The notes under the pieces are model-generated. The model did no database searches. It was not told the DNA's origin and saw nothing but the letters and a program-made list of their open reading frames with translations. The position numbers and the translations under genes are program-made. Shown here piece after piece: positions 1-64,000 of a DNA stretch of 64,000 bases (positions are counted from its first letter, which is position 1; each line of letters opens with the position of its first letter). Source of the stretch: Halomicrobium zhouii (GTDB lineage: Archaea > Halobacteriota > Halobacteria > Halobacteriales > Haloarculaceae); the NCBI RefSeq assembly GCF_900114435.1, contig NZ_FOZK01000001.1:868001-932000 (forward strand), in the 5' to 3' direction.

Positions 1-302
1 GGCCACACTGGCGACAGGTCCAACAGGGGAGGTTCGACCGGGCGTTTCGATCCTGGGTGGGTTCGTCTGTTGATGACATGGTGGCTGGCTGGACCGGCTG
101 GCAGGTTGTCTGCCGTCAGGCATACAGATGTCAGACAAGATATAAAGATTTTATATGATTTCTATATATTTATGGGATGTACGTCGGGCATGACGACGGC
201 CGCTGCTGACGGGCAAAACCAGTAGCGCTGCCGTGGACTCGCGACCGACTACGTACCGCTCTGATCCGACCAGACCGATCGGTAGACGTATTATAACGCC
301 TT
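1..302. other. Intergenic region, no gene recognised
   Basis: No convincing coding frame is seen at the left edge. The stretch around 138-180 is strikingly AT-rich (ATATAAAG, TTTATATG and TATATATTTATG runs) inside GC-rich surroundings. It could hold a promoter for a gene to the left or a remnant of mobile DNA. A TATA-like ATTATAA element lies at about 289-296 and would place transcription start near 318-322 for the downstream gene. Confidence 0.5.
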
Positions 303-329
303 ATGCGTGGATTAGACGAGTTTCGGCTG

Positions 330-1112
330 ATGACAGCCGACCCGGCCCACCTGGACCCAGCGCCGGACGGCCCCCTTGGGGCCGCGCGGCGCGCCCTGAC
401 CGTCGAACGCCAGCGAACGACCGACGAGCGCGACGCACTCGCGTCCTTCCTCGAACGGGTACGGAACGTGGACGTCGTCGAACCGACGCCCGTGCAGGGC
501 CCGAGACGAAAGATCCAGACACCTCAGACGACGGGTGTGGCCACCGTCCGCGACGCGTACGTGGAGACTGTGATGAGCGTCCCCCACTACGACGAGGAGT
601 ACGGCGACAGTTACGTAGAGAGCCTCGAGGCCGAGTTCGGAGCGGACGTCGCAGCGGCGCTCGTCCAGGGCCACTTCGGCGAGTACTGCAAGCAGTCGGT
701 GCTCGCGAAGACCGAACAGGCGCTGGACGAGCGGGAGCGATTTCTGTCGACGCTCGACGCCGAGCGGGAGTCGCTGGCCGACACCGAAGAACGGATCCAC
801 ACCATCCTGGACCGGGTCGAGGGAACGGTCGACGACGAGGACGGGAAGCCGTCGTTCAGCGCGCTCGAGGGGCGCCGGTCGACGCTGCAAAACCTGCAAG
901 CAGAGTGCGACGAGGTGGCCGCGGACAGACAGGCAGCCATCCGCCGCCAGCATCGCCAGCTCTGGGTTCCCCGGTCTGCACCGGACGTCCCCGCGTACGT
1001 ATACCAGGGGCTCGACGAGACGTATCCCGTCCTCTCGACGATTGCCGACCTGGGCGAGTGTATCACGAACCGCCGTCGAACCGTGGAACGGCGAATGAGC
1101 GAGGCAAAATAA
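330..1112 (+). CDS. DUF7260-like haloarchaeal protein of unknown function
   Basis: This acidic soluble protein of about 260 residues has no signal peptide or membrane segment. The middle (about residues 110-215) is rich in charged heptad-like stretches containing repeated ER, EES and DTEER motifs, so it is probably alpha-helical or coiled coil. The shape resembles haloarchaeal DUF7260 proteins. I assign that from memory of the family pattern and do not know a function. ATG at 303 is also open, but a TATA-like element at 289-296 predicts a transcript starting near 320, so ATG 330 is preferred. It converges on the downstream phosphodiesterase gene. Confidence 0.7.
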   Translation: MTADPAHLDPAPDGPLGAARRALTVERQRTTDERDALASFLERVRNVDVVEPTPVQGPRRKIQTPQTTGVATVRDAYVETVMSVPHYDEEYGDSYVESLEAEFGADVAAALVQGHFGEYCKQSVLAKTEQALDERERFLSTLDAERESLADTEERIHTILDRVEGTVDDEDGKPSFSALEGRRSTLQNLQAECDEVAADRQAAIRRQHRQLWVPRSAPDVPAYVYQGLDETYPVLSTIADLGECITNRRRTVERRMSEAK

Positions 1113-1223
1113 TGGCTGCGGGGAACTGTATGGAGCGCACGTCGCGATGACCTTCGAGCTAGTGGAACCGGCCGACCGGCTGCGGCCGGCGGCCGTCCCA
1201 ACTCGCGACGGCGCGACGCTCGT

Positions 1224-2105
1224 TTAGTGCCCTCGACGGCCCCGGCCTGGCCGGTCACCACGACTCTCGCGGGTCGCGAAGCTGGCCATGTGGGGGTAGT
1301 CAGCGATCAGCCCGTCGACGCCGAGTTCGACGGGCGTCCTCGCTTCTCGCCAGCTATCGATCGTCCAGACGTTGACGTCCCGGCCGTCCTCGTGTGCGGT
1401 TTCGACGAGGTCCTGGTCCAGGACCCCGGTCGACGGGTTGACCGCTTCCGCGTCGAGTTCGCGGGCGATCGCCAGGTTCTCGTCCTTGTTCCCCCCGAAT
1501 ATCGGGGCCACCGCGACGTTCGGGTCGACGTCCCGGACTGCCCTGAGCGCGTCCGGGTCGAACGAGGAGGCGTAGTACTCGCCACGATACTGCGACGCGA
1601 TCTCGAGTGTTCGCTCGGCGAACTCGGTCCAGGAGAGCGGGCCGGAATCCTTGAACTCGATGTTCATCGTCACCCTGGGCCACGCCGCGTCGAGCGTCTC
1701 GGCGAGCGTCGGGATCGTCTCGCCCGACTCCAGGACTTCCGCTTCCAGTACCGTCTCGGACGGCGTTTCGGCGACGAGTCCCTCCTCGTCGGTGAGGTCG
1801 TCGAGCGCCGCGTCGTGGAAGACGACGATCTCGCCGTCCGCAGTCGCTTCGACGTCGATCTCGATACGGTCGGCACCGAGGCGACACGACCCCTCGATGG
1901 CGGCGACCGTGTTCTGCGGATAGACGTCCCTGAATCCGCGGTGGGCCGTGATGGCGAGGTCGTCGTTTCGGCCTCGGCCCCGCCCCCAGTTTCTGGACGC
2001 CGATGCCGTCCCGCTGAGCGCCGCAGTGCCCAGCATCGCTCCAGTGGTCTTGAGAACGCCTCGTCGCGATACGTGCTTCGTCCGCCCCTCGGTATCCCGT
2101 GACAT
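1224..2105 (-). CDS. Tat-exported glycerophosphodiester phosphodiesterase
   Basis: A 293-residue GDPD-family TIM barrel that would cleave glycerophosphodiesters to glycerol 3-phosphate and an alcohol outside the cell. The N-terminus has a twin-arginine signal (SRRGVLKTT followed by a hydrophobic stretch ending at ASA). The family catalytic signature is complete: AHRG near residue 54, EIDV with its acidic pair near residue 82, and VFHD near residue 95. A CATATAAA-type TATA element lies about 35 bp upstream. It sits beside the phosphonate genes, so a role in phosphorus scavenging is likely. It is monocistronic in this window. Confidence 0.9.
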   Translation of the reverse strand: MSRDTEGRTKHVSRRGVLKTTGAMLGTAALSGTASASRNWGRGRGRNDDLAITAHRGFRDVYPQNTVAAIEGSCRLGADRIEIDVEATADGEIVVFHDAALDDLTDEEGLVAETPSETVLEAEVLESGETIPTLAETLDAAWPRVTMNIEFKDSGPLSWTEFAERTLEIASQYRGEYYASSFDPDALRAVRDVDPNVAVAPIFGGNKDENLAIARELDAEAVNPSTGVLDQDLVETAHEDGRDVNVWTIDSWREARTPVELGVDGLIADYPHMASFATRESRGDRPGRGRRGH

Positions 2106-2331
2106 CGTCTGAACCAGGGACCAGTGAGCTAATCACCGTTTATATGACATCTATAGTCTGATATTTTTGGTAGTGACTGGTAACGACCTGCTAGCGATCC
2201 TTCGAGGGCGTGGAAGGGGAACGACGATTCGGTGCCGTGTTATCGAGATTCTCGGCTGGAGGAAAACGGACGAACAGAAGCAGCGTCGATAGTGGAACGG
2301 TCGAGTAACGGCATCGCGTACCGGGGCGGAA

Positions 2332-3135
2332 TCACCCGAAACGGGTCGGCGGGGTTTCGATGTCGTCTTCGTCGACGCCCAGACACCGGGCGACGTCGGC
2401 AACCGACTTCGTCTCGAAGACGAAGTAGTCGGCCGGGACGGCGTCGACGATCTGACCATAGTCGGTGAGCGGCTCGTGGTCGTCGGCCGTGCCGTCGTTG
2501 TCGTGGAGGTGGCAGACCTGGATGCGGTCACCGAAGCGGTCGACGAAGTCGCGCCAGTGGTAGCCGCTCACCTTGGCGTGTCCGACGTCGAGTGTGACGC
2601 CAAGGTATTCGGGCAGGACGTTCGCCGCTCGGAGCGAGGATTCCAGGTCGTCTGGCGTCGTCGTGCAGCGCTGCTTCTCGTCGCTGACGGGCTGGTTCTC
2701 CAGGCAGAGCGGGACGCCGACGAACTGGGCGTACTCTGCGCACTCTCGCAGCGACCGGCGGGCGTTTTCGGCGGCCTTCTCCCTGACCCACGAGGGATAG
2801 CGATGCGGGACGGCACCGCCGTGGACGACGACGGCGCCCGCCCCGGCCGCCGCTGCATCGTCGAGCGTCTGCTTCACCTGGTCGACGGACGCTTCCCGGA
2901 CGGCGTCGTTGAAACTTCCCATGTTCCAGTCGCGGAACGGTGCGTGATACGTGACGGACACGCCGTACCGGTCGGCAATAGTGCCGAGTTCCGCCGGCGA
3001 GGGCGCGTCGGGATGGCCGTGGAGGTACTCGCGCTTGAGCTCGACGTGGGAGAGCCCGAGCTCGGTGACGTACTCGACGAACTGCTCGACAGAGACGCCG
3101 AAGCGGACGTCCATCGCGGCGCCAACCGACGTCAT
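2332..3135 (-). CDS. Endonuclease IV-like TIM-barrel protein at the end of the C-P lyase operon
   Basis: A 267-residue AP_endonuc_2 (xylose isomerase-like) barrel, last gene of the phnG-M operon. ATG at 3135 overlaps the phnM stop as ATGA, which fixes the start. The generic label would be sugar phosphate isomerase/epimerase, but residues in order match the metal ligands of endonuclease IV: H64, H105, E146, D183 and H186 (DVGH), H211, D218 and H220, E241. Epimerases of the fold need only E, D, H, E. A three-metal phosphodiesterase is therefore plausible. PhnP and PhnN are absent from this window, so the protein may open the ribose 1,2-cyclic phosphate formed by C-P lyase. The fold and position are seen; the activity is inference. 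Confidence 0.85.
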   Translation of the reverse strand: MTSVGAAMDVRFGVSVEQFVEYVTELGLSHVELKREYLHGHPDAPSPAELGTIADRYGVSVTYHAPFRDWNMGSFNDAVREASVDQVKQTLDDAAAAGAGAVVVHGGAVPHRYPSWVREKAAENARRSLRECAEYAQFVGVPLCLENQPVSDEKQRCTTTPDDLESSLRAANVLPEYLGVTLDVGHAKVSGYHWRDFVDRFGDRIQVCHLHDNDGTADDHEPLTDYGQIVDAVPADYFVFETKSVADVARCLGVDEDDIETPPTRFG

Positions 3136-4373
3136 CGCGTCCCCTCCGCCCGGTAGACTGGCTCGCCGGCGACGAACGCCCGCGACACCGTCGGCGTCGG
3201 CTCCCGGTCCACGACGACGAGGTCGGCGCGCGCGCCCGTCTCGATACGGCCGCGGTCCGGGAGCCCGGCCGCACTCGCCGGGTTCGCCGTCACTCTCGCG
3301 ACTCGCTCGGGGAGCGGCTCGTCGGTCTCGACGAACGTCCCGGCCAGGAGCGAGAGCGGGTGGTAGTCGGCGACCAGCGCGTCGACGACCCCGGCCTCGA
3401 TGGCGTCCGCGGTGGCGAGGTTCCCCCACTGACTCTCCCCGCGGACGAGGTTCGGTGCGCCCATCGTCACGGTCATCCCGAGCTCGTGGGCCCGTTCGGC
3501 CGTCGCCATCGTGATGGGGTACTCCGAGATGTCGACGCCCGCTTCGGCGAGGCGTTCGACCTCTGCGGGGTCCTCGTCGTCGTGGGACGCCGTGACGGCG
3601 CCGTTCGCGTGGGCACAGTCGACGACGCGTTCGATCCGCTCGCGGATGGTCGCCATCGAGACGTCGCCGCGCTCGGCGATCATCTGTTCGGCCTCCTCGA
3701 CGGTGTGGTCGTGCGAATCCCGGTAGTACTGGAGGAACGCCTCCTCGTCCCGGAACTGCCCCTTGCCGGGGACGTGGCTCATGACCGAGACGAGGTCGGC
3801 GTTGCCGGCCTCGGTCACGTCGACGACGGCGTCGACGCACTCGGGCTGGGTGACTTCACAGCGCGCGTGGAGGCGGTGGTCGGCCAGCAGGTCGTCCGTC
3901 GACTCGATGGCGTCGGTCAGCTCGGCGCCGAGTTCGGGCGACCGGTCGGCGTCGGGGTCGATCTCGAAGGAGATGGCGTGGAACTTCGTCGTGATGCCCG
4001 CCGCGAGGTTCGCCCGGTCCGCCGCCGCCAGCGCCATGTGGGTGTCCATGCGCGCCCCCGCACGCGGGTGCAGGTGCGATTCGATGTCGTCGCCGTGGAG
4101 GTCGACCAGCCCCGGCAGGACGTACTGGCCGTCGGCGTCGACGGTCACGGCCCCGTTCTCGTCCACGTCACCGACGCCGACGATGCGGTCGCCCTCGATG
4201 CGGACGCCGCCCTCGACGACCGCGTCGGGCGTGACGACGGTCGCGTTCGTCACGGCGACGGCCGACGCGGAATCGGTCGGCAGTTCACCGGTGGACTGCG
4301 GTCGCTGGCTCACGCGACCACCGGAAGAGCGTCGCTCTTCCGAGGCCTCGTTCGCTTCACGCTGTTCGCTCAC
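3132..4373 (-). CDS. phnM: Alpha-D-ribose 1-methylphosphonate 5-triphosphate diphosphatase (PhnM)
   Basis: A 413-residue amidohydrolase-fold PhnM, which releases pyrophosphate from ribose 1-methylphosphonate 5-triphosphate before C-P bond cleavage. Metal-site motifs include DLHGDDIE and SHLHPR near residue 80, TASHDDED near residue 260, and a C-terminal VADYHP. The start is GTG 4373, which overlaps the phnL stop as GTGA. The first 20 codons lie in a 60-bp segment bounded by 15-bp direct repeats, and a second in-frame GTG at 4313 sits in the same repeat context. The conserved domain begins after about residue 35, so either start gives a full enzyme. Confidence 0.95.
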   Translation of the reverse strand: MSEQREANEASEERRSSGGRVSQRPQSTGELPTDSASAVAVTNATVVTPDAVVEGGVRIEGDRIVGVGDVDENGAVTVDADGQYVLPGLVDLHGDDIESHLHPRAGARMDTHMALAAADRANLAAGITTKFHAISFEIDPDADRSPELGAELTDAIESTDDLLADHRLHARCEVTQPECVDAVVDVTEAGNADLVSVMSHVPGKGQFRDEEAFLQYYRDSHDHTVEEAEQMIAERGDVSMATIRERIERVVDCAHANGAVTASHDDEDPAEVERLAEAGVDISEYPITMATAERAHELGMTVTMGAPNLVRGESQWGNLATADAIEAGVVDALVADYHPLSLLAGTFVETDEPLPERVARVTANPASAAGLPDRGRIETGARADLVVVDREPTPTVSRAFVAGEPVYRAEGTR

Positions 4374-4382
4374 GCGACCACC
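4308..4382. repeat. 60-bp insert bounded by 15-bp direct repeats at the phnL/phnM junction
   Basis: A 15-bp sequence (GCTCACGCGACCACC on the plus strand) occurs at 4308-4322 and again at 4368-4382, exactly 60 bp apart. Between them, 4322-4331 and 4333-4342 form a perfect 10-bp inverted repeat with a 1-bp spacer (CGGAAGAGCG and its complement). Both direct repeats carry the GTGAGC start context of phnM, so the reading frame stays open. It looks like a tiny inverted-repeat element with a duplicated target. Confidence 0.7.
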
Positions 4383-5107
4383 TCCCCCTCCTCGGCGAAC
4401 GCCTCGACCGGGACCACGCGTTGCAGTTCGCCCCCGTCGAGCACGGCCACGCGGTCGGCGACCCGTTCGACGACGTCGCGGTCGTGGAAGACGCCGACGA
4501 CCGTCGTCTCCGCGTCCGTTGATTCGGATAGCAACTCGATGGCCGCCGTCCGCGTCTCGGGGTCGAGCGCACTGGTCGGCTCGTCGAGCAGGAGGAGCTC
4601 CGGTTCCGGCGCGAGCGCCTGCGCGAGGTTCACCCGCTGGCGCTCGCCGCCCGAGAACGTCGCCGGGTAGGCCTCCCACAGCTCTTCCGGGAGGCCGAGG
4701 GCGTCCAGTAGCTCGCGGGCGCGTTCGCGGGCGTCGGCCGCCGACACTCCGCGCTCCAGGAGCGGCCGCGCGACGACGTCGACGGCGGGGACGCGCGGAA
4801 TCTCGTCGAGGAACTGCGACGCGTAGCCGAGCGTCGAGTTCCGGATGGCCATCACTGTGCGGTCGTCACAGGTCGCCAGGTCGACGTCCGCGGGGTGGTA
4901 GACCGTCGACCCGGCCGTCGGTTCGTACGTCCGGTAGAGACACTTCAGCAGCGAGGACTTGCCGCTGCCGGACTCGCCCACGACGGCGAGGAACTCGCCG
5001 CCGCGGACGGTGAACGATACGTCGTCGAGCCCGACGACCTGTTTGTCGCCGAGCGCGTGCATGTCGAAGGTCTTGGTGAGCCCCTCGACGGTGAGAACGT
5101 CGGTCAT
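4370..5107 (-). CDS. phnL: C-P lyase system ABC-type ATPase PhnL
   Basis: A 245-residue ABC ATPase of the C-P lyase complex. Walker A is GESGSGKSS near residue 45, the signature is FSGGERQRVNLAQAL near residue 149, and Walker B is LLLLDEPTSALD. It has the size and PhnL-specific features (YRTYEPTAGS after Walker A) of the family and has no transport partner. In E. coli PhnK and PhnL bind the PhnGHIJ core rather than a membrane permease. It overlaps phnK (ATGA) upstream and phnM (GTGA) downstream, so translation is probably coupled. Confidence 0.95.
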   Translation of the reverse strand: MTDVLTVEGLTKTFDMHALGDKQVVGLDDVSFTVRGGEFLAVVGESGSGKSSLLKCLYRTYEPTAGSTVYHPADVDLATCDDRTVMAIRNSTLGYASQFLDEIPRVPAVDVVARPLLERGVSAADARERARELLDALGLPEELWEAYPATFSGGERQRVNLAQALAPEPELLLLDEPTSALDPETRTAAIELLSESTDAETTVVGVFHDRDVVERVADRVAVLDGGELQRVVPVEAFAEEGEVVA

Positions 5108-5934
5108 ATGACTGAGTTGATGAGGGTCTGCGTGTACTCGTGGTGCGGGTCCTCCATGACGCGGTCCGTCAAGCCGGTCTCGACGACGCGCCCGTGGCGC
5201 ATCACGAGCGTCCGGTCGGCCAGCAGCCTGACGACGCCGAGGTCGTGGCTGACGACGACGGCGGCCACGTCCTGCTCGCGCTGGATGCGCCGGAACATGT
5301 CCAGGACGCGGGCCTGGACGCTGACGTCGAGCCCGGTCGTCGGTTCGTCCAGGATCACCACGTCCGGGTCGGTGGCCAGCGCGCGAGCGATCTGGACGCG
5401 CCGTTGCATCCCACCGCTGTACGTCTCCGTCGGGTCGTCCATCCGCTCGACCGGGACCTCCGTCTCTTCGAAGAGGTCGCGGACGCGGTCGCGGACGTCC
5501 CCGTAGTTGCGCCAGCCGGCGGCGAGCAGCTTCTCGGCGACGTTGCCGCCGCCGGTGAACGACAGGTTCAGCCCGTCGCGGACGTGCTGGTGGACGAGGC
5601 CGACCGCGCCGTTCCGGAGCCGGTGACGCGTCTCGTAGTCGGCGTCCAGGAGGTTGCCGTCGTGGCCGTCGAGTCGGACGTCACCGCTGGCCTGCCCATC
5701 GGCCGCGCGTTCGAGCGCGAGTAGCTCCGCGACGCTGGACTTCCCCGAGCCGGACTCGCCGACGACGCCCAGCACCTTGCCGGGCTCGACGTCGAGCGAG
5801 ACGTCGGCACAGGCCACCACGGCGCCGCATTCGGGACACTGGTTCGTCCCCGCGTCGTCGCCGGTTAGTTCGACGCAGTCGCCACAGGAGTCGCCGTAGA
5901 CCCGCCGCAGGCCGCTGGCGTCCAGGAGCGTCAC
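5104..5934 (-). CDS. phnK: C-P lyase system ABC-type ATPase PhnK with a Cys-rich insert
   Basis: A 276-residue ABC ATPase that docks on PhnJ in the C-P lyase core. Walker A is GESGSGKSS, the signature is YSGGMQRRVQIARAL, and Walker B is VVILDEPTTGLD. Near the N-terminus it carries an insertion not present in E. coli PhnK, with C17, C20, C33, C36 and C42 in a CxxC-12-CxxC layout, probably a small zinc ribbon. I recall such inserts in some non-proteobacterial PhnK proteins. The start is GTG 5934, overlapping the phnJ stop as GTGA. Confidence 0.95.
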   Translation of the reverse strand: MTLLDASGLRRVYGDSCGDCVELTGDDAGTNQCPECGAVVACADVSLDVEPGKVLGVVGESGSGKSSVAELLALERAADGQASGDVRLDGHDGNLLDADYETRHRLRNGAVGLVHQHVRDGLNLSFTGGGNVAEKLLAAGWRNYGDVRDRVRDLFEETEVPVERMDDPTETYSGGMQRRVQIARALATDPDVVILDEPTTGLDVSVQARVLDMFRRIQREQDVAAVVVSHDLGVVRLLADRTLVMRHGRVVETGLTDRVMEDPHHEYTQTLINSVI

Positions 5935-6989
5935 GCGTCGTCACCTCCGTTCGTAGCCATCTCATCAGCCGTCGGCCCGCCCGGCGTCCCTGGCCCCCAG
6001 TCCACCCCGTCGCGGTCGAGGTGGTGGTCCTTGGCCAGGCCGGGCTCGTCCTGCCGTTTCAGGCAGAAGCTGGTGTCGTTGCAGACGTACAGCCGGTCGC
6101 CTTCCCCGGTCTCGATCTCGGTGAGGTACGTGTCCGTCGACCCGCAGGAGCGACACGCCTGGTCGGGGAACCGCTCGACCTGGAACGATTTGTCTGCGAA
6201 CGCCAGAGGCTCGACGTCGGTGTGGGGCGGCACCGCGTAGATGCGGGCCTCGCGACCGGCCGCGAAGACGAACAGGTTGTCCGCGTCGTCCAGTTTCGGC
6301 ACGTCCCAGCGCGGGATGGGCGATGGGTCCATCAGGTAGCGCCCGGCGACCATCGTCGGGTACCGGGCCGCGATCTGGATCTCGCCCCACTCGACGACGT
6401 TCTCGTAGAGGTGGACCCACATCTTGCCGTAGTTCGCGTGGGCGTGACGCCGGCGGTTCGCCGCGTCGGAGGAGTCGACCTTCCGGAGCGCGTCGGTGAT
6501 GGGTACCTGGAGGACGAGGATCTGGTCCTCGTCCAGGACTTCCTCTGGGATCCGGTGACGGGTCTGGATCACGTCGGCCTCCGTCGTGTCGGTCGTCGTC
6601 TCGACCTCGGCGGTCGTCTCCGCGAGGCGGCGGACGTTGGCGGCGTTGACGCTCTCGTCGCTCCCCTGGTCGATGACCTTGAACGCGTCGTCGGGCCCGA
6701 GGAGGGAGAGCGACGCCTGGATGCCGCCGGTGCCCCACCCGCGAGCGAGTGGCATCGGCCGGGACGCGAAGGGCACCTGGTGGCCCGGGATGGCGATGCC
6801 CTTCAGGATGGCTCGCCGGACCTCGCGCTTGGTGTGCTCGTCGAGGTAGGCGTAGTTGTACCCCGAGAGCCCCTCGCCGGAGAGGTCGTCGACGGCGTCC
6901 GCGACGGACGACGCCGCGACCGCCGTCCCGCTCTCGGTGGCGGCTGCCGGATCGGTCCCGTCGGCCGCGTCCGCTTCCGTGTCAGTCAT
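5931..6989 (-). CDS. phnJ: Alpha-D-ribose 1-methylphosphonate 5-phosphate C-P lyase PhnJ
   Basis: A 352-residue radical-SAM C-P lyase catalytic subunit, which cleaves the carbon-phosphorus bond to give ribose 1,2-cyclic phosphate 5-phosphate and the alkane. The cysteine set matches E. coli PhnJ: C279 and C282 (CRSC), C303 and C309, with the last as the likely thiyl cysteine and the others as iron-sulfur ligands. The IPG glycine, E. coli Gly32, is G69. Strongly conserved blocks are GYNYAYLDE, GWGTGGIQ, VIQTRHRIPE and DPSPIPRWD. A 40-residue Ala/Asp-rich N-terminal extension is typical of haloarchaeal proteins. It overlaps phnI by 8 bp. Confidence 0.97.
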   Translation of the reverse strand: MTDTEADAADGTDPAAATESGTAVAASSVADAVDDLSGEGLSGYNYAYLDEHTKREVRRAILKGIAIPGHQVPFASRPMPLARGWGTGGIQASLSLLGPDDAFKVIDQGSDESVNAANVRRLAETTAEVETTTDTTEADVIQTRHRIPEEVLDEDQILVLQVPITDALRKVDSSDAANRRRHAHANYGKMWVHLYENVVEWGEIQIAARYPTMVAGRYLMDPSPIPRWDVPKLDDADNLFVFAAGREARIYAVPPHTDVEPLAFADKSFQVERFPDQACRSCGSTDTYLTEIETGEGDRLYVCNDTSFCLKRQDEPGLAKDHHLDRDGVDWGPGTPGGPTADEMATNGGDDA

Positions 6990-8145
6990 CGTCGCTCACC
7001 TCCGGGGCGGCCACGGCGTCGTCGGCTGCCGGTTCGTCTCTCTCATCGGCGGGGGACTCGTCCGCCGTCTCGGCTCCCGCGTCGAGCCCACGGCCCTCCC
7101 GGACGGCGCGGATGCGGTCGAGGATGCTCTGGAAGGTGACGTAGTGGGGGAGTTTGAGGTGCTCGATGAAGCCAAAGGAGTCCAGCCCGTCGACGGCGTC
7201 GAGGACGAACTCGGCGTTCTCGGCGGGCTCCGCTTCGCTATCGAGCTGGATCGACGCGTCGAGGATGGTCATCGCGATGGTCTTGCGCTCGTTCCGGCCG
7301 AAGGTGAGGCCGTAGCCGAAGGCGAACTGCGGGTCGTCGCGCTTGGCGTACACGGGCACGACGGCCTCGGACTCGCTCACCTCGACGTCGGTGACCCGGA
7401 CGTCGTCGCCGGTGTATGGGTGGGTGATCCGGACGGGGAGCTTCCCGACCCGGACCTCGGCGAGCGTCGGGTGGACCTGGCCGTAGCCGCGCATGGCCGA
7501 GTAGCCCAGCGCGGTGACGGCGCCGGTCTCGCCGCGGGCGAGTTCCTGGAGCACCTCGTCCCGGTCCGCGGGGTGGGTGACCGGTTCGCGCGTCGTGTCG
7601 GTCGGCTCGTCGAACTCGTCTGCGTCGGCCGCTGGCTCGTGAACGAGCCCTTCGGACCGGAGGACGTCCATGACGTTCTGTACCGTGGTCGGCTCCGCGT
7701 CAGGGAGGTCCCAGTCCGCGGTCGGGTCGGTCTCGTCCGCACCGTCGATGTCGAAGTCGAGCAGGCGCTGGGTGTAGTCCTTGGTCGGGCCGAGTATCTG
7801 GCCGCCGGGGACGTCCTTGTACGCCGGCGATACTCGGCGCGTCGCGAACAGCTCCGACGGGTCGACCGGGTCTGTCTCGTCCCACCGCTCCAGCGTCGAG
7901 CGATAGGCCTGCAGGAGGAACGACGCCTCGACGGTGTCGCCCTGTGCCTGGATCACCGCGAGCGCAGCGAGTCGCGGCGCGTACAGCCCGCCCTCGCTCA
8001 TCGCCTGGGAAGTGAGTCGCGAGAGCTGGCCGTCGACCTGGTCGACGGAGAGCGACGGTTCGTCCGCGTCGAGGCGCTGCTTCTCGAAGAGGTCCTCGGC
8101 GCGTTCGATGATCTCCTCGCCGGCCGTGACGGCAACGTAGCCCAC
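6982..8145 (-). CDS. phnI: C-P lyase core subunit PhnI
   Basis: A 387-residue PhnI, the core subunit that, with PhnG, H and L, swaps the adenine of ATP for a phosphonate to form ribose 1-phosphonate 5-triphosphate. Recognisable blocks are GYVAVTAGEEII at the N-terminus, a conserved EGGLYAPRLAALA segment, and GYSAMRGYGQVHPTLAE in the middle. The C-terminus has a 40-residue acidic tail. The start is GTG 8145, directly adjacent to the phnH TAA stop. It is fourth from the 3' end of the core genes in a tightly packed operon. Confidence 0.95.
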   Translation of the reverse strand: MGYVAVTAGEEIIERAEDLFEKQRLDADEPSLSVDQVDGQLSRLTSQAMSEGGLYAPRLAALAVIQAQGDTVEASFLLQAYRSTLERWDETDPVDPSELFATRRVSPAYKDVPGGQILGPTKDYTQRLLDFDIDGADETDPTADWDLPDAEPTTVQNVMDVLRSEGLVHEPAADADEFDEPTDTTREPVTHPADRDEVLQELARGETGAVTALGYSAMRGYGQVHPTLAEVRVGKLPVRITHPYTGDDVRVTDVEVSESEAVVPVYAKRDDPQFAFGYGLTFGRNERKTIAMTILDASIQLDSEAEPAENAEFVLDAVDGLDSFGFIEHLKLPHYVTFQSILDRIRAVREGRGLDAGAETADESPADERDEPAADDAVAAPEVSDDD

Positions 8146-8697
8146 TTACACCACCTCCAGCTCGTTCGACCGCGGAATCGCCGCCACGCGCCTCTCACTC
8201 GCCAGGTAGGCGTCGACGCCGCGGGGATAGGTCGACTGGGCCTCCCGGAGCCGTTCGAGTTCGCCGGCAGGGAGGCCGACGCTAAGCCGGCGCGTCCCGT
8301 CGACGCCAGGTCCGGTCAGTTCGACAATCGTGAGCGCGCTGTCCGAGCCCGCTTCGAGTCCGTCGACCCGATAGACGACGGTCGCACCGTCGCTCGGTTC
8401 GACAAGCGACCCACGGCTGCACTCGCGGACGTCCCAGTCGGGCTGGCCGTGGGTGTGAAGCAGGTCGGCCTCGGCCGGCTCGGCCGGGTCGAACCGACCC
8501 CGACTCTCCAGTGCCGACCGGAGTGCATCGTCGTCGGTCCAGGTTCTGACTTCGTGGTCGACGACCGTGGCGAGGATCGCGTGACCTGCGGGCGTCGTCC
8601 CGACGTCGGCGACGGTCCCGGGCCGACTCGTCGCGTCGCACAGAGCGCGAAACGTGGCCCGCGTATCGTGAACGGGGTCGATGCCGAGCGCTCTCAC
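8146..8697 (-). CDS. phnH: C-P lyase core subunit PhnH
   Basis: A 183-residue PhnH, a structural subunit of the PhnGHIJ complex. Conserved PhnH blocks are present: DPVHDTRATFRALCDATSRPG at the N-terminus and LPAGELERLREAQSTYPRGVDAYL near the C-terminus (written here as family pattern, with positions about 8-28 and 143-165). The start is GTG 8697, which overlaps the phnG stop as GTGA. The same frame stays open far upstream, but that part is phnG's shadow, so the short form is the gene. Confidence 0.93.
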   Translation of the reverse strand: MRALGIDPVHDTRATFRALCDATSRPGTVADVGTTPAGHAILATVVDHEVRTWTDDDALRSALESRGRFDPAEPAEADLLHTHGQPDWDVRECSRGSLVEPSDGATVVYRVDGLEAGSDSALTIVELTGPGVDGTRRLSVGLPAGELERLREAQSTYPRGVDAYLASERRVAAIPRSNELEVV

Positions 8698-9137
8698 AGG
8701 TCGTCCTCCATCGTCTCGAACTCGACGGTCGTGTGGCGACTCTCCGCCCACGTCTGTTCGCGCTCGTGTTGGTACTCCTCGCCTGCCTGTTCGAGGACGG
8801 CGACGGCCTCGTCGGCGATCGGGTGGCCGTCGGCGACGGCGGCATCGACGATGGCCCCGGAGAGTGCTGCGCGCTCGGCTTTGCCCGGAACCATCGCGAA
8901 TCCTCGCTCGCCGTCGAGGGAGACCTCCGCGGGCGTGACGACGACCTCGCCGAGGTTGAACGGCCGACGCTCGACGGGTTCGACGACGCGCTGCATCACG
9001 AGCTGTGGCCGCGGTTCCTGGAGTACGTCGAGCGTCGGGTCGCCGGCGAGCACCTGGTCGGCGACGGATTCGAGGGCGTCGCCGTCGCAGGCGGCGATCA
9101 GTTCGAAGCGGTCCGACCGGTCGTGTGGATCGTCCAT
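8694..9137 (-). CDS. phnG: C-P lyase core subunit PhnG
   Basis: A PhnG of about 147 residues, first gene of the C-P lyase operon. The fold-typical centre (RRPFNLGEVVVTPAEVSL, then GFAMVPGKAERAALSGAIVDA) matches the family, including the GKDxxxAExxALxDA-like block of E. coli PhnG. ATG 9137 is preferred; GTG 9155 is also open and closer to a GGCTTATCG TATA-like element at about 9168-9176. The operon then runs G-H-I-J-K-L-M and the TIM-barrel gene without gaps. Confidence 0.9.
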   Translation of the reverse strand: MDDPHDRSDRFELIAACDGDALESVADQVLAGDPTLDVLQEPRPQLVMQRVVEPVERRPFNLGEVVVTPAEVSLDGERGFAMVPGKAERAALSGAIVDAAVADGHPIADEAVAVLEQAGEEYQHEREQTWAESRHTTVEFETMEDDL

Positions 9138-9363
9138 GTGATCGAGCGGACCCACCCGAATGAACCCGATAAGCCTTCACTGCGTACTCTCCATCGCTGC
9201 CAGCGTGGGCCGGTTCGATCCATCCCCTCGATCGAGCGGTCCGGACTAGTATGGACCCGTGTTCCAGAATCGCTGATCGAGACAGAGAGGGAGTCGGGTG
9301 GACAGGTCTCTCCGGACTTTACGCAGCAAACGGTTATTCTACCCACTCCGGGCCGTTCAGGTG
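9138..9363. promoter_or_regulatory. Divergent promoter region of the two phn operons
   Basis: About 220 bp separates phnG (leftward) from phnD (rightward). A TTATTCTA element near 9333-9340 lies 25-30 bp before GTG 9361 and ATG 9364, which fits a leaderless phnD transcript. A CTTAT element near 9170 serves the phnG side. Any phosphate-responsive operator should lie between them; I see no clear palindrome. Confidence 0.55.
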
Positions 9364-10386
9364 ATGTTGGACGAGACCAGTACCGACGGATCGGTTGGAC
9401 GGAAACGGACAGACGGGATGGACTCGCGACGGGTGAGCCGGCGGGGGTTCATCGTCGGCGGCGCAGCGGGGACCACCGCACTGACCGGCCTCGCGGGATG
9501 TTCGGGCGTGCTCGGTGGCGGCGGAAGTGAGCCGATAACGATGCTGCTGACGCCGGACACGCCGTCGGACGTGCGGCCGCAGTACGCCCCGGTTCACGAC
9601 ATGCTCGAGGGGGAGATCGATGGACTCGACCTGGAGATGGAGGTTCCCCAGGACTACTCCGCCGTCCGCACCGCCCTGGAGAGTGAACAGGCCGAAATCG
9701 GGATGGACGACGTGACGCTCATCTCGAAGCCCGACATGATGGACCTGTTCGGGACCGCCGTCACGGGCGGAACGGCCTTCTACTTCTCGATGATGCTCAC
9801 GAAGCCAGACTCGGACATCGACGAGCGGACGGACATCGAGGGGAAGAACATGGCCTTCGCCGACCGGCTCTCGACGAGCGGGTCTATCTTCGCCGTCTAC
9901 GCGCTCAAGGAGGCCGGCCTGGACGTCGGCGACGCCCCGGACGGGGACCCGGTCGACTTCGAGGGGACGTGGTCCAACCACGGTGACGCCGTCCAGCGCG
10001 TGCTGAACGACGAGGCCGACGCATGCACCACCTGGTCCGGGAACGGAATGGCCTACCTCGCCGAGGACCAGGAACTTCCCGACCGCGTCGCAGAGGAGGA
10101 CTCGTTCATCGGGAACCGCGGTCAGGAAGGCACGGCGCTCCGGCCGTTCTGGTGGTCGTTCCCGATCCCCAAACAGCCGATCTACGCCCGCCAGTCGTGG
10201 GATTCACCGATGAAAGCGAAGATCCGCGAGCAACTGATCGCGTCCGACGAGTCGTTGATACAGGAGTATCTTCCGGAGGACTACAACGAGAACGACCTGC
10301 CGTTCACGACGCTCGAGGAGACGACGATGGACAACTACGAACCCGTGATCAAACGGCTCAACGACCTCGGCATCGACCTCGGCTAG
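9364..10386 (+). CDS. phnD: Phosphonate/phosphate-type ABC transporter substrate-binding lipoprotein PhnD
   Basis: A lipoprotein of about 340 residues that binds phosphonate (or a related phosphorus oxyanion) for PhnCE. The Tat signal SRRGFIVGG is followed by a lipobox ending at C46. The PhnD domain is recognised from DTPSDVRPQYAPVHDMLE, AEIGMDDVTL, the STSGSIF ligand loop and the PIPKQPIYAR stretch. ATG 9364 is chosen because a TATA-like box lies 25-30 bp before it; ATG 9418 gives a shorter signal region. It opens the phnD-C-E-acyltransferase operon, divergent from the C-P lyase genes. Confidence 0.9.
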   Translation: MLDETSTDGSVGRKRTDGMDSRRVSRRGFIVGGAAGTTALTGLAGCSGVLGGGGSEPITMLLTPDTPSDVRPQYAPVHDMLEGEIDGLDLEMEVPQDYSAVRTALESEQAEIGMDDVTLISKPDMMDLFGTAVTGGTAFYFSMMLTKPDSDIDERTDIEGKNMAFADRLSTSGSIFAVYALKEAGLDVGDAPDGDPVDFEGTWSNHGDAVQRVLNDEADACTTWSGNGMAYLAEDQELPDRVAEEDSFIGNRGQEGTALRPFWWSFPIPKQPIYARQSWDSPMKAKIREQLIASDESLIQEYLPEDYNENDLPFTTLEETTMDNYEPVIKRLNDLGIDLG

Positions 10387-10413
10387 GGCCGTCGGCCATC
10401 CAATTTTCCAATC

Positions 10414-11217
10414 ATGAGTACACTCACCGTAGAGAACCTGACCAAGGAGTACGGCGACGTCACGGCGGTCGAGGACGTCTCCTTCGAGATCGAGGACGAG
10501 TTCGTCGTCCTGCTGGGCGAGTCCGGCGCCGGCAAGTCGACGCTACTGCGTTGCGTGAACGGGCTGACCGAGCCGACCAGCGGCGGCGTCTACCTCGACG
10601 GCGAACCCCTCGAAGGGTCCCAGCCGTCGGTCGGGATGATCTTCCAGCAGCACAACCTCGTCGAGGGCGTCTCGGCGTACCTGAACGCACTCACCGGCTC
10701 GCTCGAACGAGCCGGGTTCGTCGAGAGCCTGTTCCAGTGGCAAGACCGCGAGGACAAGCGACGGGCCCTGGAAGCGCTCGAGACCGTCGGCCTCCTCGAC
10801 GAAGCACACCAGCGCGTTACGCAGATGAGCGGCGGCCAGCAACAGCGCGTTGGCATCGCCAGGGCGCTAGTCCAGGACCCGTCACTCCTGCTCGCCGACG
10901 AACCCGTCGCGAGCCTCGACCCGTCCAGCGCCGAGACGGTGATGGGCTACCTGAAGAAGGCCGCGACGGTCCACCAGGTGACGGCGCTCGTGAGCCTCCA
11001 CCAGGTGAACATCGCGGCCCACTTCGGCGAGCGGTTCATCGGGCTGCGCGACGGCCAGTTGCTGTTCGACGTCGGGAGCGACGAACTCACCGGCGACCTC
11101 ATCGACGACCTCTACGGCGACGTCGAGACGGTCGGACTGGCCGACGACCCCGTCGCAGTCGACGCAAACGGCGAGTCGCCCCCGGTTGACGGCGACGACT
11201 GGAGGGTCGAGGCGTGA
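10414..11217 (+). CDS. phnC: Phosphonate ABC transporter ATP-binding protein PhnC
   Basis: A 267-residue importer ATPase. Walker A is GESGAGKST near residue 36, the signature is MSGGQQQRVGIARAL near residue 141, and Walker B is LLADEPVASLDP. The Q-loop context FQQHNLVEGVSAYLNALTG and the end-of-domain AHFGERFIGLRDG are PhnC-type. It follows phnD by 27 bp and overlaps phnE as GTGA. Confidence 0.95.
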   Translation: MSTLTVENLTKEYGDVTAVEDVSFEIEDEFVVLLGESGAGKSTLLRCVNGLTEPTSGGVYLDGEPLEGSQPSVGMIFQQHNLVEGVSAYLNALTGSLERAGFVESLFQWQDREDKRRALEALETVGLLDEAHQRVTQMSGGQQQRVGIARALVQDPSLLLADEPVASLDPSSAETVMGYLKKAATVHQVTALVSLHQVNIAAHFGERFIGLRDGQLLFDVGSDELTGDLIDDLYGDVETVGLADDPVAVDANGESPPVDGDDWRVEA

Positions 11218-12209
11218 GTTCGGAGTCACCGCCGGGCGGGGGGCTCCGCGCCTACTTCGGGTTCGCGGAGACCGGCACCTCCGACGTCGACCGGAAGCTC
11301 ACGGAACTCAAACGGCGAAAGACGGTCCGGCGGCTCTGGACCGTGCTCGGCGTCGTCGTCGGGGGGTGGCTGTTCCTGCTGAGCCTCCAGACTGCGGAGT
11401 TCACGCTCGCACAGCTGACGACCCAGTTCCCCTTCTTCGTCGACGCGCTCACGGAGTACTTCCCGCCGACAACCTACTTCGGCGTCCCGTTCGTCGACGT
11501 CGGCCAGTACTGGAACTTCATGGTCGAGGCGGAGCTGTTCCAGGCCTCGCAGGTGACGATGGCCATCGCGTTCGCCGGGACCGTGCTCGGCCTCCCGGGC
11601 GCGCTGTTGTTCGGCATCCTCGCGAGCGAGCGGGTCGTCCCGTACCCGTTCAACTTCCTCTTCAGGGGGACGATGAGCCTGATCCGCGCCATCCCGGCGC
11701 TGGTCTGGGCGCTCATCTTCATCCCGCTCGGCGGCGTCTCGCCCTTCACCGGCGTGCTGGCGATCATGGTCGACACCACGGGCTACCTGGGCCGACTGTT
11801 CACCGACGAACTCGAAGAGATAGCCGACGGCCCCATCGAGGGCGTCGAGAGCACCGGCGCGGGGTCGCGCCAGGTCATCTCGTTCGGTATGCTGAGCCAG
11901 GTGTTCCGTCAGTTCATCGCCTGGATCGCCTTCGACCTCGAACACAACGTCCGCGTCGCCATCACCCTCGGCCTCATCGGCGCCGGTGGGCTCGGCCTCG
12001 AACTCAACATCCAGAAGCAGACGTTCAACTACACCGAGATGATGGCCTGCATCATCCTGGTCGTCGTCCTCGCCGGCTCCGTCGAACTGGCGAGCCAGCG
12101 CGTGCGATCGTACCTGCGCGACGAGGACGACGTCGAGAAGACCGGCGTGCTCGAGGCGTTCGTCACCGCCCCGCGAAAGATCGTCGAGTCGGCTGGGGGG
12201 AGGCGGTGA
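11214..12209 (+). CDS. phnE: Phosphonate ABC transporter permease PhnE
   Basis: A 331-residue membrane protein with about six transmembrane segments and the binding-protein-dependent permease domain from residue 105 on. The EAA-like loop reads GPIEGVESTGAGSRQVISFGM, with typical PhnE spacing. The start is GTG 11214, overlapping phnC. The acidic last 50 residues are cytoplasmic and follow the final segment at VVVLAGSVELASQ. Confidence 0.95.
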   Translation: MSSESPPGGGLRAYFGFAETGTSDVDRKLTELKRRKTVRRLWTVLGVVVGGWLFLLSLQTAEFTLAQLTTQFPFFVDALTEYFPPTTYFGVPFVDVGQYWNFMVEAELFQASQVTMAIAFAGTVLGLPGALLFGILASERVVPYPFNFLFRGTMSLIRAIPALVWALIFIPLGGVSPFTGVLAIMVDTTGYLGRLFTDELEEIADGPIEGVESTGAGSRQVISFGMLSQVFRQFIAWIAFDLEHNVRVAITLGLIGAGGLGLELNIQKQTFNYTEMMACIILVVVLAGSVELASQRVRSYLRDEDDVEKTGVLEAFVTAPRKIVESAGGRR

Positions 12210-12213
12210 CCGG

Positions 12214-12906
12214 ATGACGACGCACTTCGAGCGCCGCGAGGAGGGATACGTCGTCGAGTCGTACGGCGAGGACCGCGTCGGTGGCCTCTCGCCCGAACCG
12301 ACGCTCCACGATCCCGTCCAGATCACGGAGAGCACGCTTGGCGAGTGGACGGAGGTGCGCGCCGGATCACGGGTCAACGAGGCGACGATCGGCGACTACA
12401 CCTACCTGATGGAGCGTGTCCAGCTGGACTACACGACTATCGGGAAGTTCGGTAACGTCGCCTCTGACGCCCGTCTCGGTCCGACGAACCATCCCATCGA
12501 CCGACCGTCGGCCCACCACTTCACGTATCGTTCGTCGATGTACGACCTCGCCGACGAAGACGACGACTCTATCTTCGCGTGGCGCGCCGACCAGCCCGTC
12601 ACCGTCGGCCACGACGCCTGGATCGGCCACGGCGCCATCGTCCTCCCCGGCGTCGAAATCGGCAACGGTGCGGTCGTCGGGGCCGGCGCGGTCGTTGCCC
12701 GCGACGTCGACCCATACACGGTGGTCGCGGGCGTCCCGGCCGAACCGATTCGGCGTCGATTCCCCGAAGACGTCGCCGAGCGGATCGAGGCGACGGAGTG
12801 GTGGGAGTGGGACCACGAGACGCTCGCCGACCGGCTCGACGCCTTCCGCGACCTCAACGTGTTTCTGGAGCGATACGCGCCCGAGACGACCGGAGTAGTG
12901 GAGTAA
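12214..12906 (+). CDS. Phosphonate-associated hexapeptide-repeat acyltransferase
   Basis: A 230-residue left-handed beta-helix protein of the transferase hexapeptide group that accompanies phn operons (the TIGR03308-like subfamily). Hexapeptide rungs are visible at 40-90 and again at 128-175 (GHDAWIGHGAIVLPGVEIGNGA), ending in a VVAGVPAEPIRRRF tail. It is fourth in the phnDCE operon, 4 bp after phnE. The substrate is not known; acetylation of an aminophosphonate, as PhnO does, is only an inference. Confidence 0.88.
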   Translation: MTTHFERREEGYVVESYGEDRVGGLSPEPTLHDPVQITESTLGEWTEVRAGSRVNEATIGDYTYLMERVQLDYTTIGKFGNVASDARLGPTNHPIDRPSAHHFTYRSSMYDLADEDDDSIFAWRADQPVTVGHDAWIGHGAIVLPGVEIGNGAVVGAGAVVARDVDPYTVVAGVPAEPIRRRFPEDVAERIEATEWWEWDHETLADRLDAFRDLNVFLERYAPETTGVVE

Positions 12907-13085
12907 TTCGGGCTGTCGTCCCGGTGTGCGCGTTTACAGACGCACGTGAGGAGTCTGTTTTGCGACTCTTGGTCCCTGCACGTCCGCGACGGTACCGAAC
13001 GATCGCGAACCAGTAGCTACGACACGATATCCTCACGCGTGGCCGTGGATTAAAATAGTATCTCGGAAGAGTAACGAGTGAATCA

Positions 13086-13268
13086 ATGCAGGTGGTGAAC
13101 GTCGGGTGTCCGTATTGCGGTAGAGAGACCTTCGCTATGATACCGGTTGATGCAAGCGTAGGTCCAGCACACCGCCGGACGACGGGCGATGACCGAGAAG
13201 AACGGTGTGGTTGCACCAACTGCGGCGGTATATTCTATGTCAAGTACGACACTCTTCTTTCAGGGTAG
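13086..13268 (+). CDS. Small zinc-ribbon protein
   Basis: A 60-residue protein with two CxxC knuckles: C8 and C11 (GCPYCGRET) and a second pair in the CTNCGG stretch near residue 43. It ends in a short hydrophobic strand, as zinc ribbons do. A TTAAAATA element at about 13050-13057 lies near the expected distance upstream. Its start resembles the 57-residue minus-strand gene at 13951-14124 (CPYCG then ET), so the two are probably paralogs. Its last 32 bp overlap the next gene. The function is unknown. Confidence 0.65.
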   Translation: MQVVNVGCPYCGRETFAMIPVDASVGPAHRRTTGDDREERCGCTNCGGIFYVKYDTLLSG

Positions 13269-13947
13269 CCAGATCGGCCAATCGGTGGCCTGGGTGCTGG
13301 AGGCGCTTCGAGTTGTCGGTTCACTCGGCCTCTCGGGTCTTCTTGCCCTTCTCTACTGGCGAATGTACCGCGAACAGCAGAGCCAAAACGAGGTTCAGCG
13401 CACGCAGTCCGACATCATGGACCGGCAGACCAAGCTCATGGCCGCGTCCTTCAAACCGGACATTACCGTAGAGTCCGTCTCGGCGGCTGGTGATACGATC
13501 GAAATCGTCGTGAAGAACGCTGGACGAGGACGTGCGAAGAACTTTCGCGTGTGCTGTCAACCGTACTTGGCGGCGGTCGAGGAGGGATACCAGCCCGCCT
13601 GGGAATTTATCGACCCGGAGTTGCGTCCGGTCGTCGTACCGCTTTCTCGCACGGACGAGTCCGGATCGGACGAGAGGGAGCCATATCGTGGAACCATCGA
13701 AATAGAACAGTCAGCCGGTGGACAGTCACGACGGCCTTTCCGTGATTGCGTGCGTGAAGTGAGCGCGAGGAATTGGAACGGCCGCATAGCCGTTGAATTG
13801 TATCTCGTGTACGACAGCGAACTCGGAGACAGGTTCGTCAAGCGGTTTGCGTGCCTGAACGACTTCGAGATTGAATCTGCGTGTACGATCGAACGAGCGA
13901 TGGAAACAAGCGCCACGGACGATCCGATACTCGATACCCTGAACTGA
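13237..13947 (+). CDS. Membrane-anchored protein of unknown function
   Basis: A protein of about 236 residues with a single transmembrane helix near residues 18-42 (VAWVLEALRVV to LLALLYW). A short coiled segment follows (REQQSQNEVQRTQSDIMDRQ), then a soluble, beta-rich cytoplasmic domain of about 160 residues. ATG 13237 is chosen over 13189 because the upstream codons belong to the overlapping zinc-ribbon gene. Its codon use is less GC-biased than the phn genes, which suggests an accessory origin. I do not recognise the family. Confidence 0.65.
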   Translation: MSSTTLFFQGSQIGQSVAWVLEALRVVGSLGLSGLLALLYWRMYREQQSQNEVQRTQSDIMDRQTKLMAASFKPDITVESVSAAGDTIEIVVKNAGRGRAKNFRVCCQPYLAAVEEGYQPAWEFIDPELRPVVVPLSRTDESGSDEREPYRGTIEIEQSAGGQSRRPFRDCVREVSARNWNGRIAVELYLVYDSELGDRFVKRFACLNDFEIESACTIERAMETSATDDPILDTLN

Positions 13948-13950
13948 CCG

Positions 13951-14124
13951 TCACTGCGGGATCGAAAAGGTAACCGCGAACTGATGGCCGTTTGGACAGC
14001 CGGCATCGCTACCACGATCGTCAGTCGATCGCTCTTTGAGCACCTCGGTAATCGCTGCACCACGGGGTGTAGTGACATTGGTTTCCACGCCGCAATAGGG
14101 ACAAACGACCGTATTGGTGGCCAT
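13951..14124 (-). CDS. Very small zinc-ribbon protein (57 aa)
   Basis: A 57-codon gene starting ATG at 14124 and stopping TGA at 13951-13953. Cysteines C8 and C11 (VVCPYCGVET) and a C43/H47 pair (GCPNGHQF) form a zinc-ribbon pattern. A TTTTAAAGG TATA element near 14149-14157 lies 25-30 bp upstream, as expected for a leaderless gene. The first knuckle matches the gene at 13086. It converges on the membrane protein gene with only 3 bp between the stops. The function is unknown. Confidence 0.7.
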   Translation of the reverse strand: MATNTVVCPYCGVETNVTTPRGAAITEVLKERSTDDRGSDAGCPNGHQFAVTFSIPQ

Positions 14125-14257
14125 GGTAGGATCTTTTTGACCCCGATGCCTTTAAAACTCTCCCCGAGGCTCGTTCTGTAGAACCGTAACGGCTCTGTGG
14201 TTTCTTTTCGCCGACTGCGCCCAGCACCGGTGAACAGGCAGGAGACACCCCGCTCAC

Positions 14258-15172
14258 TCAGATCATCGCGTGGTCGGCCTCGATTCCGGAGTGCAGCCGG
14301 ACGGCGATTTCGGCGGCGTCGACCCAGTAGTAGATCGCCCGTTCGAGCGCTCGCGTCACCGTCACGAGGTGGCCGTACAGCTCCGGATCGTAGGCGGTGA
14401 CGAGTTCGAACAGTTCGTCGAGGTCGCGGTGGACCGTCTCCTCCTCGGCGTGTAAGGCGTCGTAGGCCTCCAGATCGCCCTCGAAGAGGACGTCCACGAG
14501 ATAGCCGTTGATCCGGCTGCCCGCCTCGAAGACGTCGAGGATGCGTTCCTCGACGACGCCGGTCGTCTCGGTGTCCTGTCGGTCGACGACGTCGGCGATG
14601 AAACACGACCGGTCGCCGACGATCTCGAGGTTCGTCGCGATCGTCGCCAGGTCCGAGGCGACGCGGTTGCCCGGCCAGTCGGTCGTCAGCGTGTACGACT
14701 TGAGTTCCCCGAGCACGGCGAAGTAGCGCTCGTTGGTGAGCGATTCGAGTCCGTCGGCCGGGTGGTCCGGCGAGTCGCCGACGAAGGCGAGTCGCGCCGC
14801 CTCGTACTGCGTCGAGGTCACGTCGTCGAGCCGTTCGAGGAGCTCGAGGACGGTCGTCCCCCTGTCGGTGCCGGTCGCACGACGCCCGTTCTCGGAGGCG
14901 GCGTCCGCGGCCGTCTCGAAGAACTCCGAGACGCTGTCTGCGGCGTCGAAGACGGCCGCGTCGTCGACGACGTAGGCTTTCCTGACGACGCCGTCACGTT
15001 TCAGTTCCTGGAGCAGTTCGGAGACGTACTGTTCGGAGATGCCGACCGCGTCGGCCAGGTCCGCTTTCGTCGCCGGCGCCGTTCGGTCGACGGCTTCGAT
15101 TACCTGGGAGAGGGTGGCGTCCCGACCGTGCCTCGTCGCGTCTCTCGGCCGATGCCACGTTTTGCGGGACAT
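14258..15172 (-). CDS. Winged-helix/PhoU-domain regulator
   Basis: A 304-residue protein. Residues 15-70 form a winged helix (LSQVIEAVDRTAPATKADLADAVGISEQYVSELLQELKRDGVV), and the rest is an all-helical PhoU-like domain with two related halves (around TSTQYEAARLA and near the AIYYWVDAAEIAVRL end). PhoU proteins report phosphate status to transporters and regulators. Fusion to a DNA-binding domain suggests direct transcriptional control. It is divergent from another PhoU protein and close to the phn operons, so it is a candidate regulator of this phosphorus block. Confidence 0.82.
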   Translation of the reverse strand: MSRKTWHRPRDATRHGRDATLSQVIEAVDRTAPATKADLADAVGISEQYVSELLQELKRDGVVRKAYVVDDAAVFDAADSVSEFFETAADAASENGRRATGTDRGTTVLELLERLDDVTSTQYEAARLAFVGDSPDHPADGLESLTNERYFAVLGELKSYTLTTDWPGNRVASDLATIATNLEIVGDRSCFIADVVDRQDTETTGVVEERILDVFEAGSRINGYLVDVLFEGDLEAYDALHAEEETVHRDLDELFELVTAYDPELYGHLVTVTRALERAIYYWVDAAEIAVRLHSGIEADHAMI

Positions 15173-15367
15173 ACGTCCCCGGGCTCGTGTGCTCGCTATA
15201 GGGCTATCCCACAGACTGTCTGGACGGCTATATAGGCTCCATCGCTCCGGCTCCCGTCGGCGGTTCGATCCGCACCTCCGTACCGACGGTACGGATATAT
15301 ATCGGACGGAACTGGCACGTTCCCCTCATATAAACTCTCAGATAGGGTCTCCGTGAGAACGCTCCAT
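15173..15367. promoter_or_regulatory. Divergent promoter with a palindromic operator between two PhoU-type regulators
   Basis: A perfect 7-bp inverted repeat with a 3-bp spacer (CCGTACC-GAC-GGTACGG) lies at 15278-15294. AT-rich boxes CTATATAGG (about 15229-15237) and GATATATATC (about 15294-15303) flank it. ATATAAA at 15328-15334 is the likely TATA box for the rightward gene, with a CTATAGG box near 15197 for the leftward one. The dyad is a good candidate binding site for one of the two flanking regulators. Confidence 0.6.
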
Positions 15368-16384
15368 ATGGAGACTCGGAAAGTGCAACTCTCTGGGGGG
15401 ACGACGTACACGGTCTCGTTACCGAAAGCCTGGGCGACCGAGAACGGGATCGACGCCGGTTCAGTCCTCTCACTCCACCCGAACGGCGACGGATCCCTCC
15501 TCGTCGAGGCGTCGCCAGACCGGTCGAAAGACCGCCGGACGGCGACGGTCGACGTCTCCACCAGCGGGGCCAACGCCGTCAAACAGCGCGTCCACGCGCT
15601 CCACGCGGTCGGATTCGACGAGGTGACGCTCGTCGACCAGGGCGGGCACGACGCGGACAGGCGGCAGGTCGTCGGACGGACCGTCGAGGAACTCTCCGGC
15701 TTCGAGCTGCTCGAAGTCACCGACACCCGCATCCGGCTGACGAACCTCATCGACGCGGAGAACGTCGAGGTCCGGAAGAGCGCACTCCGACTGCGTCTGG
15801 TGACGCTCGCGATGCATCGCGACGCCGTTACTGCCGTCGTGAACGGCGACGAGGGCCTCGCCGAGCGCGTCGTCGGCAGGGACGCCGAGGCGGACAAACT
15901 GTTCGCCATGGTGACCAGGCACTTCCGGCGGGCGCTCACCGACCTCCACGAGGTAGAGAAGCTCGACCACGGCCGCGACGACCTCTTCGAGTACTACTAC
16001 ACGTGCCGGCAGTTCGAGCGCATCGCCGACCACGCGGAGAAGATAGCCCGCTTCGCCCTCGACCCTGACGCGGGCCTGCCGGCCGACTTCGGTGACCGGA
16101 TCGTCTCGCTCGGCAAGGACGCGCGCCAGATCGTCGACCAGGCGGCGGACGTCGTCCTCGCGGACGCCGGGATCGAGGCCGCCCACCTCGCGCTCGAACA
16201 CCGCGACGACCTGGTCGCCGACATCGAGACGCTCGACCGGGAGCTCTACGACCACGACGTCCCCGGCGAGGCCCACACCGCCGGCCTCCTCCTCGATAGC
16301 CTGCAGCGAACCGCCGAGTACGGGGCGAACGTGGCGAACATCAGCATCCAGCAGGTCTCTCGGGGGGAGGTGGACGACCGCTGA
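15368..16384 (+). CDS. AbrB-type/PhoU-domain phosphate regulator
   Basis: A protein of about 338 residues. The first 45 residues are a SpoVT/AbrB-like DNA-binding domain (ETRKVQLSGGTTYTVSLPKAW, then GSVLSLHP). Two PhoU repeats follow (YYTCRQFERIADHAEKIAR and LLLDSLQRTAEYGANVANISI, with their conserved acidic/Asn metal-site residues). This architecture is common in haloarchaeal phosphate regulation next to Pst-type transporters; here the neighbour is the phosphonate system. ATG 15368 is preferred; GTG 15353 is also in frame and near the predicted transcript start. Confidence 0.88.
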   Translation: METRKVQLSGGTTYTVSLPKAWATENGIDAGSVLSLHPNGDGSLLVEASPDRSKDRRTATVDVSTSGANAVKQRVHALHAVGFDEVTLVDQGGHDADRRQVVGRTVEELSGFELLEVTDTRIRLTNLIDAENVEVRKSALRLRLVTLAMHRDAVTAVVNGDEGLAERVVGRDAEADKLFAMVTRHFRRALTDLHEVEKLDHGRDDLFEYYYTCRQFERIADHAEKIARFALDPDAGLPADFGDRIVSLGKDARQIVDQAADVVLADAGIEAAHLALEHRDDLVADIETLDRELYDHDVPGEAHTAGLLLDSLQRTAEYGANVANISIQQVSRGEVDDR

Positions 16385-16506
16385 GACGTCGCGAGCGTCG
16401 GCCGTTCTCCTTGCAGTCGACTCCCGACCACGGACCGGGATGATCCCGGCGCCCGGTCCTTCCGTGATTTCACCCGCTACCGGAGGGGCCCTGGCCGTGC
16501 AGGCGG

Positions 16507-17757
16507 TCAATCCGCGACGTCGACGGTCTCTTCGGCCCGCGTCCTGGTCCCGGTAGCACTCCAGAAGAGGTAGACACCCCCGACGCCGAGCAGTGCCCCC
16601 GCACCGAGGGTCGGCATCGCGAGCGCGTGACCGCCGGCGTCGAGCGCCGCACCGAACAGGACGGGCGAGACGATTCCCGGGAGCGTCCCGAGGAAGGCCT
16701 GGACCGACAGCGCGGTTCCGACTTGGTCGTCGTCGACGACGAGCGTGATCGTCGTCGAGGTCGGTGCGCTGTCCATCGTGAGCACGAACCCGTACCCGAT
16801 CACGACCGCAGCCAGCACCGCCAGCGACTCCCACGCGAACCCGGCGAGCACGAGCGTTCCCGTGCCGCTACACGCGAGCGCGACTGCTATCACCCGGAAA
16901 CGCCCGATGCGGTCACTCAGCCAGCCGCCGGCGAGGTTCCCCGCGCCGCCGACGGCCGTGACGACGCCGGCCAGGAGCCCCGCGGTGGCGACCGGTGCGG
17001 CGGTCGCCCCGACGGCCGCCGTCGAGACCAGAAAGGCCGGCAGCCAGTTGCGAATCCCGTACAGCTCCCAGTTGTGCGCGGCGTAGACGCCGACGCCGGC
17101 GAGGAACGCCCGGTCGGTCAGCAGCGAGCGGTCGAACCCCCCACCGTTCGACGCCCGGTCGGGACTGTCCCGCCCCAGGAGATAGACGAGCGGGCCGGCA
17201 CCGAGCGCGAGCAGGCTCGTCACGACGATGCCGGTCCGCCAGCCGGCGCTCGCGGCGATCGACGAGGTCACCACGAACGACAGCCCGCTGCTGATCGAGA
17301 AGGTCCCGACGTAGACGCCCATCGCCGTCCCGCGGCCGCCGGGGTCGAACCACTCGCTGACGAATCGCATCCCCGGGACGTATACGGCCGCCATCCCGAC
17401 GCCGCTGAGAAAGCGGAGCGCGGTTCCGACGAGGAATCCGTCCGCCACCGCGCCGAACGCGAGGCTCCCGATCGCCGCGACCGTCGCGCCCACTGCGATG
17501 ACCGGCCGCGGCGCGTACCGGTCGGCGAGCGCCCCGAACGGGATCACGCCCAGGAGGTAGCCGGCCTGGAAGGCTCCGTAGACGACGCCGGCCTGGAGGC
17601 CACTGAGCCCCCAGCGATCGACGACGGTCGGCAGGACCGCCGAGTAGTTGAACCAGAGCAACGCCGACAGCAACAGTGTCGCGCTGACGACCGCCAGCAT
17701 CCGGACGTCCGGTCGGTCGATCCACCCGTCACTGGACCGGTCCGCGTGCCCCGCCAT
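16507..17757 (-). CDS. MFS transporter of the arsenic operon
   Basis: A 416-residue 12-helix major facilitator. Typical MFS motifs are present: GALADRYAPRPVIAVGAT between helices 2 and 3, and GGWLSDRIGRFRVIA in the second half. It lies 12 bp after the arsenite methyltransferase gene on the same strand, so ArsR, ArsM and this protein form one operon. Export of arsenic species is a reasonable inference, but the subfamily is not an obvious ArsJ or ArsK. Confidence 0.85.
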   Translation of the reverse strand: MAGHADRSSDGWIDRPDVRMLAVVSATLLLSALLWFNYSAVLPTVVDRWGLSGLQAGVVYGAFQAGYLLGVIPFGALADRYAPRPVIAVGATVAAIGSLAFGAVADGFLVGTALRFLSGVGMAAVYVPGMRFVSEWFDPGGRGTAMGVYVGTFSISSGLSFVVTSSIAASAGWRTGIVVTSLLALGAGPLVYLLGRDSPDRASNGGGFDRSLLTDRAFLAGVGVYAAHNWELYGIRNWLPAFLVSTAAVGATAAPVATAGLLAGVVTAVGGAGNLAGGWLSDRIGRFRVIAVALACSGTGTLVLAGFAWESLAVLAAVVIGYGFVLTMDSAPTSTTITLVVDDDQVGTALSVQAFLGTLPGIVSPVLFGAALDAGGHALAMPTLGAGALLGVGGVYLFWSATGTRTRAEETVDVAD

Positions 17758-17769
17758 CGGTCGCGACGC

Positions 17770-18654
17770 TCAGTCCCGCTCGGCCGCCGGTTTCCGCGCT
17801 TCGATCGTCGCCGCGACGACGTACTCGCTCGGGTCGAGCCGGTCGTCCCACTCGCTGATGAACTCCGAACTGTCGTCTTTCGGCTCGACCCGGACGTCGA
17901 CGAACCCGGCGTCGGCGAGCAGCCGTTCGATCTCCGGGACGGGCGACGCGCCGGCGACGCAGGCCGCGACCGAGTCCGGGTCTGCTTCCAGGGAGTCGGG
18001 CAGCGACGCGGTCAACACGACGTCCGAGACGGCGAGTCGACCGCCCGGGACGAGGACGCGGAACGCCTCCGCGAACACCCGGTCTTTCGCCGGCGAGAGG
18101 TTGACGACGCAGTTCGAGATGACGACGTCGATTCTGGCGTCCGCCACGGGCAGGTGTTCGATCTCGCCGAGGCGGAACTCGACGTTTCGCGCGTCGTTCG
18201 CTGCGACGTTCTCGCGGGCCTTCTCGACCATCTCGGGCGTCATGTCGACCCCGATGACCTGTCCTCTGTCACCGACCTCGTTCGCGGCGAGGAAGCAGTC
18301 GAAACCGGCACCGGAGCCCAGGTCGAGCACCGTCTCGCCCCGGTCGAGGTCAGCCATCGCCTTGGGGTTCCCGCACCCGAGGCCCAGGTCCGCGCCGCTT
18401 GCCACTGCCTCGATGTCGTCCTGTGAGTAGCCGAGTCGTTCGCTGTCCGTGCCAGTGCCGTCGTCGCAACAGCCCTCCCCGCCGCCAGTCCCGTCCTCAC
18501 GACGGCTCTCCCCATCGCCGGTCCCGTCGTCACAGCAGGAATTCCCGCCGTCACCGGTGGCGATGTCGGCGTAGCGTTCCCTGACGATCCGGCGCTGTTC
18601 GTCCGCGTCGCGGTCGAGCGACGAGTCCTGTGGCACGTCACTCATCGTCGTCAC
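17770..18654 (-). CDS. arsM: Arsenite S-adenosylmethionine methyltransferase
   Basis: A 294-residue ArsM. The Rossmann glycine motif is VLDLGSGAGFDCFLAA near residue 110. The metal-binding pair C182 (SNCVVNL) and C232 (AACVAG) has the same 50-residue spacing as C174 and C224 of the well-studied algal ArsM. The third thiol probably comes from an N-terminal Cys-rich insert with two CCDDGTG repeats (C40/C41 and C62/C63). It would methylate As(III). It overlaps arsR by 17 bp. Confidence 0.93.
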   Translation of the reverse strand: MTTMSDVPQDSSLDRDADEQRRIVRERYADIATGDGGNSCCDDGTGDGESRREDGTGGGEGCCDDGTGTDSERLGYSQDDIEAVASGADLGLGCGNPKAMADLDRGETVLDLGSGAGFDCFLAANEVGDRGQVIGVDMTPEMVEKARENVAANDARNVEFRLGEIEHLPVADARIDVVISNCVVNLSPAKDRVFAEAFRVLVPGGRLAVSDVVLTASLPDSLEADPDSVAACVAGASPVPEIERLLADAGFVDVRVEPKDDSSEFISEWDDRLDPSEYVVAATIEARKPAAERD

Positions 18655-19015
18655 CCAGGGCGTCGAGCGTCTCCAGGATCTGTTCGGCGTCGTCGGTCAG
18701 TCCGTAGTACCGCCAGGACCCCTCCTTCCGTCGCGTGACCAGCCCCGCCGAGTAGAGCCGCGACAGGGCCTGGCTGACGCCGCTCTGGCTGATTCCGACG
18801 GCCGCTTCGAGGTCGCAGACGCAGACGCTGCCCTCCGCGGCGCCGATGCGGCGCACCAGTTCGTACCTGGTGTCGTTGCCGAGCGCCGAGAGCAACTGGA
18901 CGTCCGCGACCAGCGCGTCCTCCTCGACCTCGGGAATCTCCGCACAACACGCGCTCTCGGCCGAATCGTCGGGTCGACCGGACTGGGAAGCCGTCTCGGT
19001 AGCGTTCGAGTCCAT
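18638..19015 (-). CDS. arsR: ArsR-family metalloid-responsive repressor
   Basis: A 125-residue winged-helix repressor. The helix-turn-helix (AAVGISQSGVSQALSRLYSAGLV) is preceded by the classic type-I metal site SVCVCDLE, with C65 and C67. An N-terminal C23-C24 pair may add ligands. Arsenite or antimonite binding would release DNA. It is first gene of the operon, and an imperfect dyad over its TATA box supports autoregulation. Confidence 0.93.
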   Translation of the reverse strand: MDSNATETASQSGRPDDSAESACCAEIPEVEEDALVADVQLLSALGNDTRYELVRRIGAAEGSVCVCDLEAAVGISQSGVSQALSRLYSAGLVTRRKEGSWRYYGLTDDAEQILETLDALGDDDE

Positions 19016-19028
19016 TTCAGTGAATGGT

Positions 19029-19050
19029 AATATGAGCGCTTGCTAATATA
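19029..19050 (-). promoter_or_regulatory. Putative ArsR operator over the arsR TATA box
   Basis: An imperfect dyad (AATATGAGC, 4-nt spacer, GCTAATATA) lies 14-35 bp upstream of the arsR ATG, with 7 of 9 arm positions pairing. It overlaps the CTATATTAG box that serves as TATA element. This is where a haloarchaeal repressor would act. Confidence 0.5.
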
Positions 19051-19203
19051 GATGTTTCGACCGGCCGGGGAGGAACTGTCCTTCCTCACTTCAGGAGCTG
19101 GTGGGCACGTCCAGCGATGAACAGGCCCAGTTCGGGGGAAGAGCGATCCGACCTCGGCTTCGAGCGACTATCACTGTCGTCCGGATCACGTGCCTGGTCA
19201 GGA

Positions 19204-19443
19204 CTACGCGAGGCGCTCCGTCTCGCGAAGGTCGGAGGAATCGGCCGCCACGGGCCGGAGTCTGGTGAGCGACAGCCCGTCGGCACTCAGCGCGCCGTTA
19301 CCCAGCAGGAACGCCGTCGACCAGCCGACGGGGGTGATCAGCAGGCTCGTGACGCCACCGCCGATGCCGCCCCACACCTTCGCGGTGTAGAGGACGGCGT
19401 CGTTCTCCGAGGACCGGGCCTGGCCGTAGTACTCGCCGCCGGA
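19204..19443 (-). pseudogene. Truncated second copy of the OFA-type MFS transporter (C-terminal 80 codons)
   Basis: The translated frame matches the C-terminal end of the intact transporter at 23812-25053 (EYYGQARSSEN, LYTAKVWGGIGGGV, GWSTAFLLG, LSLTRLRPVA). The nucleotide identity is high, with one small in-frame deletion after GGGV. There is no start and no upstream part: the copy ends abruptly next to the 3' end of the methyltransferase gene. It is on the same strand as the intact gene, 4.4 kb away. Confidence 0.8.
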
Positions 19444-19450
19444 CCGCGCG

Positions 19451-20230
19451 CTACTCGGCGACCGCCCAGAAGCCCAGCGTCCGCGGCACCATCGCCTGCA
19501 GTTCCGGCGACGTGCTGGCGTCCCCGTCGTCGTAGTCGTCCGGGTCGTCGCTGCTCGGGGTTTCGAACAGCTCCCGGACCGTGAATCCGGCGTCGACGAG
19601 CGCGGTGTGGAGGTCGCCGACCGTCCGGTCGAAGACGACGATGTCGTCGTGGAGGATATCGTCGAACTTCTCGCGTCGCGGGCCGGTGTCGTGATAGCTC
19701 CGCGCCAGTTCCACGGTCGCCGGGTCGAACTGCTCGTGAAAGGGGTGGGGGACCTGGAACGTGAGGAGGCCGCCGTCCCGGAGCACGCGCCTCGCCTCCG
19801 CGAGCGCCGCGTCGACGTCTTCGACCATGAAGTAGACGTATCCCGAGTAGGCCAGGTCGAACGCGCCGTTGGCCAGCGGCAGGTCCGCCACGTCGCCGGT
19901 GACGAACTCGGCGTCGGCGCCGTAGACGTTCCTGACGCGGGTCGCGTGGCGGAGTTGCTGGAACGAGAAGTCGACGCCGACGGCGGTGCCCACGCCCTCG
20001 CTGGCTGTCCCGACCGTTCCCTGTCCACCGCCACAGCCCAGTTCCACGAAATCCAGGTCCTCGCGGTCGGGGAGTCGCTCGGCCTGCCACTTCGCCAGGT
20101 CCTCGGGGTCCGGTAGCGGGGTGTACACTGGGGGAAGCCCGCCCTCGTCGGTGTCCGCGTTCCAGAGCGCCTGGAACTCGTCGCTCCACTCGTCCCACAG
20201 TTTCCGATTCTCCCGGTCCGGATCGTTCAT
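19451..20230 (-). CDS. Class I SAM-dependent methyltransferase
   Basis: A 259-residue protein with a type-11-like methyltransferase core. The glycine motif is VELGCGGGQGTVG near residue 62, followed by VGVDFSFQQL, DVADLPLANGAFDLAYSGY and RRVLRDGGLLTFQVPHPF. The N-terminal NRKLWDEWSDEFQ pattern is shared with haloarchaeal small-molecule methyltransferases. No substrate can be told from context. An acidic YDDGDAS insert precedes the last strand. Confidence 0.85.
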   Translation of the reverse strand: MNDPDRENRKLWDEWSDEFQALWNADTDEGGLPPVYTPLPDPEDLAKWQAERLPDREDLDFVELGCGGGQGTVGTASEGVGTAVGVDFSFQQLRHATRVRNVYGADAEFVTGDVADLPLANGAFDLAYSGYVYFMVEDVDAALAEARRVLRDGGLLTFQVPHPFHEQFDPATVELARSYHDTGPRREKFDDILHDDIVVFDRTVGDLHTALVDAGFTVRELFETPSSDDPDDYDDGDASTSPELQAMVPRTLGFWAVAE

Positions 20231-20378
20231 GCCGTTCGTGTCAGAGAGCGCGGGCTTGAGTGTTGGGCTGGTATGGTACGCTTTCGTAGTCTCGCACTCC
20301 TCGCCCTCCGACCGGGACGCGGTACACCGCCGTCAGCCTCGAAGCACTCTTCACCGACACTGACGGGACGCTAACTAG

Positions 20379-20927
20379 ATGAACGGGCGCACGCGAACAA
20401 CCGTCGCAGTCTGCCTGCTTCTCCTCGTAGCGGGCTGTAGCGGTCCACTTGCGGGCCCGTTCGACGGAAATTCGGACGAGACCACGACGCCGACTGGCGG
20501 TGGGTCGGACGGCACTGCCCCGTTCGGCGTCGTCAGGCTCTACGCCGACGAATACGACGACAGTAACGGGACGCACCGAATGGACGTCAGGGTCGACTTC
20601 AGAGCACCGCTCGACGACTCGCTCGAATCGACCACGTTCGAGGACGTGATGTTGTGCTTCTACGACGCAAACGGAACGGTCCTCAATTCCACGCTCGTGG
20701 GGGACTTCGAAACCCCGGAAGACGAAGCCACTGTGACCCTCAGTAGTGACACCAAGCCCACGTACATCGTCGCCGACCATCCGCGGTTCACCAGCTACGG
20801 AGAGACGCACGTCCGGTACTACGTGTTGAACGACGAAGGCCGTTATTCCCCCGAGTGGGACCCTGCCGACCGCCTCGGCGAGGCGTTCGGCTATCCCAGA
20901 CACGACGAGGCCGGCCGGTGCACGTGA
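20379..20927 (+). CDS. Small lipoprotein of unknown function
   Basis: A 182-residue lipoprotein with a short basic N-region, a hydrophobic stretch and a lipobox ending at C20 (LLLVAGC). A Thr/Gly-rich linker follows, then a beta-sandwich-like domain of about 130 residues with NGT glycosylation-type sites. No family is recognised. Its last codons (LGEAFGYPRHDE to the stop) recur as decayed copies at 22202-22335 and 23607-23740, after each of the next two genes. Confidence 0.75.
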   Translation: MNGRTRTTVAVCLLLLVAGCSGPLAGPFDGNSDETTTPTGGGSDGTAPFGVVRLYADEYDDSNGTHRMDVRVDFRAPLDDSLESTTFEDVMLCFYDANGTVLNSTLVGDFETPEDEATVTLSSDTKPTYIVADHPRFTSYGETHVRYYVLNDEGRYSPEWDPADRLGEAFGYPRHDEAGRCT

Positions 20928-21066
20928 CGCGAATACCGTTGGGTGCCTGTCGAACCCGGTTCTAATTTCCGGTTTCGTCTAAGAAAATTCTCATTTGAAT
21001 AGTCTTGCTTTTTGAGAGCAAGAACAAATGAAATTACTTTTCACGCCGAGCTCACATACTTTAGCG

Positions 21067-22170
21067 ATGGCTGGCTCGTTTGAACGGCGGGAACTACTCG
21101 GCACTGCAGGTGCCACAGTCTGTTCGTTGCTGGCGGGGTGTTCGTATTCGAGTAGTCCAGAACCGGAACCGGCGCTTTCCCACCATCGCATCATGTGGCA
21201 CCGTTCGCCATATATTTCTGAGATTGCCGTTGTCGACGGGACGCTGTACTTCTCCACTGGCACGGACCTGTACGCAGTTGGGGCAGCGGGCGGCGAGGAG
21301 AAATGGACTCGGCACGTCGAAGACGAACCGCCCCTCCACTCAGACGAAACCATCTGCTTGAGTGGGATGGCCGCCGCGGACAGCGAGCGGATGTACGTCC
21401 CCGGCTGCGATGGCCTTCATGCAGTTTCCCTACAAGATGGTTCTGACCTGTGGACGGCGGGGTCGGCCGGGCTGTCCTCTGCGGTGGCCACAGGAAATGA
21501 GGTCTATGCTGGCGGAACCGATCTCTTCTCTATCGGCCCACGTTCCGAGACGGTTGAGTGGGAGACCGAGATCGGCGCCAACGAGGAACTGCACCTCGTT
21601 CCGATCAACGACGGTGTGGTCGCCTGTGACGAGGCTGCTAACGTCGTCCACTGCGTGAATGCGGATGGAACGCTGCGGTGGCAGCACGATCTCGACTTGG
21701 AGGGACGTCGTCCGGTAGTCGCGGGCGATACCGTGTACGCAGCGAGCGTTCGCGAATACGAAGTTAGCCGCCTCGTGGCGCTCGATCTATCGACCGGATC
21801 CGTCAATTGGACTACTGAGACGCCATCTATCCGTCGGAGCGGGTTGGCCGCTGGAGACGAACAGGTCTACGTTGCGAGTTATTGGGACGAGAACGACATC
21901 GGTCATCTCGTCGCATACGAGCAGGACGGCGGCGAGAAGCGATGGGAACACACCGTTGCCGAATCCGAGTTTTCAGAGCCGGTCGTCGACGCCAATGGAG
22001 TGTATTCTGGGACGTACGACGGTATCAAGGCGTTTTCCCACGACGGAACCGAACGGTGGTCCATCGAAACTGGATACTCCTCCAGGTGTTCCACCGTTTC
22101 GGACGGGACGCTCTATGGCGGAGTGACGGGTCAACTGATCGCGATCGATGCAACGGGCGACGACCAGTAA
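21067..22170 (+). CDS. PQQ-like beta-propeller lipoprotein, copy 1
   Basis: A 367-residue lipoprotein with a signal (FERRELLGTAG) and a lipobox at C25. It is built of repeated four-stranded blades of the PQQ/BamB type: LYFSTGTDLYAV, VYAGGTDLFSI, VYAASVREYEV, VYVASYWDEND and VYSGTYDGIKAF. Such proteins are extracytoplasmic scaffolds; no cofactor site is evident. ATG 21067 is chosen because the signal begins there. It is paralogous to 22478-23575 (clearly similar along the full length), arising from a local tandem duplication. Confidence 0.85.
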   Translation: MAGSFERRELLGTAGATVCSLLAGCSYSSSPEPEPALSHHRIMWHRSPYISEIAVVDGTLYFSTGTDLYAVGAAGGEEKWTRHVEDEPPLHSDETICLSGMAAADSERMYVPGCDGLHAVSLQDGSDLWTAGSAGLSSAVATGNEVYAGGTDLFSIGPRSETVEWETEIGANEELHLVPINDGVVACDEAANVVHCVNADGTLRWQHDLDLEGRRPVVAGDTVYAASVREYEVSRLVALDLSTGSVNWTTETPSIRRSGLAAGDEQVYVASYWDENDIGHLVAYEQDGGEKRWEHTVAESEFSEPVVDANGVYSGTYDGIKAFSHDGTERWSIETGYSSRCSTVSDGTLYGGVTGQLIAIDATGDDQ

Positions 22171-22201
22171 TCTAACCAAGTTGTCGGCTATCGTCCGCTA
22201 G

Positions 22202-22335
22202 CTCGAGTGTCCAGTGGCGATATCGAGTACGGGGAACTAGCGAAAGGCGATTCCGTCGACCACAGACGCCAGTCACGCGCGGGCTCGGTGAAGCGTTCGA
22301 CTATCCCAGGCAGGACGGCGTCGGACGGTGCATGT
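22202..22335 (+). repeat. Decayed copy of the small-lipoprotein 3' end, unit A
   Basis: In one frame it reads GLGEAFDYPRQDGVGRCM and stop, matching the end of the lipoprotein gene at 20379-20927. The preceding 80 bp also align loosely to that gene. The region is nearly identical to 23607-23740, at an offset of 1405 bp. It marks the boundary of a tandem duplication. Confidence 0.75.
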
Positions 22336-22477
22336 GACGTGTAGACCGGTGTCTGTCCTTCGAACTGAGCTCTAACTCTTGGTTCCATATCGGCAAATTT
22401 TCACACGAAGAAATTTTCTTTTTCCAGATGGGTGTTAAACGGAATGTATTTCCTGGCCGAGATCACATCCCTTAGCG

Positions 22478-23575
22478 ATGGCTAGCTCGTTTGAACGGCG
22501 GAAACTACTCGGCGCTACAGGCGCCACAGTCGGTTCGTTGCTGGCGGGATGTTCGTTTTCGAGTAGTCCACAGGCGACGCTGTCCCACGACCGAATCATC
22601 TGGTACCGCTCGCCTGTTTCCTACGATATTGCAATCGTCGACGAAGCACTATACTTCTCCACAGGTACAGACCTGTACTCGATCGAGACGGAGACCGGCG
22701 AGGAGATCTGGTCTCGACACGTCGAGGACGAACCGAATCTCCACTCTGACGAAACCACTTGTTTGCGGGAGGTGGTCGCTTCAGACGGCGAGCGCTTGTA
22801 CGTACCCAGCTGCGACGGCGTGCGTGCGCTTTCCCTGAAAGACGGATCCGACCTGTGGACAGCAGGTTCGGCTGGGATGTCCTCCGTGGTCGCCACGGGA
22901 AGCCACGTCTACGCTGGGGGGTCAGATCTCATTTCTGTCTCCGCCAGTTCCGAGACGGAAGAGTGGCAGACAGCGATCGGCGCCCGAGAGGAACTGTTCC
23001 TCGCTCCGACTGACGACGGCGTCGTCGCCTGTAACGAGGCTGCTGGCGTGGTCCACTGCATGGACGCTGATGGAACGTCGCGCTGGCAACACGACCTCGA
23101 GTGGGAGGGTCGTCCACCGGTCGTCGCCGCCGACACTGTGTATGCAGCAACTGGCCGCGACCAAGAAATTGGCCGTCTGGTGGCTCTCGATCGCTCGACC
23201 GGATCCGTCAACTGGACCGCCGAGACACCGGCTATCAGCCCCTCCGGAATAACCACAGGAGACGAACAGGTCTACGTCGGAACGTACCCAGACGAGAATG
23301 ACGACGGCCGGCTCGTTGCATACGACCAGGATAGCGGTGAGATGCGCTGGGATTACACTGTCAGGGATTCCGATTTCGCGAGCCCGCTAGCTGACGCGAG
23401 CGGGGTGTATGCCGGGACCGACGATGGGGTCTATGCGTTCTCACACGACGGCACCGAGCGGTGGTACGTGGAGACCGAATACCCCACCTCGTGTATACTC
23501 GTATCGGATGGACAACTCTACGCCGGAGTGATGGGTGAACTGGTCGCCATCGACGTAACGGGCGACGACCGATAA
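22478..23575 (+). CDS. PQQ-like beta-propeller lipoprotein, copy 2
   Basis: A 365-residue paralog of the preceding gene with the same signal (FERRKLLGATG), lipobox C25 and blade pattern (LYFSTGTDLYSI, VYAGGSDLISV, VYAATGRDQEI, VYVGTYPDEND, VYAGTDDGVYAF). Blade loops differ more than blade cores, suggesting divergence of binding surfaces after duplication. Its upstream region is also homologous to that of copy 1, so the promoter was duplicated with the gene. Confidence 0.85.
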   Translation: MASSFERRKLLGATGATVGSLLAGCSFSSSPQATLSHDRIIWYRSPVSYDIAIVDEALYFSTGTDLYSIETETGEEIWSRHVEDEPNLHSDETTCLREVVASDGERLYVPSCDGVRALSLKDGSDLWTAGSAGMSSVVATGSHVYAGGSDLISVSASSETEEWQTAIGAREELFLAPTDDGVVACNEAAGVVHCMDADGTSRWQHDLEWEGRPPVVAADTVYAATGRDQEIGRLVALDRSTGSVNWTAETPAISPSGITTGDEQVYVGTYPDENDDGRLVAYDQDSGEMRWDYTVRDSDFASPLADASGVYAGTDDGVYAFSHDGTERWYVETEYPTSCILVSDGQLYAGVMGELVAIDVTGDDR

Positions 23576-23606
23576 TCAAAATCAGTTGCCAGTTGAAATC
23601 CGCTGA

Positions 23607-23740
23607 CTCGGGTGCCCAGTGGCGATATCGAGTACGGGGAACTATCGAAAGGCGATTCCGTCGACCACAGACGCCAGTCACGCGCGGGCTCGGTGAAGCG
23701 TTCGACTATCCCAGGCAGGACGACCTCAGCCGGTGCATGT
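23607..23740 (+). repeat. Decayed copy of the small-lipoprotein 3' end, unit B
   Basis: This is the second near-identical 134-bp copy of unit A (22202-22335), again ending in the GEAFDYPRQD-type codons. About 50 bp further right lies the IS605-like hairpin, which seems to interrupt what would have been a third repeat unit. Confidence 0.75.
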
Positions 23741-23789
23741 AGGGAACGCCCTCGATCCACGGACAGTCGACTGACGCGGAAATTACAGA

Positions 23790-23826
23790 CTGATAGTGAG
23801 TGCCCACGGCTTCAGCCGTGGGAGGA
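23790..23826 (-). mobile_element. Solitary IS200/IS605-type right-end hairpin
   Basis: A perfect 9-bp inverted repeat with a 2-nt loop (CCCACGGCT-TC-AGCCGTGGG) at 23803-23822, followed by GAGGAATCC. This hairpin plus GAGGA is what I recall at the right ends of haloarchaeal IS605/IS1341-type elements, where TnpB guide RNAs are encoded. No tnpA or tnpB gene is nearby. The hairpin supplies the last codons and stop of the MFS gene, so it is probably a scar that replaced the original 3' end. Confidence 0.6.
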
Positions 23827-25053
23827 ATCCGACGCCACGGGCCGCAACCGGGTCAGCGACAGCCCGACGGCGCTCAACGCCACGGCCCCCAGGAGGAACG
23901 CCGTCGACCAGCCGACGCGGGTGATCAGCAGGCTCGCGACGACGCCGCCGCCGATGCCGCCCCACACCTTCGCGGTGTAGAGGATGGCGTAGTTCTCCGA
24001 GGACCGCGCCTGGCCGTAGTACTCCCCGACCAGCGACGGGACGATGGAGAACACTGGGCTCCGGAAGAACGCCGCCGCGCCGAGCAGGACGACGAACGGG
24101 AGCGCCCGCTGGGTCGCACCGGTCCACACCGCCAGGGCGACGGCGACACCGGAGAGCGTCACCGTCGCCGCCGCGGTTCGCTCGCGGCCGAGCCGGTCCG
24201 ACAGGCCGCCGATGGCCAGCAGGCCGGCGCTGTCCGCAAGCGCGACGACCGACGCCGCCGCCGTCAGCACCGCCGCGGGCATCCCGAACTGGTCGGCGAA
24301 GGCCACCGCCTTGCCGATGAGCATCAGCCCGACGGCGTTGACGACGACCAGCATCGCGTACAGCAACCAGAACTGCCAGGTCCGGGCCGCCTCGCGCCAG
24401 GTGTAGGTCTCGTCGGCTGTCGCGGTCTGGTCGCTCACGGCGTCGGGGCTCTCGTCTCCCTCGCTCTCGTCCCCGTCGTCGGAACTCGGGGAGGGGTCCC
24501 GGAGCACGAGCGCACCGGCGAACGCGATGGCGCCGGTGACGAGTCCGAGCGTCGCGACCGTTCCGAAGAAGTCCGTCGCAAGCCCGTCGCGAACGAACGG
24601 GATGAACAGCACGCTCAGGCCGCCGTAGGCCATCGTCACGATGCCCGTCGCCAGCCCGCGGCGCTCGGTGAACCACTTGACCGGCGTGTTCACCGCGATG
24701 GTGTAGAGCGTGCCCGCGCCGACGCCGCCGACGGCGTACCACAGCGTGACCTGCCACGTCGCCGTCGCGACCCCGGTTCCCAGGTAGCCAACGGCGAGGA
24801 GCACCGCGCCGACGGCCACCGGCAGGCGCGGCCCGTAGCGGTCCCGGAACCAGCCCGCCGGGAACTGGGAGAGGGTCTGGGCGACGAGGTAGACGGTGTA
24901 CACCGTCCCCAGCGCCGCCTCGCTCGCCCCGAGTCGCATGCCGAGCGCTGGTCGGAGCGACGACCAGACGAACTGGTAGGACCCGGCGGCGCCCATCCCG
25001 GCGGCCGCGACGAGGACGAGCAGCCACCGCGTCCGGACCGATCGATGCAGCAT
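23812..25053 (-). CDS. OFA-family MFS transporter
   Basis: A 413-residue 12-helix transporter of the oxalate/formate antiporter (OFA) type: AGSYQFVWSSLRPALG at helix 1, YLVAQTLSQFPAGWFRDRYGPR after helix 2, and VSDQ-rich acidic loop between helices 6 and 7. Substrates are probably organic anions. Its stop codon lies inside the IS605-like hairpin, so its extreme C-terminus (SDSSHG) is element-derived. A truncated copy at 19204-19443 ends in a different tail (ADSSDLRETERLA), perhaps closer to the original. Confidence 0.88.
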   Translation of the reverse strand: MLHRSVRTRWLLVLVAAAGMGAAGSYQFVWSSLRPALGMRLGASEAALGTVYTVYLVAQTLSQFPAGWFRDRYGPRLPVAVGAVLLAVGYLGTGVATATWQVTLWYAVGGVGAGTLYTIAVNTPVKWFTERRGLATGIVTMAYGGLSVLFIPFVRDGLATDFFGTVATLGLVTGAIAFAGALVLRDPSPSSDDGDESEGDESPDAVSDQTATADETYTWREAARTWQFWLLYAMLVVVNAVGLMLIGKAVAFADQFGMPAAVLTAAASVVALADSAGLLAIGGLSDRLGRERTAAATVTLSGVAVALAVWTGATQRALPFVVLLGAAAFFRSPVFSIVPSLVGEYYGQARSSENYAILYTAKVWGGIGGGVVASLLITRVGWSTAFLLGAVALSAVGLSLTRLRPVASDSSHG

Positions 25054-25262
25054 CTGCCCTCTGTCTCTCGGTCCGCTACTTGAACGATGCTATCTCGGGG
25101 CGGCGTGCGTCCCCGTTCGCTCGCGCGCTGTCGGGCAGAGCGCAGGAGTCAGGGCTCGCGGTCGCCCACTGGCCGGACCACGGTCGACAGTTCGGTCCGC
25201 TCGTGCTCGGTCGTCGTCCGGCGGTCGAACGCCGAGCACTCATCTCGACTCACTCCCACACG

Positions 25263-26672
25263 TCACTCGGCAGCGAAGGCCAGGACGGTCCCGTCCGCTG
25301 TACCGACGTACACCCGGTTCCCGTGGACTGCTGGCTGCGTCAGGTCCTTCGACGTCTCGTATCGCCACCGTTCGCTCCCATCGGACCGGAAGGATGCGAC
25401 GACGCTGTCGTTCTCACGGTTCGAAAGCGCAACGACGCCATTGGAGATCAGACGGAGCGTACCGTTCCCCGGTACCGACGCTCGCCAACGCTCGGGCCCC
25501 TCTGTCGGGTCCAGGGCGTATATCGTCCCGTTCCCGTGAACATAGATTCGGTCGCCGACGAGCGGACTACCCCGTCGAACGCCACCGACGGTCGTCCTCC
25601 ACCGCTCGGTTCCGTCGTCGGACAGCGAGAATACGGTGCCGTCGTCTCCCGTTCCCACGATCGAGGGGTCCTCGTGGTGTCCGTCGGCTACGCCGGTGCT
25701 GGTAGCGACGCCCGTCGGGCGGAACGTGCCGCCGTCGGGTGGCTCGTACCGCCACCGTTCGGATCCATCCGCCACCGACCGCGCGACGAGCGACTGACTC
25801 CCATCGGCCGCCTCGCTCGACTTCGTAAAGCAGAGACCGTCGAACACCACCGGCTCCAACGCCGACCGTAGCTCGGGATTTTCGTTCGACGTCAGTATCG
25901 GCGCTTCGGAAACTTGCCAGGCCTCCGTGCCGGTTTCGAGGCTATAGGCGGCAAGTTCCTCGGTCCCGTCCCAGTGCAAGAGGTGGGCACCTGCTACTGC
26001 GCCTCCCATGGCGTCGCTCGCATCGCGTTCCCAGACTACCGCCCCGTCGTCGCCGAGCGCGAACAGCGATCTGTTTTCGGTTCCGACGAGTTGGTCGTCC
26101 CTCGACCCACCGAACACCCGTCCGCCGTCTGCACCGAGGAGCGACAATTCCGGACCTCCTGGGGCTGCCGTCCACAGCTGTTCGCCGTCGGCGCCGTAGG
26201 CGACAATCTCCGGCTCACCGATCGATGGTTCCAGTGGGCCGCCGATGCCCGCAACTGCGTGTATTCGCTCGTCGTGGACGAGTGGCTGTGCCGCTATCGG
26301 TCCCGGCGTCGCGGTTCCCCACTCCTTCTGTCCGTCCACCGTCCGAAGGCTATAGAGCGCACCATTCGAGGATTCTCGCTGGTCCGTCGGCGTCGGCGTC
26401 TCACCGTAGTGCTTTCCCGCTCCGACGTACAGGCGGTCTGCCCCTGGATCCAGCGCAGGAGGCGTCACGACAGCTTCCGGGAGGGCTACTGCCCAGATGA
26501 GCACCGGGTCGTCGGTCCGTAGCGATTCGAACTCGCCGGCCTCCGTCCCCGTCTCACTGGCCGTCGGCGACGACTCGGTGGCCGTTGCCGCCGTCTCTGA
26601 ATCGGCCGAACAGCCGGCCAGAACCGTCGCGACCGTGCCGAGAAGGGCGCGCCGGGACCAGTCGGTCGACAT
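25263..26672 (-). CDS. PQQ-like beta-propeller lipoprotein, divergent paralog
   Basis: A lipoprotein of about 469 residues (signal DWSRRALLGTVATVLAGC, lipobox C21), with a Thr/Ser/Glu-rich linker and then seven or more PQQ-type blades (LYVGAGKHYG, ALYSLRTVDGQKEW, VFGGSRDDQLVG, IYVHGNGTIYAL, VYVGTADGTVLAF). It is a third member of the local propeller group but not part of the recent duplication. ATG 26672 is chosen because the signal region starts there. The function is unknown, probably extracytoplasmic. Confidence 0.83.
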   Translation of the reverse strand: MSTDWSRRALLGTVATVLAGCSADSETAATATESSPTASETGTEAGEFESLRTDDPVLIWAVALPEAVVTPPALDPGADRLYVGAGKHYGETPTPTDQRESSNGALYSLRTVDGQKEWGTATPGPIAAQPLVHDERIHAVAGIGGPLEPSIGEPEIVAYGADGEQLWTAAPGGPELSLLGADGGRVFGGSRDDQLVGTENRSLFALGDDGAVVWERDASDAMGGAVAGAHLLHWDGTEELAAYSLETGTEAWQVSEAPILTSNENPELRSALEPVVFDGLCFTKSSEAADGSQSLVARSVADGSERWRYEPPDGGTFRPTGVATSTGVADGHHEDPSIVGTGDDGTVFSLSDDGTERWRTTVGGVRRGSPLVGDRIYVHGNGTIYALDPTEGPERWRASVPGNGTLRLISNGVVALSNRENDSVVASFRSDGSERWRYETSKDLTQPAVHGNRVYVGTADGTVLAFAAE

Positions 26673-26862
26673 GGACTGCCCTGGTTCTGTCACCGACAAG
26701 TACTTTCTCATCGTCTGGCCCGGTCCGGACGCGGCGATTCGTGCTCTGAGTCCGGCCAGTCGATGCGGAACACCCGGAAATAGTCACGACGGATTCCAGT
26801 TACACCCCGTATACGTCTGAACCGGCTAGTTGCGTTCGTCAGCCCCTCTGGTCGCGTTTCGG

Positions 26863-27393
26863 CTATTCGTACCCAGCCCGAACGACTGTCGACAGTTCCG
26901 TGTGTTGCCGACGGGTATCCGTCACCAGGTCGAACGCGACGGCGAGGACGTGGGTCCAGCCCGCTCGTTCCTGGACGACGACGCCGTCGATGGCTTCACA
27001 GGAGCCGAACTGTCGGTCTGGGCCGGTCGGACAGTTGGCGCTCGACCACCGGCTGGCGAGAGTCTGGTTGTAGGTGACGTTGCGGTGGATTCCCTCGTCG
27101 ACGCGGGCGGTTTCGACAGTCGAGAGTCGTGGGTCGAGGTCGGATCGGACCGCGTTCACGGCGGCGTCGCGACTGCTCCATCGGAACGTTCCGGGGACGT
27201 CCACGCTCGCACTGTGGACGCTCCGGACAAGCACCGATCGGGCTTCGGTCGACGGGTCGTCGTGCGCGCCGCTGGCGCGAACGTCGGCGTGGTACCCCAG
27301 TTGCAGGTACGCGAGTACCATGGGAATCATCGCGACGGCGATGATCACCGCCGCGACGAGGACGAGCTGTCCGCGCCGTCTCATACGTACCAC
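26863..27393 (-). CDS. Type IV pilus-cluster protein, DUF7261-like
   Basis: A 176-residue protein, last of seven overlapping pilus genes. The N-terminus (MRRRGQLVLVAAVIIAVAMIPMVLAYLQLGYHA) is a pseudopilin-like hydrophobic helix after a short basic region, and the rest is a secreted domain with one C-x(8)-C region (NCPTGPDRQFGSC). It resembles the haloarchaeal DUF7261 group by position and pattern. It probably primes or forms part of the pilus. Confidence 0.75.
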   Translation of the reverse strand: MVRMRRRGQLVLVAAVIIAVAMIPMVLAYLQLGYHADVRASGAHDDPSTEARSVLVRSVHSASVDVPGTFRWSSRDAAVNAVRSDLDPRLSTVETARVDEGIHRNVTYNQTLASRWSSANCPTGPDRQFGSCEAIDGVVVQERAGWTHVLAVAFDLVTDTRRQHTELSTVVRAGYE

Positions 27394-27785
27394 ACTCGTA
27401 TCGTTACCGGGCCGGCGCGGGTCGTGACGGTCGAACGCCCAGTCGCGACGCCGTGAGGCGTGTGGTAGCCGACGGCGCCGTGGGGTGTCTCGACCCGAAA
27501 CAGCAGGTTGTCGGTGAGGATGCGGTCGACGCGCTCGCGCAACGCGTCGCGTTCGCGCTGGAACGCCGCGTCGGACTCGACGACCTCCGCGAGTCTGGTC
27601 GCGCCACCGTGGCGCGGCTGTTCGTTCGATAGGATCGTCGCGGTGTCGTGGGCATAGGCGTCGAGCTGGGGTTCTCGCGTGTTCGGTGAGGGCACGCCGA
27701 GGGCGAACCCGAGTGTCACACCGAGGACGAACACTATCCCGATGGCCACTTCCAGCAGCGAGAGCGGGAGCTGGGCTCTATCCAT
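27381..27785 (-). CDS. Type IV pilus-cluster protein, DUF7262-like
   Basis: A 134-residue protein with an N-terminal pseudopilin-type helix (MDRAQLPLSLLEVAIGIVFVLGVTLGFALG) and a short outer domain containing a helical region (RERDALRERVDRILTD). It overlaps both neighbours. I assign the DUF7262 group from gene order. Confidence 0.75.
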   Translation of the reverse strand: MDRAQLPLSLLEVAIGIVFVLGVTLGFALGVPSPNTREPQLDAYAHDTATILSNEQPRHGGATRLAEVVESDAAFQRERDALRERVDRILTDNLLFRVETPHGAVGYHTPHGVATGRSTVTTRAGPVTIRVWYV

Positions 27786-28452
27786 CGACTGTCACCACCA
27801 GCGTCGTCTTCGTCGTCTCCGGTGCACGGTACGTTATCGTCACGCTCCCCTCTGGCAGGCTTCCGGCCCCTTCGAACCGGAGTCGCGTGGTCTCGAACCG
27901 CGAAAGCGCGACCTCGAACCGTCCGGACAGTCCGCTCGTGTTCCGCAGCAGTACCCGGTCGTTGGCCCTGACGGTCGTGAGCGTCGTGTTCGCCGGCGGT
28001 GAGAGGTCGACGGTCGCCTTCGTCGTTCGACGGGGGAGCGTAATCGCCCGGTTCGGTCTGAGATCAGGCCGTAGGGTTCTCGTCTGTTGACGCTCGGCGA
28101 CGACGAGCCGTCGAAAGGTCGTCCCGTCTTCGACGTCGTCCGTCGTGGCGACGGTCGTGCCGTTCGCCCGGAGGCGAAAGCTCCGCCCGTCCGCGACAGG
28201 AAACGACCGCTCTACCCCGCTTGCGTCGAGTCGACGCAGCCGCGTCGCATTGAGGACGTTCGCGCGTTCGGTGAGCGGCGACTCGGCCGCCACGAAGCGT
28301 TCGGCCAGTGACGAGGCGACGCGTCGCTCGTCGGCGTTCCGGTCGGCGCTCGCGAGCGCTCCGTCGGCGATAGCGAGCCCGAGGCCGGTGAGGACGGTCA
28401 GGACCAGGAGCGCGATCGCGAGGGCCGGCAGCCCCGTCTGCGCTCGGTTCAC
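27778..28452 (-). CDS. Type IV pilus-cluster protein, DUF7263-like
   Basis: A 224-residue protein. GTG 28452 overlaps the previous stop as GTGA and gives a pilin-like start (NRAQTGLPALAIALLVLTVLTGLGLAIADGAL), which decides the start over the longer open frame. The outer domain is beta-rich. It carries several NxT sites, common on haloarchaeal surface proteins. Confidence 0.77.
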   Translation of the reverse strand: MNRAQTGLPALAIALLVLTVLTGLGLAIADGALASADRNADERRVASSLAERFVAAESPLTERANVLNATRLRRLDASGVERSFPVADGRSFRLRANGTTVATTDDVEDGTTFRRLVVAERQQTRTLRPDLRPNRAITLPRRTTKATVDLSPPANTTLTTVRANDRVLLRNTSGLSGRFEVALSRFETTRLRFEGAGSLPEGSVTITYRAPETTKTTLVVTVDG

Positions 28453-28895
28453 GGCGCTCCCTCCCGGAGTTCGACGGCGAGACCGCCGGAGACGCTCCGA
28501 ACGGTGACGATGGTGTTCGCTCCGCTCTGCCACTCGCCACTGAAACCAGTCACCATCGGCGGAAGTGCCGGCCGACTCCGCCGTGTCGGAATGTCTGGAT
28601 GTACGAGGACGAGCGACCGGCCGTCGACCCTGATCCTGTAGGCTGAACCCCGAATCGTGGCGGGCAGGTCGACGGTCCGGTCGGATTGAACGGTCGTCGT
28701 GTTCGGCGGAACCGTTCGTTCGATCTCCTCACTCGCCATCGCGAGTACGCGTTCGCTCATCTCGGTGCCGACCGCGTCCCGGTACGTCGGGACGGCCGTC
28801 CCGAACATCGCGGTCGTCATACCGCCGACGAAAAGCACGACGATACCCATCGTTATCGTCTTCTCGACGACGGGCGTGACCGCGCGGCTATCCAT
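28449..28895 (-). CDS. Type IV pilus-cluster pilin-like protein, DUF7266-like
   Basis: A 148-residue protein whose start MDSRAVTPVVEKTITMGIVVLFVGGM resembles archaeal pilins (RAVSP/RAVTP followed by a hydrophobic helix). The helix is followed by an amphipathic stretch (YRDAVGTEMSERVLAMASEEIERTV). ATG 28895 is used because it falls in the ATG/stop overlap with the next gene. It is probably a minor pilin. Confidence 0.8.
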   Translation of the reverse strand: MDSRAVTPVVEKTITMGIVVLFVGGMTTAMFGTAVPTYRDAVGTEMSERVLAMASEEIERTVPPNTTTVQSDRTVDLPATIRGSAYRIRVDGRSLVLVHPDIPTRRSRPALPPMVTGFSGEWQSGANTIVTVRSVSGGLAVELREGAP

Positions 28896-29652
28896 GGCCG
28901 ACCTCCAGTCGCATGTCGTGAACGACCACGTAGCCGGTTCGGTCGCCGCCGAAATCGACGACGACGCTCGGGACGCCGTCGCTATCGAGGTCGCGCACCG
29001 TCGTGGTCGCGTTCTGTTCGGCGGCGTACTCCTCGAAGGCACTGGGCGTCTCCGTCTCGATTGCGACGCTGTAGTCGCCGTCCCCGAGCGAGTGGCGTGT
29101 GTGGGTGACGTTCGTCTCGATCGGTGTCGCGACGCCACCGGTGCCGCTGACCCCGCCGCTCCCGTTGAGTCGTGGCACGCCGACGATCAGTACGTCCGAC
29201 CCGCTCGTCACGGGCGGCTCGCGTTCCAGCCAGGCGTTCCCCTCCTGCCCTCGGATGATCGCCCCACCGAGGAACGCCACTCGCCGGTCTGCCGACTCGT
29301 ATACGAGAGCGTCGGCGTCTACCGTCTGTCTCACCCCGGTCTCGTCGAGAACGCGTATCTCGCGGGTGACGGTCGAGACCGTCCCTTCGGTGAACGTCAC
29401 TCGCCCCCGCCTCGACCCGGTCGTCTCGATCGGACGGAGTGACGAGTCGAAGTCGGCGGCGACGCTCGCCGCGTCGGCGTGAGCCGTCTGGTCCTGGATG
29501 ATGGCTCCGATGCTCGCGGTCAGGCCGCCCAGGGCGATGGCAGTCAGCCCGAGGAGGAGGACGACGCCGACGACGTGTGACTGCCCGCGGTCTCCGGTTC
29601 CGAGTGGCTGGGCCGAGGTACGTGGCCGTCGGCACCTCGCTTTCCGCGTCAT
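28888..29652 (-). CDS. Type IV pilin-like protein, DUF7289-like
   Basis: A 254-residue protein with start MTRKARCRRPRTSAQP, then DRGQSHVVGVVLLLGLTAIALGGLTASIGA, a class III signal-type helix, and a beta-rich outer domain of 200 residues. ATG 29652 overlaps the pilC stop as ATGA. The length and NVTHTRH, NATTTV sequons suggest a glycosylated surface subunit, possibly the major one in this operon. Confidence 0.8.
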   Translation of the reverse strand: MTRKARCRRPRTSAQPLGTGDRGQSHVVGVVLLLGLTAIALGGLTASIGAIIQDQTAHADAASVAADFDSSLRPIETTGSRRGRVTFTEGTVSTVTREIRVLDETGVRQTVDADALVYESADRRVAFLGGAIIRGQEGNAWLEREPPVTSGSDVLIVGVPRLNGSGGVSGTGGVATPIETNVTHTRHSLGDGDYSVAIETETPSAFEEYAAEQNATTTVRDLDSDGVPSVVVDFGGDRTGYVVVHDMRLEVGHG

Positions 29653-31544
29653 ATCATCCCGGCCCCCGCGAAGACGACGTAGGCGATGGTGACGAGCGAC
29701 GCGGAGTGTAACAGCGCCTCGTAAAATCCCCGGCTCGCCGTCCCTGCGAACCAGCCGCAGGCGAGCATCGTGGCCTGCGTCACGACGTAGAACCGGTGGC
29801 GGTCCCGCGCCGGGTCGATGGCGTTCGGATCGATGGTCAGCCCCTGACCGCCGGAGACGGTCGATAGCTGCGCGAATCCGTCGAGGACGTACGTATTCAC
29901 GGCGACCACGATGCCGATGACGAGCAACGCGGTGGTCCACCCGACAGCGACGTAGACGAGGAGCGACGACCGGAGTGCCTTTCGCTCGTGATAGAGCGTA
30001 CCGATTTCAGTCTGTAGCGTCTCGAAGACGTCTTCGGCGTCGCTCCCGGCGTCCAGCGCACCGACGACGAGCCCGATGGTCTGGTCGGCCATCGGTGTGC
30101 CGACGGCCTCGACGAACCGGTCGAGCGCAGCAGCCCGTCCGTCTGTCGAATCCCCGGCCGGGCTCGACGTCAGTCCCAGAGTAAAGGCGAGATCGTCGAC
30201 GTCACTCTGGAGCGCACCGAGTTCCACCTCGCGCGCGACGCGTTCGACGGCGTCGCTGAACGGCCGCCCCAGGCTGACGTGACCCGAGACGGCGTGGACG
30301 AAGTCCTGGATTTCGCGGTCCTTGTCGTCGTCGAGCCTCGCTCGCCTCACGGAGACGACTCCGATAGGGAGACCGAACGCTGCGTACGAGAGGAGAAAGA
30401 CGTTTTCGAGCCTGTAGTCGAGTAGCCAGAGCCCGACGGCCACGCAGAGCCCGATAGGTACCATCACGACCGTCGCACTCGCCGGATTCAGTGGGACGCT
30501 CTCGAGCAGCGGAAGCAACTCGTCGGGCCGTTCGTAGGACGGTGGGCTCGCGTTTCGCGGACGGAGCGTCGTCACGACGAACGATGCCGTCGCGCCGGCA
30601 GAGACGACGAACACGGCGCTTCCGAGGACGAGCAGGCCACGGACAGTCGTCGTCCCAAGCGGCGTGACGACTGGATTCGAGAGCCCAGGAGAGAGGACGC
30701 CCATGACCGTAACGATGAGAACCAGCAACGCTGGCAGGACGAGCAGGACGACGAACAGTTCGGCCACGAGCTCGAGATAGCCTGTCGCCCGTTCCTGGCG
30801 CCGTGACTGCTGGTGAGAGAGCAATCGACTCTCCATCTCCAGGTACCCTTCGAGCGCATTCGAACTCTGGTTCGCGTGTTCCCGAAACTTCAGGAGGAAG
30901 GGGGCGAGCAGGTCGCGTGACGGCGTTTCGCTAGCCACGCGCTCGAGACCGTCGTCGAGACTCCCAGTCAATGCGGCGCGGTTGAGGGCCCGCCGAAACG
31001 CGACGGCCGTCTCTCCGTAGGCGTCCTGGTCAGCGACGCGTCGCAACATCGCTCGCTGGTCGTGTTCGCCGGAAGCGAGTACGCGGAGGTACCGGACGGC
31101 TCCCGGGAGCGTCGCTTCGATGTCGGCGCGACGGGCAGACGCTGCCCAGCCGAGATAGGTCCCGCCTGCTCGGATTAGGGCCCATCGGGTGAGGACGGCG
31201 ACGACGACGCCCGAACCGAAGGCGAGCGTGGCCTGTGGGACTGCGGGCCAGGTGATGCGATTGATCACGGGGATGCCGTCCTGCAGAAACGCGACGCCCC
31301 CACCCAGGAGGGCGTCAGGGAGGAGTGTGAACGTACTGAAGACGACGAATCCCAGGGCGAAACTGCTCACCCAGGCGAGACCGTAGACTCGCGCCAGATA
31401 GAGGTCGAAGCCCGTATCGAGGTCGGTCGCCCGGTACCGTTCGCGGTCCCGGTCGTGCTGGTCCCCGTCGGCGTGCTGGGCGAACAGCGCGTAGAGTCCC
31501 CGGTCGATCAGGTTGAGCTGTCGCGGCGGTTTACTCGTTCCCAT
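29649..31544 (-). CDS. pilC: Archaeal type IV pilus membrane platform protein PilC
   Basis: A 631-residue T2SSF/TadC-type membrane protein with two related halves. Each has a cytoplasmic four-helix domain (around GAVRYLRVLASGEHD and DFVHAVSGHVSLGRPFSDAVERVA) followed by paired transmembrane helices. It anchors the PilB motor. It overlaps pilB by 14 bp upstream and the first pilin downstream. Confidence 0.9.
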   Translation of the reverse strand: MGTSKPPRQLNLIDRGLYALFAQHADGDQHDRDRERYRATDLDTGFDLYLARVYGLAWVSSFALGFVVFSTFTLLPDALLGGGVAFLQDGIPVINRITWPAVPQATLAFGSGVVVAVLTRWALIRAGGTYLGWAASARRADIEATLPGAVRYLRVLASGEHDQRAMLRRVADQDAYGETAVAFRRALNRAALTGSLDDGLERVASETPSRDLLAPFLLKFREHANQSSNALEGYLEMESRLLSHQQSRRQERATGYLELVAELFVVLLVLPALLVLIVTVMGVLSPGLSNPVVTPLGTTTVRGLLVLGSAVFVVSAGATASFVVTTLRPRNASPPSYERPDELLPLLESVPLNPASATVVMVPIGLCVAVGLWLLDYRLENVFLLSYAAFGLPIGVVSVRRARLDDDKDREIQDFVHAVSGHVSLGRPFSDAVERVAREVELGALQSDVDDLAFTLGLTSSPAGDSTDGRAAALDRFVEAVGTPMADQTIGLVVGALDAGSDAEDVFETLQTEIGTLYHERKALRSSLLVYVAVGWTTALLVIGIVVAVNTYVLDGFAQLSTVSGGQGLTIDPNAIDPARDRHRFYVVTQATMLACGWFAGTASRGFYEALLHSASLVTIAYVVFAGAGMI

Positions 31545-33762
31545 CCGAGCCCTCCGTTCGTCCGTCGAGAACGAGCTCGCGTCGTAACCGCTCGACAGTG
31601 GCTGCCTCGTTCGTTTCCAGGTCGGCGAGGACTGTGAATAGCTCGTCCACGTCCGCTATCCCTTCCTTGACGAGGTACCTGACGTATCGATGACGTCGGT
31701 GGAACATCGCTTCGACTTGGTCCACCGGTTGGTTGATCTCTTCTGCCAATCGCTCGAATGTCGCGATGGTGCCGTCGCCAGCGTCTCCACCGTCGAGCGA
31801 CGGATGGTCGTAGGCGAACTGGTAGTCACCGTCGTGGTCTCGCCAGGCGACGGACGTCCAGTATACCGTCGTTCCGTCCTTGCGGATCGTGCCGCGCCTG
31901 TCGTCGTCCCGGTCGAGGCTCCTGTACGTCGTTTCGTCGACGAGCTCGACGACCTCTCCGACGTAGCGGTCGTCGCCGACCCGTTTCGGGAAGACGAGCA
32001 GGTCGATCTCCTGCAACAGATACGCCGCTAACCCCTGTTCGATGATCCTGTTTACGAGCGTCTCTACGTCGTCGGCGTGGGTCGTCCCGATGAGGCCGTG
32101 GCCGGTGTTGAGCGTCTCCGCGAACGTCTGGAAACTGGCTGGCGTGTTCACTTCCGCGATGACCTCGACGTCCGGGTTGAGGTAGTTACACTCCGTCATC
32201 AGGTCGGCCATCGTCACGCGGCGGTGGTCGCGCTCGTGCTCGCGAGTCGAGAGTGAGACGCCCGTCTCGTGGGGAATGTGTACCTCGCGTGACCCCTCGT
32301 CGATGCTGATAGGTCGGTCGCGATAGGGGATAAATGGCATGTGAGCGTTCATCAGGGTCGTCTTCCCGACTCCCGTCGGGCCACAGAAGAGGACGACGCC
32401 GTGGTGTTCGTACAGCAACCAGAGCAGGGCGACGAGTTCGGTCGACATCGAACCGGCGTCGACCAGGTCGACCGGCGTCATCGGGTCGGTGGACTGTTTC
32501 CGGATCGAGATGTGTGGGCCGTCCTCCGAGATGGTCGGGAGTGCTACGGCACACCGTATCGTTTCCTCGACGCCATCGGGCGATAGGTTCACCTTCGCGC
32601 TGGGGGTCGAGGCGTTCAGTTCCGTCCCGTCGTCGGCAGCCAGCTTGGTGACGACGTTGACGAAGGAGCGCTCTTCCTCGAAGACGAGGTTCGTCGGAAC
32701 TCTGCTGTTGTGGCCGACGTCAGCCCGCGGGACGACCTTGATCCGCTCGCCGACCCGGTTCGCCTCGATGTCTTCGAGCGTGGGGTCCCTCACCGGAATC
32801 GTGAGCTTTCCGTAGCCAACCAGGTCCCGCAGGACGTAGTACAGGAGGTCTTCGAGTCGGTCGTCGGCGAAGCGGTGGTCGACGGGCGGAACGGTCAGAT
32901 CGTACTCCGCCAGGGCCGTCCGAACACGGTAGGACAAAGCGTCCAGCCAGGCACGCGTATTCTGGATCGTCAGCTGACGGGAGAGCAGCGTTCTCGCCCG
33001 GTCGCGGACGAATCCGACCTCGTCTTCGAGGACGCCGTCGATACTCGCCTCCCAGACCCGCGTCTTGCAGTCCTCGATCAGGTCCTCGTCGCCGGGGAGC
33101 AGGTCCGGTTCTCTGACGGCGTACTTGGTCGTGAAGGGGTCCTCCCCGAGCAGGTTCTCCCGGTAGACGATCACGGGGACGTCGAACTCGTGAAACGTGA
33201 CACTGTGTTGTTCGATCCGCTCGCTGGCGAACCGTTCGAGAAACTCCGTGTCGGGATCGAGGTCGGTCCGCGCCGGTGCGAAGTCGTCCGTGTGCACGAG
33301 GACGGCGTCGTCAGTCACGTCGGCGACGTCGATCCGGTCGTCGAGCGCGTAGGGCGTCATCTCGCCGAGGCAGGTCAGCGAACAGAGCGCGTGGTAGTCC
33401 AGGCGGCGTCGCACCGCGGGCGAGCAGTCGACGAGACGGTCGATGACCGTCCGATGTTTCGGGTCGAATCCCGACTCCATGCGTTCGATGGCGCCTTCCC
33501 GCGTCCGGGGTCGTTCGACGTGCGCGCTCTCGAAGTAGTCCTCGACCCGCTCGCGGGCCTCGTTCCCGCGCTGTGTGAGTTCCGGTTCGCGGACGTCGTA
33601 GACGAACTCCTGGCGACTGTCCCGGACTGTCACTACTACCCCGGGATAGACTTCGTCCTGGGACCGCACGTCCGGTGCGTACCAGGCGTCGGGGTCTCCG
33701 GGTGGTATCGGCGCTGGCACTGTCGGCGACTCCGACGGTTCGGTCCCGCGCGTGACGGCCAT
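31531..33762 (-). CDS. pilB: Archaeal type IV pilus assembly ATPase PilB
   Basis: A 743-residue secretion ATPase of the VirB11/GspE group. Walker A (CGPTGVGKTTLM) is near residue 458, the Asp box (DEGSREVHIPHE) follows, and the Walker B/His-box region reads PDVEVIAEVN and GLIGTTHAD. It powers pilus assembly. It is first gene of the seven-gene operon, with an AATTTAAGTA-type TATA element about 30 bp upstream of ATG 33762. There is no flagellin (archaellin) gene here, so this is a pilus rather than an archaellum cluster. Confidence 0.92.
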   Translation of the reverse strand: MAVTRGTEPSESPTVPAPIPPGDPDAWYAPDVRSQDEVYPGVVVTVRDSRQEFVYDVREPELTQRGNEARERVEDYFESAHVERPRTREGAIERMESGFDPKHRTVIDRLVDCSPAVRRRLDYHALCSLTCLGEMTPYALDDRIDVADVTDDAVLVHTDDFAPARTDLDPDTEFLERFASERIEQHSVTFHEFDVPVIVYRENLLGEDPFTTKYAVREPDLLPGDEDLIEDCKTRVWEASIDGVLEDEVGFVRDRARTLLSRQLTIQNTRAWLDALSYRVRTALAEYDLTVPPVDHRFADDRLEDLLYYVLRDLVGYGKLTIPVRDPTLEDIEANRVGERIKVVPRADVGHNSRVPTNLVFEEERSFVNVVTKLAADDGTELNASTPSAKVNLSPDGVEETIRCAVALPTISEDGPHISIRKQSTDPMTPVDLVDAGSMSTELVALLWLLYEHHGVVLFCGPTGVGKTTLMNAHMPFIPYRDRPISIDEGSREVHIPHETGVSLSTREHERDHRRVTMADLMTECNYLNPDVEVIAEVNTPASFQTFAETLNTGHGLIGTTHADDVETLVNRIIEQGLAAYLLQEIDLLVFPKRVGDDRYVGEVVELVDETTYRSLDRDDDRRGTIRKDGTTVYWTSVAWRDHDGDYQFAYDHPSLDGGDAGDGTIATFERLAEEINQPVDQVEAMFHRRHRYVRYLVKEGIADVDELFTVLADLETNEAATVERLRRELVLDGRTEGSDGNE

Positions 33763-34081
33763 GGCAGTTGGTGGCTCCCAGTTACTACTTAAATTTTAGT
33801 ATGGCAAACTAGCGAAATTGCTGCACCGATCGGTCCCGACGAGGCTCCCCACTGGCGCCCAGTCCACGACGTACTCCATTCCGTACGGAATCGGTCCGCG
33901 TGGCCCAACCAGTGGATCGAATCTTGACCGCCGCGGGCACGCGACGAGATCCGTTTTCTCACCAACGCTGATACCCGGCCAGTACGTAGCGAGGAACACC
34001 GATGGTTCCCGCCGACGGTTTCACGGCAGTCCGCGACCAGACGGAGAAGGAAGCGACTTCGACCTGCCCGCCCACCGACCG
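33763..34081. other. Divergent intergenic region between pilB and the hydrolase gene
   Basis: It contains the AT-rich pilB promoter (about 33780-33800). An open frame continues upstream of the hydrolase ATG to 33818, but its codons lack protein-like bias, so it is treated as non-coding. Nothing else is recognised. Confidence 0.5.
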
Positions 34082-34981
34082 ATGAACCACCACGAATTCG
34101 TCGACGTCGCCGCGATCCGACTCAGCGGACTCCTCACCCGCGACCGGAAACTCTTCGAGCGTGGCCTCGACGTCCCACCACTCGTCGACGTCACGCCCGA
34201 TGCCGAAACCACAGTCGAGAACGCCACCACTGCCGGCCAGCACGCCGTCGACGTCGACACGCCGCTCGGGACGTTCGAGGCGGCGTACATGCCCTGGCAG
34301 TGGCGTGGACCAGAGTATCCGACCGTCGTCTACCATCACGGCAGCGGCGAGCACCCCTTCGAGTTCGGCCGCTTCGCGTCGAGTTCGTTCCAGGGGCTGT
34401 TCGTCGGCCACGAGGCGGACCTCCCCGTCAATATCGTCGGCGTGCGGGCACCCTTCCACGACCGCTCGCAGCGGGAGTACGCGCGTGCCCTGGGCGACCT
34501 CCGGAACTTCGTCGGGATGTGCGCCTCCTCGGCGGCGCTGTTCGAGGCAACCCGAGCAGACCTGGCCGAGCGGAGTGACGCGCCGGTGGTCCTCTCGGGG
34601 GTGAGCCTCGGCGGGTTCGCCGCGAACCTCCACCGGGCCTGCTTCGGGACGGCGGACCGGTACGTTCCGTTGCTCGCGGGCGCGGCGTTGGGCGAACTGT
34701 TCGTCTCGTCGGTCTACCGGCACCTGGTCTCGGAGTCGGCCCTGCGTCGGCCGGACCGTCTGCGCGACGTGCTCGATTTCGAGGACCAGTTCCGCGCCGT
34801 GGCGGCCGACGACTGCGCACCGTTGCTCGCGCGCTACGACCGGATCGTCGAGTACGACGTCCAGCGGTCCTGTTACGAAGGATTCCCCGTCGCGGTGCTG
34901 GAGAAGGGCCACGTGACTGGCGCGCTGGCGGCGGACGCGGTGCGGGCGTACTTGCTGGAGGCCGTCCGGGAGTCCGAGTGA
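34082..34981 (+). CDS. Alpha/beta-hydrolase-like protein
   Basis: A 299-residue alpha/beta hydrolase. The oxyanion-side HHGSGEHPFEFG stretch is near residue 85, the nucleophile elbow GVSLGG places Ser at 175, and H277 (EKGHVTG) is a likely catalytic His. The substrate is unknown. ATG 34082 begins the conserved part. The last 158 bp (codons 247 onward, including H277) are copied at 36911-37068 and, in decayed form, near 41121-41193. Confidence 0.82.
   Translation: MNHHEFVDVAAIRLSGLLTRDRKLFERGLDVPPLVDVTPDAETTVENATTAGQHAVDVDTPLGTFEAAYMPWQWRGPEYPTVVYHHGSGEHPFEFGRFASSSFQGLFVGHEADLPVNIVGVRAPFHDRSQREYARALGDLRNFVGMCASSAALFEATRADLAERSDAPVVLSGVSLGGFAANLHRACFGTADRYVPLLAGAALGELFVSSVYRHLVSESALRRPDRLRDVLDFEDQFRAVAADDCAPLLARYDRIVEYDVQRSCYEGFPVAVLEKGHVTGALAADAVRAYLLEAVRESE
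34820..34977 (+). repeat. 158-bp direct repeat, copy R1 (hydrolase 3' end)
   Basis: It matches 36911-37068 at about 154 of 158 positions. R1 is the native 3' end of the hydrolase gene; R2 lies beyond the regulator/nucleotidyltransferase pair. Repeats of a gene's 3' end on both sides of an inserted module are typical of site-specific integration. Confidence 0.85.
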
Positions 34982-35040
34982 GCTGACTAGTGCCATCGGA
35001 GTCACTCCCGGGTTTCCTGGGGATTGACAAGTCCTTGCCC

Positions 35041-35091
35041 TCGCTGTCGGTGACCACGGGTGCTAGCGATATCACGGCTGGGCCTATTCCG
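35041..35091. repeat. Outer flanking repeat, left copy (partner at 42101-42151)
   Basis: About 50 bp align one-to-one with 42101-42151, sharing an unbroken TGCTAGCGATATC core. The identity is about 75 percent. The right copy lies just upstream of the membrane-protein gene at 41661-42101. The pair brackets a 7-kb accessory stretch. Confidence 0.6.
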
Positions 35092-35104
35092 CCAATTCGT
35101 TGCG

Positions 35105-35125
35105 AAATAACGAAGTTATTTATAT
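35105..35125 (+). promoter_or_regulatory. Palindromic operator and TATA box of the AbiE-like pair
   Basis: A perfect inverted repeat AAATAAC-GAA-GTTATTT spans 35105-35121 and runs into a TTTATAT TATA box (35119-35125), 25-31 bp before ATG 35150. A regulator bound there would block transcription initiation, which fits autoregulation by the first gene product. Confidence 0.65.
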
Positions 35126-35149
35126 TTGGATTCGTAATTATGCAACAGA

Positions 35150-36073
35150 ATGCTCACGGAAGGGGAGCTGCGCGCACTCGTCGTCCTCCACGGTGAGCAG
35201 ACAGTCTCCGGACTCGCAACTGAACTCGACCGAAGTCTCAGCTACACGTCCGAACTCGTCGAGCGCCTCGAGACCACTGGTCTCGTCGAGACGCGCCGAG
35301 ATGGAAAGACGAAACGGGTCCGACCATCCGACGCGAAAGCACTGGAACTCCTCGCAGACATCACGCAAACGCATTCTCACATCGAGTGGCCCGAACTGGT
35401 GTCGGGCGCGACGCTTCGCGTCCTCTACTATCTCGATACACCGCGGGCCGCAACCGATCTCGCACGCAGGGCCGACGTCCACAGGAGTACCGTCCATCGC
35501 GCCCTCGATCCACTCAAACATCGAGGGATTGTCTACCAGACCGAAGACGATGCCTATGCACTGAACGAGGGATTCGAACGACTGAGCACGCTCGCCCGGG
35601 AACTCGCTCACCACGACCATCGCCAGACCGTCGAACGGTACACCGACACCTACACCATCCGCTGGGAGTCGCTCGACGAGTTCCTCGTACAGACTGCCGA
35701 CGACATTACTGCAGAAGATTTCGTCCCGACCGGACCAGAGCAATTCCAGGCCTATGACCTCCCCCTCCTGGCACGCGACCGCCGCTACTACCTCTATTCG
35801 GAGACCACGAGGGACCTCTCACCGGAGACACTGTGTTGCCACATGCTCGTCATCGATGCAGGAGCGCGAGTTCAGTCCTACTGCCTGCTCTTGCTTAGCC
35901 ACGTCGACGTCGACCGCGACGAACTCCGTTCCCAGGCAGTCACGTACGACGTCGATGATCTCGTCGACGATCTCTGCACGTACCTCGATACGAGCGGTGA
36001 GCAACGGACGTCTCGACTGCCCGAGTGGGAAGACTTCCAGGAACTGGCTGCGGAGTACGAGGTGACGGTATGA
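35150..36073 (+). CDS. Winged-helix regulator, AbiEi-like antitoxin candidate
   Basis: A 307-residue protein with two winged-helix modules: residues 1-65 (LRALVVLHGEQTVSGLATELDRSLSYTSELVERLETTGLV) and residues 85-145 (LRVLYYLDTPRAATDLARRADVHRSTVHRALDPLKHRGIV). A 150-residue C-terminal domain follows. Its stop overlaps the next gene as ATGA. A DNA-binding protein coupled to a nucleotidyltransferase resembles AbiE-type toxin-antitoxin pairs; the regulator would be the antitoxin. The start is leaderless behind a palindromic promoter. Confidence 0.8.
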   Translation: MLTEGELRALVVLHGEQTVSGLATELDRSLSYTSELVERLETTGLVETRRDGKTKRVRPSDAKALELLADITQTHSHIEWPELVSGATLRVLYYLDTPRAATDLARRADVHRSTVHRALDPLKHRGIVYQTEDDAYALNEGFERLSTLARELAHHDHRQTVERYTDTYTIRWESLDEFLVQTADDITAEDFVPTGPEQFQAYDLPLLARDRRYYLYSETTRDLSPETLCCHMLVIDAGARVQSYCLLLLSHVDVDRDELRSQAVTYDVDDLVDDLCTYLDTSGEQRTSRLPEWEDFQELAAEYEVTV

Positions 36074-36882
36074 GAGCGCGGTTCGACAGTTCGTATATTC
36101 GGTCAGAGCTCGACCGTATCGGCCAGCAGCTAGACGAACCGCTTACCGTTTTCCTGATCGGCGGTGGGTCGATGGCGTTTCGCGGGCTCAAGGACACGAC
36201 CAAAGATATCGACCTCGTCGTCACGTCCGGCGATGATCTCTGGCAGCTCCAGGCAGTATTACTCGAGTTGGGATACGACATCGTTCGAGAACCGGACGAA
36301 GCGTACGAAGCGCTCGGCGCCTAGCGAATTCTCGGGAACGACGATGGGTGTCGTATCGACGTCTTCAATCGGCAGGTGATCGACAAACTGGTTCTCTCAG
36401 AAGGGATTCGCCAGCGGAGTGAGCGGTATCTCGACCCGGGGGATCTCGTCGTCGAGCTCGTGAGCCCGGAAGATATCTTCCTGTTCAAAGCGGTTGCCGG
36501 ACGTGTGGACGACGTCGAGGACATGTTTTCCCTGATGCAGACCGGTCTCGATTTCGACGTCGTCGAAGCAGAACTCGCTGCGCAGATCGAACTCCTGGAG
36601 CAAGAACTGTTCGTGACTTACGTAAGCGAGGCATTGAGTGATCTCACCGAACGACACAACGTGACGACACCGCTGCACGACCCCGTCGCGGAGATCACGG
36701 AGCGCGTCTACCAGGAACTCGAAGTGCTTCACGTCCTGGACGAGCCGAAATCGATGTCCACCCTGCAGCAAGATCTCGATTACGCCACAACACAGTTACA
36801 GGAAATCGTGAGTCGTCTCGAGGAGAAAGGTGCTGTCACAGTGACCGATACTCGCGTCGAACGTCTCTCCACAACGATATAA
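36070..36882 (+). pseudogene. DUF6036-type nucleotidyltransferase with an internal amber stop
   Basis: It starts at ATG 36070 (ATGA overlap). Residues 30-48 carry the nucleotidyltransferase signature GGGS and then the DID acid pair (D46, D48). At codon 85 a TAG (36322-36324) interrupts the frame. Translation then continues in the same frame without loss of sense for 185 codons (RILGNDDGCRIDVFNRQV, then SPEDIFLFKAVAGRVDDVEDM, typical of the family). CAG to TAG is the simplest origin. It would be the toxin of an AbiE-like pair, inactivated here unless read through. Confidence 0.8.
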
Positions 36883-36901
36883 CGGTGCGGCTAATGCGGA
36901 G

Positions 36902-37090
36902 ATGGGCGAGCCGTTGCTCGCGCGCTACGACCGGATCGTCGAGTACGACGTCCAGCGGTCCTGTTACGAAGGGTTCCCCGTCGCGGTGCTGGAGAAGGGT
37001 CACGTGACTGGCGCGCTGGCGGCGGACGCGGTGCGGGCGTACTTGCTGGAGGCCGTCGAGGAGTCCGAAGACGCTGAACGGTTGGCTTGA
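36902..37090 (+). pseudogene. Copied 3' end of the hydrolase gene (R2)
   Basis: It encodes the last 52 residues of the hydrolase (PLLARYDRIVEYDVQRSCYE to LLEAVEESE), then a different tail (DAERLA and stop). Repeat R2 proper is 36911-37068. No 5' part of the gene precedes it. It lies 28 bp after the nucleotidyltransferase stop, so the boundary of the module is sharp. Confidence 0.85.
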
Positions 37091-37132
37091 TCTCGTCTTT
37101 CGCTTCAGACGGATCGAAAGCCTGGTACTGGC

Positions 37133-37305
37133 CTATTGGCCCGAACACGCGACCCCTACCTGGATTTCTCTGTCGGGACTGTACGACACTCCAACGGAGA
37201 TGGTGTTCGGCCCGGAACACGGTCGAGGCACGAAATTTTCACTGCTGCCTCCGATTCGTTCACGATAGCGTGGACTCGGCTGGCGGTTCCGTAGAAGCTT
37301 CTTGA
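37133..37305 (-). pseudogene. Decayed copy of the small lipoprotein at 41241-41624
   Basis: On the minus strand it matches the C-terminal half of the lipoprotein gene (FYGTASRV, AIVNESE), with substitutions and a frameshift after VKISC. Nucleotide matches include the ACACTCCAACGG and TCCGTAGAAGC blocks. It follows R2 just as the intact lipoprotein gene follows the third hydrolase remnant. Confidence 0.7.
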
Positions 37306-37695
37306 TGGTAATAAATTGACCCCGGTACGGCGATCGAAGCGAGCTACCAGCAAACCGGCGAATAATGGGGTGTTGCGGCCGACACCGTCTTTCAACACAG
37401 CAAGTAGGGCCGAGTTACTCCCTCCGAAATCCATTTCTCGGTGCGTTACTTTGGCCGACGAGACGAATACGTACCCCATGGACGCAGACCGGTCTCGGTG
37501 CGTGTTTCTGCGGTGGGTCACCATGCGCTCGCTCGCTTACGCTTCCGGCAAGTGTTCTGATGGACTATCTGAGTATGGCACGGGAGTCGACCTTCACGGC
37601 GGCTTTTCCGGCGTTTCGGTCCGAGGTTCAACAGTCGGTCTCGATAGTGGTCGCTCTCTCAGCAACGACACCGACAGTGACGGGGGTGAGCGTTC
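37306..37695. other. Intergenic region with decayed sequence
   Basis: The first 60 bp (GCGATCGAAGCGAGCTACCAGC) match 41684-41707, which encodes the end of the membrane-protein gene, so this is the rest of the same degraded segment. Several short open frames exist, but none has haloarchaeal codon bias. No gene is recognised. Confidence 0.5.
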
Positions 37696-39447
37696 GTGTC
37701 TCCACCCAGCCTGAGAGATCGCGTCAGCCAGCGGGGTTCGTCGATGCTTCCGGTGCTGGAATGGCTTCCGCGGTACGACACCTCGCGGCTCCGGCTCGAC
37801 GTCGTTGCAGGAATAACCGTCGCGGCAGTGCTCGTTCCTGAAGCCCTGGCGTACGCGTCGCTTGCCAATTTACCACCGGAGACCGGCCTGTACGCTGCGT
37901 TGCTCTCCGTCTCCGCCTATTTTCTGTTCGGCACCTCCCGACAACTCGTCGTGGGACCGACGTCGGCCCTGGCGATATTGCTCGCCAGCGGGGTCGGGGC
38001 AGTCGCTGGCGGTAGCACCGCGTCCTACGCGTCACTCGTCGTCCTGACGACGATGCTCGTCGGCGTTTTCGCCATCGTCGCGTGGGCGTTTCAGCTGGGG
38101 TTTCTGGTCCATTTCATCTCGGGATCGGTGCTCACGGGGTTCTCCGCCGGCGCGGCACTTTACATCATGTCGACGCAACTCACGACGCTGATAGGCATTC
38201 CGAGTGACTCGTCGGACGCCTTCGTTGCGCAGACGTTCTTCGGGCGTCTCTGGTACACTGGAACGCATTTCGCAGCGACGAACCCCGAGACACTTGGTGT
38301 CGGCGTCGCTGGCATCGCGCTGCTGGTCCTGGGTGAACGGTACCTGCCGCGCGCCCCGACCGCGCTCGTCGTCGTTATCCTCTCGATCGTGCTCATGTCG
38401 GTGACGGATCTGGCGGCCCGAGGTGTCTCCATCGTCGGGTCGATTCCGAGCGGGCTCCCCGCACTGACGGCTCCGGCGATTCCCAGTCTCTCGACGCTGT
38501 CTTCGCTCGTCCCCGTCGCGGTCGGGTTGTTCCTGCTCTCGTACGTCGAGGGGATCAGTGCCGTCGAAACGTTCGCCAGACGGCACGACTACCAGACCGA
38601 CTCGAATCAGGAACTGTTGGCCGATGGCGTAGCAAACCTCGCTGCCGGTCTCGCTGGCGGATTCGCTGTCGGTGGCAGTATGTCCCGGTCGGCGCTCAAC
38701 GACGCCGTCGGTGGCGAGACCCAGCTCACGAGCGCCGTCGTCGCTCTCGTCCTCGCCGTCGTCCTGGTATTTCTCACCGGTGTCTTCGCGAATCTCCCGG
38801 AAACGATCCTCGCAGCCATCGTCATCGTCGCAGTCACGGGCCTGATCGACGCGGAGTCGCTCCGCCAGCTGTACCGCGTGAGCAGGACCGAGTTCGCCAT
38901 CGCGATGGCGGCGTTCTTCGGCGTGCTTTCGCTCGGGATGCTCTGGGGCGTCTTCGTCGGCGTCGTGCTGTCGTTGCTGGTGGCCGTTTCCAGGGTCAGT
39001 CGCCCTTCGACGCACGAACTCGGGCAGGTCGCCGGGACGGACGGGTTCGTCGCCCTCGATCTCTACCCCGCGGCGACCACGATATCGGACGTGTTCGTCT
39101 ACCGCGTCGAGGCCGAACTGTTCTACGCGAACGCTGACACGGTTCGCAGCGACCTCCTCGAACGGATCGAGACGCGTTCTACCGACGTCGAACTGGTCGT
39201 CTTCGACCTCACCTCGTCGCCGACGGTCGACTTCGGCGCCGCGCAAATGCTGGCGGACCTCAGCCGGGACCTCGACGGGAGAGCGATCGACCTCCGGTTC
39301 GCCGGGGCGGAATCCGAAGTCGTACAGATGTTCGAGACGATGGGACTTGCGGCCGACGTTGGTGGTGTCCGTCCGGAGGAATCGGTCGACGAGGCCATCG
39401 CTCGCTGGAGAGCGGAGGAGCCGTCGAAATCCGAGGGCCCACACTGA
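37696..39447 (+). CDS. SulP-family sulfate/anion transporter with STAS domain
   Basis: A 583-residue SulP/SLC26 transporter. The N-terminal Sulfate_transp core has VAGITVAAVLVPEALAYASLANLPPETGLY (residues 36-65), with 10-14 membrane segments. A cytoplasmic STAS domain follows from about residue 455 to 560 (VFVYRVEAELFYANAD, then VVFDLTSSPTVDFGAAQML). It moves sulfate or a similar anion. The start is GTG 37696. The next gene encodes a sulfite-oxidase-like enzyme, so the pair may make and move sulfate. Confidence 0.9.
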   Translation: MSPPSLRDRVSQRGSSMLPVLEWLPRYDTSRLRLDVVAGITVAAVLVPEALAYASLANLPPETGLYAALLSVSAYFLFGTSRQLVVGPTSALAILLASGVGAVAGGSTASYASLVVLTTMLVGVFAIVAWAFQLGFLVHFISGSVLTGFSAGAALYIMSTQLTTLIGIPSDSSDAFVAQTFFGRLWYTGTHFAATNPETLGVGVAGIALLVLGERYLPRAPTALVVVILSIVLMSVTDLAARGVSIVGSIPSGLPALTAPAIPSLSTLSSLVPVAVGLFLLSYVEGISAVETFARRHDYQTDSNQELLADGVANLAAGLAGGFAVGGSMSRSALNDAVGGETQLTSAVVALVLAVVLVFLTGVFANLPETILAAIVIVAVTGLIDAESLRQLYRVSRTEFAIAMAAFFGVLSLGMLWGVFVGVVLSLLVAVSRVSRPSTHELGQVAGTDGFVALDLYPAATTISDVFVYRVEAELFYANADTVRSDLLERIETRSTDVELVVFDLTSSPTVDFGAAQMLADLSRDLDGRAIDLRFAGAESEVVQMFETMGLAADVGGVRPEESVDEAIARWRAEEPSKSEGPH

Positions 39448-39565
39448 CGTGCTAGACACGTGGACTGGGCGTACCCCAGCCCGTCCGCAGACAGCAGTTG
39501 AATGGACCTGGAAACTATCTTCTTTAGCGGTGGCCCCTACGTCACCGACTAGGGGCGCCAAGGCA

Positions 39566-41068
39566 ATGCCGACGAACATCCGCGACTCTGTCTCTTGGTC
39601 CGAGATCGTGTTCGCCGTCCTCGCAGGGGTCACTGGGGTCGCTGGCTCGTATGCTGTCGCGGGATACACTAGAGAGTTCATCGTCGCACCGATCGACGCC
39701 CTCGTCGTCCGACTGACGCCGGGACCGATCGTCGCGTTCGTCATACAGAACGTGGGCGAGCGAGGACATCTCCTTCACATCGCGCTGTCGTTCACGATCG
39801 CGATCGGCGTGCTCGCAGGCACCGCGATAGTGGGGCTTCTCGTCGCGCGGCGGTTCGGTCACCCCACCGCGGGCGTCCTCCTCGCCGCCGTACTCGCGTG
39901 GGGGGTGACGACGGCGATCGCGACGGAGCCAACGCTCGCACTCGCTGCGGCCGGGCCAGTAGCGGTATTTACCGCGGTCGGGAGTGCGCCGTTTAGTTCG
40001 CCGGACCACGACCAGTCACGGCGGAGCGCACTCGTCTCCGCCGCGGGCGCACTCACGTTCGTCGGAGTATCGATCGGCCTGGGGCGGCTGATGACGACCG
40101 GCGGCCCGGCCAGCGACGAGCGCGAGCCGATAGACGAGGAGGTATCGACACTCATGCAGGAGGCCGAGCGCAAGTCCCTCGACGTCGACGGCGATATCCC
40201 GGGCCTGGTGAGTACGTTCGAGGAATTTTACAACGTAGACATCGCGGAGTTCGACCCGGACCTGTCGGCCGACGGGTGGTCACTGACCGTCACCGGTGAG
40301 GTCGGGACCGACGTCACAGTTTCGTTCGACGAACTGACCGACATGCCGACCGAGCGACGGTTCGAGACGCTGCGCTGCGTGGGCGAGAGCCTGAACGGTC
40401 ACAAACTGGACAACGCCGTCTGGACCGGGACGCCGATCAAGCCCCTACTGGAGGAGGCCGACCCGGAGGGGGAGTGTCGATGTGCGATGCTCCGCGCGGA
40501 AGACGATTACTTCGTCCAGTTCCCGATCGAAGCGCTCGAAGACGGCTTCCTCGCGTGGGGGATGAACGGCCAGGCGCTCCCGCAGTCTCACGGGCATCCC
40601 GTGCGCGTCCTCGTCCCCGGACACTGGGGGGAGACGAACGTCAAGTGGCTCGCCGAGATCGAACTCCTCGACGAGGCGATGGACGGCTACTGGGAACGGC
40701 GCGGGTGGCACGGAACGGGCCCGGTGAACACCGTCGCCAAACTCTGGAGCGAGTCGATGCTGGACGACGGGCAGATCGAAGTGGCAGGCCACGCCTACGC
40801 CGGGACCCGCGGCGTCGACACTGTGGAGGTGTCGGTCGACGGCGGCGACACCTGGCGGGATGCCGAACTGTCGGAACCGCTCCCGGGCGAGGACGTGTGG
40901 CGACAGTGGCGCTTCGAATTCGAACCCCGGGCCAGCCAGGAGGTCGTTGTCCGGGCGATCGATGGCGACGGGACCGTCCAGGCCGAGGAGCGGTCGGAGG
41001 CGTTCCCGAGCGGTGCCACGGGATGGGTCTCGAAGACGGTGAACATGATGGACGCATCCTCGTCGTGA
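39566..41068 (+). CDS. Membrane-anchored sulfite-oxidase-like molybdopterin oxidoreductase
   Basis: A 500-residue protein. The first 150 residues hold about four or five transmembrane helices. The oxidoreductase molybdopterin domain follows from about 225 (DGWSLTVTGEV, then FETLRCVGESLNG with C271 as the probable molybdenum ligand, and SHGHPVRVLVPGHWG). A Mo-co dimerisation domain (EVAGHAYAGTRGVDTVEVSVDGGDTW) closes the protein. It would oxidise sulfite or reduce a related oxoanion at the membrane. It lies 118 bp downstream of SulP on the same strand. ATG 39566 begins the first hydrophobic segment. Confidence 0.88.
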   Translation: MPTNIRDSVSWSEIVFAVLAGVTGVAGSYAVAGYTREFIVAPIDALVVRLTPGPIVAFVIQNVGERGHLLHIALSFTIAIGVLAGTAIVGLLVARRFGHPTAGVLLAAVLAWGVTTAIATEPTLALAAAGPVAVFTAVGSAPFSSPDHDQSRRSALVSAAGALTFVGVSIGLGRLMTTGGPASDEREPIDEEVSTLMQEAERKSLDVDGDIPGLVSTFEEFYNVDIAEFDPDLSADGWSLTVTGEVGTDVTVSFDELTDMPTERRFETLRCVGESLNGHKLDNAVWTGTPIKPLLEEADPEGECRCAMLRAEDDYFVQFPIEALEDGFLAWGMNGQALPQSHGHPVRVLVPGHWGETNVKWLAEIELLDEAMDGYWERRGWHGTGPVNTVAKLWSESMLDDGQIEVAGHAYAGTRGVDTVEVSVDGGDTWRDAELSEPLPGEDVWRQWRFEFEPRASQEVVVRAIDGDGTVQAEERSEAFPSGATGWVSKTVNMMDASSS

Positions 41069-41120
41069 CAGTTCTCCCGATACCCGACAGCGTGTGCGCC
41101 CGGGCGTGAGCAGTTCACCT

Positions 41121-41193
41121 GGACTGGCGACGGACCCGCTTCGGAGACACTTGCTGGACGCCGTTCGAGTGGTCGAGGGCGCTGAACGCCTGG
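41121..41193 (+). pseudogene. Third, decayed copy of the hydrolase 3' end (R3)
   Basis: The stretch from GGACTGGCGA to GCTGAACGCCTGG aligns with R2 and its trailing bases (ACTGGCG, then TTGCTGGA.GCCGT, then GCTGAACG), with indels. It lies between the oxidoreductase gene and the small lipoprotein gene, so it marks the right side of the accessory insert. Confidence 0.6.
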
Positions 41194-41240
41194 ATTACTC
41201 TCGTTCTTCGTTTTCGGCGGACCGAGAGCCCTGTCGTGGC

Positions 41241-41624
41241 CTACTGATCCGAGCACGCGACCCCGATGTGTATTTCCCCGTCGACACTATGCGACACTCC
41301 AACGGGGATAGTGTTCGTCCCGGAACACGGCTGAGGGTCGAAAGTTTTCACTTTCGTCTCGGATTCGTTTACGATAGCGTAGACTCGGCTGGCAGTTCCG
41401 TAGAAGCTCTTCGATTCGTCCGCTTTCTCAGCAGCAAGGGTATAGTGCGCCGAGAAGACCGTTTCATACTCGTCGGTAGTGACGAAGACGTCCAGTGTGA
41501 TCTTTTGCTGACTGTCGTTTCGCACCGTGAGCTCGACTTCGTTCTCACGGTCCCGGGAGCCACAGCCCGAAAGGAGGGCCGACCCTCCCACACCGAGCGC
41601 CGAGAGAAGGGCTCGTCGTCGCAT
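41241..41624 (-). CDS. Small Tat-type lipoprotein of unknown function
   Basis: A lipoprotein of about 127 residues with signal MRRRALLSALGVGGSALLSGC and lipobox C21. A small beta-rich domain follows (VELTVRNDSQQKITLDVFV, then SFYGTASRVYAIVNESE). ATG 41636 is also possible. A damaged copy lies at 37133-37305. The gene is followed in its own direction by the R3 remnant. Confidence 0.75.
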   Translation of the reverse strand: MRRRALLSALGVGGSALLSGCGSRDRENEVELTVRNDSQQKITLDVFVTTDEYETVFSAHYTLAAEKADESKSFYGTASRVYAIVNESETKVKTFDPQPCSGTNTIPVGVSHSVDGEIHIGVACSDQ

Positions 41625-41660
41625 ACGATTCTCCATGGCGGCGGGAACAATGAACCGCTC

Positions 41661-42101
41661 TCATTCCGACGATCGAAGCGAGCTACCAGCAATGCGACGC
41701 ACTGCAACTCCAGAAAGAAAGCTTACGCTGACCGCGAAGGCGGTCGTTCCGAAAACGAGCACCGCCACGAACGTGAGCTGGTCTGGCACCGGCCCTGACG
41801 ACCAGCGGATCGAATCGAAAAACCGGATCCCGTAGAAGGCCATCGGTAGTGGAAGAACGGTCAGGACGCACGTCGCGATCGGCACCCCGGCGAGTGACGT
41901 CAGTACCGCCCAGCCAGACAGTGCGACAGCGAGTACGACAACGGTGTCGCCGCGGACGCCAGTGGCGTGCGTGATCTGGGGATCGACGAGGAGTTTCCCG
42001 ACGGCGTAGCTGAGGGAGAGCAACAGCGACGCCGTCACGAACAGCGCGTCCCTCGAAACGCGTTCGAGCCGAAAACGGTCTGTAAAGCCCTCTGTCAGCA
42101 T
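41661..42101 (-). CDS. Small integral membrane protein of unknown function
   Basis: A 146-residue protein with four predicted transmembrane helices (around ALFVTASLLLSLSYAVG, VVVLAVALSGWAVLTSL, CVLTVLPLPMAFYGI and LTFVAVLVFGTTAFAV). There are no recognised motifs. It shares the strand and spacing with the lipoprotein gene 24 bp downstream, so the two may be co-transcribed. Confidence 0.72.
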   Translation of the reverse strand: MLTEGFTDRFRLERVSRDALFVTASLLLSLSYAVGKLLVDPQITHATGVRGDTVVVLAVALSGWAVLTSLAGVPIATCVLTVLPLPMAFYGIRFFDSIRWSSGPVPDQLTFVAVLVFGTTAFAVSVSFLSGVAVRRIAGSSLRSSE

Positions 42102-42151
42102 CTCTGTCGTCGGCCACGAGTGCTAGCGATATCGTCGTTGGGGTCTACTCC
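42101..42151. repeat. Outer flanking repeat, right copy
   Basis: This is the partner of 35041-35091, with the same TGCTAGCGATATC core. It overlaps the start region of the membrane-protein gene. Confidence 0.6.
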
Positions 42152-42244
42152 GGGGGCGAACCCGGCGTTTTCCGAAGCGCGGAGCGGCCCCCTTCACCTC
42201 GAAGAGTCCTTTCGATGACGACCGGTACTGACGCCGAGACAAAT

Positions 42245-42295
42245 TTAGGTCTGCCTAAGAATCGGTGCTATTATCTACCTTTAGGTGGGCCTAAA
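42245..42295 (+). promoter_or_regulatory. Two DtxR/SirR-type iron operators around the TATA box
   Basis: There are two dyads: TTAGG-TCTG-CCTAA at 42245-42258 and TTTAGG-TGGG-CCTAAA at 42280-42295, 36 bp centre to centre. CTATTAT at 42268-42274 between them is the likely TATA box, and ATG 42300 follows immediately. The half-site TTAGG/CCTAA is the core of DtxR-family (IdeR, SirR, Idr) sites. Binding with iron would block transcription. Confidence 0.75.
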
Positions 42296-42299
42296 ATTC

Positions 42300-43520
42300 A
42301 TGGCAAGGGATGCAAGCGGTCGGGAAGCACCGACGCGCAGGGAGTACGTGAAGTACGGCGGGGCCGTCGTCGGCGGTGGGTTGCTCGCTGGCTGTACGGG
42401 CGGTTCAGGCGGTGGGTCGACTCCGGACGCGACGGCGACCGAATCGGGAACCTCGACGCCGAGCGCGACCGAGGACACCGGGTATTCGGTGACGATGTCG
42501 CCGGTCGGGACGGTCGAGTTCGAGCGCCCACCCGAGACGGCGACGGTGTACGACGCGACGTGGGCCGACGCCCTCGTGGGTCTCGGTCACGGCGACGCCG
42601 TCCTGTCGCTCGGGCACCCGGAGAACTACTACGCCGGCTACTACGACCAGCTCGACGGCGTCTCGTTCGATCCGAGCGAACTCGCGCCGCTGTACAACGA
42701 CGGTCTCGACAAGGAGCAGTTCTACGAACTCGACGCGGACGTCCATCACCTCGACCCCGTCAACATCGGGTACAGCGGCTGGTCGGGCTGGTCGATGCGG
42801 GACGTCGAGGAGATCGAGTCGAACGTCGGTCCGTTCTTCGCGAACCGGTTGAGCCGCGCCCACTCCGACCCGCCCGGAGAGTACGGCGGCGAGTACGAGT
42901 ACTATTCGCTCTGGGAACTCACCGAGAAGCTCGGGCAGGTCTACCGGGAGACCGAGCGGGCGGCCGAACTGAAGGCGATCCGCGACGACCTGGTCGACGA
43001 GATTACGGCGGACCTCCCGTCCCGGTCCGATCGACCGTCGGTCGGCCTGCTCGTGTTCACTCCCGACCAGGAGGCGTTCTCGCCGTACCGGATCAACGCG
43101 CCGGGCTACGGCAAGGCGCAGTTCCGGCCGTTCGACGTGGAGGACGCCTTCGCGGACAGCGACAAGACCTACGCGGAGAACTACGAGGGGAGCTACGACG
43201 TCGAGGGACTACTCGAGATCGACCCGGACGTGATCGTGCACAACTGGGACGTCGAGCCGTCGGAGCGGACCCGCGCGATGCGGGAGTTCTTCGCCGACAG
43301 CCCGGTCGCGCAGGAACTCACCGCCGTCCAGGACGACCGCGTCTACGTCGGCGGGACGCCCACGCAGGGGCCGGTCATGAACGTCTTCCAGATCGAGATG
43401 ACCGCAAAGCAGCTGTTCCCCGAACAGTTCGGCGAGTGGAAGGGCGTCGGCCAGCACGACCCCTCGGAGCGGCTGTTCGACCGCGATCGACTGGCGACCG
43501 CTATCACCGGAGGGAACTGA
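42300..43520 (+). CDS. Iron-siderophore-type ABC transporter substrate-binding lipoprotein 1
   Basis: A 406-residue binding lipoprotein (signal TRREYVKYGGAVVGGGLLAGC, lipobox C32) of the FecB/FepB type: an N-lobe (VTMSPVGTVEFERPPETATVYDATWADAL), a long helix, and a C-lobe ending QELTAVQDDRVYVGG. The start is ATG 42300 because the iron-type operator and TATA box place transcription there. It is followed after 1 bp by a paralog; no permease or ATPase is in the window. The proposed ligand (ferric siderophore) is inferred from the fold and the operator. Confidence 0.87.
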   Translation: MARDASGREAPTRREYVKYGGAVVGGGLLAGCTGGSGGGSTPDATATESGTSTPSATEDTGYSVTMSPVGTVEFERPPETATVYDATWADALVGLGHGDAVLSLGHPENYYAGYYDQLDGVSFDPSELAPLYNDGLDKEQFYELDADVHHLDPVNIGYSGWSGWSMRDVEEIESNVGPFFANRLSRAHSDPPGEYGGEYEYYSLWELTEKLGQVYRETERAAELKAIRDDLVDEITADLPSRSDRPSVGLLVFTPDQEAFSPYRINAPGYGKAQFRPFDVEDAFADSDKTYAENYEGSYDVEGLLEIDPDVIVHNWDVEPSERTRAMREFFADSPVAQELTAVQDDRVYVGGTPTQGPVMNVFQIEMTAKQLFPEQFGEWKGVGQHDPSERLFDRDRLATAITGGN

Positions 43521-43521
43521 T

Positions 43522-44724
43522 ATGGACGACGAGACGACGCACACGGCACCGACGCGCAGAGACTACATGAAGTACGGCGGGGCAGTCGTCGGCGGGGGAC
43601 TGCTCGCCGGCTGTTCGGGTGGCGGATCGAACACCACGCCGGCGTCGACGGCGACCGAAACCGGCGCGGCGACCGAGGCGGCTACCCCGGAAGACACGTC
43701 CTACACGGTGACGATGGCGCCCGCCGGCGAGGTCGAGTTCGATTCGGTTCCCGAGACCTGGATGGCCTACTACAGCACGTACGGCGACATGGGGATCGCC
43801 CTCGGGCAACTCGAGGGCCTCCAGGCGCTCGTCTATCGCGACAGCTGGCCGGACCAGTTCTACGACGTGCTCCCCGGCGTCGACGTCTCTTTCGACGACG
43901 TCCGACAGCTGTACAACGCGAGTAGCTTCGACAAGGAGGTGTTCTACGAGATCGACGCCGACGTCCACCTGCTCGACCCGAACTTCGTCGGGCTGAAACA
44001 CGAGACGTTCTCGGCCGAGGACTTCGACGAGATCGCGGCGAACGTCGGCCCGGTCCTCGGGAACTACATCAGGCGAGTCGGTGAGGACTGGCACGACTAT
44101 CCGTACTACTCGCTGTACGAGGCCTTCGAGACGGTCGCCGAGGTGTTCCAGGAGCGAGAGCGCTACGAGGCCATCGAGGCAATCCACGACGAGTTCCTCG
44201 CCCATCTGCAAGCGGATCTCCCGCCGGAAGACGAGCGTCCGGAGATCGGTCTCGTCTCGGCGTTCTCGGACTTCACCGCGGGCTCGCTGGACGCCTATCC
44301 CATCGGCGACGGCAACGGCAAGAAACAGTACCGTGACCTCGGGGTCCACGACGCGTTCGGGCCCCACATCGAGGGGAGTTACGCCGGCTGGGACTACGAA
44401 CAGCTCCTGGACGTCGACCCGGACGTCATCGTGTTCCCGTACGGCTTCTCGGACCTCTCCGAGAACGAGTTCGAAGAGCGGATGGACGACCTGCGGTCCC
44501 ACTCCGTGGGCCAGCAACTCACCGCGGTGCAGGAGGACCGGCTCTATCGCGGCGGCACGTCCTACCAGGGGCCGGTACTCAACCTCCTCCAGACCGAGAT
44601 CGCGGCCAAACAGTTCTATCCCGACCGGTTCGGTGCGTGGAACGGCGTCGAATCGCTCCGCGACGAGGACGCACAGCTGTTCGATCACCAGCGGCTGGCG
44701 GACGTGATCAACGGGGAGGTCTGA
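43522..44724 (+). CDS. Iron-siderophore-type ABC transporter substrate-binding lipoprotein 2
   Basis: A 400-residue paralog of the preceding protein (same TRRDYMKYGGAVVGGGLLAGC signal, lipobox C31, and TMAPAGEVEFDSVPETW core). The two overlap in plan but differ in the ligand loops (the WSGWSM region of copy 1 is replaced here). Two binding proteins sharing an unseen permease would widen ligand range. It is co-transcribed with copy 1. Confidence 0.85.
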   Translation: MDDETTHTAPTRRDYMKYGGAVVGGGLLAGCSGGGSNTTPASTATETGAATEAATPEDTSYTVTMAPAGEVEFDSVPETWMAYYSTYGDMGIALGQLEGLQALVYRDSWPDQFYDVLPGVDVSFDDVRQLYNASSFDKEVFYEIDADVHLLDPNFVGLKHETFSAEDFDEIAANVGPVLGNYIRRVGEDWHDYPYYSLYEAFETVAEVFQERERYEAIEAIHDEFLAHLQADLPPEDERPEIGLVSAFSDFTAGSLDAYPIGDGNGKKQYRDLGVHDAFGPHIEGSYAGWDYEQLLDVDPDVIVFPYGFSDLSENEFEERMDDLRSHSVGQQLTAVQEDRLYRGGTSYQGPVLNLLQTEIAAKQFYPDRFGAWNGVESLRDEDAQLFDHQRLADVINGEV

Positions 44725-44738
44725 GGCCGTCGGTCCCG

Positions 44739-45137
44739 TCAGTCGTCGGTATCGAGACCGTCCTCGGTAGCACCGTCCAGGCCGTCGACGTAGGCGAGGT
44801 ACTCGTCTCTCCAGGCCACGAAGTCGTCGATGATCGTCTCGAGGGACTGCCCGACTTCCGTCAGCGAGTACGCCACTTTGACCGGTCGGTCGTCGACGAC
44901 GTCGCGGTCGACGAGGTGCAGGGCTTCCAGTCCTTCGAGCGCGTCGGACAGCGCCTTGTCGGAGATACCTTCGAGTTCGGTCTTGAGTTCGCTGTAGCGG
45001 AGACTGTCCTCCTCGACCAGCACTTCGACGATGGTTCTGGTCCACTTGCGACTCAGGAACTCGATGGCGACCGAGGCCGTCGACTCCTCGTCGTCGAGGG
45101 CGGACTTGAACACGTACTCGTCGTCGTCCCGGGGCAT
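44739..45137 (-). CDS. HxlR-family winged-helix regulator
   Basis: A protein of about 132 residues with the HxlR pattern: FLSRKWTRTIVEVL, SLRYSELKTELEGISDKALSDALEGLEALHLVDRDV, and VKVAYSLTEVGQSLETII. There is no cysteine, so redox sensing is unlikely. CTTTAAT at about 45164-45172 is the likely TATA box, fitting ATG 45137 rather than GTG 45155. It converges on the siderophore-binding genes and may regulate the metal block. Confidence 0.87.
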   Translation of the reverse strand: MPRDDDEYVFKSALDDEESTASVAIEFLSRKWTRTIVEVLVEEDSLRYSELKTELEGISDKALSDALEGLEALHLVDRDVVDDRPVKVAYSLTEVGQSLETIIDDFVAWRDEYLAYVDGLDGATEDGLDTDD

Positions 45138-45261
45138 GCGTACTAACTCGGGCACGGCAGGATTAAAGCACTCGTTCCGGTCGACCCGCCTGTCGCGCGC
45201 GATTCGTCCGGTCAGGGCCGGTGAGGCGCTAACGCTCGGGTTATCCTCTCACCCCGACCCG

Positions 45262-45291
45262 AGGGCCTAAAGTATACTAAATATGATATTT
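45262..45291 (+). promoter_or_regulatory. AT-rich palindromic promoter of the membrane-protein gene
   Basis: AGTATACT (45271-45278) and AAATAT-G-ATATTT (45279-45291) are perfect dyads placed back to back. The upstream CTAAAGT also occurs in the promoter at about 46072-46105, before the DUF3179 gene. This may be a shared operator. Confidence 0.5.
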
Positions 45292-45420
45292 ATTGCTCCC
45301 GGCGTGCTACACTGGATCGATGTCACTCGGACAGACCACACGTCTATCGACGGCAGTTCGACGCTCCAGTCACCGGCCTGCGAGTACAGGCCACGGGCTC
45401 GTCCAGTGGGGAGAAGACCG

Positions 45421-45897
45421 ATGACGGCGCTCGTTCCGGTTCTCGTGGCGTCGCTGTTCTCGTTCGCGACGGGCTTCTTCGTCGTGCTCTCCTACGTCGA
45501 GAAGCCGATCTGGCCGCTGATGTTCGGGGCCGACGGCGAGGACGTCCCGACCGAGGACGCGCGGCTGGTGCACGCCGAACTGAAGCGCGTTATCGGCCTG
45601 GCTCCGCCGACGATGATCACCGTCGTCGCCAGCGGGACGCTCCTGGTGTTCGTCCAGGCGTGGCAGTACGACCTCCGCTGGATGGCGGTCGCCGTCGCCG
45701 CCTGGCTGGTGCTCAGTATGGGATACGTCGTCTCGCAGCTCCGCGCCCGTATCGAGGCGGTGAAGTCGGTCTCCTCGGACGGTGACGCCCCCGCAGTTCG
45801 ACGGGGGGTGGGTCGTCTCGCGGCGTTACACCACCTGGGGCTCGCTTCGACCGGTGGCGTCGTCCTCTTGCAACTGCTGTTCGTACTCACCCTGTAA
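45421..45897 (+). CDS. Four-helix membrane protein of unknown function
   Basis: A protein of about 158 residues with helices at residues 3-24, 58-78, 85-105 and 137-157. The conserved-looking YVEKPIWPLMFG follows the first helix. No family is recognised with certainty. ATG 45421 starts at the first helix; ATG 45283 is in frame, but its codons look non-coding, leaving an unusually long leader of about 120 nt after the promoter. Confidence 0.7.
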   Translation: MTALVPVLVASLFSFATGFFVVLSYVEKPIWPLMFGADGEDVPTEDARLVHAELKRVIGLAPPTMITVVASGTLLVFVQAWQYDLRWMAVAVAAWLVLSMGYVVSQLRARIEAVKSVSSDGDAPAVRRGVGRLAALHHLGLASTGGVVLLQLLFVLTL

Positions 45898-46133
45898 CCG
45901 AGCCTGCGGACATCGTCGACCCGCGGACTCATTCTTCGATTACCCGGCCGTCCCGCGAGCGAGTCCGTCGCGTCACAGGCAACTCCGTAGCGACCCGTGT
46001 CCGCTCCCGGCAGGGGTAGCGTGAGGAAACCACCTTACCGCCGATTGAGTGGATCACGCGGACGCAACCGGCTAAAGTGTAATTTAGATTATATATATGC
46101 CGGCGTCGACCCGAGGATCAGACGGGATTACAG

Positions 46134-47300
46134 ATGCGAGTCGTCACAGGATTCGACACCGACTTCATACCGAGTATCGGCAACCCGACCTTCGAGACCG
46201 ACTATCCGGGCGATCCGGACGACGAGTTGCTCGTCGTCGAGACGGACGACGGCGCTCGCGGCTATCCGGTCTCGATACTGAACGTCCACCACATCGCCAA
46301 CGACACCGTCGACGGGGTGCCACTGGTCGTGACCTACTGTCCGCTGTGTGGCACGGTCGCGGCCTACGAGCGCCGGATAGGGGGGCGGGAACTCACCTTC
46401 GAGTTCGGTGGGAAGATCGTCGAGAACAACCTCGTGATGCGGGACGAGGAGACGGGCTCGGAGTGGAAGCAGTCGACGGGCGAGGGCCTGAACGGCGAGC
46501 TGGCCGGCGAGGGCCTCGACCTGTACTCCTCCCGGATGAGTACGTGGGAGGCGTTCCAGATCGATTATCCAAACGGGACGGTGCTCCAGCGGCCTGACCA
46601 CAGTGGCCCGTACCTGTTCCAGCAGTTCGCCGCGACGACGACGGGACTCCTCGAACACCCCGCCGGTCGCGAGGTCATGGACGCCGCGTTCAGCCTGGTC
46701 CGCGCGGCGAACCTCGCGCGGGACCCGGAGGACGGGACGCGAGAGGTGAGCGTCAGCCCGTTCATGAAACTGCTCACCGGTGTCGTCGAACTGCGCGGCT
46801 GGATTTCGGACGCGGACTCCCCGGACGGCTCCGGCGACGCGTACGCCGACGTCACGTCGGTCTTCGAGCGCGAGGACACCTTCGGCTACCTCGACCTCCA
46901 CGGCGGTCCGGAGCAGTGGGAGGCGGACGGGCCGGACGACCTTACGGCGAAGACGCGCGTGCTGGGTGTAACAGTCGACGATGACGCCGTGGGCTTCGCG
47001 CGACCTCGCGTCGAGGCCGCGGGCGGACTCGTGCGAACGACCGTCGGCGAAACCGACGTCGTCGTCTTCGACGCGGACGGGACGCTCGTCGCCTACGAAG
47101 ACCCGGGCTTTCCGTTCGAGCGGGACGCCGACGGAACGGTGCGGGGCGACGGGACGACCTGGGATCCGGCTACCGGCAACAGCGACGACGGCCGCTCACT
47201 GGACCGTTTGGCGACGTCGTGGACATACGCGTACGCGTGGCAGACCGACCACGCCCCGTCGTCGTTCTACCAGGTCGAGGTGACCGACGCGACAGCCTGA
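46134..47300 (+). CDS. DUF3179 domain-containing protein
   Basis: A 388-residue protein of the DUF3179 family. The motif VVTYCPLCGT (C69 and C72) after GYPVSILNVHH is the family hallmark, and WKQSTGEGLNGELAGEGL and STWEAFQIDYPNGTVL are also typical. No enzyme activity is established for the family; the paired Cys and His suggest metal binding. There is no signal peptide. A TTATATATAT TATA element lies at about 46088-46097. It sits among metal-transport genes. Confidence 0.83.
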   Translation: MRVVTGFDTDFIPSIGNPTFETDYPGDPDDELLVVETDDGARGYPVSILNVHHIANDTVDGVPLVVTYCPLCGTVAAYERRIGGRELTFEFGGKIVENNLVMRDEETGSEWKQSTGEGLNGELAGEGLDLYSSRMSTWEAFQIDYPNGTVLQRPDHSGPYLFQQFAATTTGLLEHPAGREVMDAAFSLVRAANLARDPEDGTREVSVSPFMKLLTGVVELRGWISDADSPDGSGDAYADVTSVFEREDTFGYLDLHGGPEQWEADGPDDLTAKTRVLGVTVDDDAVGFARPRVEAAGGLVRTTVGETDVVVFDADGTLVAYEDPGFPFERDADGTVRGDGTTWDPATGNSDDGRSLDRLATSWTYAYAWQTDHAPSSFYQVEVTDATA

Positions 47301-47441
47301 CTAGCTGGGGGACGGTGTCGATTCCACAACTGGATCGACCTTCCTGGCGAAGCAGGGTGACGTGTCCAACCCGGTTCGACGACCGACCCGGCATCCCTCC
47401 CTCGCCACTGTTAATAACAAGTTGGGTGGGGATCACAGAAG

Positions 47442-47474
47442 TTATTAGAACTAGAGATATGATTAGTAACACAG
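47442..47474 (+). promoter_or_regulatory. Promoter with TTATTA...GAGATAT element (partner at 50305)
   Basis: TTATTA at 47442-47447 is followed by GAGATAT at 47454-47460, 21 bp before ATG 47475. The same words occur at 50305-50310 and 50316-50322, 23 bp before ATG 50339. A second GTTAATAAC dyad lies at 47410-47418. Confidence 0.55.
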
Positions 47475-48503
47475 ATGTGCCAGTTCACTCGCCGAGGGAT
47501 GCTGACCGGACTGGGAGCGACCGTGGCGACGTCGGGCCTCACCGGTTGTCTCGGCCGGGGCGCCGCCGGTGGGCTCGATTCGATCACCGTCGCCTACGTG
47601 CCCATCTACCCGAATATGCAACACTACGTGATGGAGCGGGAGGGGTACTACGACGAGCTGCCGGTGGACGTCACGATAGAGCGGTTCAGCGCCGGCCCCA
47701 GCGTCGTCAAGGCGTTTGCGAGCGGAGACGTCGACGTCGCGCACTTCGGCATCACGCCCGCGATGGTGCTCGTCGACAGGGGGACCGACGCGGGTATCCT
47801 CGCGGCGAACTCCAGAAACGGGTTCGAGATCGTGGCCACGTCCGGGTTCGTCGACCGCTACGAGCGAGCGGGCCCGGCCGCGTTCGAGGGCTTCGAACGG
47901 GAGCACGGGCGCAAGGTGCGGTTCGGCGTCCCGCCGGACGGGAGCGTTCCCGACGTCGTGCTCCGGTACTGGATCCAGGAGGACCTCGGCGTCGGCGAGA
48001 TGGAGTCCGCGATCACGACGTCGACGGTCCCGCCGGCGAAGGCGGTCCAGACGATCCAGTCTGGCGACGTCGACGCGACGATCGTCCAGGAACCGTTCAC
48101 GACGATCATCGGCCGGGACGAGGGCTTCGGTGAACTCGTCTGGTCCGGCGACGTCCTGGCGAACCACCCGGTGACGGTGCTGTTCGCGAACGAGCGGGTG
48201 ATCGACGACGGCGAGGTCTCCCAGGCCCTCGTCGAACGACACGTGGCGGCGACCGAGTTCACGACGGACTCGCCCGACGACGCCGCTGCCCACGCGGCGT
48301 CGGTGATCGGCTCCGGGGTGAGCCGGGACCTCGCCGAGACGGCGATGGACTCGCGCGCGTCGGAGTTCCTCTCGGACCCCCACGCGATCACCGACCAGGC
48401 CGCGACGATGGGGGCGTTCGTCGCGGACGTCGGCAACGTCGACGAACCGGTCGCGACCGAGGACCTGTTCGCGTTCGGCCCCTACGACGCGATTCGGCCA
48501 TGA
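47475..48503 (+). CDS. SsuA/NMT1-type ABC transporter substrate-binding lipoprotein
   Basis: A 342-residue lipoprotein (signal TRRGMLTGLGATVATSG, lipobox C25) of the taurine/nitrate/pyrimidine-precursor binding family: VAYVPIYPNMQHYVMEREGYYDEL, AFASGDVDVAHFGITPAMVLVDRG, and VPPAKAVQTIQSGDVDATIVQEPF. The ligand is not evident. It overlaps the permease gene as ATGA. The promoter resembles that of the ZnuABC operon, so the ligand may be a metal complex. Confidence 0.87.
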   Translation: MCQFTRRGMLTGLGATVATSGLTGCLGRGAAGGLDSITVAYVPIYPNMQHYVMEREGYYDELPVDVTIERFSAGPSVVKAFASGDVDVAHFGITPAMVLVDRGTDAGILAANSRNGFEIVATSGFVDRYERAGPAAFEGFEREHGRKVRFGVPPDGSVPDVVLRYWIQEDLGVGEMESAITTSTVPPAKAVQTIQSGDVDATIVQEPFTTIIGRDEGFGELVWSGDVLANHPVTVLFANERVIDDGEVSQALVERHVAATEFTTDSPDDAAAHAASVIGSGVSRDLAETAMDSRASEFLSDPHAITDQAATMGAFVADVGNVDEPVATEDLFAFGPYDAIRP

Positions 48504-49342
48504 GCACGCGCACCGACACCGGGTCCGGCGCGGTGACTGCGGCCGGCTTCGAGGGTGATCTGCGCCGGTACCGTCGCGGCCTGGGCGGGCTCCTCGCGTT
48601 TCTCCTCGTCTGGTGGCTCACGGCGTCGACGACGGAGCCGTCGTACCTGGTGCCGGGTCCGGCCGCGTCGGCGCTGGCGTTCCTCGACCTCTTCGCCACA
48701 ACGACGGCGGTCGTCGTCCCGCTGCTCGGGGCGACGCTGGTCCTTCCCACGGGCGTTGCCCACCTCGCACAGACGCTGTTCCACTACGTCCCCGGCCTGC
48801 TCCTGGGTGCGCTCTGTGGCGCCGGTCTCGGCCTGGCGATGGGGTGGAACGGGGCCCTCGACGACTGGCTGCGACCGCTCGTCCGGGTGCTCCGACCGAT
48901 CCCGCCGTTGGCGTGGGTCGTCTTCGCCATCGTCTGGTTCGGCATCCACCACACCGGTGCGGCGTTCATCGTCTTCGTCGGCGCGTTCTGGATCAACTTC
49001 TACGGCGCCTACGGCGGGGTCGAGGGCGTCGCGACCGAGTTGACCGACGCGGCGGCGACGCTCGGCGTCGAGCGCGACCTGTCGATGCTGAAACTCGTCG
49101 CGCTACCGAGCGCGGCGCCACAGCTCCTGACGGGGTTCCGGACGAGCATCGGTCGGTGCTGGATGATCGTCGTCGGCGCCGAGCTGTTCGGCGCCCCGGG
49201 CGTGGGATACGAGATCGTCAACGCCTCGAACAACCTCGCGATGGCGACGAGCGTCGCCTACATGATCCTGATCAGCCTGGCGTTCCTCTGTATGGACGTC
49301 GGGTTCCGACTCGTCGAACGGCGGGTGCTCGCGTGGCGATGA
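48500..49342 (+). CDS. SsuC-type ABC transporter permease
   Basis: A 280-residue permease of the binding-protein-dependent type with six or seven helices and an EAA-like loop (TELTDAAATLGVERDLSMLKLVALPSAAPQLLTGFRTSIGRCW). It overlaps both neighbours as ATGA. No substrate can be told from the sequence. Confidence 0.92.
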   Translation: MSTRTDTGSGAVTAAGFEGDLRRYRRGLGGLLAFLLVWWLTASTTEPSYLVPGPAASALAFLDLFATTTAVVVPLLGATLVLPTGVAHLAQTLFHYVPGLLLGALCGAGLGLAMGWNGALDDWLRPLVRVLRPIPPLAWVVFAIVWFGIHHTGAAFIVFVGAFWINFYGAYGGVEGVATELTDAAATLGVERDLSMLKLVALPSAAPQLLTGFRTSIGRCWMIVVGAELFGAPGVGYEIVNASNNLAMATSVAYMILISLAFLCMDVGFRLVERRVLAWR

Positions 49343-50166
49343 ACGCCCCGTCTCCTCCGTCGGGTTCGGCCGCGGACGGGAAGGTCGTCGTCAGGGACCT
49401 CGGCAAGACGTATCGATCGGCGTCGGGCACCGTCCGGGCGCTGTCCGACGTGTCGGTACGCGTCGCGGCGGGGGAGTTCTGCTGCGTCGTCGGGCCGTCC
49501 GGCTGCGGGAAGACCACGCTGTTGCGTGCGATCGCCGGGCTGGAAACGCCGGATTGCGGCGCCGTCCTGGTCGACGGCGAGCCGGTCACCGGCCCGGGGC
49601 TGGACCGCGGGATGGTGTTCCAGCAGCACGCGCTGTTCCCCTGGCGGACCGTCCGCGGGAACGTCCGGTTCGGCCTCGACCGGCCGGCCTGTGACTGTCC
49701 GGACTGCGAGGCGCGGGTCCGGGAGCTGATCGACCTCGTCGGGCTGGAGGGCTTCGAGGACGCCTATCCCCGGGAGCTCTCCGGCGGGATGAAACAGCGC
49801 GTCGGCGTCGCGCGGGCGCTCGCCGTCGACCCGGAGATACTCCTGCTGGACGAGCCCTTCGGGAGCGTCGACGCGCGGACGCGCGACCGACTCCACGCCG
49901 AACTGCTGGCTATCTGGCGACGGACGGGCCAGACCGTCGTGTTCGTCACCCACGACGTCGACGAGGCGGTGCGGCTGGCGGATCGGGTCGTCGTCATGGA
50001 CGCGGACCCGGGGACCGTCCAGTCCACCGTCGCCGTCGACCTGCCGCGACCGCGCGAGCGAACGGACAGGTCGTTCGTCGCCCACGTCGCGCGGATTCGC
50101 GACGAACTCGGCGGCCCGGCGGAACTGGATGATGGCCCGGCCGAACTGGACGACGGCCCTGCGTAA
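49339..50166 (+). CDS. SsuB-type ABC transporter ATPase with C-terminal 7-residue repeats
   Basis: A 275-residue ATPase. Walker A (GPSGCGKTT) is near residue 52, the signature (LSGGMKQRVGVARAL) near residue 148, and Walker B (ILLLDEPFGSVD) follows. A short cysteine cluster (C118, C120, C123 in ACDCPDCE) sits in the helical domain, with C48, C49 and C56 near Walker A. The C-terminus ends in GPAELDD repeats cut short by a TAA in the third unit. It overlaps the permease as ATGA. Confidence 0.9.
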   Translation: MNAPSPPSGSAADGKVVVRDLGKTYRSASGTVRALSDVSVRVAAGEFCCVVGPSGCGKTTLLRAIAGLETPDCGAVLVDGEPVTGPGLDRGMVFQQHALFPWRTVRGNVRFGLDRPACDCPDCEARVRELIDLVGLEGFEDAYPRELSGGMKQRVGVARALAVDPEILLLDEPFGSVDARTRDRLHAELLAIWRRTGQTVVFVTHDVDEAVRLADRVVVMDADPGTVQSTVAVDLPRPRERTDRSFVAHVARIRDELGGPAELDDGPAELDDGPA

Positions 50167-50196
50167 CTGGACGACGGACCGGCCGAACCCGAGGAC
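50113..50196 (+). repeat. Four 21-bp tandem repeats at the 3' end of the ATPase gene
   Basis: The units encode GPAELDD, GPAELDD, GPA-stop-LDD and GPAEPED. The stop (TAA at 50164-50166) replaces the GAA of the earlier units. The ancestral frame would have run to TAG at 50200-50202. Confidence 0.85.
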
Positions 50197-50304
50197 CGCT
50201 AGCGGCGGCGCGGACGCCATGCTCGAACCGTCGCCCGTCCGAATGCTAATCACCGCCCCGACTCTGACAAGGGTTATTATACGAGGGCTACGAAAAACCG
50301 AAGA

Positions 50305-50338
50305 TTATTATATTCGAGATATAGTTTAACAACTACAC
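50305..50338 (+). promoter_or_regulatory. Promoter of the zinc transporter operon with TTATTA...GAGATAT element
   Basis: TTATTATA at 50305-50312 is the likely TATA box; GAGATAT at 50316-50322 lies directly after it. The arrangement matches the promoter at 47442-47474, suggesting that both operons answer to one regulator. An upstream GGTTATTATACGAG copy lies near 50270. Confidence 0.55.
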
Positions 50339-51475
50339 ATGGACTTCACCAGACGACGATTGCTGACCGCGACGGCGGGAGCGGCCGGTGCGGGCCTGCT
50401 CGCCGGCTGTCTCGACGGTGCGGCGGACGGTGCGGATCCGGGGTCGGAATCGGGCGGCCCGGTCGCCCAGTCGACGTTCTTCGTCTTCGGCGATATCACC
50501 GCCCAGGTGGCCGGCGACGCGGCCGACGCGGAGCTACTCGTTCCGGTGGGCCAGCACGGCCACGGCTGGGAGCCCGGGCCGAGCGTCCGGGAGGACGTCC
50601 ACGACGCCGACCTGCTCGTCCACGGGATGACGGGATTCCAGCCGTGGGTCGACGGGATCATCGGGGACCTCGAAGCCGACGGGTCGGACGTGGCGACGGT
50701 CGACGTGAGCAGCGGGGTCGACCTGTTGGCACCGGGCGCCGGGCACGACGAGGAACACCACGACGAAGCACACGACGACCACGAGGAGACGCACGACGAG
50801 GCAGACCACGAGGAGCACTCCGAATCGGACGCGCACGACGACGAAGAGACCCACAGCGAGCAGACGCACGACGACCACGAGGGCGACGACCACGACGCCT
50901 CCCACGAGGAGGACCACGAAGGCGACGACCACGACCACGGTAACGCGGACCCGCACTTCTGGATGGACCCGCTCCGGGTACGGGACGCGGTCGAAACCGT
51001 CCGGGCGGCGCTCGTCGACGTCGACTCCGAGAACGCGGACGCCTACGACACCAACGCCGACGAGTTCACCGCTCGGCTGGCGGACCTGCACGAGCGCATC
51101 GAGTCGACGGTCGCCGAGGCGTCGACGGACACCGTCCTCGTCGCCGGCCACGACTCGTTCCAGTACTTCGCGGACCGCTACGACGTCGAGGTCGCGGCGC
51201 TGACGAACGTCTCGCCCGACGACCGGCCGTCGACGCGCGACGTCGAGCGCGCCCAGTCGATCATCGACGAACACGACCTGCGGTACGTCTGTGCGGACCC
51301 GCTGGAGTCCCAGGAGGCGGCCGAGCAACTCGTCGCCGAGACGGACGCCGAGGCGGTGCTGCCCCTGACCGCGATGCCCGGGCTCACCGACGAGTGGGAG
51401 CGGGAGGACTGGGGGTACGTCGACGTCGTGGAAAACGTAAACCTTCCAACGCTGGAGCGCGCACTCGACGTATAA
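50339..51475 (+). CDS. znuA: Zinc ABC transporter substrate-binding lipoprotein (ZnuA-like)
   Basis: A 378-residue cluster-9 metal-binding protein (signal TRRRLLTATAGAAGAGLLAGC, lipobox C24). Metal-site regions are GQHGHGWEPGPSVRE, NADPHFWMDP and AGHDSFQYFADRY. Between the first two lies a His/Asp/Glu-rich loop of about 65 residues (about residues 138-202), the usual mark of zinc rather than manganese binding proteins. It starts the znuA-znuC-znuB operon, with TAATG overlap to znuC. Confidence 0.9.
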   Translation: MDFTRRRLLTATAGAAGAGLLAGCLDGAADGADPGSESGGPVAQSTFFVFGDITAQVAGDAADAELLVPVGQHGHGWEPGPSVREDVHDADLLVHGMTGFQPWVDGIIGDLEADGSDVATVDVSSGVDLLAPGAGHDEEHHDEAHDDHEETHDEADHEEHSESDAHDDEETHSEQTHDDHEGDDHDASHEEDHEGDDHDHGNADPHFWMDPLRVRDAVETVRAALVDVDSENADAYDTNADEFTARLADLHERIESTVAEASTDTVLVAGHDSFQYFADRYDVEVAALTNVSPDDRPSTRDVERAQSIIDEHDLRYVCADPLESQEAAEQLVAETDAEAVLPLTAMPGLTDEWEREDWGYVDVVENVNLPTLERALDV

Positions 51476-52212
51476 TGGCCGTCGTCGAAGCCACCGACGT
51501 CACCTTCTCCTACGGCGACCGGCCGGTCGTCGAGGACGTCTCCCTCGCTATCGAGGAGGGGGCGTTCCTGGGACTGGTCGGGCCGAACGGGTCGGGGAAG
51601 ACGACGCTGCTCGAACTGCTGATCGGCCTGCGTCGCCCGGACAGCGGCTCGGTGACGCTGTTCGGCCACCCGGCCCACGAGTCCCGCGACGGCCACCGAA
51701 TCGGGTTCGTCCCGCAAGACGTCGCGACGGCGAACGGGCGGATGCCGACGACGGTCCGGGAGGCGGTCCGGATGGGGCGGTATCCCCGAAATCTGGTGGG
51801 GCGTTTCACCGGCGCAGACAGGCGCGCCGTCGACGACGCGCTGGCGCGCGTCGGGATCGCAGCTCTCGCTGATCGGCGCGTCGGCCGACTTTCGGGCGGC
51901 CAGCGCCAGCGGGTGTTCATCGCCCGCGCGCTCGCCGCCGAGGCCGACCTGCTCGCGCTCGACGAGCCGACGGTGGGCGTCGACGCGGAGTCCCGGGAGG
52001 GGTTCTACGACCTGCTGCACGAGCTGAACGACGAGGGGATCACGGTCGTCCTCATCGAACACGACATCGGCGTCGTCACGACCCACGCCTCGGAGATCGC
52101 CTGCCTCAACCGGGAGCTGTTCTTCCACGGCGACCCCGAGACCTTCGTCGAGACCGACGCGCTGGCCGAGGCCTACGGTGGCGCCCAGTCCATCGTCCAC
52201 CACCAGCACTGA
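51475..52212 (+). CDS. znuC: Zinc ABC transporter ATPase (ZnuC-like)
   Basis: A 245-residue ATPase. Walker A (GPNGSGKTT) is near residue 36, the signature (LSGGQRQRVFIARAL) near residue 139, and Walker B (LLALDEPTVGVD) follows. ATG 51475 overlaps the znuA stop by one base and the znuB start by one base. The FVPQDVATANGRMP Q-loop is typical of metal-type ATPases. Confidence 0.9.
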   Translation: MAVVEATDVTFSYGDRPVVEDVSLAIEEGAFLGLVGPNGSGKTTLLELLIGLRRPDSGSVTLFGHPAHESRDGHRIGFVPQDVATANGRMPTTVREAVRMGRYPRNLVGRFTGADRRAVDDALARVGIAALADRRVGRLSGGQRQRVFIARALAAEADLLALDEPTVGVDAESREGFYDLLHELNDEGITVVLIEHDIGVVTTHASEIACLNRELFFHGDPETFVETDALAEAYGGAQSIVHHQH

Positions 52213-53162
52213 TGGCGGTGACACTCCTTTCCCAGTCGACAGCTGCCCTCTCGCTCGTCCAGGTCGGTGTATTCGACGGCCTCGTCGAACTGATCCTCGA
52301 CGACGTCTGGGGAACCGTCCTCGACCTCCTCGCCGCCCTGACCGGCGTCGAGATGCTGGGCTACCCGTTCATGCAGCGGGCCTACCTCGCGGCGGTGTGC
52401 ATCGCCGTCATCGGCCCGCTCGTCGGGAGCTTCCTGGTCCACCGGGAGATGGCGATGATCGGCGACACGCTGGCTCACTCCGCGTTCGCCGGCGTCGCCG
52501 CAGGGCTGTTCGTCAATTCGGCGTTCGCCGTGACGGTGCCGCCACTGCTGACGGCGTTGCTCGTGGCCGCACTCGCCGCGCTGGTCGTCCAGACGCTCGT
52601 CGACTACGCCGGCGCCTACCGGGACACGTCACTCGCCATCGTGCTGACGGGGTCGTTCGCGGTGGGGAGCGTGCTCGTCACCGCGACGGACGGCGGCATC
52701 GCCGTCGGCATCAACGCCTACCTCTTCGGCTCGCTGGCGACGGTTTCGCGAGCCAACGCCGCCATCCTGGGTCTCCTGAGCGTCGTCGTCACGCTCGGCG
52801 TCACCGTCGCGTACCGACCGCTCGTGTACGTCACCTTCGACGAGGTCGGCGCCCGCGCCGCTGGCCTGGACGTCACGCGATACAACCAGTTGCTCGCGGT
52901 GCTGACCGCGGTGGTCGTCGTCGGCGCGATGCAGATTATGGGCGTCATCCTCGTCGCCGCGATGCTGGTGATCCCTGTCGCGGCGGCGACCGGTGTCCGC
53001 GGTTTCAAGCGGTCGATAGGTGCGGCGGTGTGTGCCGGCCTGGTCGCCACGGTCGCCGGGGTCACGCTGTCGTACGTCTACGACGTCGCCGCGGGCGGGA
53101 CCATCGTGCTGGTGGCCATCGCCGTCTACGCGGGCGCGACGCTCGCTACGCGGGTCCGGTGA
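52212..53162 (+). CDS. znuB: Zinc ABC transporter permease (ZnuB-like)
   Basis: A 316-residue ABC-3 permease with about eight helices. Conserved stretches are MQRAYLAAVCIAVIGPLVGSFLVHREMAMIGDTLAHSAFAGVAAG and VDYAGAYRDTSLAIVLTGSFAVGSVL. TGATG overlap with znuC. The last gene of the operon; nothing obvious follows before the convergent dehydrogenase. Confidence 0.9.
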   Translation: MAVTLLSQSTAALSLVQVGVFDGLVELILDDVWGTVLDLLAALTGVEMLGYPFMQRAYLAAVCIAVIGPLVGSFLVHREMAMIGDTLAHSAFAGVAAGLFVNSAFAVTVPPLLTALLVAALAALVVQTLVDYAGAYRDTSLAIVLTGSFAVGSVLVTATDGGIAVGINAYLFGSLATVSRANAAILGLLSVVVTLGVTVAYRPLVYVTFDEVGARAAGLDVTRYNQLLAVLTAVVVVGAMQIMGVILVAAMLVIPVAAATGVRGFKRSIGAAVCAGLVATVAGVTLSYVYDVAAGGTIVLVAIAVYAGATLATRVR

Positions 53163-53230
53163 CTGAGGTCATCGACCCACTGCTCCTCACACAGGTGCCG
53201 GATGCATGCCACAGGCGGTGGGCCGGTCTC

Positions 53231-54214
53231 CTATTCCTCGCCGACGGTGACGCGCTCGCCCGACGCCGCAGACTCGAATATCGCCGCCAGCGCGTCGGCG
53301 TGGGCGACGCTCTCCGCGCGGTCGAGCCGCGGTGTCTCGCCGTGTTCGACGCGGTCGGCGAAGTGTTCGACCTCCAGGCGGTAGTGGTCGGTCGCCTCGA
53401 AGCGCTCGGTCACTTCCCGGCCGTCGACGGCGTAGGTGAGCGACGTCTCGTTTTCGACGCCGACGTCGAAGGAGGGCTCGGCGCGGAGCCAGCCGTCGGT
53501 CGTCTCGACGCGATAGTACTGGGTCAGTGGCGTCTCGAAGCCGCACTGGACGCGGGCGACGGCGCCGGAGTCGTACTCGAGGACGCCGGCCATCTCGGTG
53601 TCGACGCCGCAGTCGCGCCCGTCGTGGGTGGTCGCGTACACGCGGTCGGGTTCGCCGAGGAAGAGTCGCGCCGCGTTGACGGCGTAGGTGCCGACGTCGA
53701 GTATCGAGCCGCCCTCCAGGTCGGGGTCGAGCCGGATGTCCTCGGCGCCGTCGGGCATCCGGAACGTGAACGTGGACGTGACCGCGCGGACCTCGCCGAG
53801 TTCCGTCTCCACGATTTCGGCGGCGCGTTCGGTGAGCGGGTGGAAGCGATACATGAACGCCTCCATCAGGGTGACGCCGCGCTCCTCGCAGTAGTCGAAG
53901 ACGGCGGCCGTCTCGCTCGGGTCGCCGGTGACGGGCTTCTCGCAGAGGACGTGGAGGCCGGCGTCGGCGGCGGCCCGGATCCACTCGGCGTGGAGGCCGT
54001 TGGGCAGTGGAATGTACACCGCGTCGACGTCGGCTTCCGCGAGGAGTTCGTCGTAGCTCCCGTAGGACTCGGGGATGCCCAGGTCCGCGGCGACCGCCTC
54101 GGCACGGTCGCCGTCGCGCGAGGCGATGGCGGCGACCTCGTGGTCGCTCGCGGCTATCGCGGGGATCACCGATTCGACGCCGATGTCTGCCGTGCTGAGT
54201 ACACCGAATCGCAT
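53231..54214 (-). CDS. Gfo/Idh/MocA-family sugar dehydrogenase
   Basis: A 327-residue NAD(P)-binding dehydrogenase. Rossmann GVLSTADIGVESVIPAIAAS at the N-terminus, the CEKPVTGD catalytic-Lys motif near residue 93, and a C-terminal GFO_IDH_MocA domain. The length and pattern fit haloarchaeal sugar dehydrogenases such as the xylose or glucose-fructose type (Gfo6), but the substrate is not decided. A TATA-like TAGGTATATT lies about 15-25 bp upstream. It converges on znuB. Confidence 0.85.
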   Translation of the reverse strand: MRFGVLSTADIGVESVIPAIAASDHEVAAIASRDGDRAEAVAADLGIPESYGSYDELLAEADVDAVYIPLPNGLHAEWIRAAADAGLHVLCEKPVTGDPSETAAVFDYCEERGVTLMEAFMYRFHPLTERAAEIVETELGEVRAVTSTFTFRMPDGAEDIRLDPDLEGGSILDVGTYAVNAARLFLGEPDRVYATTHDGRDCGVDTEMAGVLEYDSGAVARVQCGFETPLTQYYRVETTDGWLRAEPSFDVGVENETSLTYAVDGREVTERFEATDHYRLEVEHFADRVEHGETPRLDRAESVAHADALAAIFESAASGERVTVGEE

Positions 54215-54438
54215 AGCTAGGTATATTCGGACTGCAACCTAAACTCATGGGAACCGACAACGCATGTTGTGAACGATTGGTGTCACGTCGCTGACCGTCG
54301 ACGGGGGGCATCGCGGGTCGTACGGATCAACCGTCGATCGTGAGACGGGGGAAGAGCTAGAGGCCGGCCCGCCGCTGGTCGCAGCTTGCTCGATAGCCAC
54401 GTCCACGCCCGGGGACCACCGGGCGCGGACCACCCTGG

Positions 54439-54627
54439 GTGAACGGGCCGCGGGTCGACGTCCTCGACGGGTTCGACGTCGTCTTCGACGCGACCGGTCA
54501 CCACACCGGCGTCGGGACGGCTGTCGAGCAGCTGCAGAAGCGCGGCCAGATCCTCGACGTCGGTGCTGTCTCGACTCGATACCGGGAGACGACGCCCGGG
54601 TGGCGACTCCCCGGGAGGGGATTGTGA
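54439..54627 (+). pseudogene. Fragment of a zinc-type alcohol dehydrogenase (MDR) gene
   Basis: The reading frame carries GFDVVFDATGHHTGVGTAVE and then RGQILDVG, which is the nucleotide-binding part of a medium-chain dehydrogenase of the sorbitol/threonine type. It starts and ends abruptly and lacks both the zinc-site half and the C-terminal half. It is a remnant. Confidence 0.6.
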
Positions 54628-54707
54628 CTGTTCGGAAAACGCCGAACGCTCGGTTCGATATTCATTCGGACGAATAAATACTATCTACTGACACGTATCT
54701 ACTGGAG

Positions 54708-55177
54708 ATGGCGAACGATACCAACGATCGAGACGCAGCGAGTAGATCAGTATCGAGTGACGACGCTGTTAGCGGAAACCTCTCCCGACGACAGGTTCTC
54801 CGGTCGACCAGTCTCACGGCGCTGACCATCGGAGCACCGGGGTTGGCCGCCGCTGACTCCGCTGCTGGGGACGCCGAGATCTCGGACGCGACCCGGCAAG
54901 AGGTCCGAAACGTCGTCCACACGGCGGGATTCTGCGAAGTGAGTGACAAGGTGGCTGAAGAGCGCGGTCGATCTCGACGGCGCGGCGACGCGGGGAGTAT
55001 TCGGCGTGAACTCGACATGCAGAGCGCCGCAGTCCTCCGAAAGCCCAACGAGACGGGATACGTCCTGGCCGCTCCGATGGTCGGCGACGACGACTTCGAA
55101 CCGCTAGACTCGGCGAGGGGGCTTCGAGCCCACTACGCCGATGGTTCGGCCAACGTGACATTCAACGCCGACGAGGC
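54708..55177 (+). pseudogene. Truncated Tat-exported protein of unknown function
   Basis: It starts with a good Tat signal (NLSRRQVLRSTSLTALTIGAPGLAAAD) and a helical outer domain (SDATRQEVRNVVHTAGFCEV, AAVLRKPNETGYVLAAPM). After NVTFNADEA the frame enters DNA that codes in another frame for an aldolase fragment. The frame then stays open to 55526 with low-complexity sequence, antisense to the next gene. The original 3' end is probably lost. Confidence 0.6.
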
Positions 55178-55387
55178 GGCGTCGGCATCTTCCGCGACGA
55201 GACCGGCGCGGACAACACAATTCCCGGTGCGGCGAGCGTCCCCGCCGTCAAAGAAGGTCTGGAGCTGGCGGGTCTCTACGGCGGGTCGGTCCGGGAACCG
55301 ATCCGACCGCTCACGGCCGACCAGCGCGAGCGCGCACGCGAACTGTACGGCCGCCTCGACGACGAGATCGACCGGCTGGTCGACTAA
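55178..55387 (+). pseudogene. C-terminal fragment of a DapA/KDG-aldolase family gene
   Basis: In frame +2 relative to the preceding gene, 69 codons (GVGIFRDETGADNTIPGAASVP, then ELAGLYGGSVREPIRPLTADQRERARELYG) match the C-terminal helices of dihydrodipicolinate synthase-family aldolases. There is no 5' part. Such aldolases act in sugar-acid breakdown in haloarchaea, so it may be left from a catabolic operon. Confidence 0.65.
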
Positions 55388-55393
55388 TTTCGT

Positions 55394-57148
55394 TCAGACC
55401 CCCTCGAACGACCAGCGCTGGTTGTCGCCGCCGGTCCAGGGCCACTGGAGGACGTTCGCACCGTCCTCCGTGGAGGCGCCCTCGACGTCGGCGACCTTGC
55501 CGCTGTGGGCGTTCTCCAGGCGGTAGGTGCCGTCACCGTTGTCGACGAACCGCCAGCGCTGGCAGGCGTGGCCAGTGTCGGCCCACTGGCGGACGTTGGC
55601 GCCGTCGCTGGTGTCGGCGTTCGCGACTTCCAGCAGTTTTCCGCTGTGGGCGTTGCTGAGCGTGTACGTGCCGTCGCCGTTCGAAGAGAGGTCCCACTCC
55701 TGGCAGGGGTGGCCGGTGTCGGCGTACTGGCGGACGTTGGCGCCGTCGCTGGTGTCGGCAGCGGCTACCTCCAGCAGTTTGCCGCTGTTGGCACTGACAG
55801 CGCGGTACCGGCCGTCACTTATCGGCGTGTCGCCTGTGCCGCCGTCGCCACCGCTGCCACCGTCGCCGCCTCCGCTCCCGCTTCCACCGGTGCCACCAGC
55901 ACAGTTGGTGTTGCCGCTGACGGTCGTGTTCGAAGCGTAAGTCTCGATGGCACCGCTCCCGTTGCCGCAGAAGTCGTTGTTCTGAATCGTGTTCGCCTCC
56001 GTGTCCGGCCCGGTCTCGTAGACGCCGTATGAGCCGTTGTCGTGGATCTGGAGATTCTCGACCGTGACGTTCCGCGTGTAGGGGTGCTCGTTCGAGTCCC
56101 GGGAGTCGATGCGGACGCCCTCGCCGTCGCTCCCGGTGATCGACCCGCCGCGGATGGCGGTGTCGCGGGTGTCCTGTACGAGCGCACCCGACCCGCAACT
56201 CTCGAGAGCGACCTCGTCGATGGTGATGCCGCGGCTGCCCGAGACGGTGAACACCCCGCGGCCGCAGTCGACGGCGTCGACCCGACCGACCGAGATCTCC
56301 GGGCCGGCGTCGTTCGCACAGCGAAAGCCCGCGTAGCCGCCGCCCTCGTCGCACCGGGTCGCGTCGACGTGGTCGACGGTGGCGCCGCTCGTATCGTTGA
56401 GGAGCAACCCGCAGCCGGTGTCGACGTCCGTCGCCGTCACGGTCCCGACGTCGATGTCGTCGACGCCGTAGGTCTCGACGGCGTGGGTGCTCGAACCACT
56501 GATGGTCGCGGAGTCGAGCGTGACGTTCCGCGTCCGCGGGCCGTCGCGCCCGTCGATGCGGATGCCCAGACCGGTGGACAGATCCATCGTGACGTCGCCG
56601 ATGACCACGTCGGTGCAGTGAGAGATCCGGATCCCGTACCGGGGATTCCCGGTGACGGTCAGGCGGGGAATCTCGATGGCCTCGGCGTTCTGGGCGCGGA
56701 CCGGGACGACCCACGGTTCGCCCGAGTCGGTCACGTCGATGGATCCCGGGACGTCGAAGACGGTGTAACTCGGCAGGTCGACGGCTCGCAGGCTCCCCGC
56801 ACTCCCCGTCGACCCGGTCGCCTCGACGCGGACCGTCTCCTTCGCCGTGCGGCCGGGGGTCAGGCTGTCGACGGCCGCCTGCATGGCGTCGAGGAAGTCC
56901 CCGCCGGCGTACACCTCGGAGCTGCCGTTCTCGGCGACGAACTGTCCCCCGCTGTTCGAGACGAGGGCATCGTGACTGTCCGCCTGGGCCGCCCCGATCG
57001 CACTCGTCGCCAGGCCTGCGCCGGCCAGGGCAATGGCCCGTCGCCGGGTGAGGTGCGTCCTGTCACCGCTCGGCCTCCGCTCGTCCGTCTCCGCTCTCTC
57101 GTCTGTTCCACCCGTGACACCGTCGCTCCTGTGACGCTGGTTCGACAT
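55394..57148 (-). CDS. Secreted beta-helix protein with C-terminal ricin-B lectin domain
   Basis: A 584-residue modular protein. Tat signal (HLTRRRAIALAGAGLATSAIGAAQA) at residues 32-57; right-handed beta-helix of pectate-lyase-like repeats (about 60-410: GIRISHCTDVVIGDV, GLLLNDTSGATVDHV, GVFTVSGSRGITI); a Gly-rich linker (about 414-440); and a RicinB domain of three repeats with QEW, QRW and QRW ends. The last two units are near-identical to each other. It probably binds and processes a plant-type polysaccharide outside the cell. Lyase activity is inference; no catalytic triad is identified. Confidence 0.87.
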   Translation of the reverse strand: MSNQRHRSDGVTGGTDERAETDERRPSGDRTHLTRRRAIALAGAGLATSAIGAAQADSHDALVSNSGGQFVAENGSSEVYAGGDFLDAMQAAVDSLTPGRTAKETVRVEATGSTGSAGSLRAVDLPSYTVFDVPGSIDVTDSGEPWVVPVRAQNAEAIEIPRLTVTGNPRYGIRISHCTDVVIGDVTMDLSTGLGIRIDGRDGPRTRNVTLDSATISGSSTHAVETYGVDDIDVGTVTATDVDTGCGLLLNDTSGATVDHVDATRCDEGGGYAGFRCANDAGPEISVGRVDAVDCGRGVFTVSGSRGITIDEVALESCGSGALVQDTRDTAIRGGSITGSDGEGVRIDSRDSNEHPYTRNVTVENLQIHDNGSYGVYETGPDTEANTIQNNDFCGNGSGAIETYASNTTVSGNTNCAGGTGGSGSGGGDGGSGGDGGTGDTPISDGRYRAVSANSGKLLEVAAADTSDGANVRQYADTGHPCQEWDLSSNGDGTYTLSNAHSGKLLEVANADTSDGANVRQWADTGHACQRWRFVDNGDGTYRLENAHSGKVADVEGASTEDGANVLQWPWTGGDNQRWSFEGV

Positions 57149-57730
57149 GGATTGCGGGCTATCCTACACCGGTGGTGTCAATTATTATCCATGTGGTATG
57201 TCCTCGAACACCGGAGAAAACAGTGACTACTGTTCCCCACACGGGAACGTAAGTTGGCCGTAGTACTGGACGGTGCTCGAGCCACTGAAACCGAAACACT
57301 CGGGCATATCGCTTCTCTATCCCGATATTCTACCGATAGCCTGGCCGATCAACTGTCGTCAGTCCGAGGCGGCTGTCCGCTTCTATTGCCGAATGCGTTC
57401 GCGCCTGCCGAACGAAGGCACGTCGGCTGTTAGAGGCCGTAAACCCGCGTATCGCGAAGAATTATTATCGGGTGAGTGAATAGTTCGTCGCGAATGGTGG
57501 CGATACAGGGCGAAATCCTCACAAAACTAGTTCTGTAACGGTTCGGACTGCGGGAACCGGATCCGAGTACTCGTGGCTGGCCGTCCCGGTGGCAACCAGG
57601 TGACGACCGGTCAGTGACGAAACGCTACATCGACAGCGGTCGACGCAGATTCCGGTCCTCGTCGAGTATTCGTCTCTCGTTCGGTGACACCGGAATATTT
57701 ATTATCTTTTCATATATACCACTGGATGGT
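57149..57730. other. Intergenic region with divergent promoters
   Basis: A GGATAATAATTG box near 57175-57190 serves the leftward lectin gene. CATATATACC at 57711-57720 and GAATATTTATTATC at about 57693-57706 lie before the rightward binding protein. A 68-codon open frame at 57273-57479 has poor codon bias and no recognised family. Nothing else is seen. Confidence 0.55.
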
Positions 57731-59548
57731 ATGTCCAAACACGACAGGCGGTACGCGGACGTCGTCGACAGGCGGAAATTCCTCGCGGTTACGGGGGCGT
57801 CTGGCGTCGCCGCACTCGCAGGCTGCAGTGGTGATGGGGACGGGTCAGACGGCTCAGACGGATCTGACGGGTCCGGTGACGGTTCGGATGGCTCCGGTGA
57901 CGGGGGCGACGGCGGTGACGGTGGCGTCATCGACAAGACGCACGCCAGCGCACTGCAGGCCAACCCGAACGACCGAACGGTAAACCCCCATCACACGCAG
58001 AACGCCTCCGAACCGGCGACACAGCTCGTGTTCGACCGGTACGCGGCGTACTCCTTCGAGTCCGAGGAGTTCATCATGTCTGCGCTCGAGAACTGGGAGT
58101 TCGACGGGACGACGGTCACCCTGAAGTTCCGCGACGACCTCACCTGGTCCGACGGGAGCCAGGTAACCACCGAGGACATCGACGTCCAGTTCAAGATACG
58201 GAAGATGACGGGCGACGCGATCTGGGGGTTCGTCGAGAGCACCGAGGTCGTCGACGACCTGACCTACCAGCTGAACCTGACCGGCGAGACGAACCCGGTG
58301 ATGGTGAAACACCAGCTCGCGAACATGTGGGTGGACACGCCCGCCGCCGTGTTCGAGCAGTTCCTCGACCAGGACGCCTCCGAGGTCCAGACGTGGTACT
58401 GGGAGGACAGCGACGAGGAGGTCCTCACGAGCGCGGGCTGGAAGTACGTCGACCGGAACCAGCAGGAGTGGAACTTCGAGCGCAACCCAGAGTTCCGCAA
58501 GGCGGACAACATCAACTTCTCGAACTACAAGTTCGACGCCTACCAGGAAGCGAGCGTCCCCCAGCAGGACTTCACTGCGGGAAGCCGCTTCGACAGTAAC
58601 TGGAGCATGTTCGCCCCGCCGGAGACGGTCGAGGGGTTCCAGGACCACGTCGTCGAGGTGCGGTCCATCCCCGCCAAGTGGGGCTACGGGATGGTGTTCA
58701 ACCACGACGACCCGGTCTTCGGCGACCGCGCGGTGCGACAGGCCATCGCCTACGTCGTCAACCGCGAGGAACTCGTCTCCAACGCGGGCCCACGCACGAA
58801 GTTCCCGGCGAGTGTCCCCTGTGGCATCGCGCCGAAGAACATCGACCAGTGGCTCGGTGACACGAAGAGCAACTTCAACGACTACGGCGTCGGCGAGAGC
58901 GACACCGAGTCGGCGACGCAGGTCCTCGAGGACGCGGGCTACTCGAAGTCCGGCGACACCTGGCAGACCCCAGACGGCGAGGCCATCAGCGCCGAGTACC
59001 TCACCCCGGCTGGCTGGTCCGACTTCACGACGATGACCAACACCATCGTCGACCGGCTCAGCGACTTCGGTTTCGACCTGACCGTCGCGAGCCAGCCGAC
59101 AAGCGACTGGCAGGGCTCGCTGATCGACAGCAACTTCAAAATCGGGACGTTCTACTGGCTGCCCGGCCAGGCCCGGTCTGCGTTCCCGTACTACCCGCTG
59201 CGCCACCAGCTGGTGAACGACGCCATCAGCGGCGGACACAACTACCCGGCCGAGGAAGAGCAGACCATCCCCTCGATGGACGGCGACGGCGAGACGACGC
59301 TCGTCCCCCTCGACAAGGTCGACGAGATCGGAACCGTCCCGACCAACGAGGAGGCGATGCCGATCGTCCAGGAAGCGGCCTGGCACAACAACGTCGACCT
59401 GCCGATGCTCTCGCTGGTCTCCAAGTTCGAGCAGTCCTGGGTCACGAACGACGAGTGGACCCTCGCCGAGGAAGGCGACGTCGACCGCAGCATCAAGTGG
59501 CCGCCCTTCTGGCTGCCCCGAGAAGGCAAGATGGAGGCCCAGGAGTAG
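57731..59548 (+). CDS. Family 5 (DppA/OppA-type) solute-binding lipoprotein
   Basis: A 605-residue lipoprotein (signal DRRKFLAVTGASGVAALAGC, lipobox C32), a Gly/Ser/Asp-rich linker, then an SBP_bac_5 domain (LENWEFDGTTVTLKFRDDLTWSDGSQVTTEDIDVQFKI and AIAYVVNREELV). Such proteins in haloarchaea often bind oligosaccharides. No permease is in the window. ATG 57731 starts the signal; TATA elements lie 10-38 bp upstream. It is next to an IclR regulator and an alpha-L-rhamnosidase, so rhamno-oligosaccharide uptake is a fair inference. Confidence 0.87.
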   Translation: MSKHDRRYADVVDRRKFLAVTGASGVAALAGCSGDGDGSDGSDGSDGSGDGSDGSGDGGDGGDGGVIDKTHASALQANPNDRTVNPHHTQNASEPATQLVFDRYAAYSFESEEFIMSALENWEFDGTTVTLKFRDDLTWSDGSQVTTEDIDVQFKIRKMTGDAIWGFVESTEVVDDLTYQLNLTGETNPVMVKHQLANMWVDTPAAVFEQFLDQDASEVQTWYWEDSDEEVLTSAGWKYVDRNQQEWNFERNPEFRKADNINFSNYKFDAYQEASVPQQDFTAGSRFDSNWSMFAPPETVEGFQDHVVEVRSIPAKWGYGMVFNHDDPVFGDRAVRQAIAYVVNREELVSNAGPRTKFPASVPCGIAPKNIDQWLGDTKSNFNDYGVGESDTESATQVLEDAGYSKSGDTWQTPDGEAISAEYLTPAGWSDFTTMTNTIVDRLSDFGFDLTVASQPTSDWQGSLIDSNFKIGTFYWLPGQARSAFPYYPLRHQLVNDAISGGHNYPAEEEQTIPSMDGDGETTLVPLDKVDEIGTVPTNEEAMPIVQEAAWHNNVDLPMLSLVSKFEQSWVTNDEWTLAEEGDVDRSIKWPPFWLPREGKMEAQE

Positions 59549-59612
59549 GGACGACACCTCACCTCCCGCCGTCGACCACGGCGGAAGCGCGGTAACTGCG
59601 GCTGCCGATCCA

Positions 59613-60413
59613 CTATTTTCTCCGTCCACTCCCGCCCAGCTTCGCGAACTTCGTGTTGAGCTCGATGACGTTCGCCGCTCGCCTGGCCTCCTCGGCGAGT
59701 TCGTCGTGGATGCGGTCGTGGGTGACCCGACTGGCCGGGCCGGTGACGCTGACCGCGCCCAGTACCGTCTCGTCGCTCGTGACGGGCGCGGCGACGCACC
59801 GCAGGCCCTCGATGTTCTCCTCGTCGTCGATGCCGTAGCCCCGCTCACGGATGGTGTCCAGTTCGGCGGCGAGTGCTTCGGCGCTCGTTATCGTCGTCGG
59901 CGTCTGGGCCTCGAAGCGCTGGGCCTGGATAATCTCGCAGGCCCGGTCGTCGGGAAGGGACGCGAGGATGGTCTTGCCGAGCGCCGTCGCGTACATCGGC
60001 TGCTGGGTTCCCACGCGCGAGGCCGTCTCGACGGCGCGCTCGCCGGCCTGCTTGTAGAGGTACGACAGCTGCCCGTGCTCTTCGATCCCGAACTGGGCGA
60101 CCTCGCCGGTCTCGGCGGCGAGTGCGTCCACCTCCTCACGGATCACGTCGTAGTTCCCCACCTGGTCTCTGACGTGGGTCGCCATGTCGAGGATGCGGAG
60201 GCTGAGCCGGTAGCCGTCACCGTCCCGGACGACGATCCGCTGGGCTTCGAGCGTCCGCAGGTGGCTGTGGATCGTGCTCTTCGAGTGGTCGAGTAACTCC
60301 GCGAGCTCCGTCACGCCGGCGCTGCCGGTCTCCTGTAGCGCGTCGATGACGGCGAACGCTATCTCCACCGACTGGATCGTGCGTCCGGAGTCGTCCACCA
60401 CGCCGTCTGTCAT
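59613..60413 (-). CDS. IclR-family transcriptional regulator
   Basis: A 266-residue regulator. N-terminal winged helix (residues 12-70: SVEIAFAVIDALQETGSAGVTELAELLDHSKSTIHSHLRTLEAQRIV) and an IclR effector domain from about 85 (YLYKQAGERAVETASRVGTQQPMYATALGKTILA, and GYGIDDEENIEGLRCVAAPV). IclR proteins sense small catabolic intermediates. It converges on the binding protein and is divergent from the rhamnosidase, so it is the likely regulator of the sugar block. Confidence 0.9.
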   Translation of the reverse strand: MTDGVVDDSGRTIQSVEIAFAVIDALQETGSAGVTELAELLDHSKSTIHSHLRTLEAQRIVVRDGDGYRLSLRILDMATHVRDQVGNYDVIREEVDALAAETGEVAQFGIEEHGQLSYLYKQAGERAVETASRVGTQQPMYATALGKTILASLPDDRACEIIQAQRFEAQTPTTITSAEALAAELDTIRERGYGIDDEENIEGLRCVAAPVTSDETVLGAVSVTGPASRVTHDRIHDELAEEARRAANVIELNTKFAKLGGSGRRK

Positions 60414-60491
60414 GGGAGGGCAATAGAAGAGCGCGGTCTTAAACCGTTCGGCACTGGGGAACGCAGCTGGTGCCTGGAACGACCCGGTGGT

Positions 60492-60690
60492 TCAGGAGAG
60501 CACATCCGCGCCCGCGACGTCGTAGTCCGTGAGGTACTCGCGCTCGGCATCGACCATGTCGGCGAACAGTGACTCGGCGTCGGCTGGGTCGAGCGTCCCG
60601 GTCGAGAACAGCCCTGGTGGTTGCCACCGGGTGGGATCTCTCGTGCGTGTGCAGGCGCGTTCGCCGTCGGCCGAGCCGGGGCGAGCGGCA
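60492..60690 (-). pseudogene. Possible C-terminal remnant of an unrecognised gene
   Basis: The minus-strand frame reads DPTRWQPPGLFSTGTLDPAD, then SLFADMVDAEREYLTDYDV, and stops at 60492, with protein-like composition. It opens only after a stop near 60694, and no start is found. It could be the tail of a lost sugar-pathway gene between the regulator and the rhamnosidase. I do not know its family. Confidence 0.4.
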
Positions 60691-60742
60691 AGTCACGTTC
60701 GGCGGCCAAAGGTTTACTTCGCCGCCTGCTGAGTTCGGATCC

Positions 60743-63700
60743 ATGGCTGCATCATCCGGGGAGGTGCCCCACTGCCGACCGACAGACCTGCGCGTCGAGT
60801 ACGAGGACGCGCCAGAGAACGTCGACCCGACCGGGTCGCCCCGGTTCTCCTGGTGTGTCGAGGCCGACGGACGCGGGGCCGGACAGACTGCCTATCGACT
60901 CGTCGTCGGTCGCGACCGTGACGCAGTCGCCGACGGACGGGGCCCCCTCTGGGACTCCGGTCGCGTCGACGCGACCCGTTCGACGGACGTCGACTACGAC
61001 GGGCCGTCCCTGGGGTCGGACGAGACCTACTACTGGTCGGTGAAGGTCTGGGACGGTGACGAGGAGACCGACTGGGCGACACCGTCCCGGTTCGCGACGG
61101 CGCTGGACCCGGAGCGATGGCGGGGCGACTGGATCGCTCACCAGCCCGGTGGGGGTGACACGAACGGCTGGCGGAGCCAGTGGCGTCGGCCAGCGGCGGA
61201 CGCCGAGGAGTGGGTCCAGGTGGACCTGGGCGAGACGCGCGAGGTCTCGGCCGTCGCGCTCCACGGGGCCGAACCGGTCGACGTCGTCCGGACGCCGGAC
61301 GACAGCGTCGTCACCATCTCCTGGGACGAGAACCCCCTCGAGGGGTTCGGCTTTCCCGGGGCCTACCGCGTCGAGGTGGCCGAGGACCCCGACTTCGGGA
61401 ACGCGACGGTCGTCGCCGACGTCGCGTTCGAGGCGGACGACGAGGCGGTCCAGGACGGCGTCCCGACGGACGACGACGTCCCGGTCCAGACACACGAGGA
61501 CGTCGGCGTCAGCGGCCGGTACGTCCGGGTGACGGCGACCGACCTGTTCGAGGTGACGCCGTCGACGTGGGACACGTCCAACAACCGGAGTGACGACCGG
61601 CGCGTCGCACGCGCCAGCGCGTGGCAGTGCTTCGCGCTCGCTGCGCTCTCCGTCGAGGACCCGGCCGGCGCCGAACTCGCGACCGACGGCGTCGTCGAGT
61701 CTTCCTCGTCCTTCGAGACGGACACCTGGGGGCGCGAACAGCTCGTGAACGGACACACCTCGTCCAGGGCCGGCTCCAGTTCGCCGCTGCTCCGGACCGA
61801 GTTCGACCTCGAGGAGCCCGTCCGGTCGGCGCGACTCCACGTCGCCGCCGTCGGCTACGGCGAACTGTACGTCAACGGCGACCGGGTCGGCGACCGGAAG
61901 CTCGACCCGGCGTGGACGGACTACGAGAAGCGCGTCCTCTACACGAGCCACGACCTCACCGACCGGCTCGAGGAGGGCCCGAACGCCGTGGGGCTGTGGC
62001 TCGGTCGCGGCTGGTTCGCCAAGAGCAGTTCCTACTGGGTGAGCGACGGCTCCCCGCGAACGCGTGCGATGCTCAACGTGGAGTTCGCGGACGGGACGAC
62101 GCGGCGCGTCGCGACCAGCGCGGACTGGCAGGCGACCGAGAGCCCGCTGCTCGAGAACGACATCTACGACGGCGAGACCTACGACGCGCGCCAGGAGGAA
62201 GACGGCTGGAGTTCGCCGGGCTTCGACGCCTCCTCGTGGGCTACCGCGACAGTGGTCGACGCCCCCGGCGGGGCGCTCCGGCCCGAACGTATCGAACCGA
62301 TGCGCGTCGTCGACAGCTTCGACGTCGAGGCGGTCCACGACCGCGAGGACGGACCGATCCTCGACTTCGGCCAGAACCTCACCGGCTGGGTCGAACTGAC
62401 GGTCGACGACCCGGAGGCCGGCGACGAGGTGACGATACGCCACGCCGAGGCGCTCACCGAGGACGGCGACCTCTCCACCATCGACCTCCGGTCGGCCGAC
62501 GCGACCGACACCTACGTCGCCCGCGGCGCGGACAGCGAGACGTACGAACCGCGCTTCACCTACCACGGCTTCCGCTACGCGCAGGTCACGGGCTACCCCG
62601 GCGAACTGGATCCGAACAACGTGACGGCGAAGGCCGTCCACACGGCGATGGACCGTCGCGGTGAGTTCGCCTGCTCGAACGAGGAGCTCAACCAGCTCCA
62701 GCACAACGCGGTCTGGGGGCTGCGCGGCAACACCCACTCGATCCCCGAGGACTGCCCGCAGCGCGACGAACGGTTCGGCTGGACCGGCGACGCCCACATC
62801 TCCACCCGGTCGCTGCTGTTCAACTACGACGCCGTCCGCTTCGACGAGAAGTGGGCCCGGGACCACGACGACGTCGCCTCGGACATGGGGTACGTTCCGG
62901 ACGTCATCCCGAACAAGGCCACCGAGGACCCGGCAGACCCCACCTGGTCCATCACGCGCGTCGTTGTCCCGTGGTACCTCTACCGCCACGACGGCGACGA
63001 GGGGATCCTCCGCGAGCAGTACGAGGGGATGCGCGAGTACGTCGACTACTGGTACGAGAACGCCGAAGACGGCATCCTCCCGGACGACTACGGCAAGTTC
63101 GGCGACTGGCTGACCTTCGAGAACGCGGACGGGCGCCGCGGCCTGCCCCACCACCTGTTCAACACCGCGTTCCTCTACCAGGTCGTCGACACCTTCGCGA
63201 AGATCGCGGCCGTCCTCGACAACGAGACGGACGCGGCAGCCTACCGTGAGCGTGCCGAGCACGTCGCGGATGCGTTCGACGACCGCTACTTCGACGCCAA
63301 GGCGGGATCCTACGGGCCCGGGACACAGTCGTCCTACTCCGTCCCGCTGTTCCTCGGGCTGGTGCCCGACGAGCACGTCGACGACGTCGCCGCAAACCTC
63401 GCCGAGAAGGTCCGCGCCGACGGCGGGAAGCTGAAGACCGGCTTCCTCGGGACGCGACCGCTGATCCACACGCTCGCCGACCACGGCTACGCCGACCTGG
63501 CCTACGAGGTCGTCAGCCAGCCCGAACAGCCCGGCTGGGTGTACATGGTCCGCAACGGTGCGACGACGATGTGGGAGCGCTGGGACTCCGACGGCCGCGT
63601 CGGGGACGGGATGAACTCGTTCAACCATTCGCCGTTCACCCACGTCTCCGAGTTCTTCTACGAGGTGCTCGCCGGCATCCGCATCGGCGACCGGCCGGTG

Positions 63701-64000
63701 ACCGACCACGTGACGGTCGCTCCCTCGCTCGTCGACGACCTCGAGTGGGTCGCCGCGACGCTCGACACCCGGAACGGCGAACTGGCCGTCGAGTGGGAGC
63801 GCGACGGCGACGGCGGGTACGAACTGTCCGTCACCGTCCCCTGGAACGGTCGGGCGACGGTCCGGCTCCCGGCCGACGCGGACGCCTCGATTTCCGAAGG
63901 GGGCGTCCCGCTGACGGAAGGCGCCCCCGACGGCGTGCGCTCCGTGGAACGCGACGGCGACGAACTCGTCGTCGACGTCGGGTCCGGCGAGTACGGCTTC
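60743..64000 (+). CDS. GH78 alpha-L-rhamnosidase (right end truncated by the window)
   Basis: 1086 codons are visible and no stop is reached. The order is an N-terminal fibronectin-like domain (about 10-115), an inserted F5/8-type sugar-binding-like domain (about 140-285: EEWVQVDLGETREVSAVALHGAEP, then YVRVTATDLF), Bac_rhamnosid_N (about 350-430: VAAVGYGELYVNGDRVGDRKLDPAWTDYEKR), and the six-barrel catalytic domain with D670 in EDCPQRDERFGWTGD and the likely base E945 in TTMWERWD. It hydrolyses terminal alpha-L-rhamnose. No signal peptide, so it is intracellular. A GTTTACTT box lies 24-31 bp before ATG 60743. Confidence 0.93.
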   Translation, partial: MAASSGEVPHCRPTDLRVEYEDAPENVDPTGSPRFSWCVEADGRGAGQTAYRLVVGRDRDAVADGRGPLWDSGRVDATRSTDVDYDGPSLGSDETYYWSVKVWDGDEETDWATPSRFATALDPERWRGDWIAHQPGGGDTNGWRSQWRRPAADAEEWVQVDLGETREVSAVALHGAEPVDVVRTPDDSVVTISWDENPLEGFGFPGAYRVEVAEDPDFGNATVVADVAFEADDEAVQDGVPTDDDVPVQTHEDVGVSGRYVRVTATDLFEVTPSTWDTSNNRSDDRRVARASAWQCFALAALSVEDPAGAELATDGVVESSSSFETDTWGREQLVNGHTSSRAGSSSPLLRTEFDLEEPVRSARLHVAAVGYGELYVNGDRVGDRKLDPAWTDYEKRVLYTSHDLTDRLEEGPNAVGLWLGRGWFAKSSSYWVSDGSPRTRAMLNVEFADGTTRRVATSADWQATESPLLENDIYDGETYDARQEEDGWSSPGFDASSWATATVVDAPGGALRPERIEPMRVVDSFDVEAVHDREDGPILDFGQNLTGWVELTVDDPEAGDEVTIRHAEALTEDGDLSTIDLRSADATDTYVARGADSETYEPRFTYHGFRYAQVTGYPGELDPNNVTAKAVHTAMDRRGEFACSNEELNQLQHNAVWGLRGNTHSIPEDCPQRDERFGWTGDAHISTRSLLFNYDAVRFDEKWARDHDDVASDMGYVPDVIPNKATEDPADPTWSITRVVVPWYLYRHDGDEGILREQYEGMREYVDYWYENAEDGILPDDYGKFGDWLTFENADGRRGLPHHLFNTAFLYQVVDTFAKIAAVLDNETDAAAYRERAEHVADAFDDRYFDAKAGSYGPGTQSSYSVPLFLGLVPDEHVDDVAANLAEKVRADGGKLKTGFLGTRPLIHTLADHGYADLAYEVVSQPEQPGWVYMVRNGATTMWERWDSDGRVGDGMNSFNHSPFTHVSEFFYEVLAGIRIGDRPVTDHVTVAPSLVDDLEWVAATLDTRNGELAVEWERDGDGGYELSVTVPWNGRATVRLPADADASISEGGVPLTEGAPDGVRSVERDGDELVVDVGSGEYGF

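Follow-up and report, generated by a model that had tools for sequence, protein, structure and literature searches.

The gene that closes the C-P lyase (phn) operon of the haloarchaeon Halomicrobium zhouii encodes a TIM barrel protein which is, in our judgement, fairly likely to be a three-metal hydrolase that opens the PhnJ product 5-phospho-alpha-D-ribosyl 1,2-cyclic phosphate and thereby replaces PhnP, an activity that we infer from its metal ligands, its linkage to the phn genes and the missing PhnP. The initial annotation of this DNA had put the gene forward as a candidate non-orthologous replacement of PhnP, and this proposal gains support from the co-occurrence of the gene with C-P lyase, the missing PhnP and PhnN, the ligand set related to that of endonuclease IV (EndoIV), and a relative in the phn locus of an archaeon outside the haloarchaea. 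It names a single gene for the missing archaeal step, in all 38 PhnJ-bearing genomes found, and is directly testable; if it is true, a function would be gained for a protein clade that is now annotated as sugar phosphate isomerase/epimerase. The replacement of PhnP as such is already known or proposed in bacteria, from which a PHP-family cyclic phosphate dihydrolase (cPDH) of a different fold has been described as a further substitute, and the archaeal EndoIV-like case would add a variant.

According to a 2023 review, some haloarchaea possess phn operons, archaeal phn operons are without the accessory genes phnNOP, and there are no published data on the consumption of phosphonates by archaea (PMC10574752). 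The genome paper of H. walsbyi mentions a phosphonate cluster and does not mention the TIM barrel gene, and our literature search found no paper joining phnM with the sugar phosphate isomerase annotation.

The phn operon and the distribution of its last gene

The window analysed here is a stretch of 64,000 nucleotides of the H. zhouii genome (contig NZ_FOZK01000001.1, positions 868,001 to 932,000), in which the minus-strand TIM barrel gene, at positions 3135-2332, codes for a product of 267 residues. Searches with Pfam and NCBIfam models bear out the original description of a phnG-M operon ending in this gene, the C-P lyase core phnG-H-I-J-K-L-M being complete and in order. On the minus strand, phnG (8694..9155; TIGR03293, 110.7 bits, above the cut-off) is followed by phnH (8146..8730, start approximate; TIGR03292, 147.9 bits, above the cut-off), phnI (6982..8145; PF05861, 443.6 bits), phnJ, which encodes the radical SAM subunit of C-P lyase (5931..6989; PF06007, 437.5 bits), phnK (5104..5934; best match TIGR02323, 217 bits), phnL (4370..5107; best match TIGR02324, 241 bits) and phnM (3132..4373; NF011990, 453 bits; TIGR02318, 361 bits). 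The stop codon of phnM and the start of the TIM barrel gene have 4 nt in common (ATGA), and the coupling of the two genes that had been described at the outset is thus visible in the sequence. A divergent transporter operon on the plus strand consists of phnD (9298..10386, start approximate; tblastn to an annotated phnD-type gene of Natribaculum luteum, 81%), phnC (10414..11217; tblastn to an annotated phosphonate ABC ATPase, 83%) and phnE (11214..12209; tblastn to an annotated phnE, 87%), and next to it on the same strand lies a gene for a hexapeptide acyltransferase of phosphonate loci (12214..12906; TIGR03308, 305.8 bits, above the cut-off).

Beyond the transporter operon, the stretch at 14258-16384 holds two regulator-like genes, which we take to encode an HTH/PhoU-like and an AbrB/PhoU-like protein and which probably serve phosphate regulation; about 8 of 39 loci have similar genes in the vicinity of phn. 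Downstream of the phn operon, at 1224-2105, lies a gene whose product is a glycerophosphodiester phosphodiesterase (PF03009) and has a twin-arginine-like N-terminus; the gene was considered as a part of the system and rejected, because among the compared loci it follows the TIM barrel gene only in this genome and in a close relative, HArc-gm2.

Of 391 Halobacteria genomes, 38 were found to contain PhnJ. The TIM barrel gene is present in every one of these (38/38; in two of them it is incomplete or divided by a contig break), its clade did not turn up in the other 353 Halobacteria genomes in a class-wide search, and PhnP was over the cut-off in none of the 38. Given this distribution (38/38 versus 0/353; Fisher p ~1e-53 with kinship ignored, the genome counts covering 18 genera and not being independent of kinship), the linkage with C-P lyase is not a matter of chance. 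In the class-wide search, matches of at least 58% identity were confined to PhnJ genomes, and about 22 PhnJ-less genomes contain a sister protein at 46-57% identity, nearly all of these in a separate clade (100/99 support). The gene adjoins phnM in 39 of the 39 phn loci examined (36 distinct), and of 37 distinct loci 35 show the identical overlap of 4 nt. The evolutionary distances of the TIM barrel protein and PhnJ are correlated (Mantel r 0.73). Being as constant as the core phn genes, it fits the expectation for an enzyme of an obligatory step.

Members of the sister clade (L094 4390-9762; L074-L093) possess the same nine ligands and often have a phosphatase of the PF04029 family and an ECF-type transporter encoded close by; the third transporter gene has no Pfam match, and the whole appears as an uncharacterised haloarchaeal system. 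That the gene context of this clade differs from phn was counted against the assignment of the TIM barrel protein to a phn step.

Metal ligands, fold and relatives

The protein belongs to the AP_endonuc_2 / xylose isomerase-like family PF01261 (107.5 bits versus a gathering threshold of 31.1). This is its sole Pfam match, and it is accordingly not a metallo-beta-lactamase; with PhnP, which is one (TIGR03307), it would share the reaction and the place in the pathway, whereas the folds are unrelated. All nine residues that the initial annotation had matched to the three-metal site of EndoIV are present at their positions, namely H64, H105, E146, D183, H186, H211, D218, H220 and E241. When the phn family was aligned profile to profile with eleven EndoIV sequences, including the one from this genome (E 4e-13), H64, H105, E146, D183, H186, D218, H220 and E241 fell exactly on EndoIV ligands. 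For the ninth ligand, this alignment pairs H211 with the EndoIV residue, while HMMER alignments with the EndoIV of M. tuberculosis and with an epimerase pair H209 instead. Because H209 is strictly invariant in an alignment of 49 sequences and H211 nearly so, H209 is more likely than H211 to be the ninth ligand, both being histidines, so that the original assignment holds for eight positions and probably gives way at one. The nine ligands are conserved in all phn-linked members except for one H211S substitution, and the alignments thus depict a complete and conserved three-metal set rather than a site unable to hold three metals.

The TIM barrel protein is not the EndoIV (nfo) of the cell, since it scores far under the cut-offs of the EndoIV models (18.9 bits against 129.65 for TIGR00587 and 49.3 against 244 for NF002198) and the genome has a separate nfo gene (C2:674756-675556; 236 bits against the cut-off of 129.65). 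It resembles EndoIV (Nfo; TIGR00587) in its fold and three-metal ligand set, but its gene is tied to the phn genes and not to DNA repair. The best NCBIfam match is to CbiR (NF041277; 67.2 bits, below the cut-off of 105), a metal-dependent, cobamide-remodelling phosphodiesterase of the same superfamily (PMC7733943). CbiR thus offers a precedent for the proposed activity in this superfamily and is likewise linked to a metabolic operon, but to cobamide genes, whereas the TIM barrel gene stands beside phnM in all 39 phn loci. The best solved relative, both by sequence (profile E 3.5e-33) and by fold (TM 0.77-0.79), is MJ1311 (3wqo), which has the stretch HxHDNxGxxDxH in common with the TIM barrel protein but shows 25% identity and is of unknown function, and a control search found no PhnJ in M. 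jannaschii.

The AlphaFold2 model of the protein (pLDDT 94) matched structures across the superfamily in a fold search, in which MJ1311 was followed by sugar epimerases ranking above EndoIV, with a TM of ~0.7 for both. The barrel expected at the outset was thereby recovered with confidence, but the overlay does not favour EndoIV over the epimerases. Judged from this model, fold comparison alone would not separate an EndoIV-like phosphodiesterase from an epimerase, which the ligand set does in part. The ligand set favours a phosphodiesterase because the known members with the full set (EndoIV) cleave P-O bonds, and it does so to that extent only; the substrate cannot be read from it, since the same set recurs throughout a broad, functionally uncharacterised family in phn-less archaea and bacteria.

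These comparisons bear directly on the alternative that the protein is a sugar-phosphate isomerase or epimerase, which would channel leftover pentose phosphate to central metabolism while another enzyme opens the cyclic phosphate. The database records carry this annotation, the fold search places epimerases at the level of EndoIV (including the L-xylulose 5-phosphate 3-epimerase UlaE, TM 0.73), and the E, D, H, E set used by epimerases is present in the protein according to the epimerase alignment. We nevertheless regard this function as quite improbable, since the aligned epimerase has nothing corresponding to the conserved H64, H105, D218 and H220 of this protein, in agreement with the earlier statement that simple epimerases make do with four of the nine ligands, and since the epimerase models of NCBIfam all score below their cut-offs (the D-psicose 3-epimerase model, applied as the test for D-tagatose/D-psicose 3-epimerases, gives 27.3 against 300 bits). 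Furthermore, if the gene served an optional channelling step, its presence in 38 of 38 genomes with PhnP in none would be surprising. Still a little less probable is a phosphodiesterase acting upstream of C-P lyase, which would free phosphonic acids from esters with glycerol or polysaccharide. The ligand evidence for a phosphodiesterase applies to it equally, and coupling to the phn genes would also be in keeping with it, but an accessory step should be patchy, like the HAD phosphatase gene described below, rather than constant like phnG-M, and the PhnP step would be left empty.

The PhnP step and the fate of its product

A family search found PhnP over the cut-off in 0/38 and PhnN in 0/38 of the PhnJ-bearing haloarchaea, and neither phnP nor phnN was found by it in the whole H. 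zhouii genome. The absence of both genes that had first been observed in the window is thereby extended to the genome, and a phnP located elsewhere and co-occurring with this gene, which the initial annotation had named as evidence to the contrary, did not emerge over the cut-off among the 38. PhnP-like metallo-beta-lactamase matches below the cut-off score equally in 30 PhnJ-less haloarchaea and are therefore generic members of that family; a true PhnP or PhnN encoded elsewhere was rejected on these grounds. All 58 genomes tested, PhnJ-bearing and PhnJ-less alike, encode 2H phosphodiesterases, which are therefore not phn-specific. As none is found among the conserved neighbours and the family is universal, an RcsF-like 2H replacement within the phn loci was likewise rejected.

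Such universal 2H or metallo-beta-lactamase proteins could carry out the PhnP step, and in bacteria the 2H-type phosphodiesterase RcsF, of yet another fold, accompanies phn operons without phnP and has been proposed as a replacement (PMC10574752). That a housekeeping protein of either kind opens the ring, the TIM barrel protein dealing with what is then formed, for instance by acting as a ribose 1,5-bisphosphate phosphatase, is about as improbable as the upstream function, for although both kinds occur in all genomes tested, they do so equally without PhnJ, none is a conserved neighbour in phn loci, and 16 of 34 loci already have a HAD phosphatase gene after the TIM barrel gene.

Under the preferred reading as a PhnP-replacing hydrolase, the TIM barrel enzyme would carry out the reaction that falls to PhnP in E. 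coli and would bind three metals, probably zinc. As in EndoIV, a metal-bound hydroxide would serve as the nucleophile towards the phosphorus of the cyclic ester, with the third metal stabilising the leaving sugar oxygen. The ring may be opened to ribose 1,5-bisphosphate, as by PhnP, with a HAD phosphatase acting thereafter in some species; alternatively, hydrolysis may proceed further to ribose 5-phosphate and Pi. The latter course is suggested by EndoIV, which also has 3'-phosphatase activity, and would make PhnN unnecessary too. The HAD phosphatase gene lies directly after the TIM barrel gene in the 16 of 34 haloarchaeal phn loci that have it there (e.g. L068 5213-5878), often with an 8-nt overlap, and this position fits an order from diester to monoester to phosphate.

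In haloarchaea, ribose 1,5-bisphosphate is taken up by the R15P isomerase of the pentose bisphosphate pathway (PMC9700705). Only 19 of the 38 PhnJ genomes have this enzyme at a score over the cut-off, H. zhouii not being among them, and hence we rejected the view that ribose 1,5-bisphosphate always enters that pathway; the HAD gene and the R15P isomerase showed no significant complementarity in their distribution (Fisher p 0.33). With neither PhnN nor R15P isomerase in this genome, ribose 1,5-bisphosphate would have no evident onward route, which counts against the replacement of PhnP as we propose it. In one genome, an eIF2B/R15P-isomerase-like gene (G068:C1:1295005-1295760; 74 bits to TIGR00511) is situated just past the phn operon.

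C-P lyase loci outside the haloarchaea

A phylum-wide search with PhnJ recovered three genomes over the cut-off outside Halobacteria (G408, G520 and G557). In G408, an AP_endonuc_2 protein of 304 residues, with ~27% identity to the TIM barrel protein and all nine ligands, is encoded 12 nt after phnM (locus L207). In a tree it is placed outside the haloarchaeal clade, on a long branch whose exact place is unsure, and this placement points to what was probably a separate recruitment next to phnM. The phn operon of this non-haloarchaeal archaeon extends over L207 425-9664, and the locus has 39% G+C. G520 has no such gene beside phnM, where non-coding and pdxS-like sequence is found instead, and this counts against the proposed role; the third non-haloarchaeal contig ends within phnJ. 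Around the relatives in Thermococcus, Bathyarchaeota, Acetothermia and Bacillota, no phn genes were found. A broader scenario, which we consider conceivable but somewhat unlikely, is that archaeal C-P lyase pathways replaced PhnP at least twice, in the haloarchaea and in the G408 lineage, by recruiting three-metal enzymes of the EndoIV fold and thus another fold for the same step, and that these enzymes release phosphate directly, without a need for PhnN or PRPP salvage.

The comparison with bacteria drew on three plasmid phn loci, from Thermus, Pseudonocardia and Nostoc. Nothing is evident in the slot after phnM in the Nostoc locus, whereas a metallophosphoesterase of TIGR00282 is encoded near the phn genes of Thermus (L205 16072-16866) and a gene of the inositol monophosphatase family follows phnM in Pseudonocardia (L211 12664-13455). 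That the three loci end differently suggests that this slot may be taken by various phosphoesterases, and the proteins of Thermus and Pseudonocardia are possible further replacements of PhnP.
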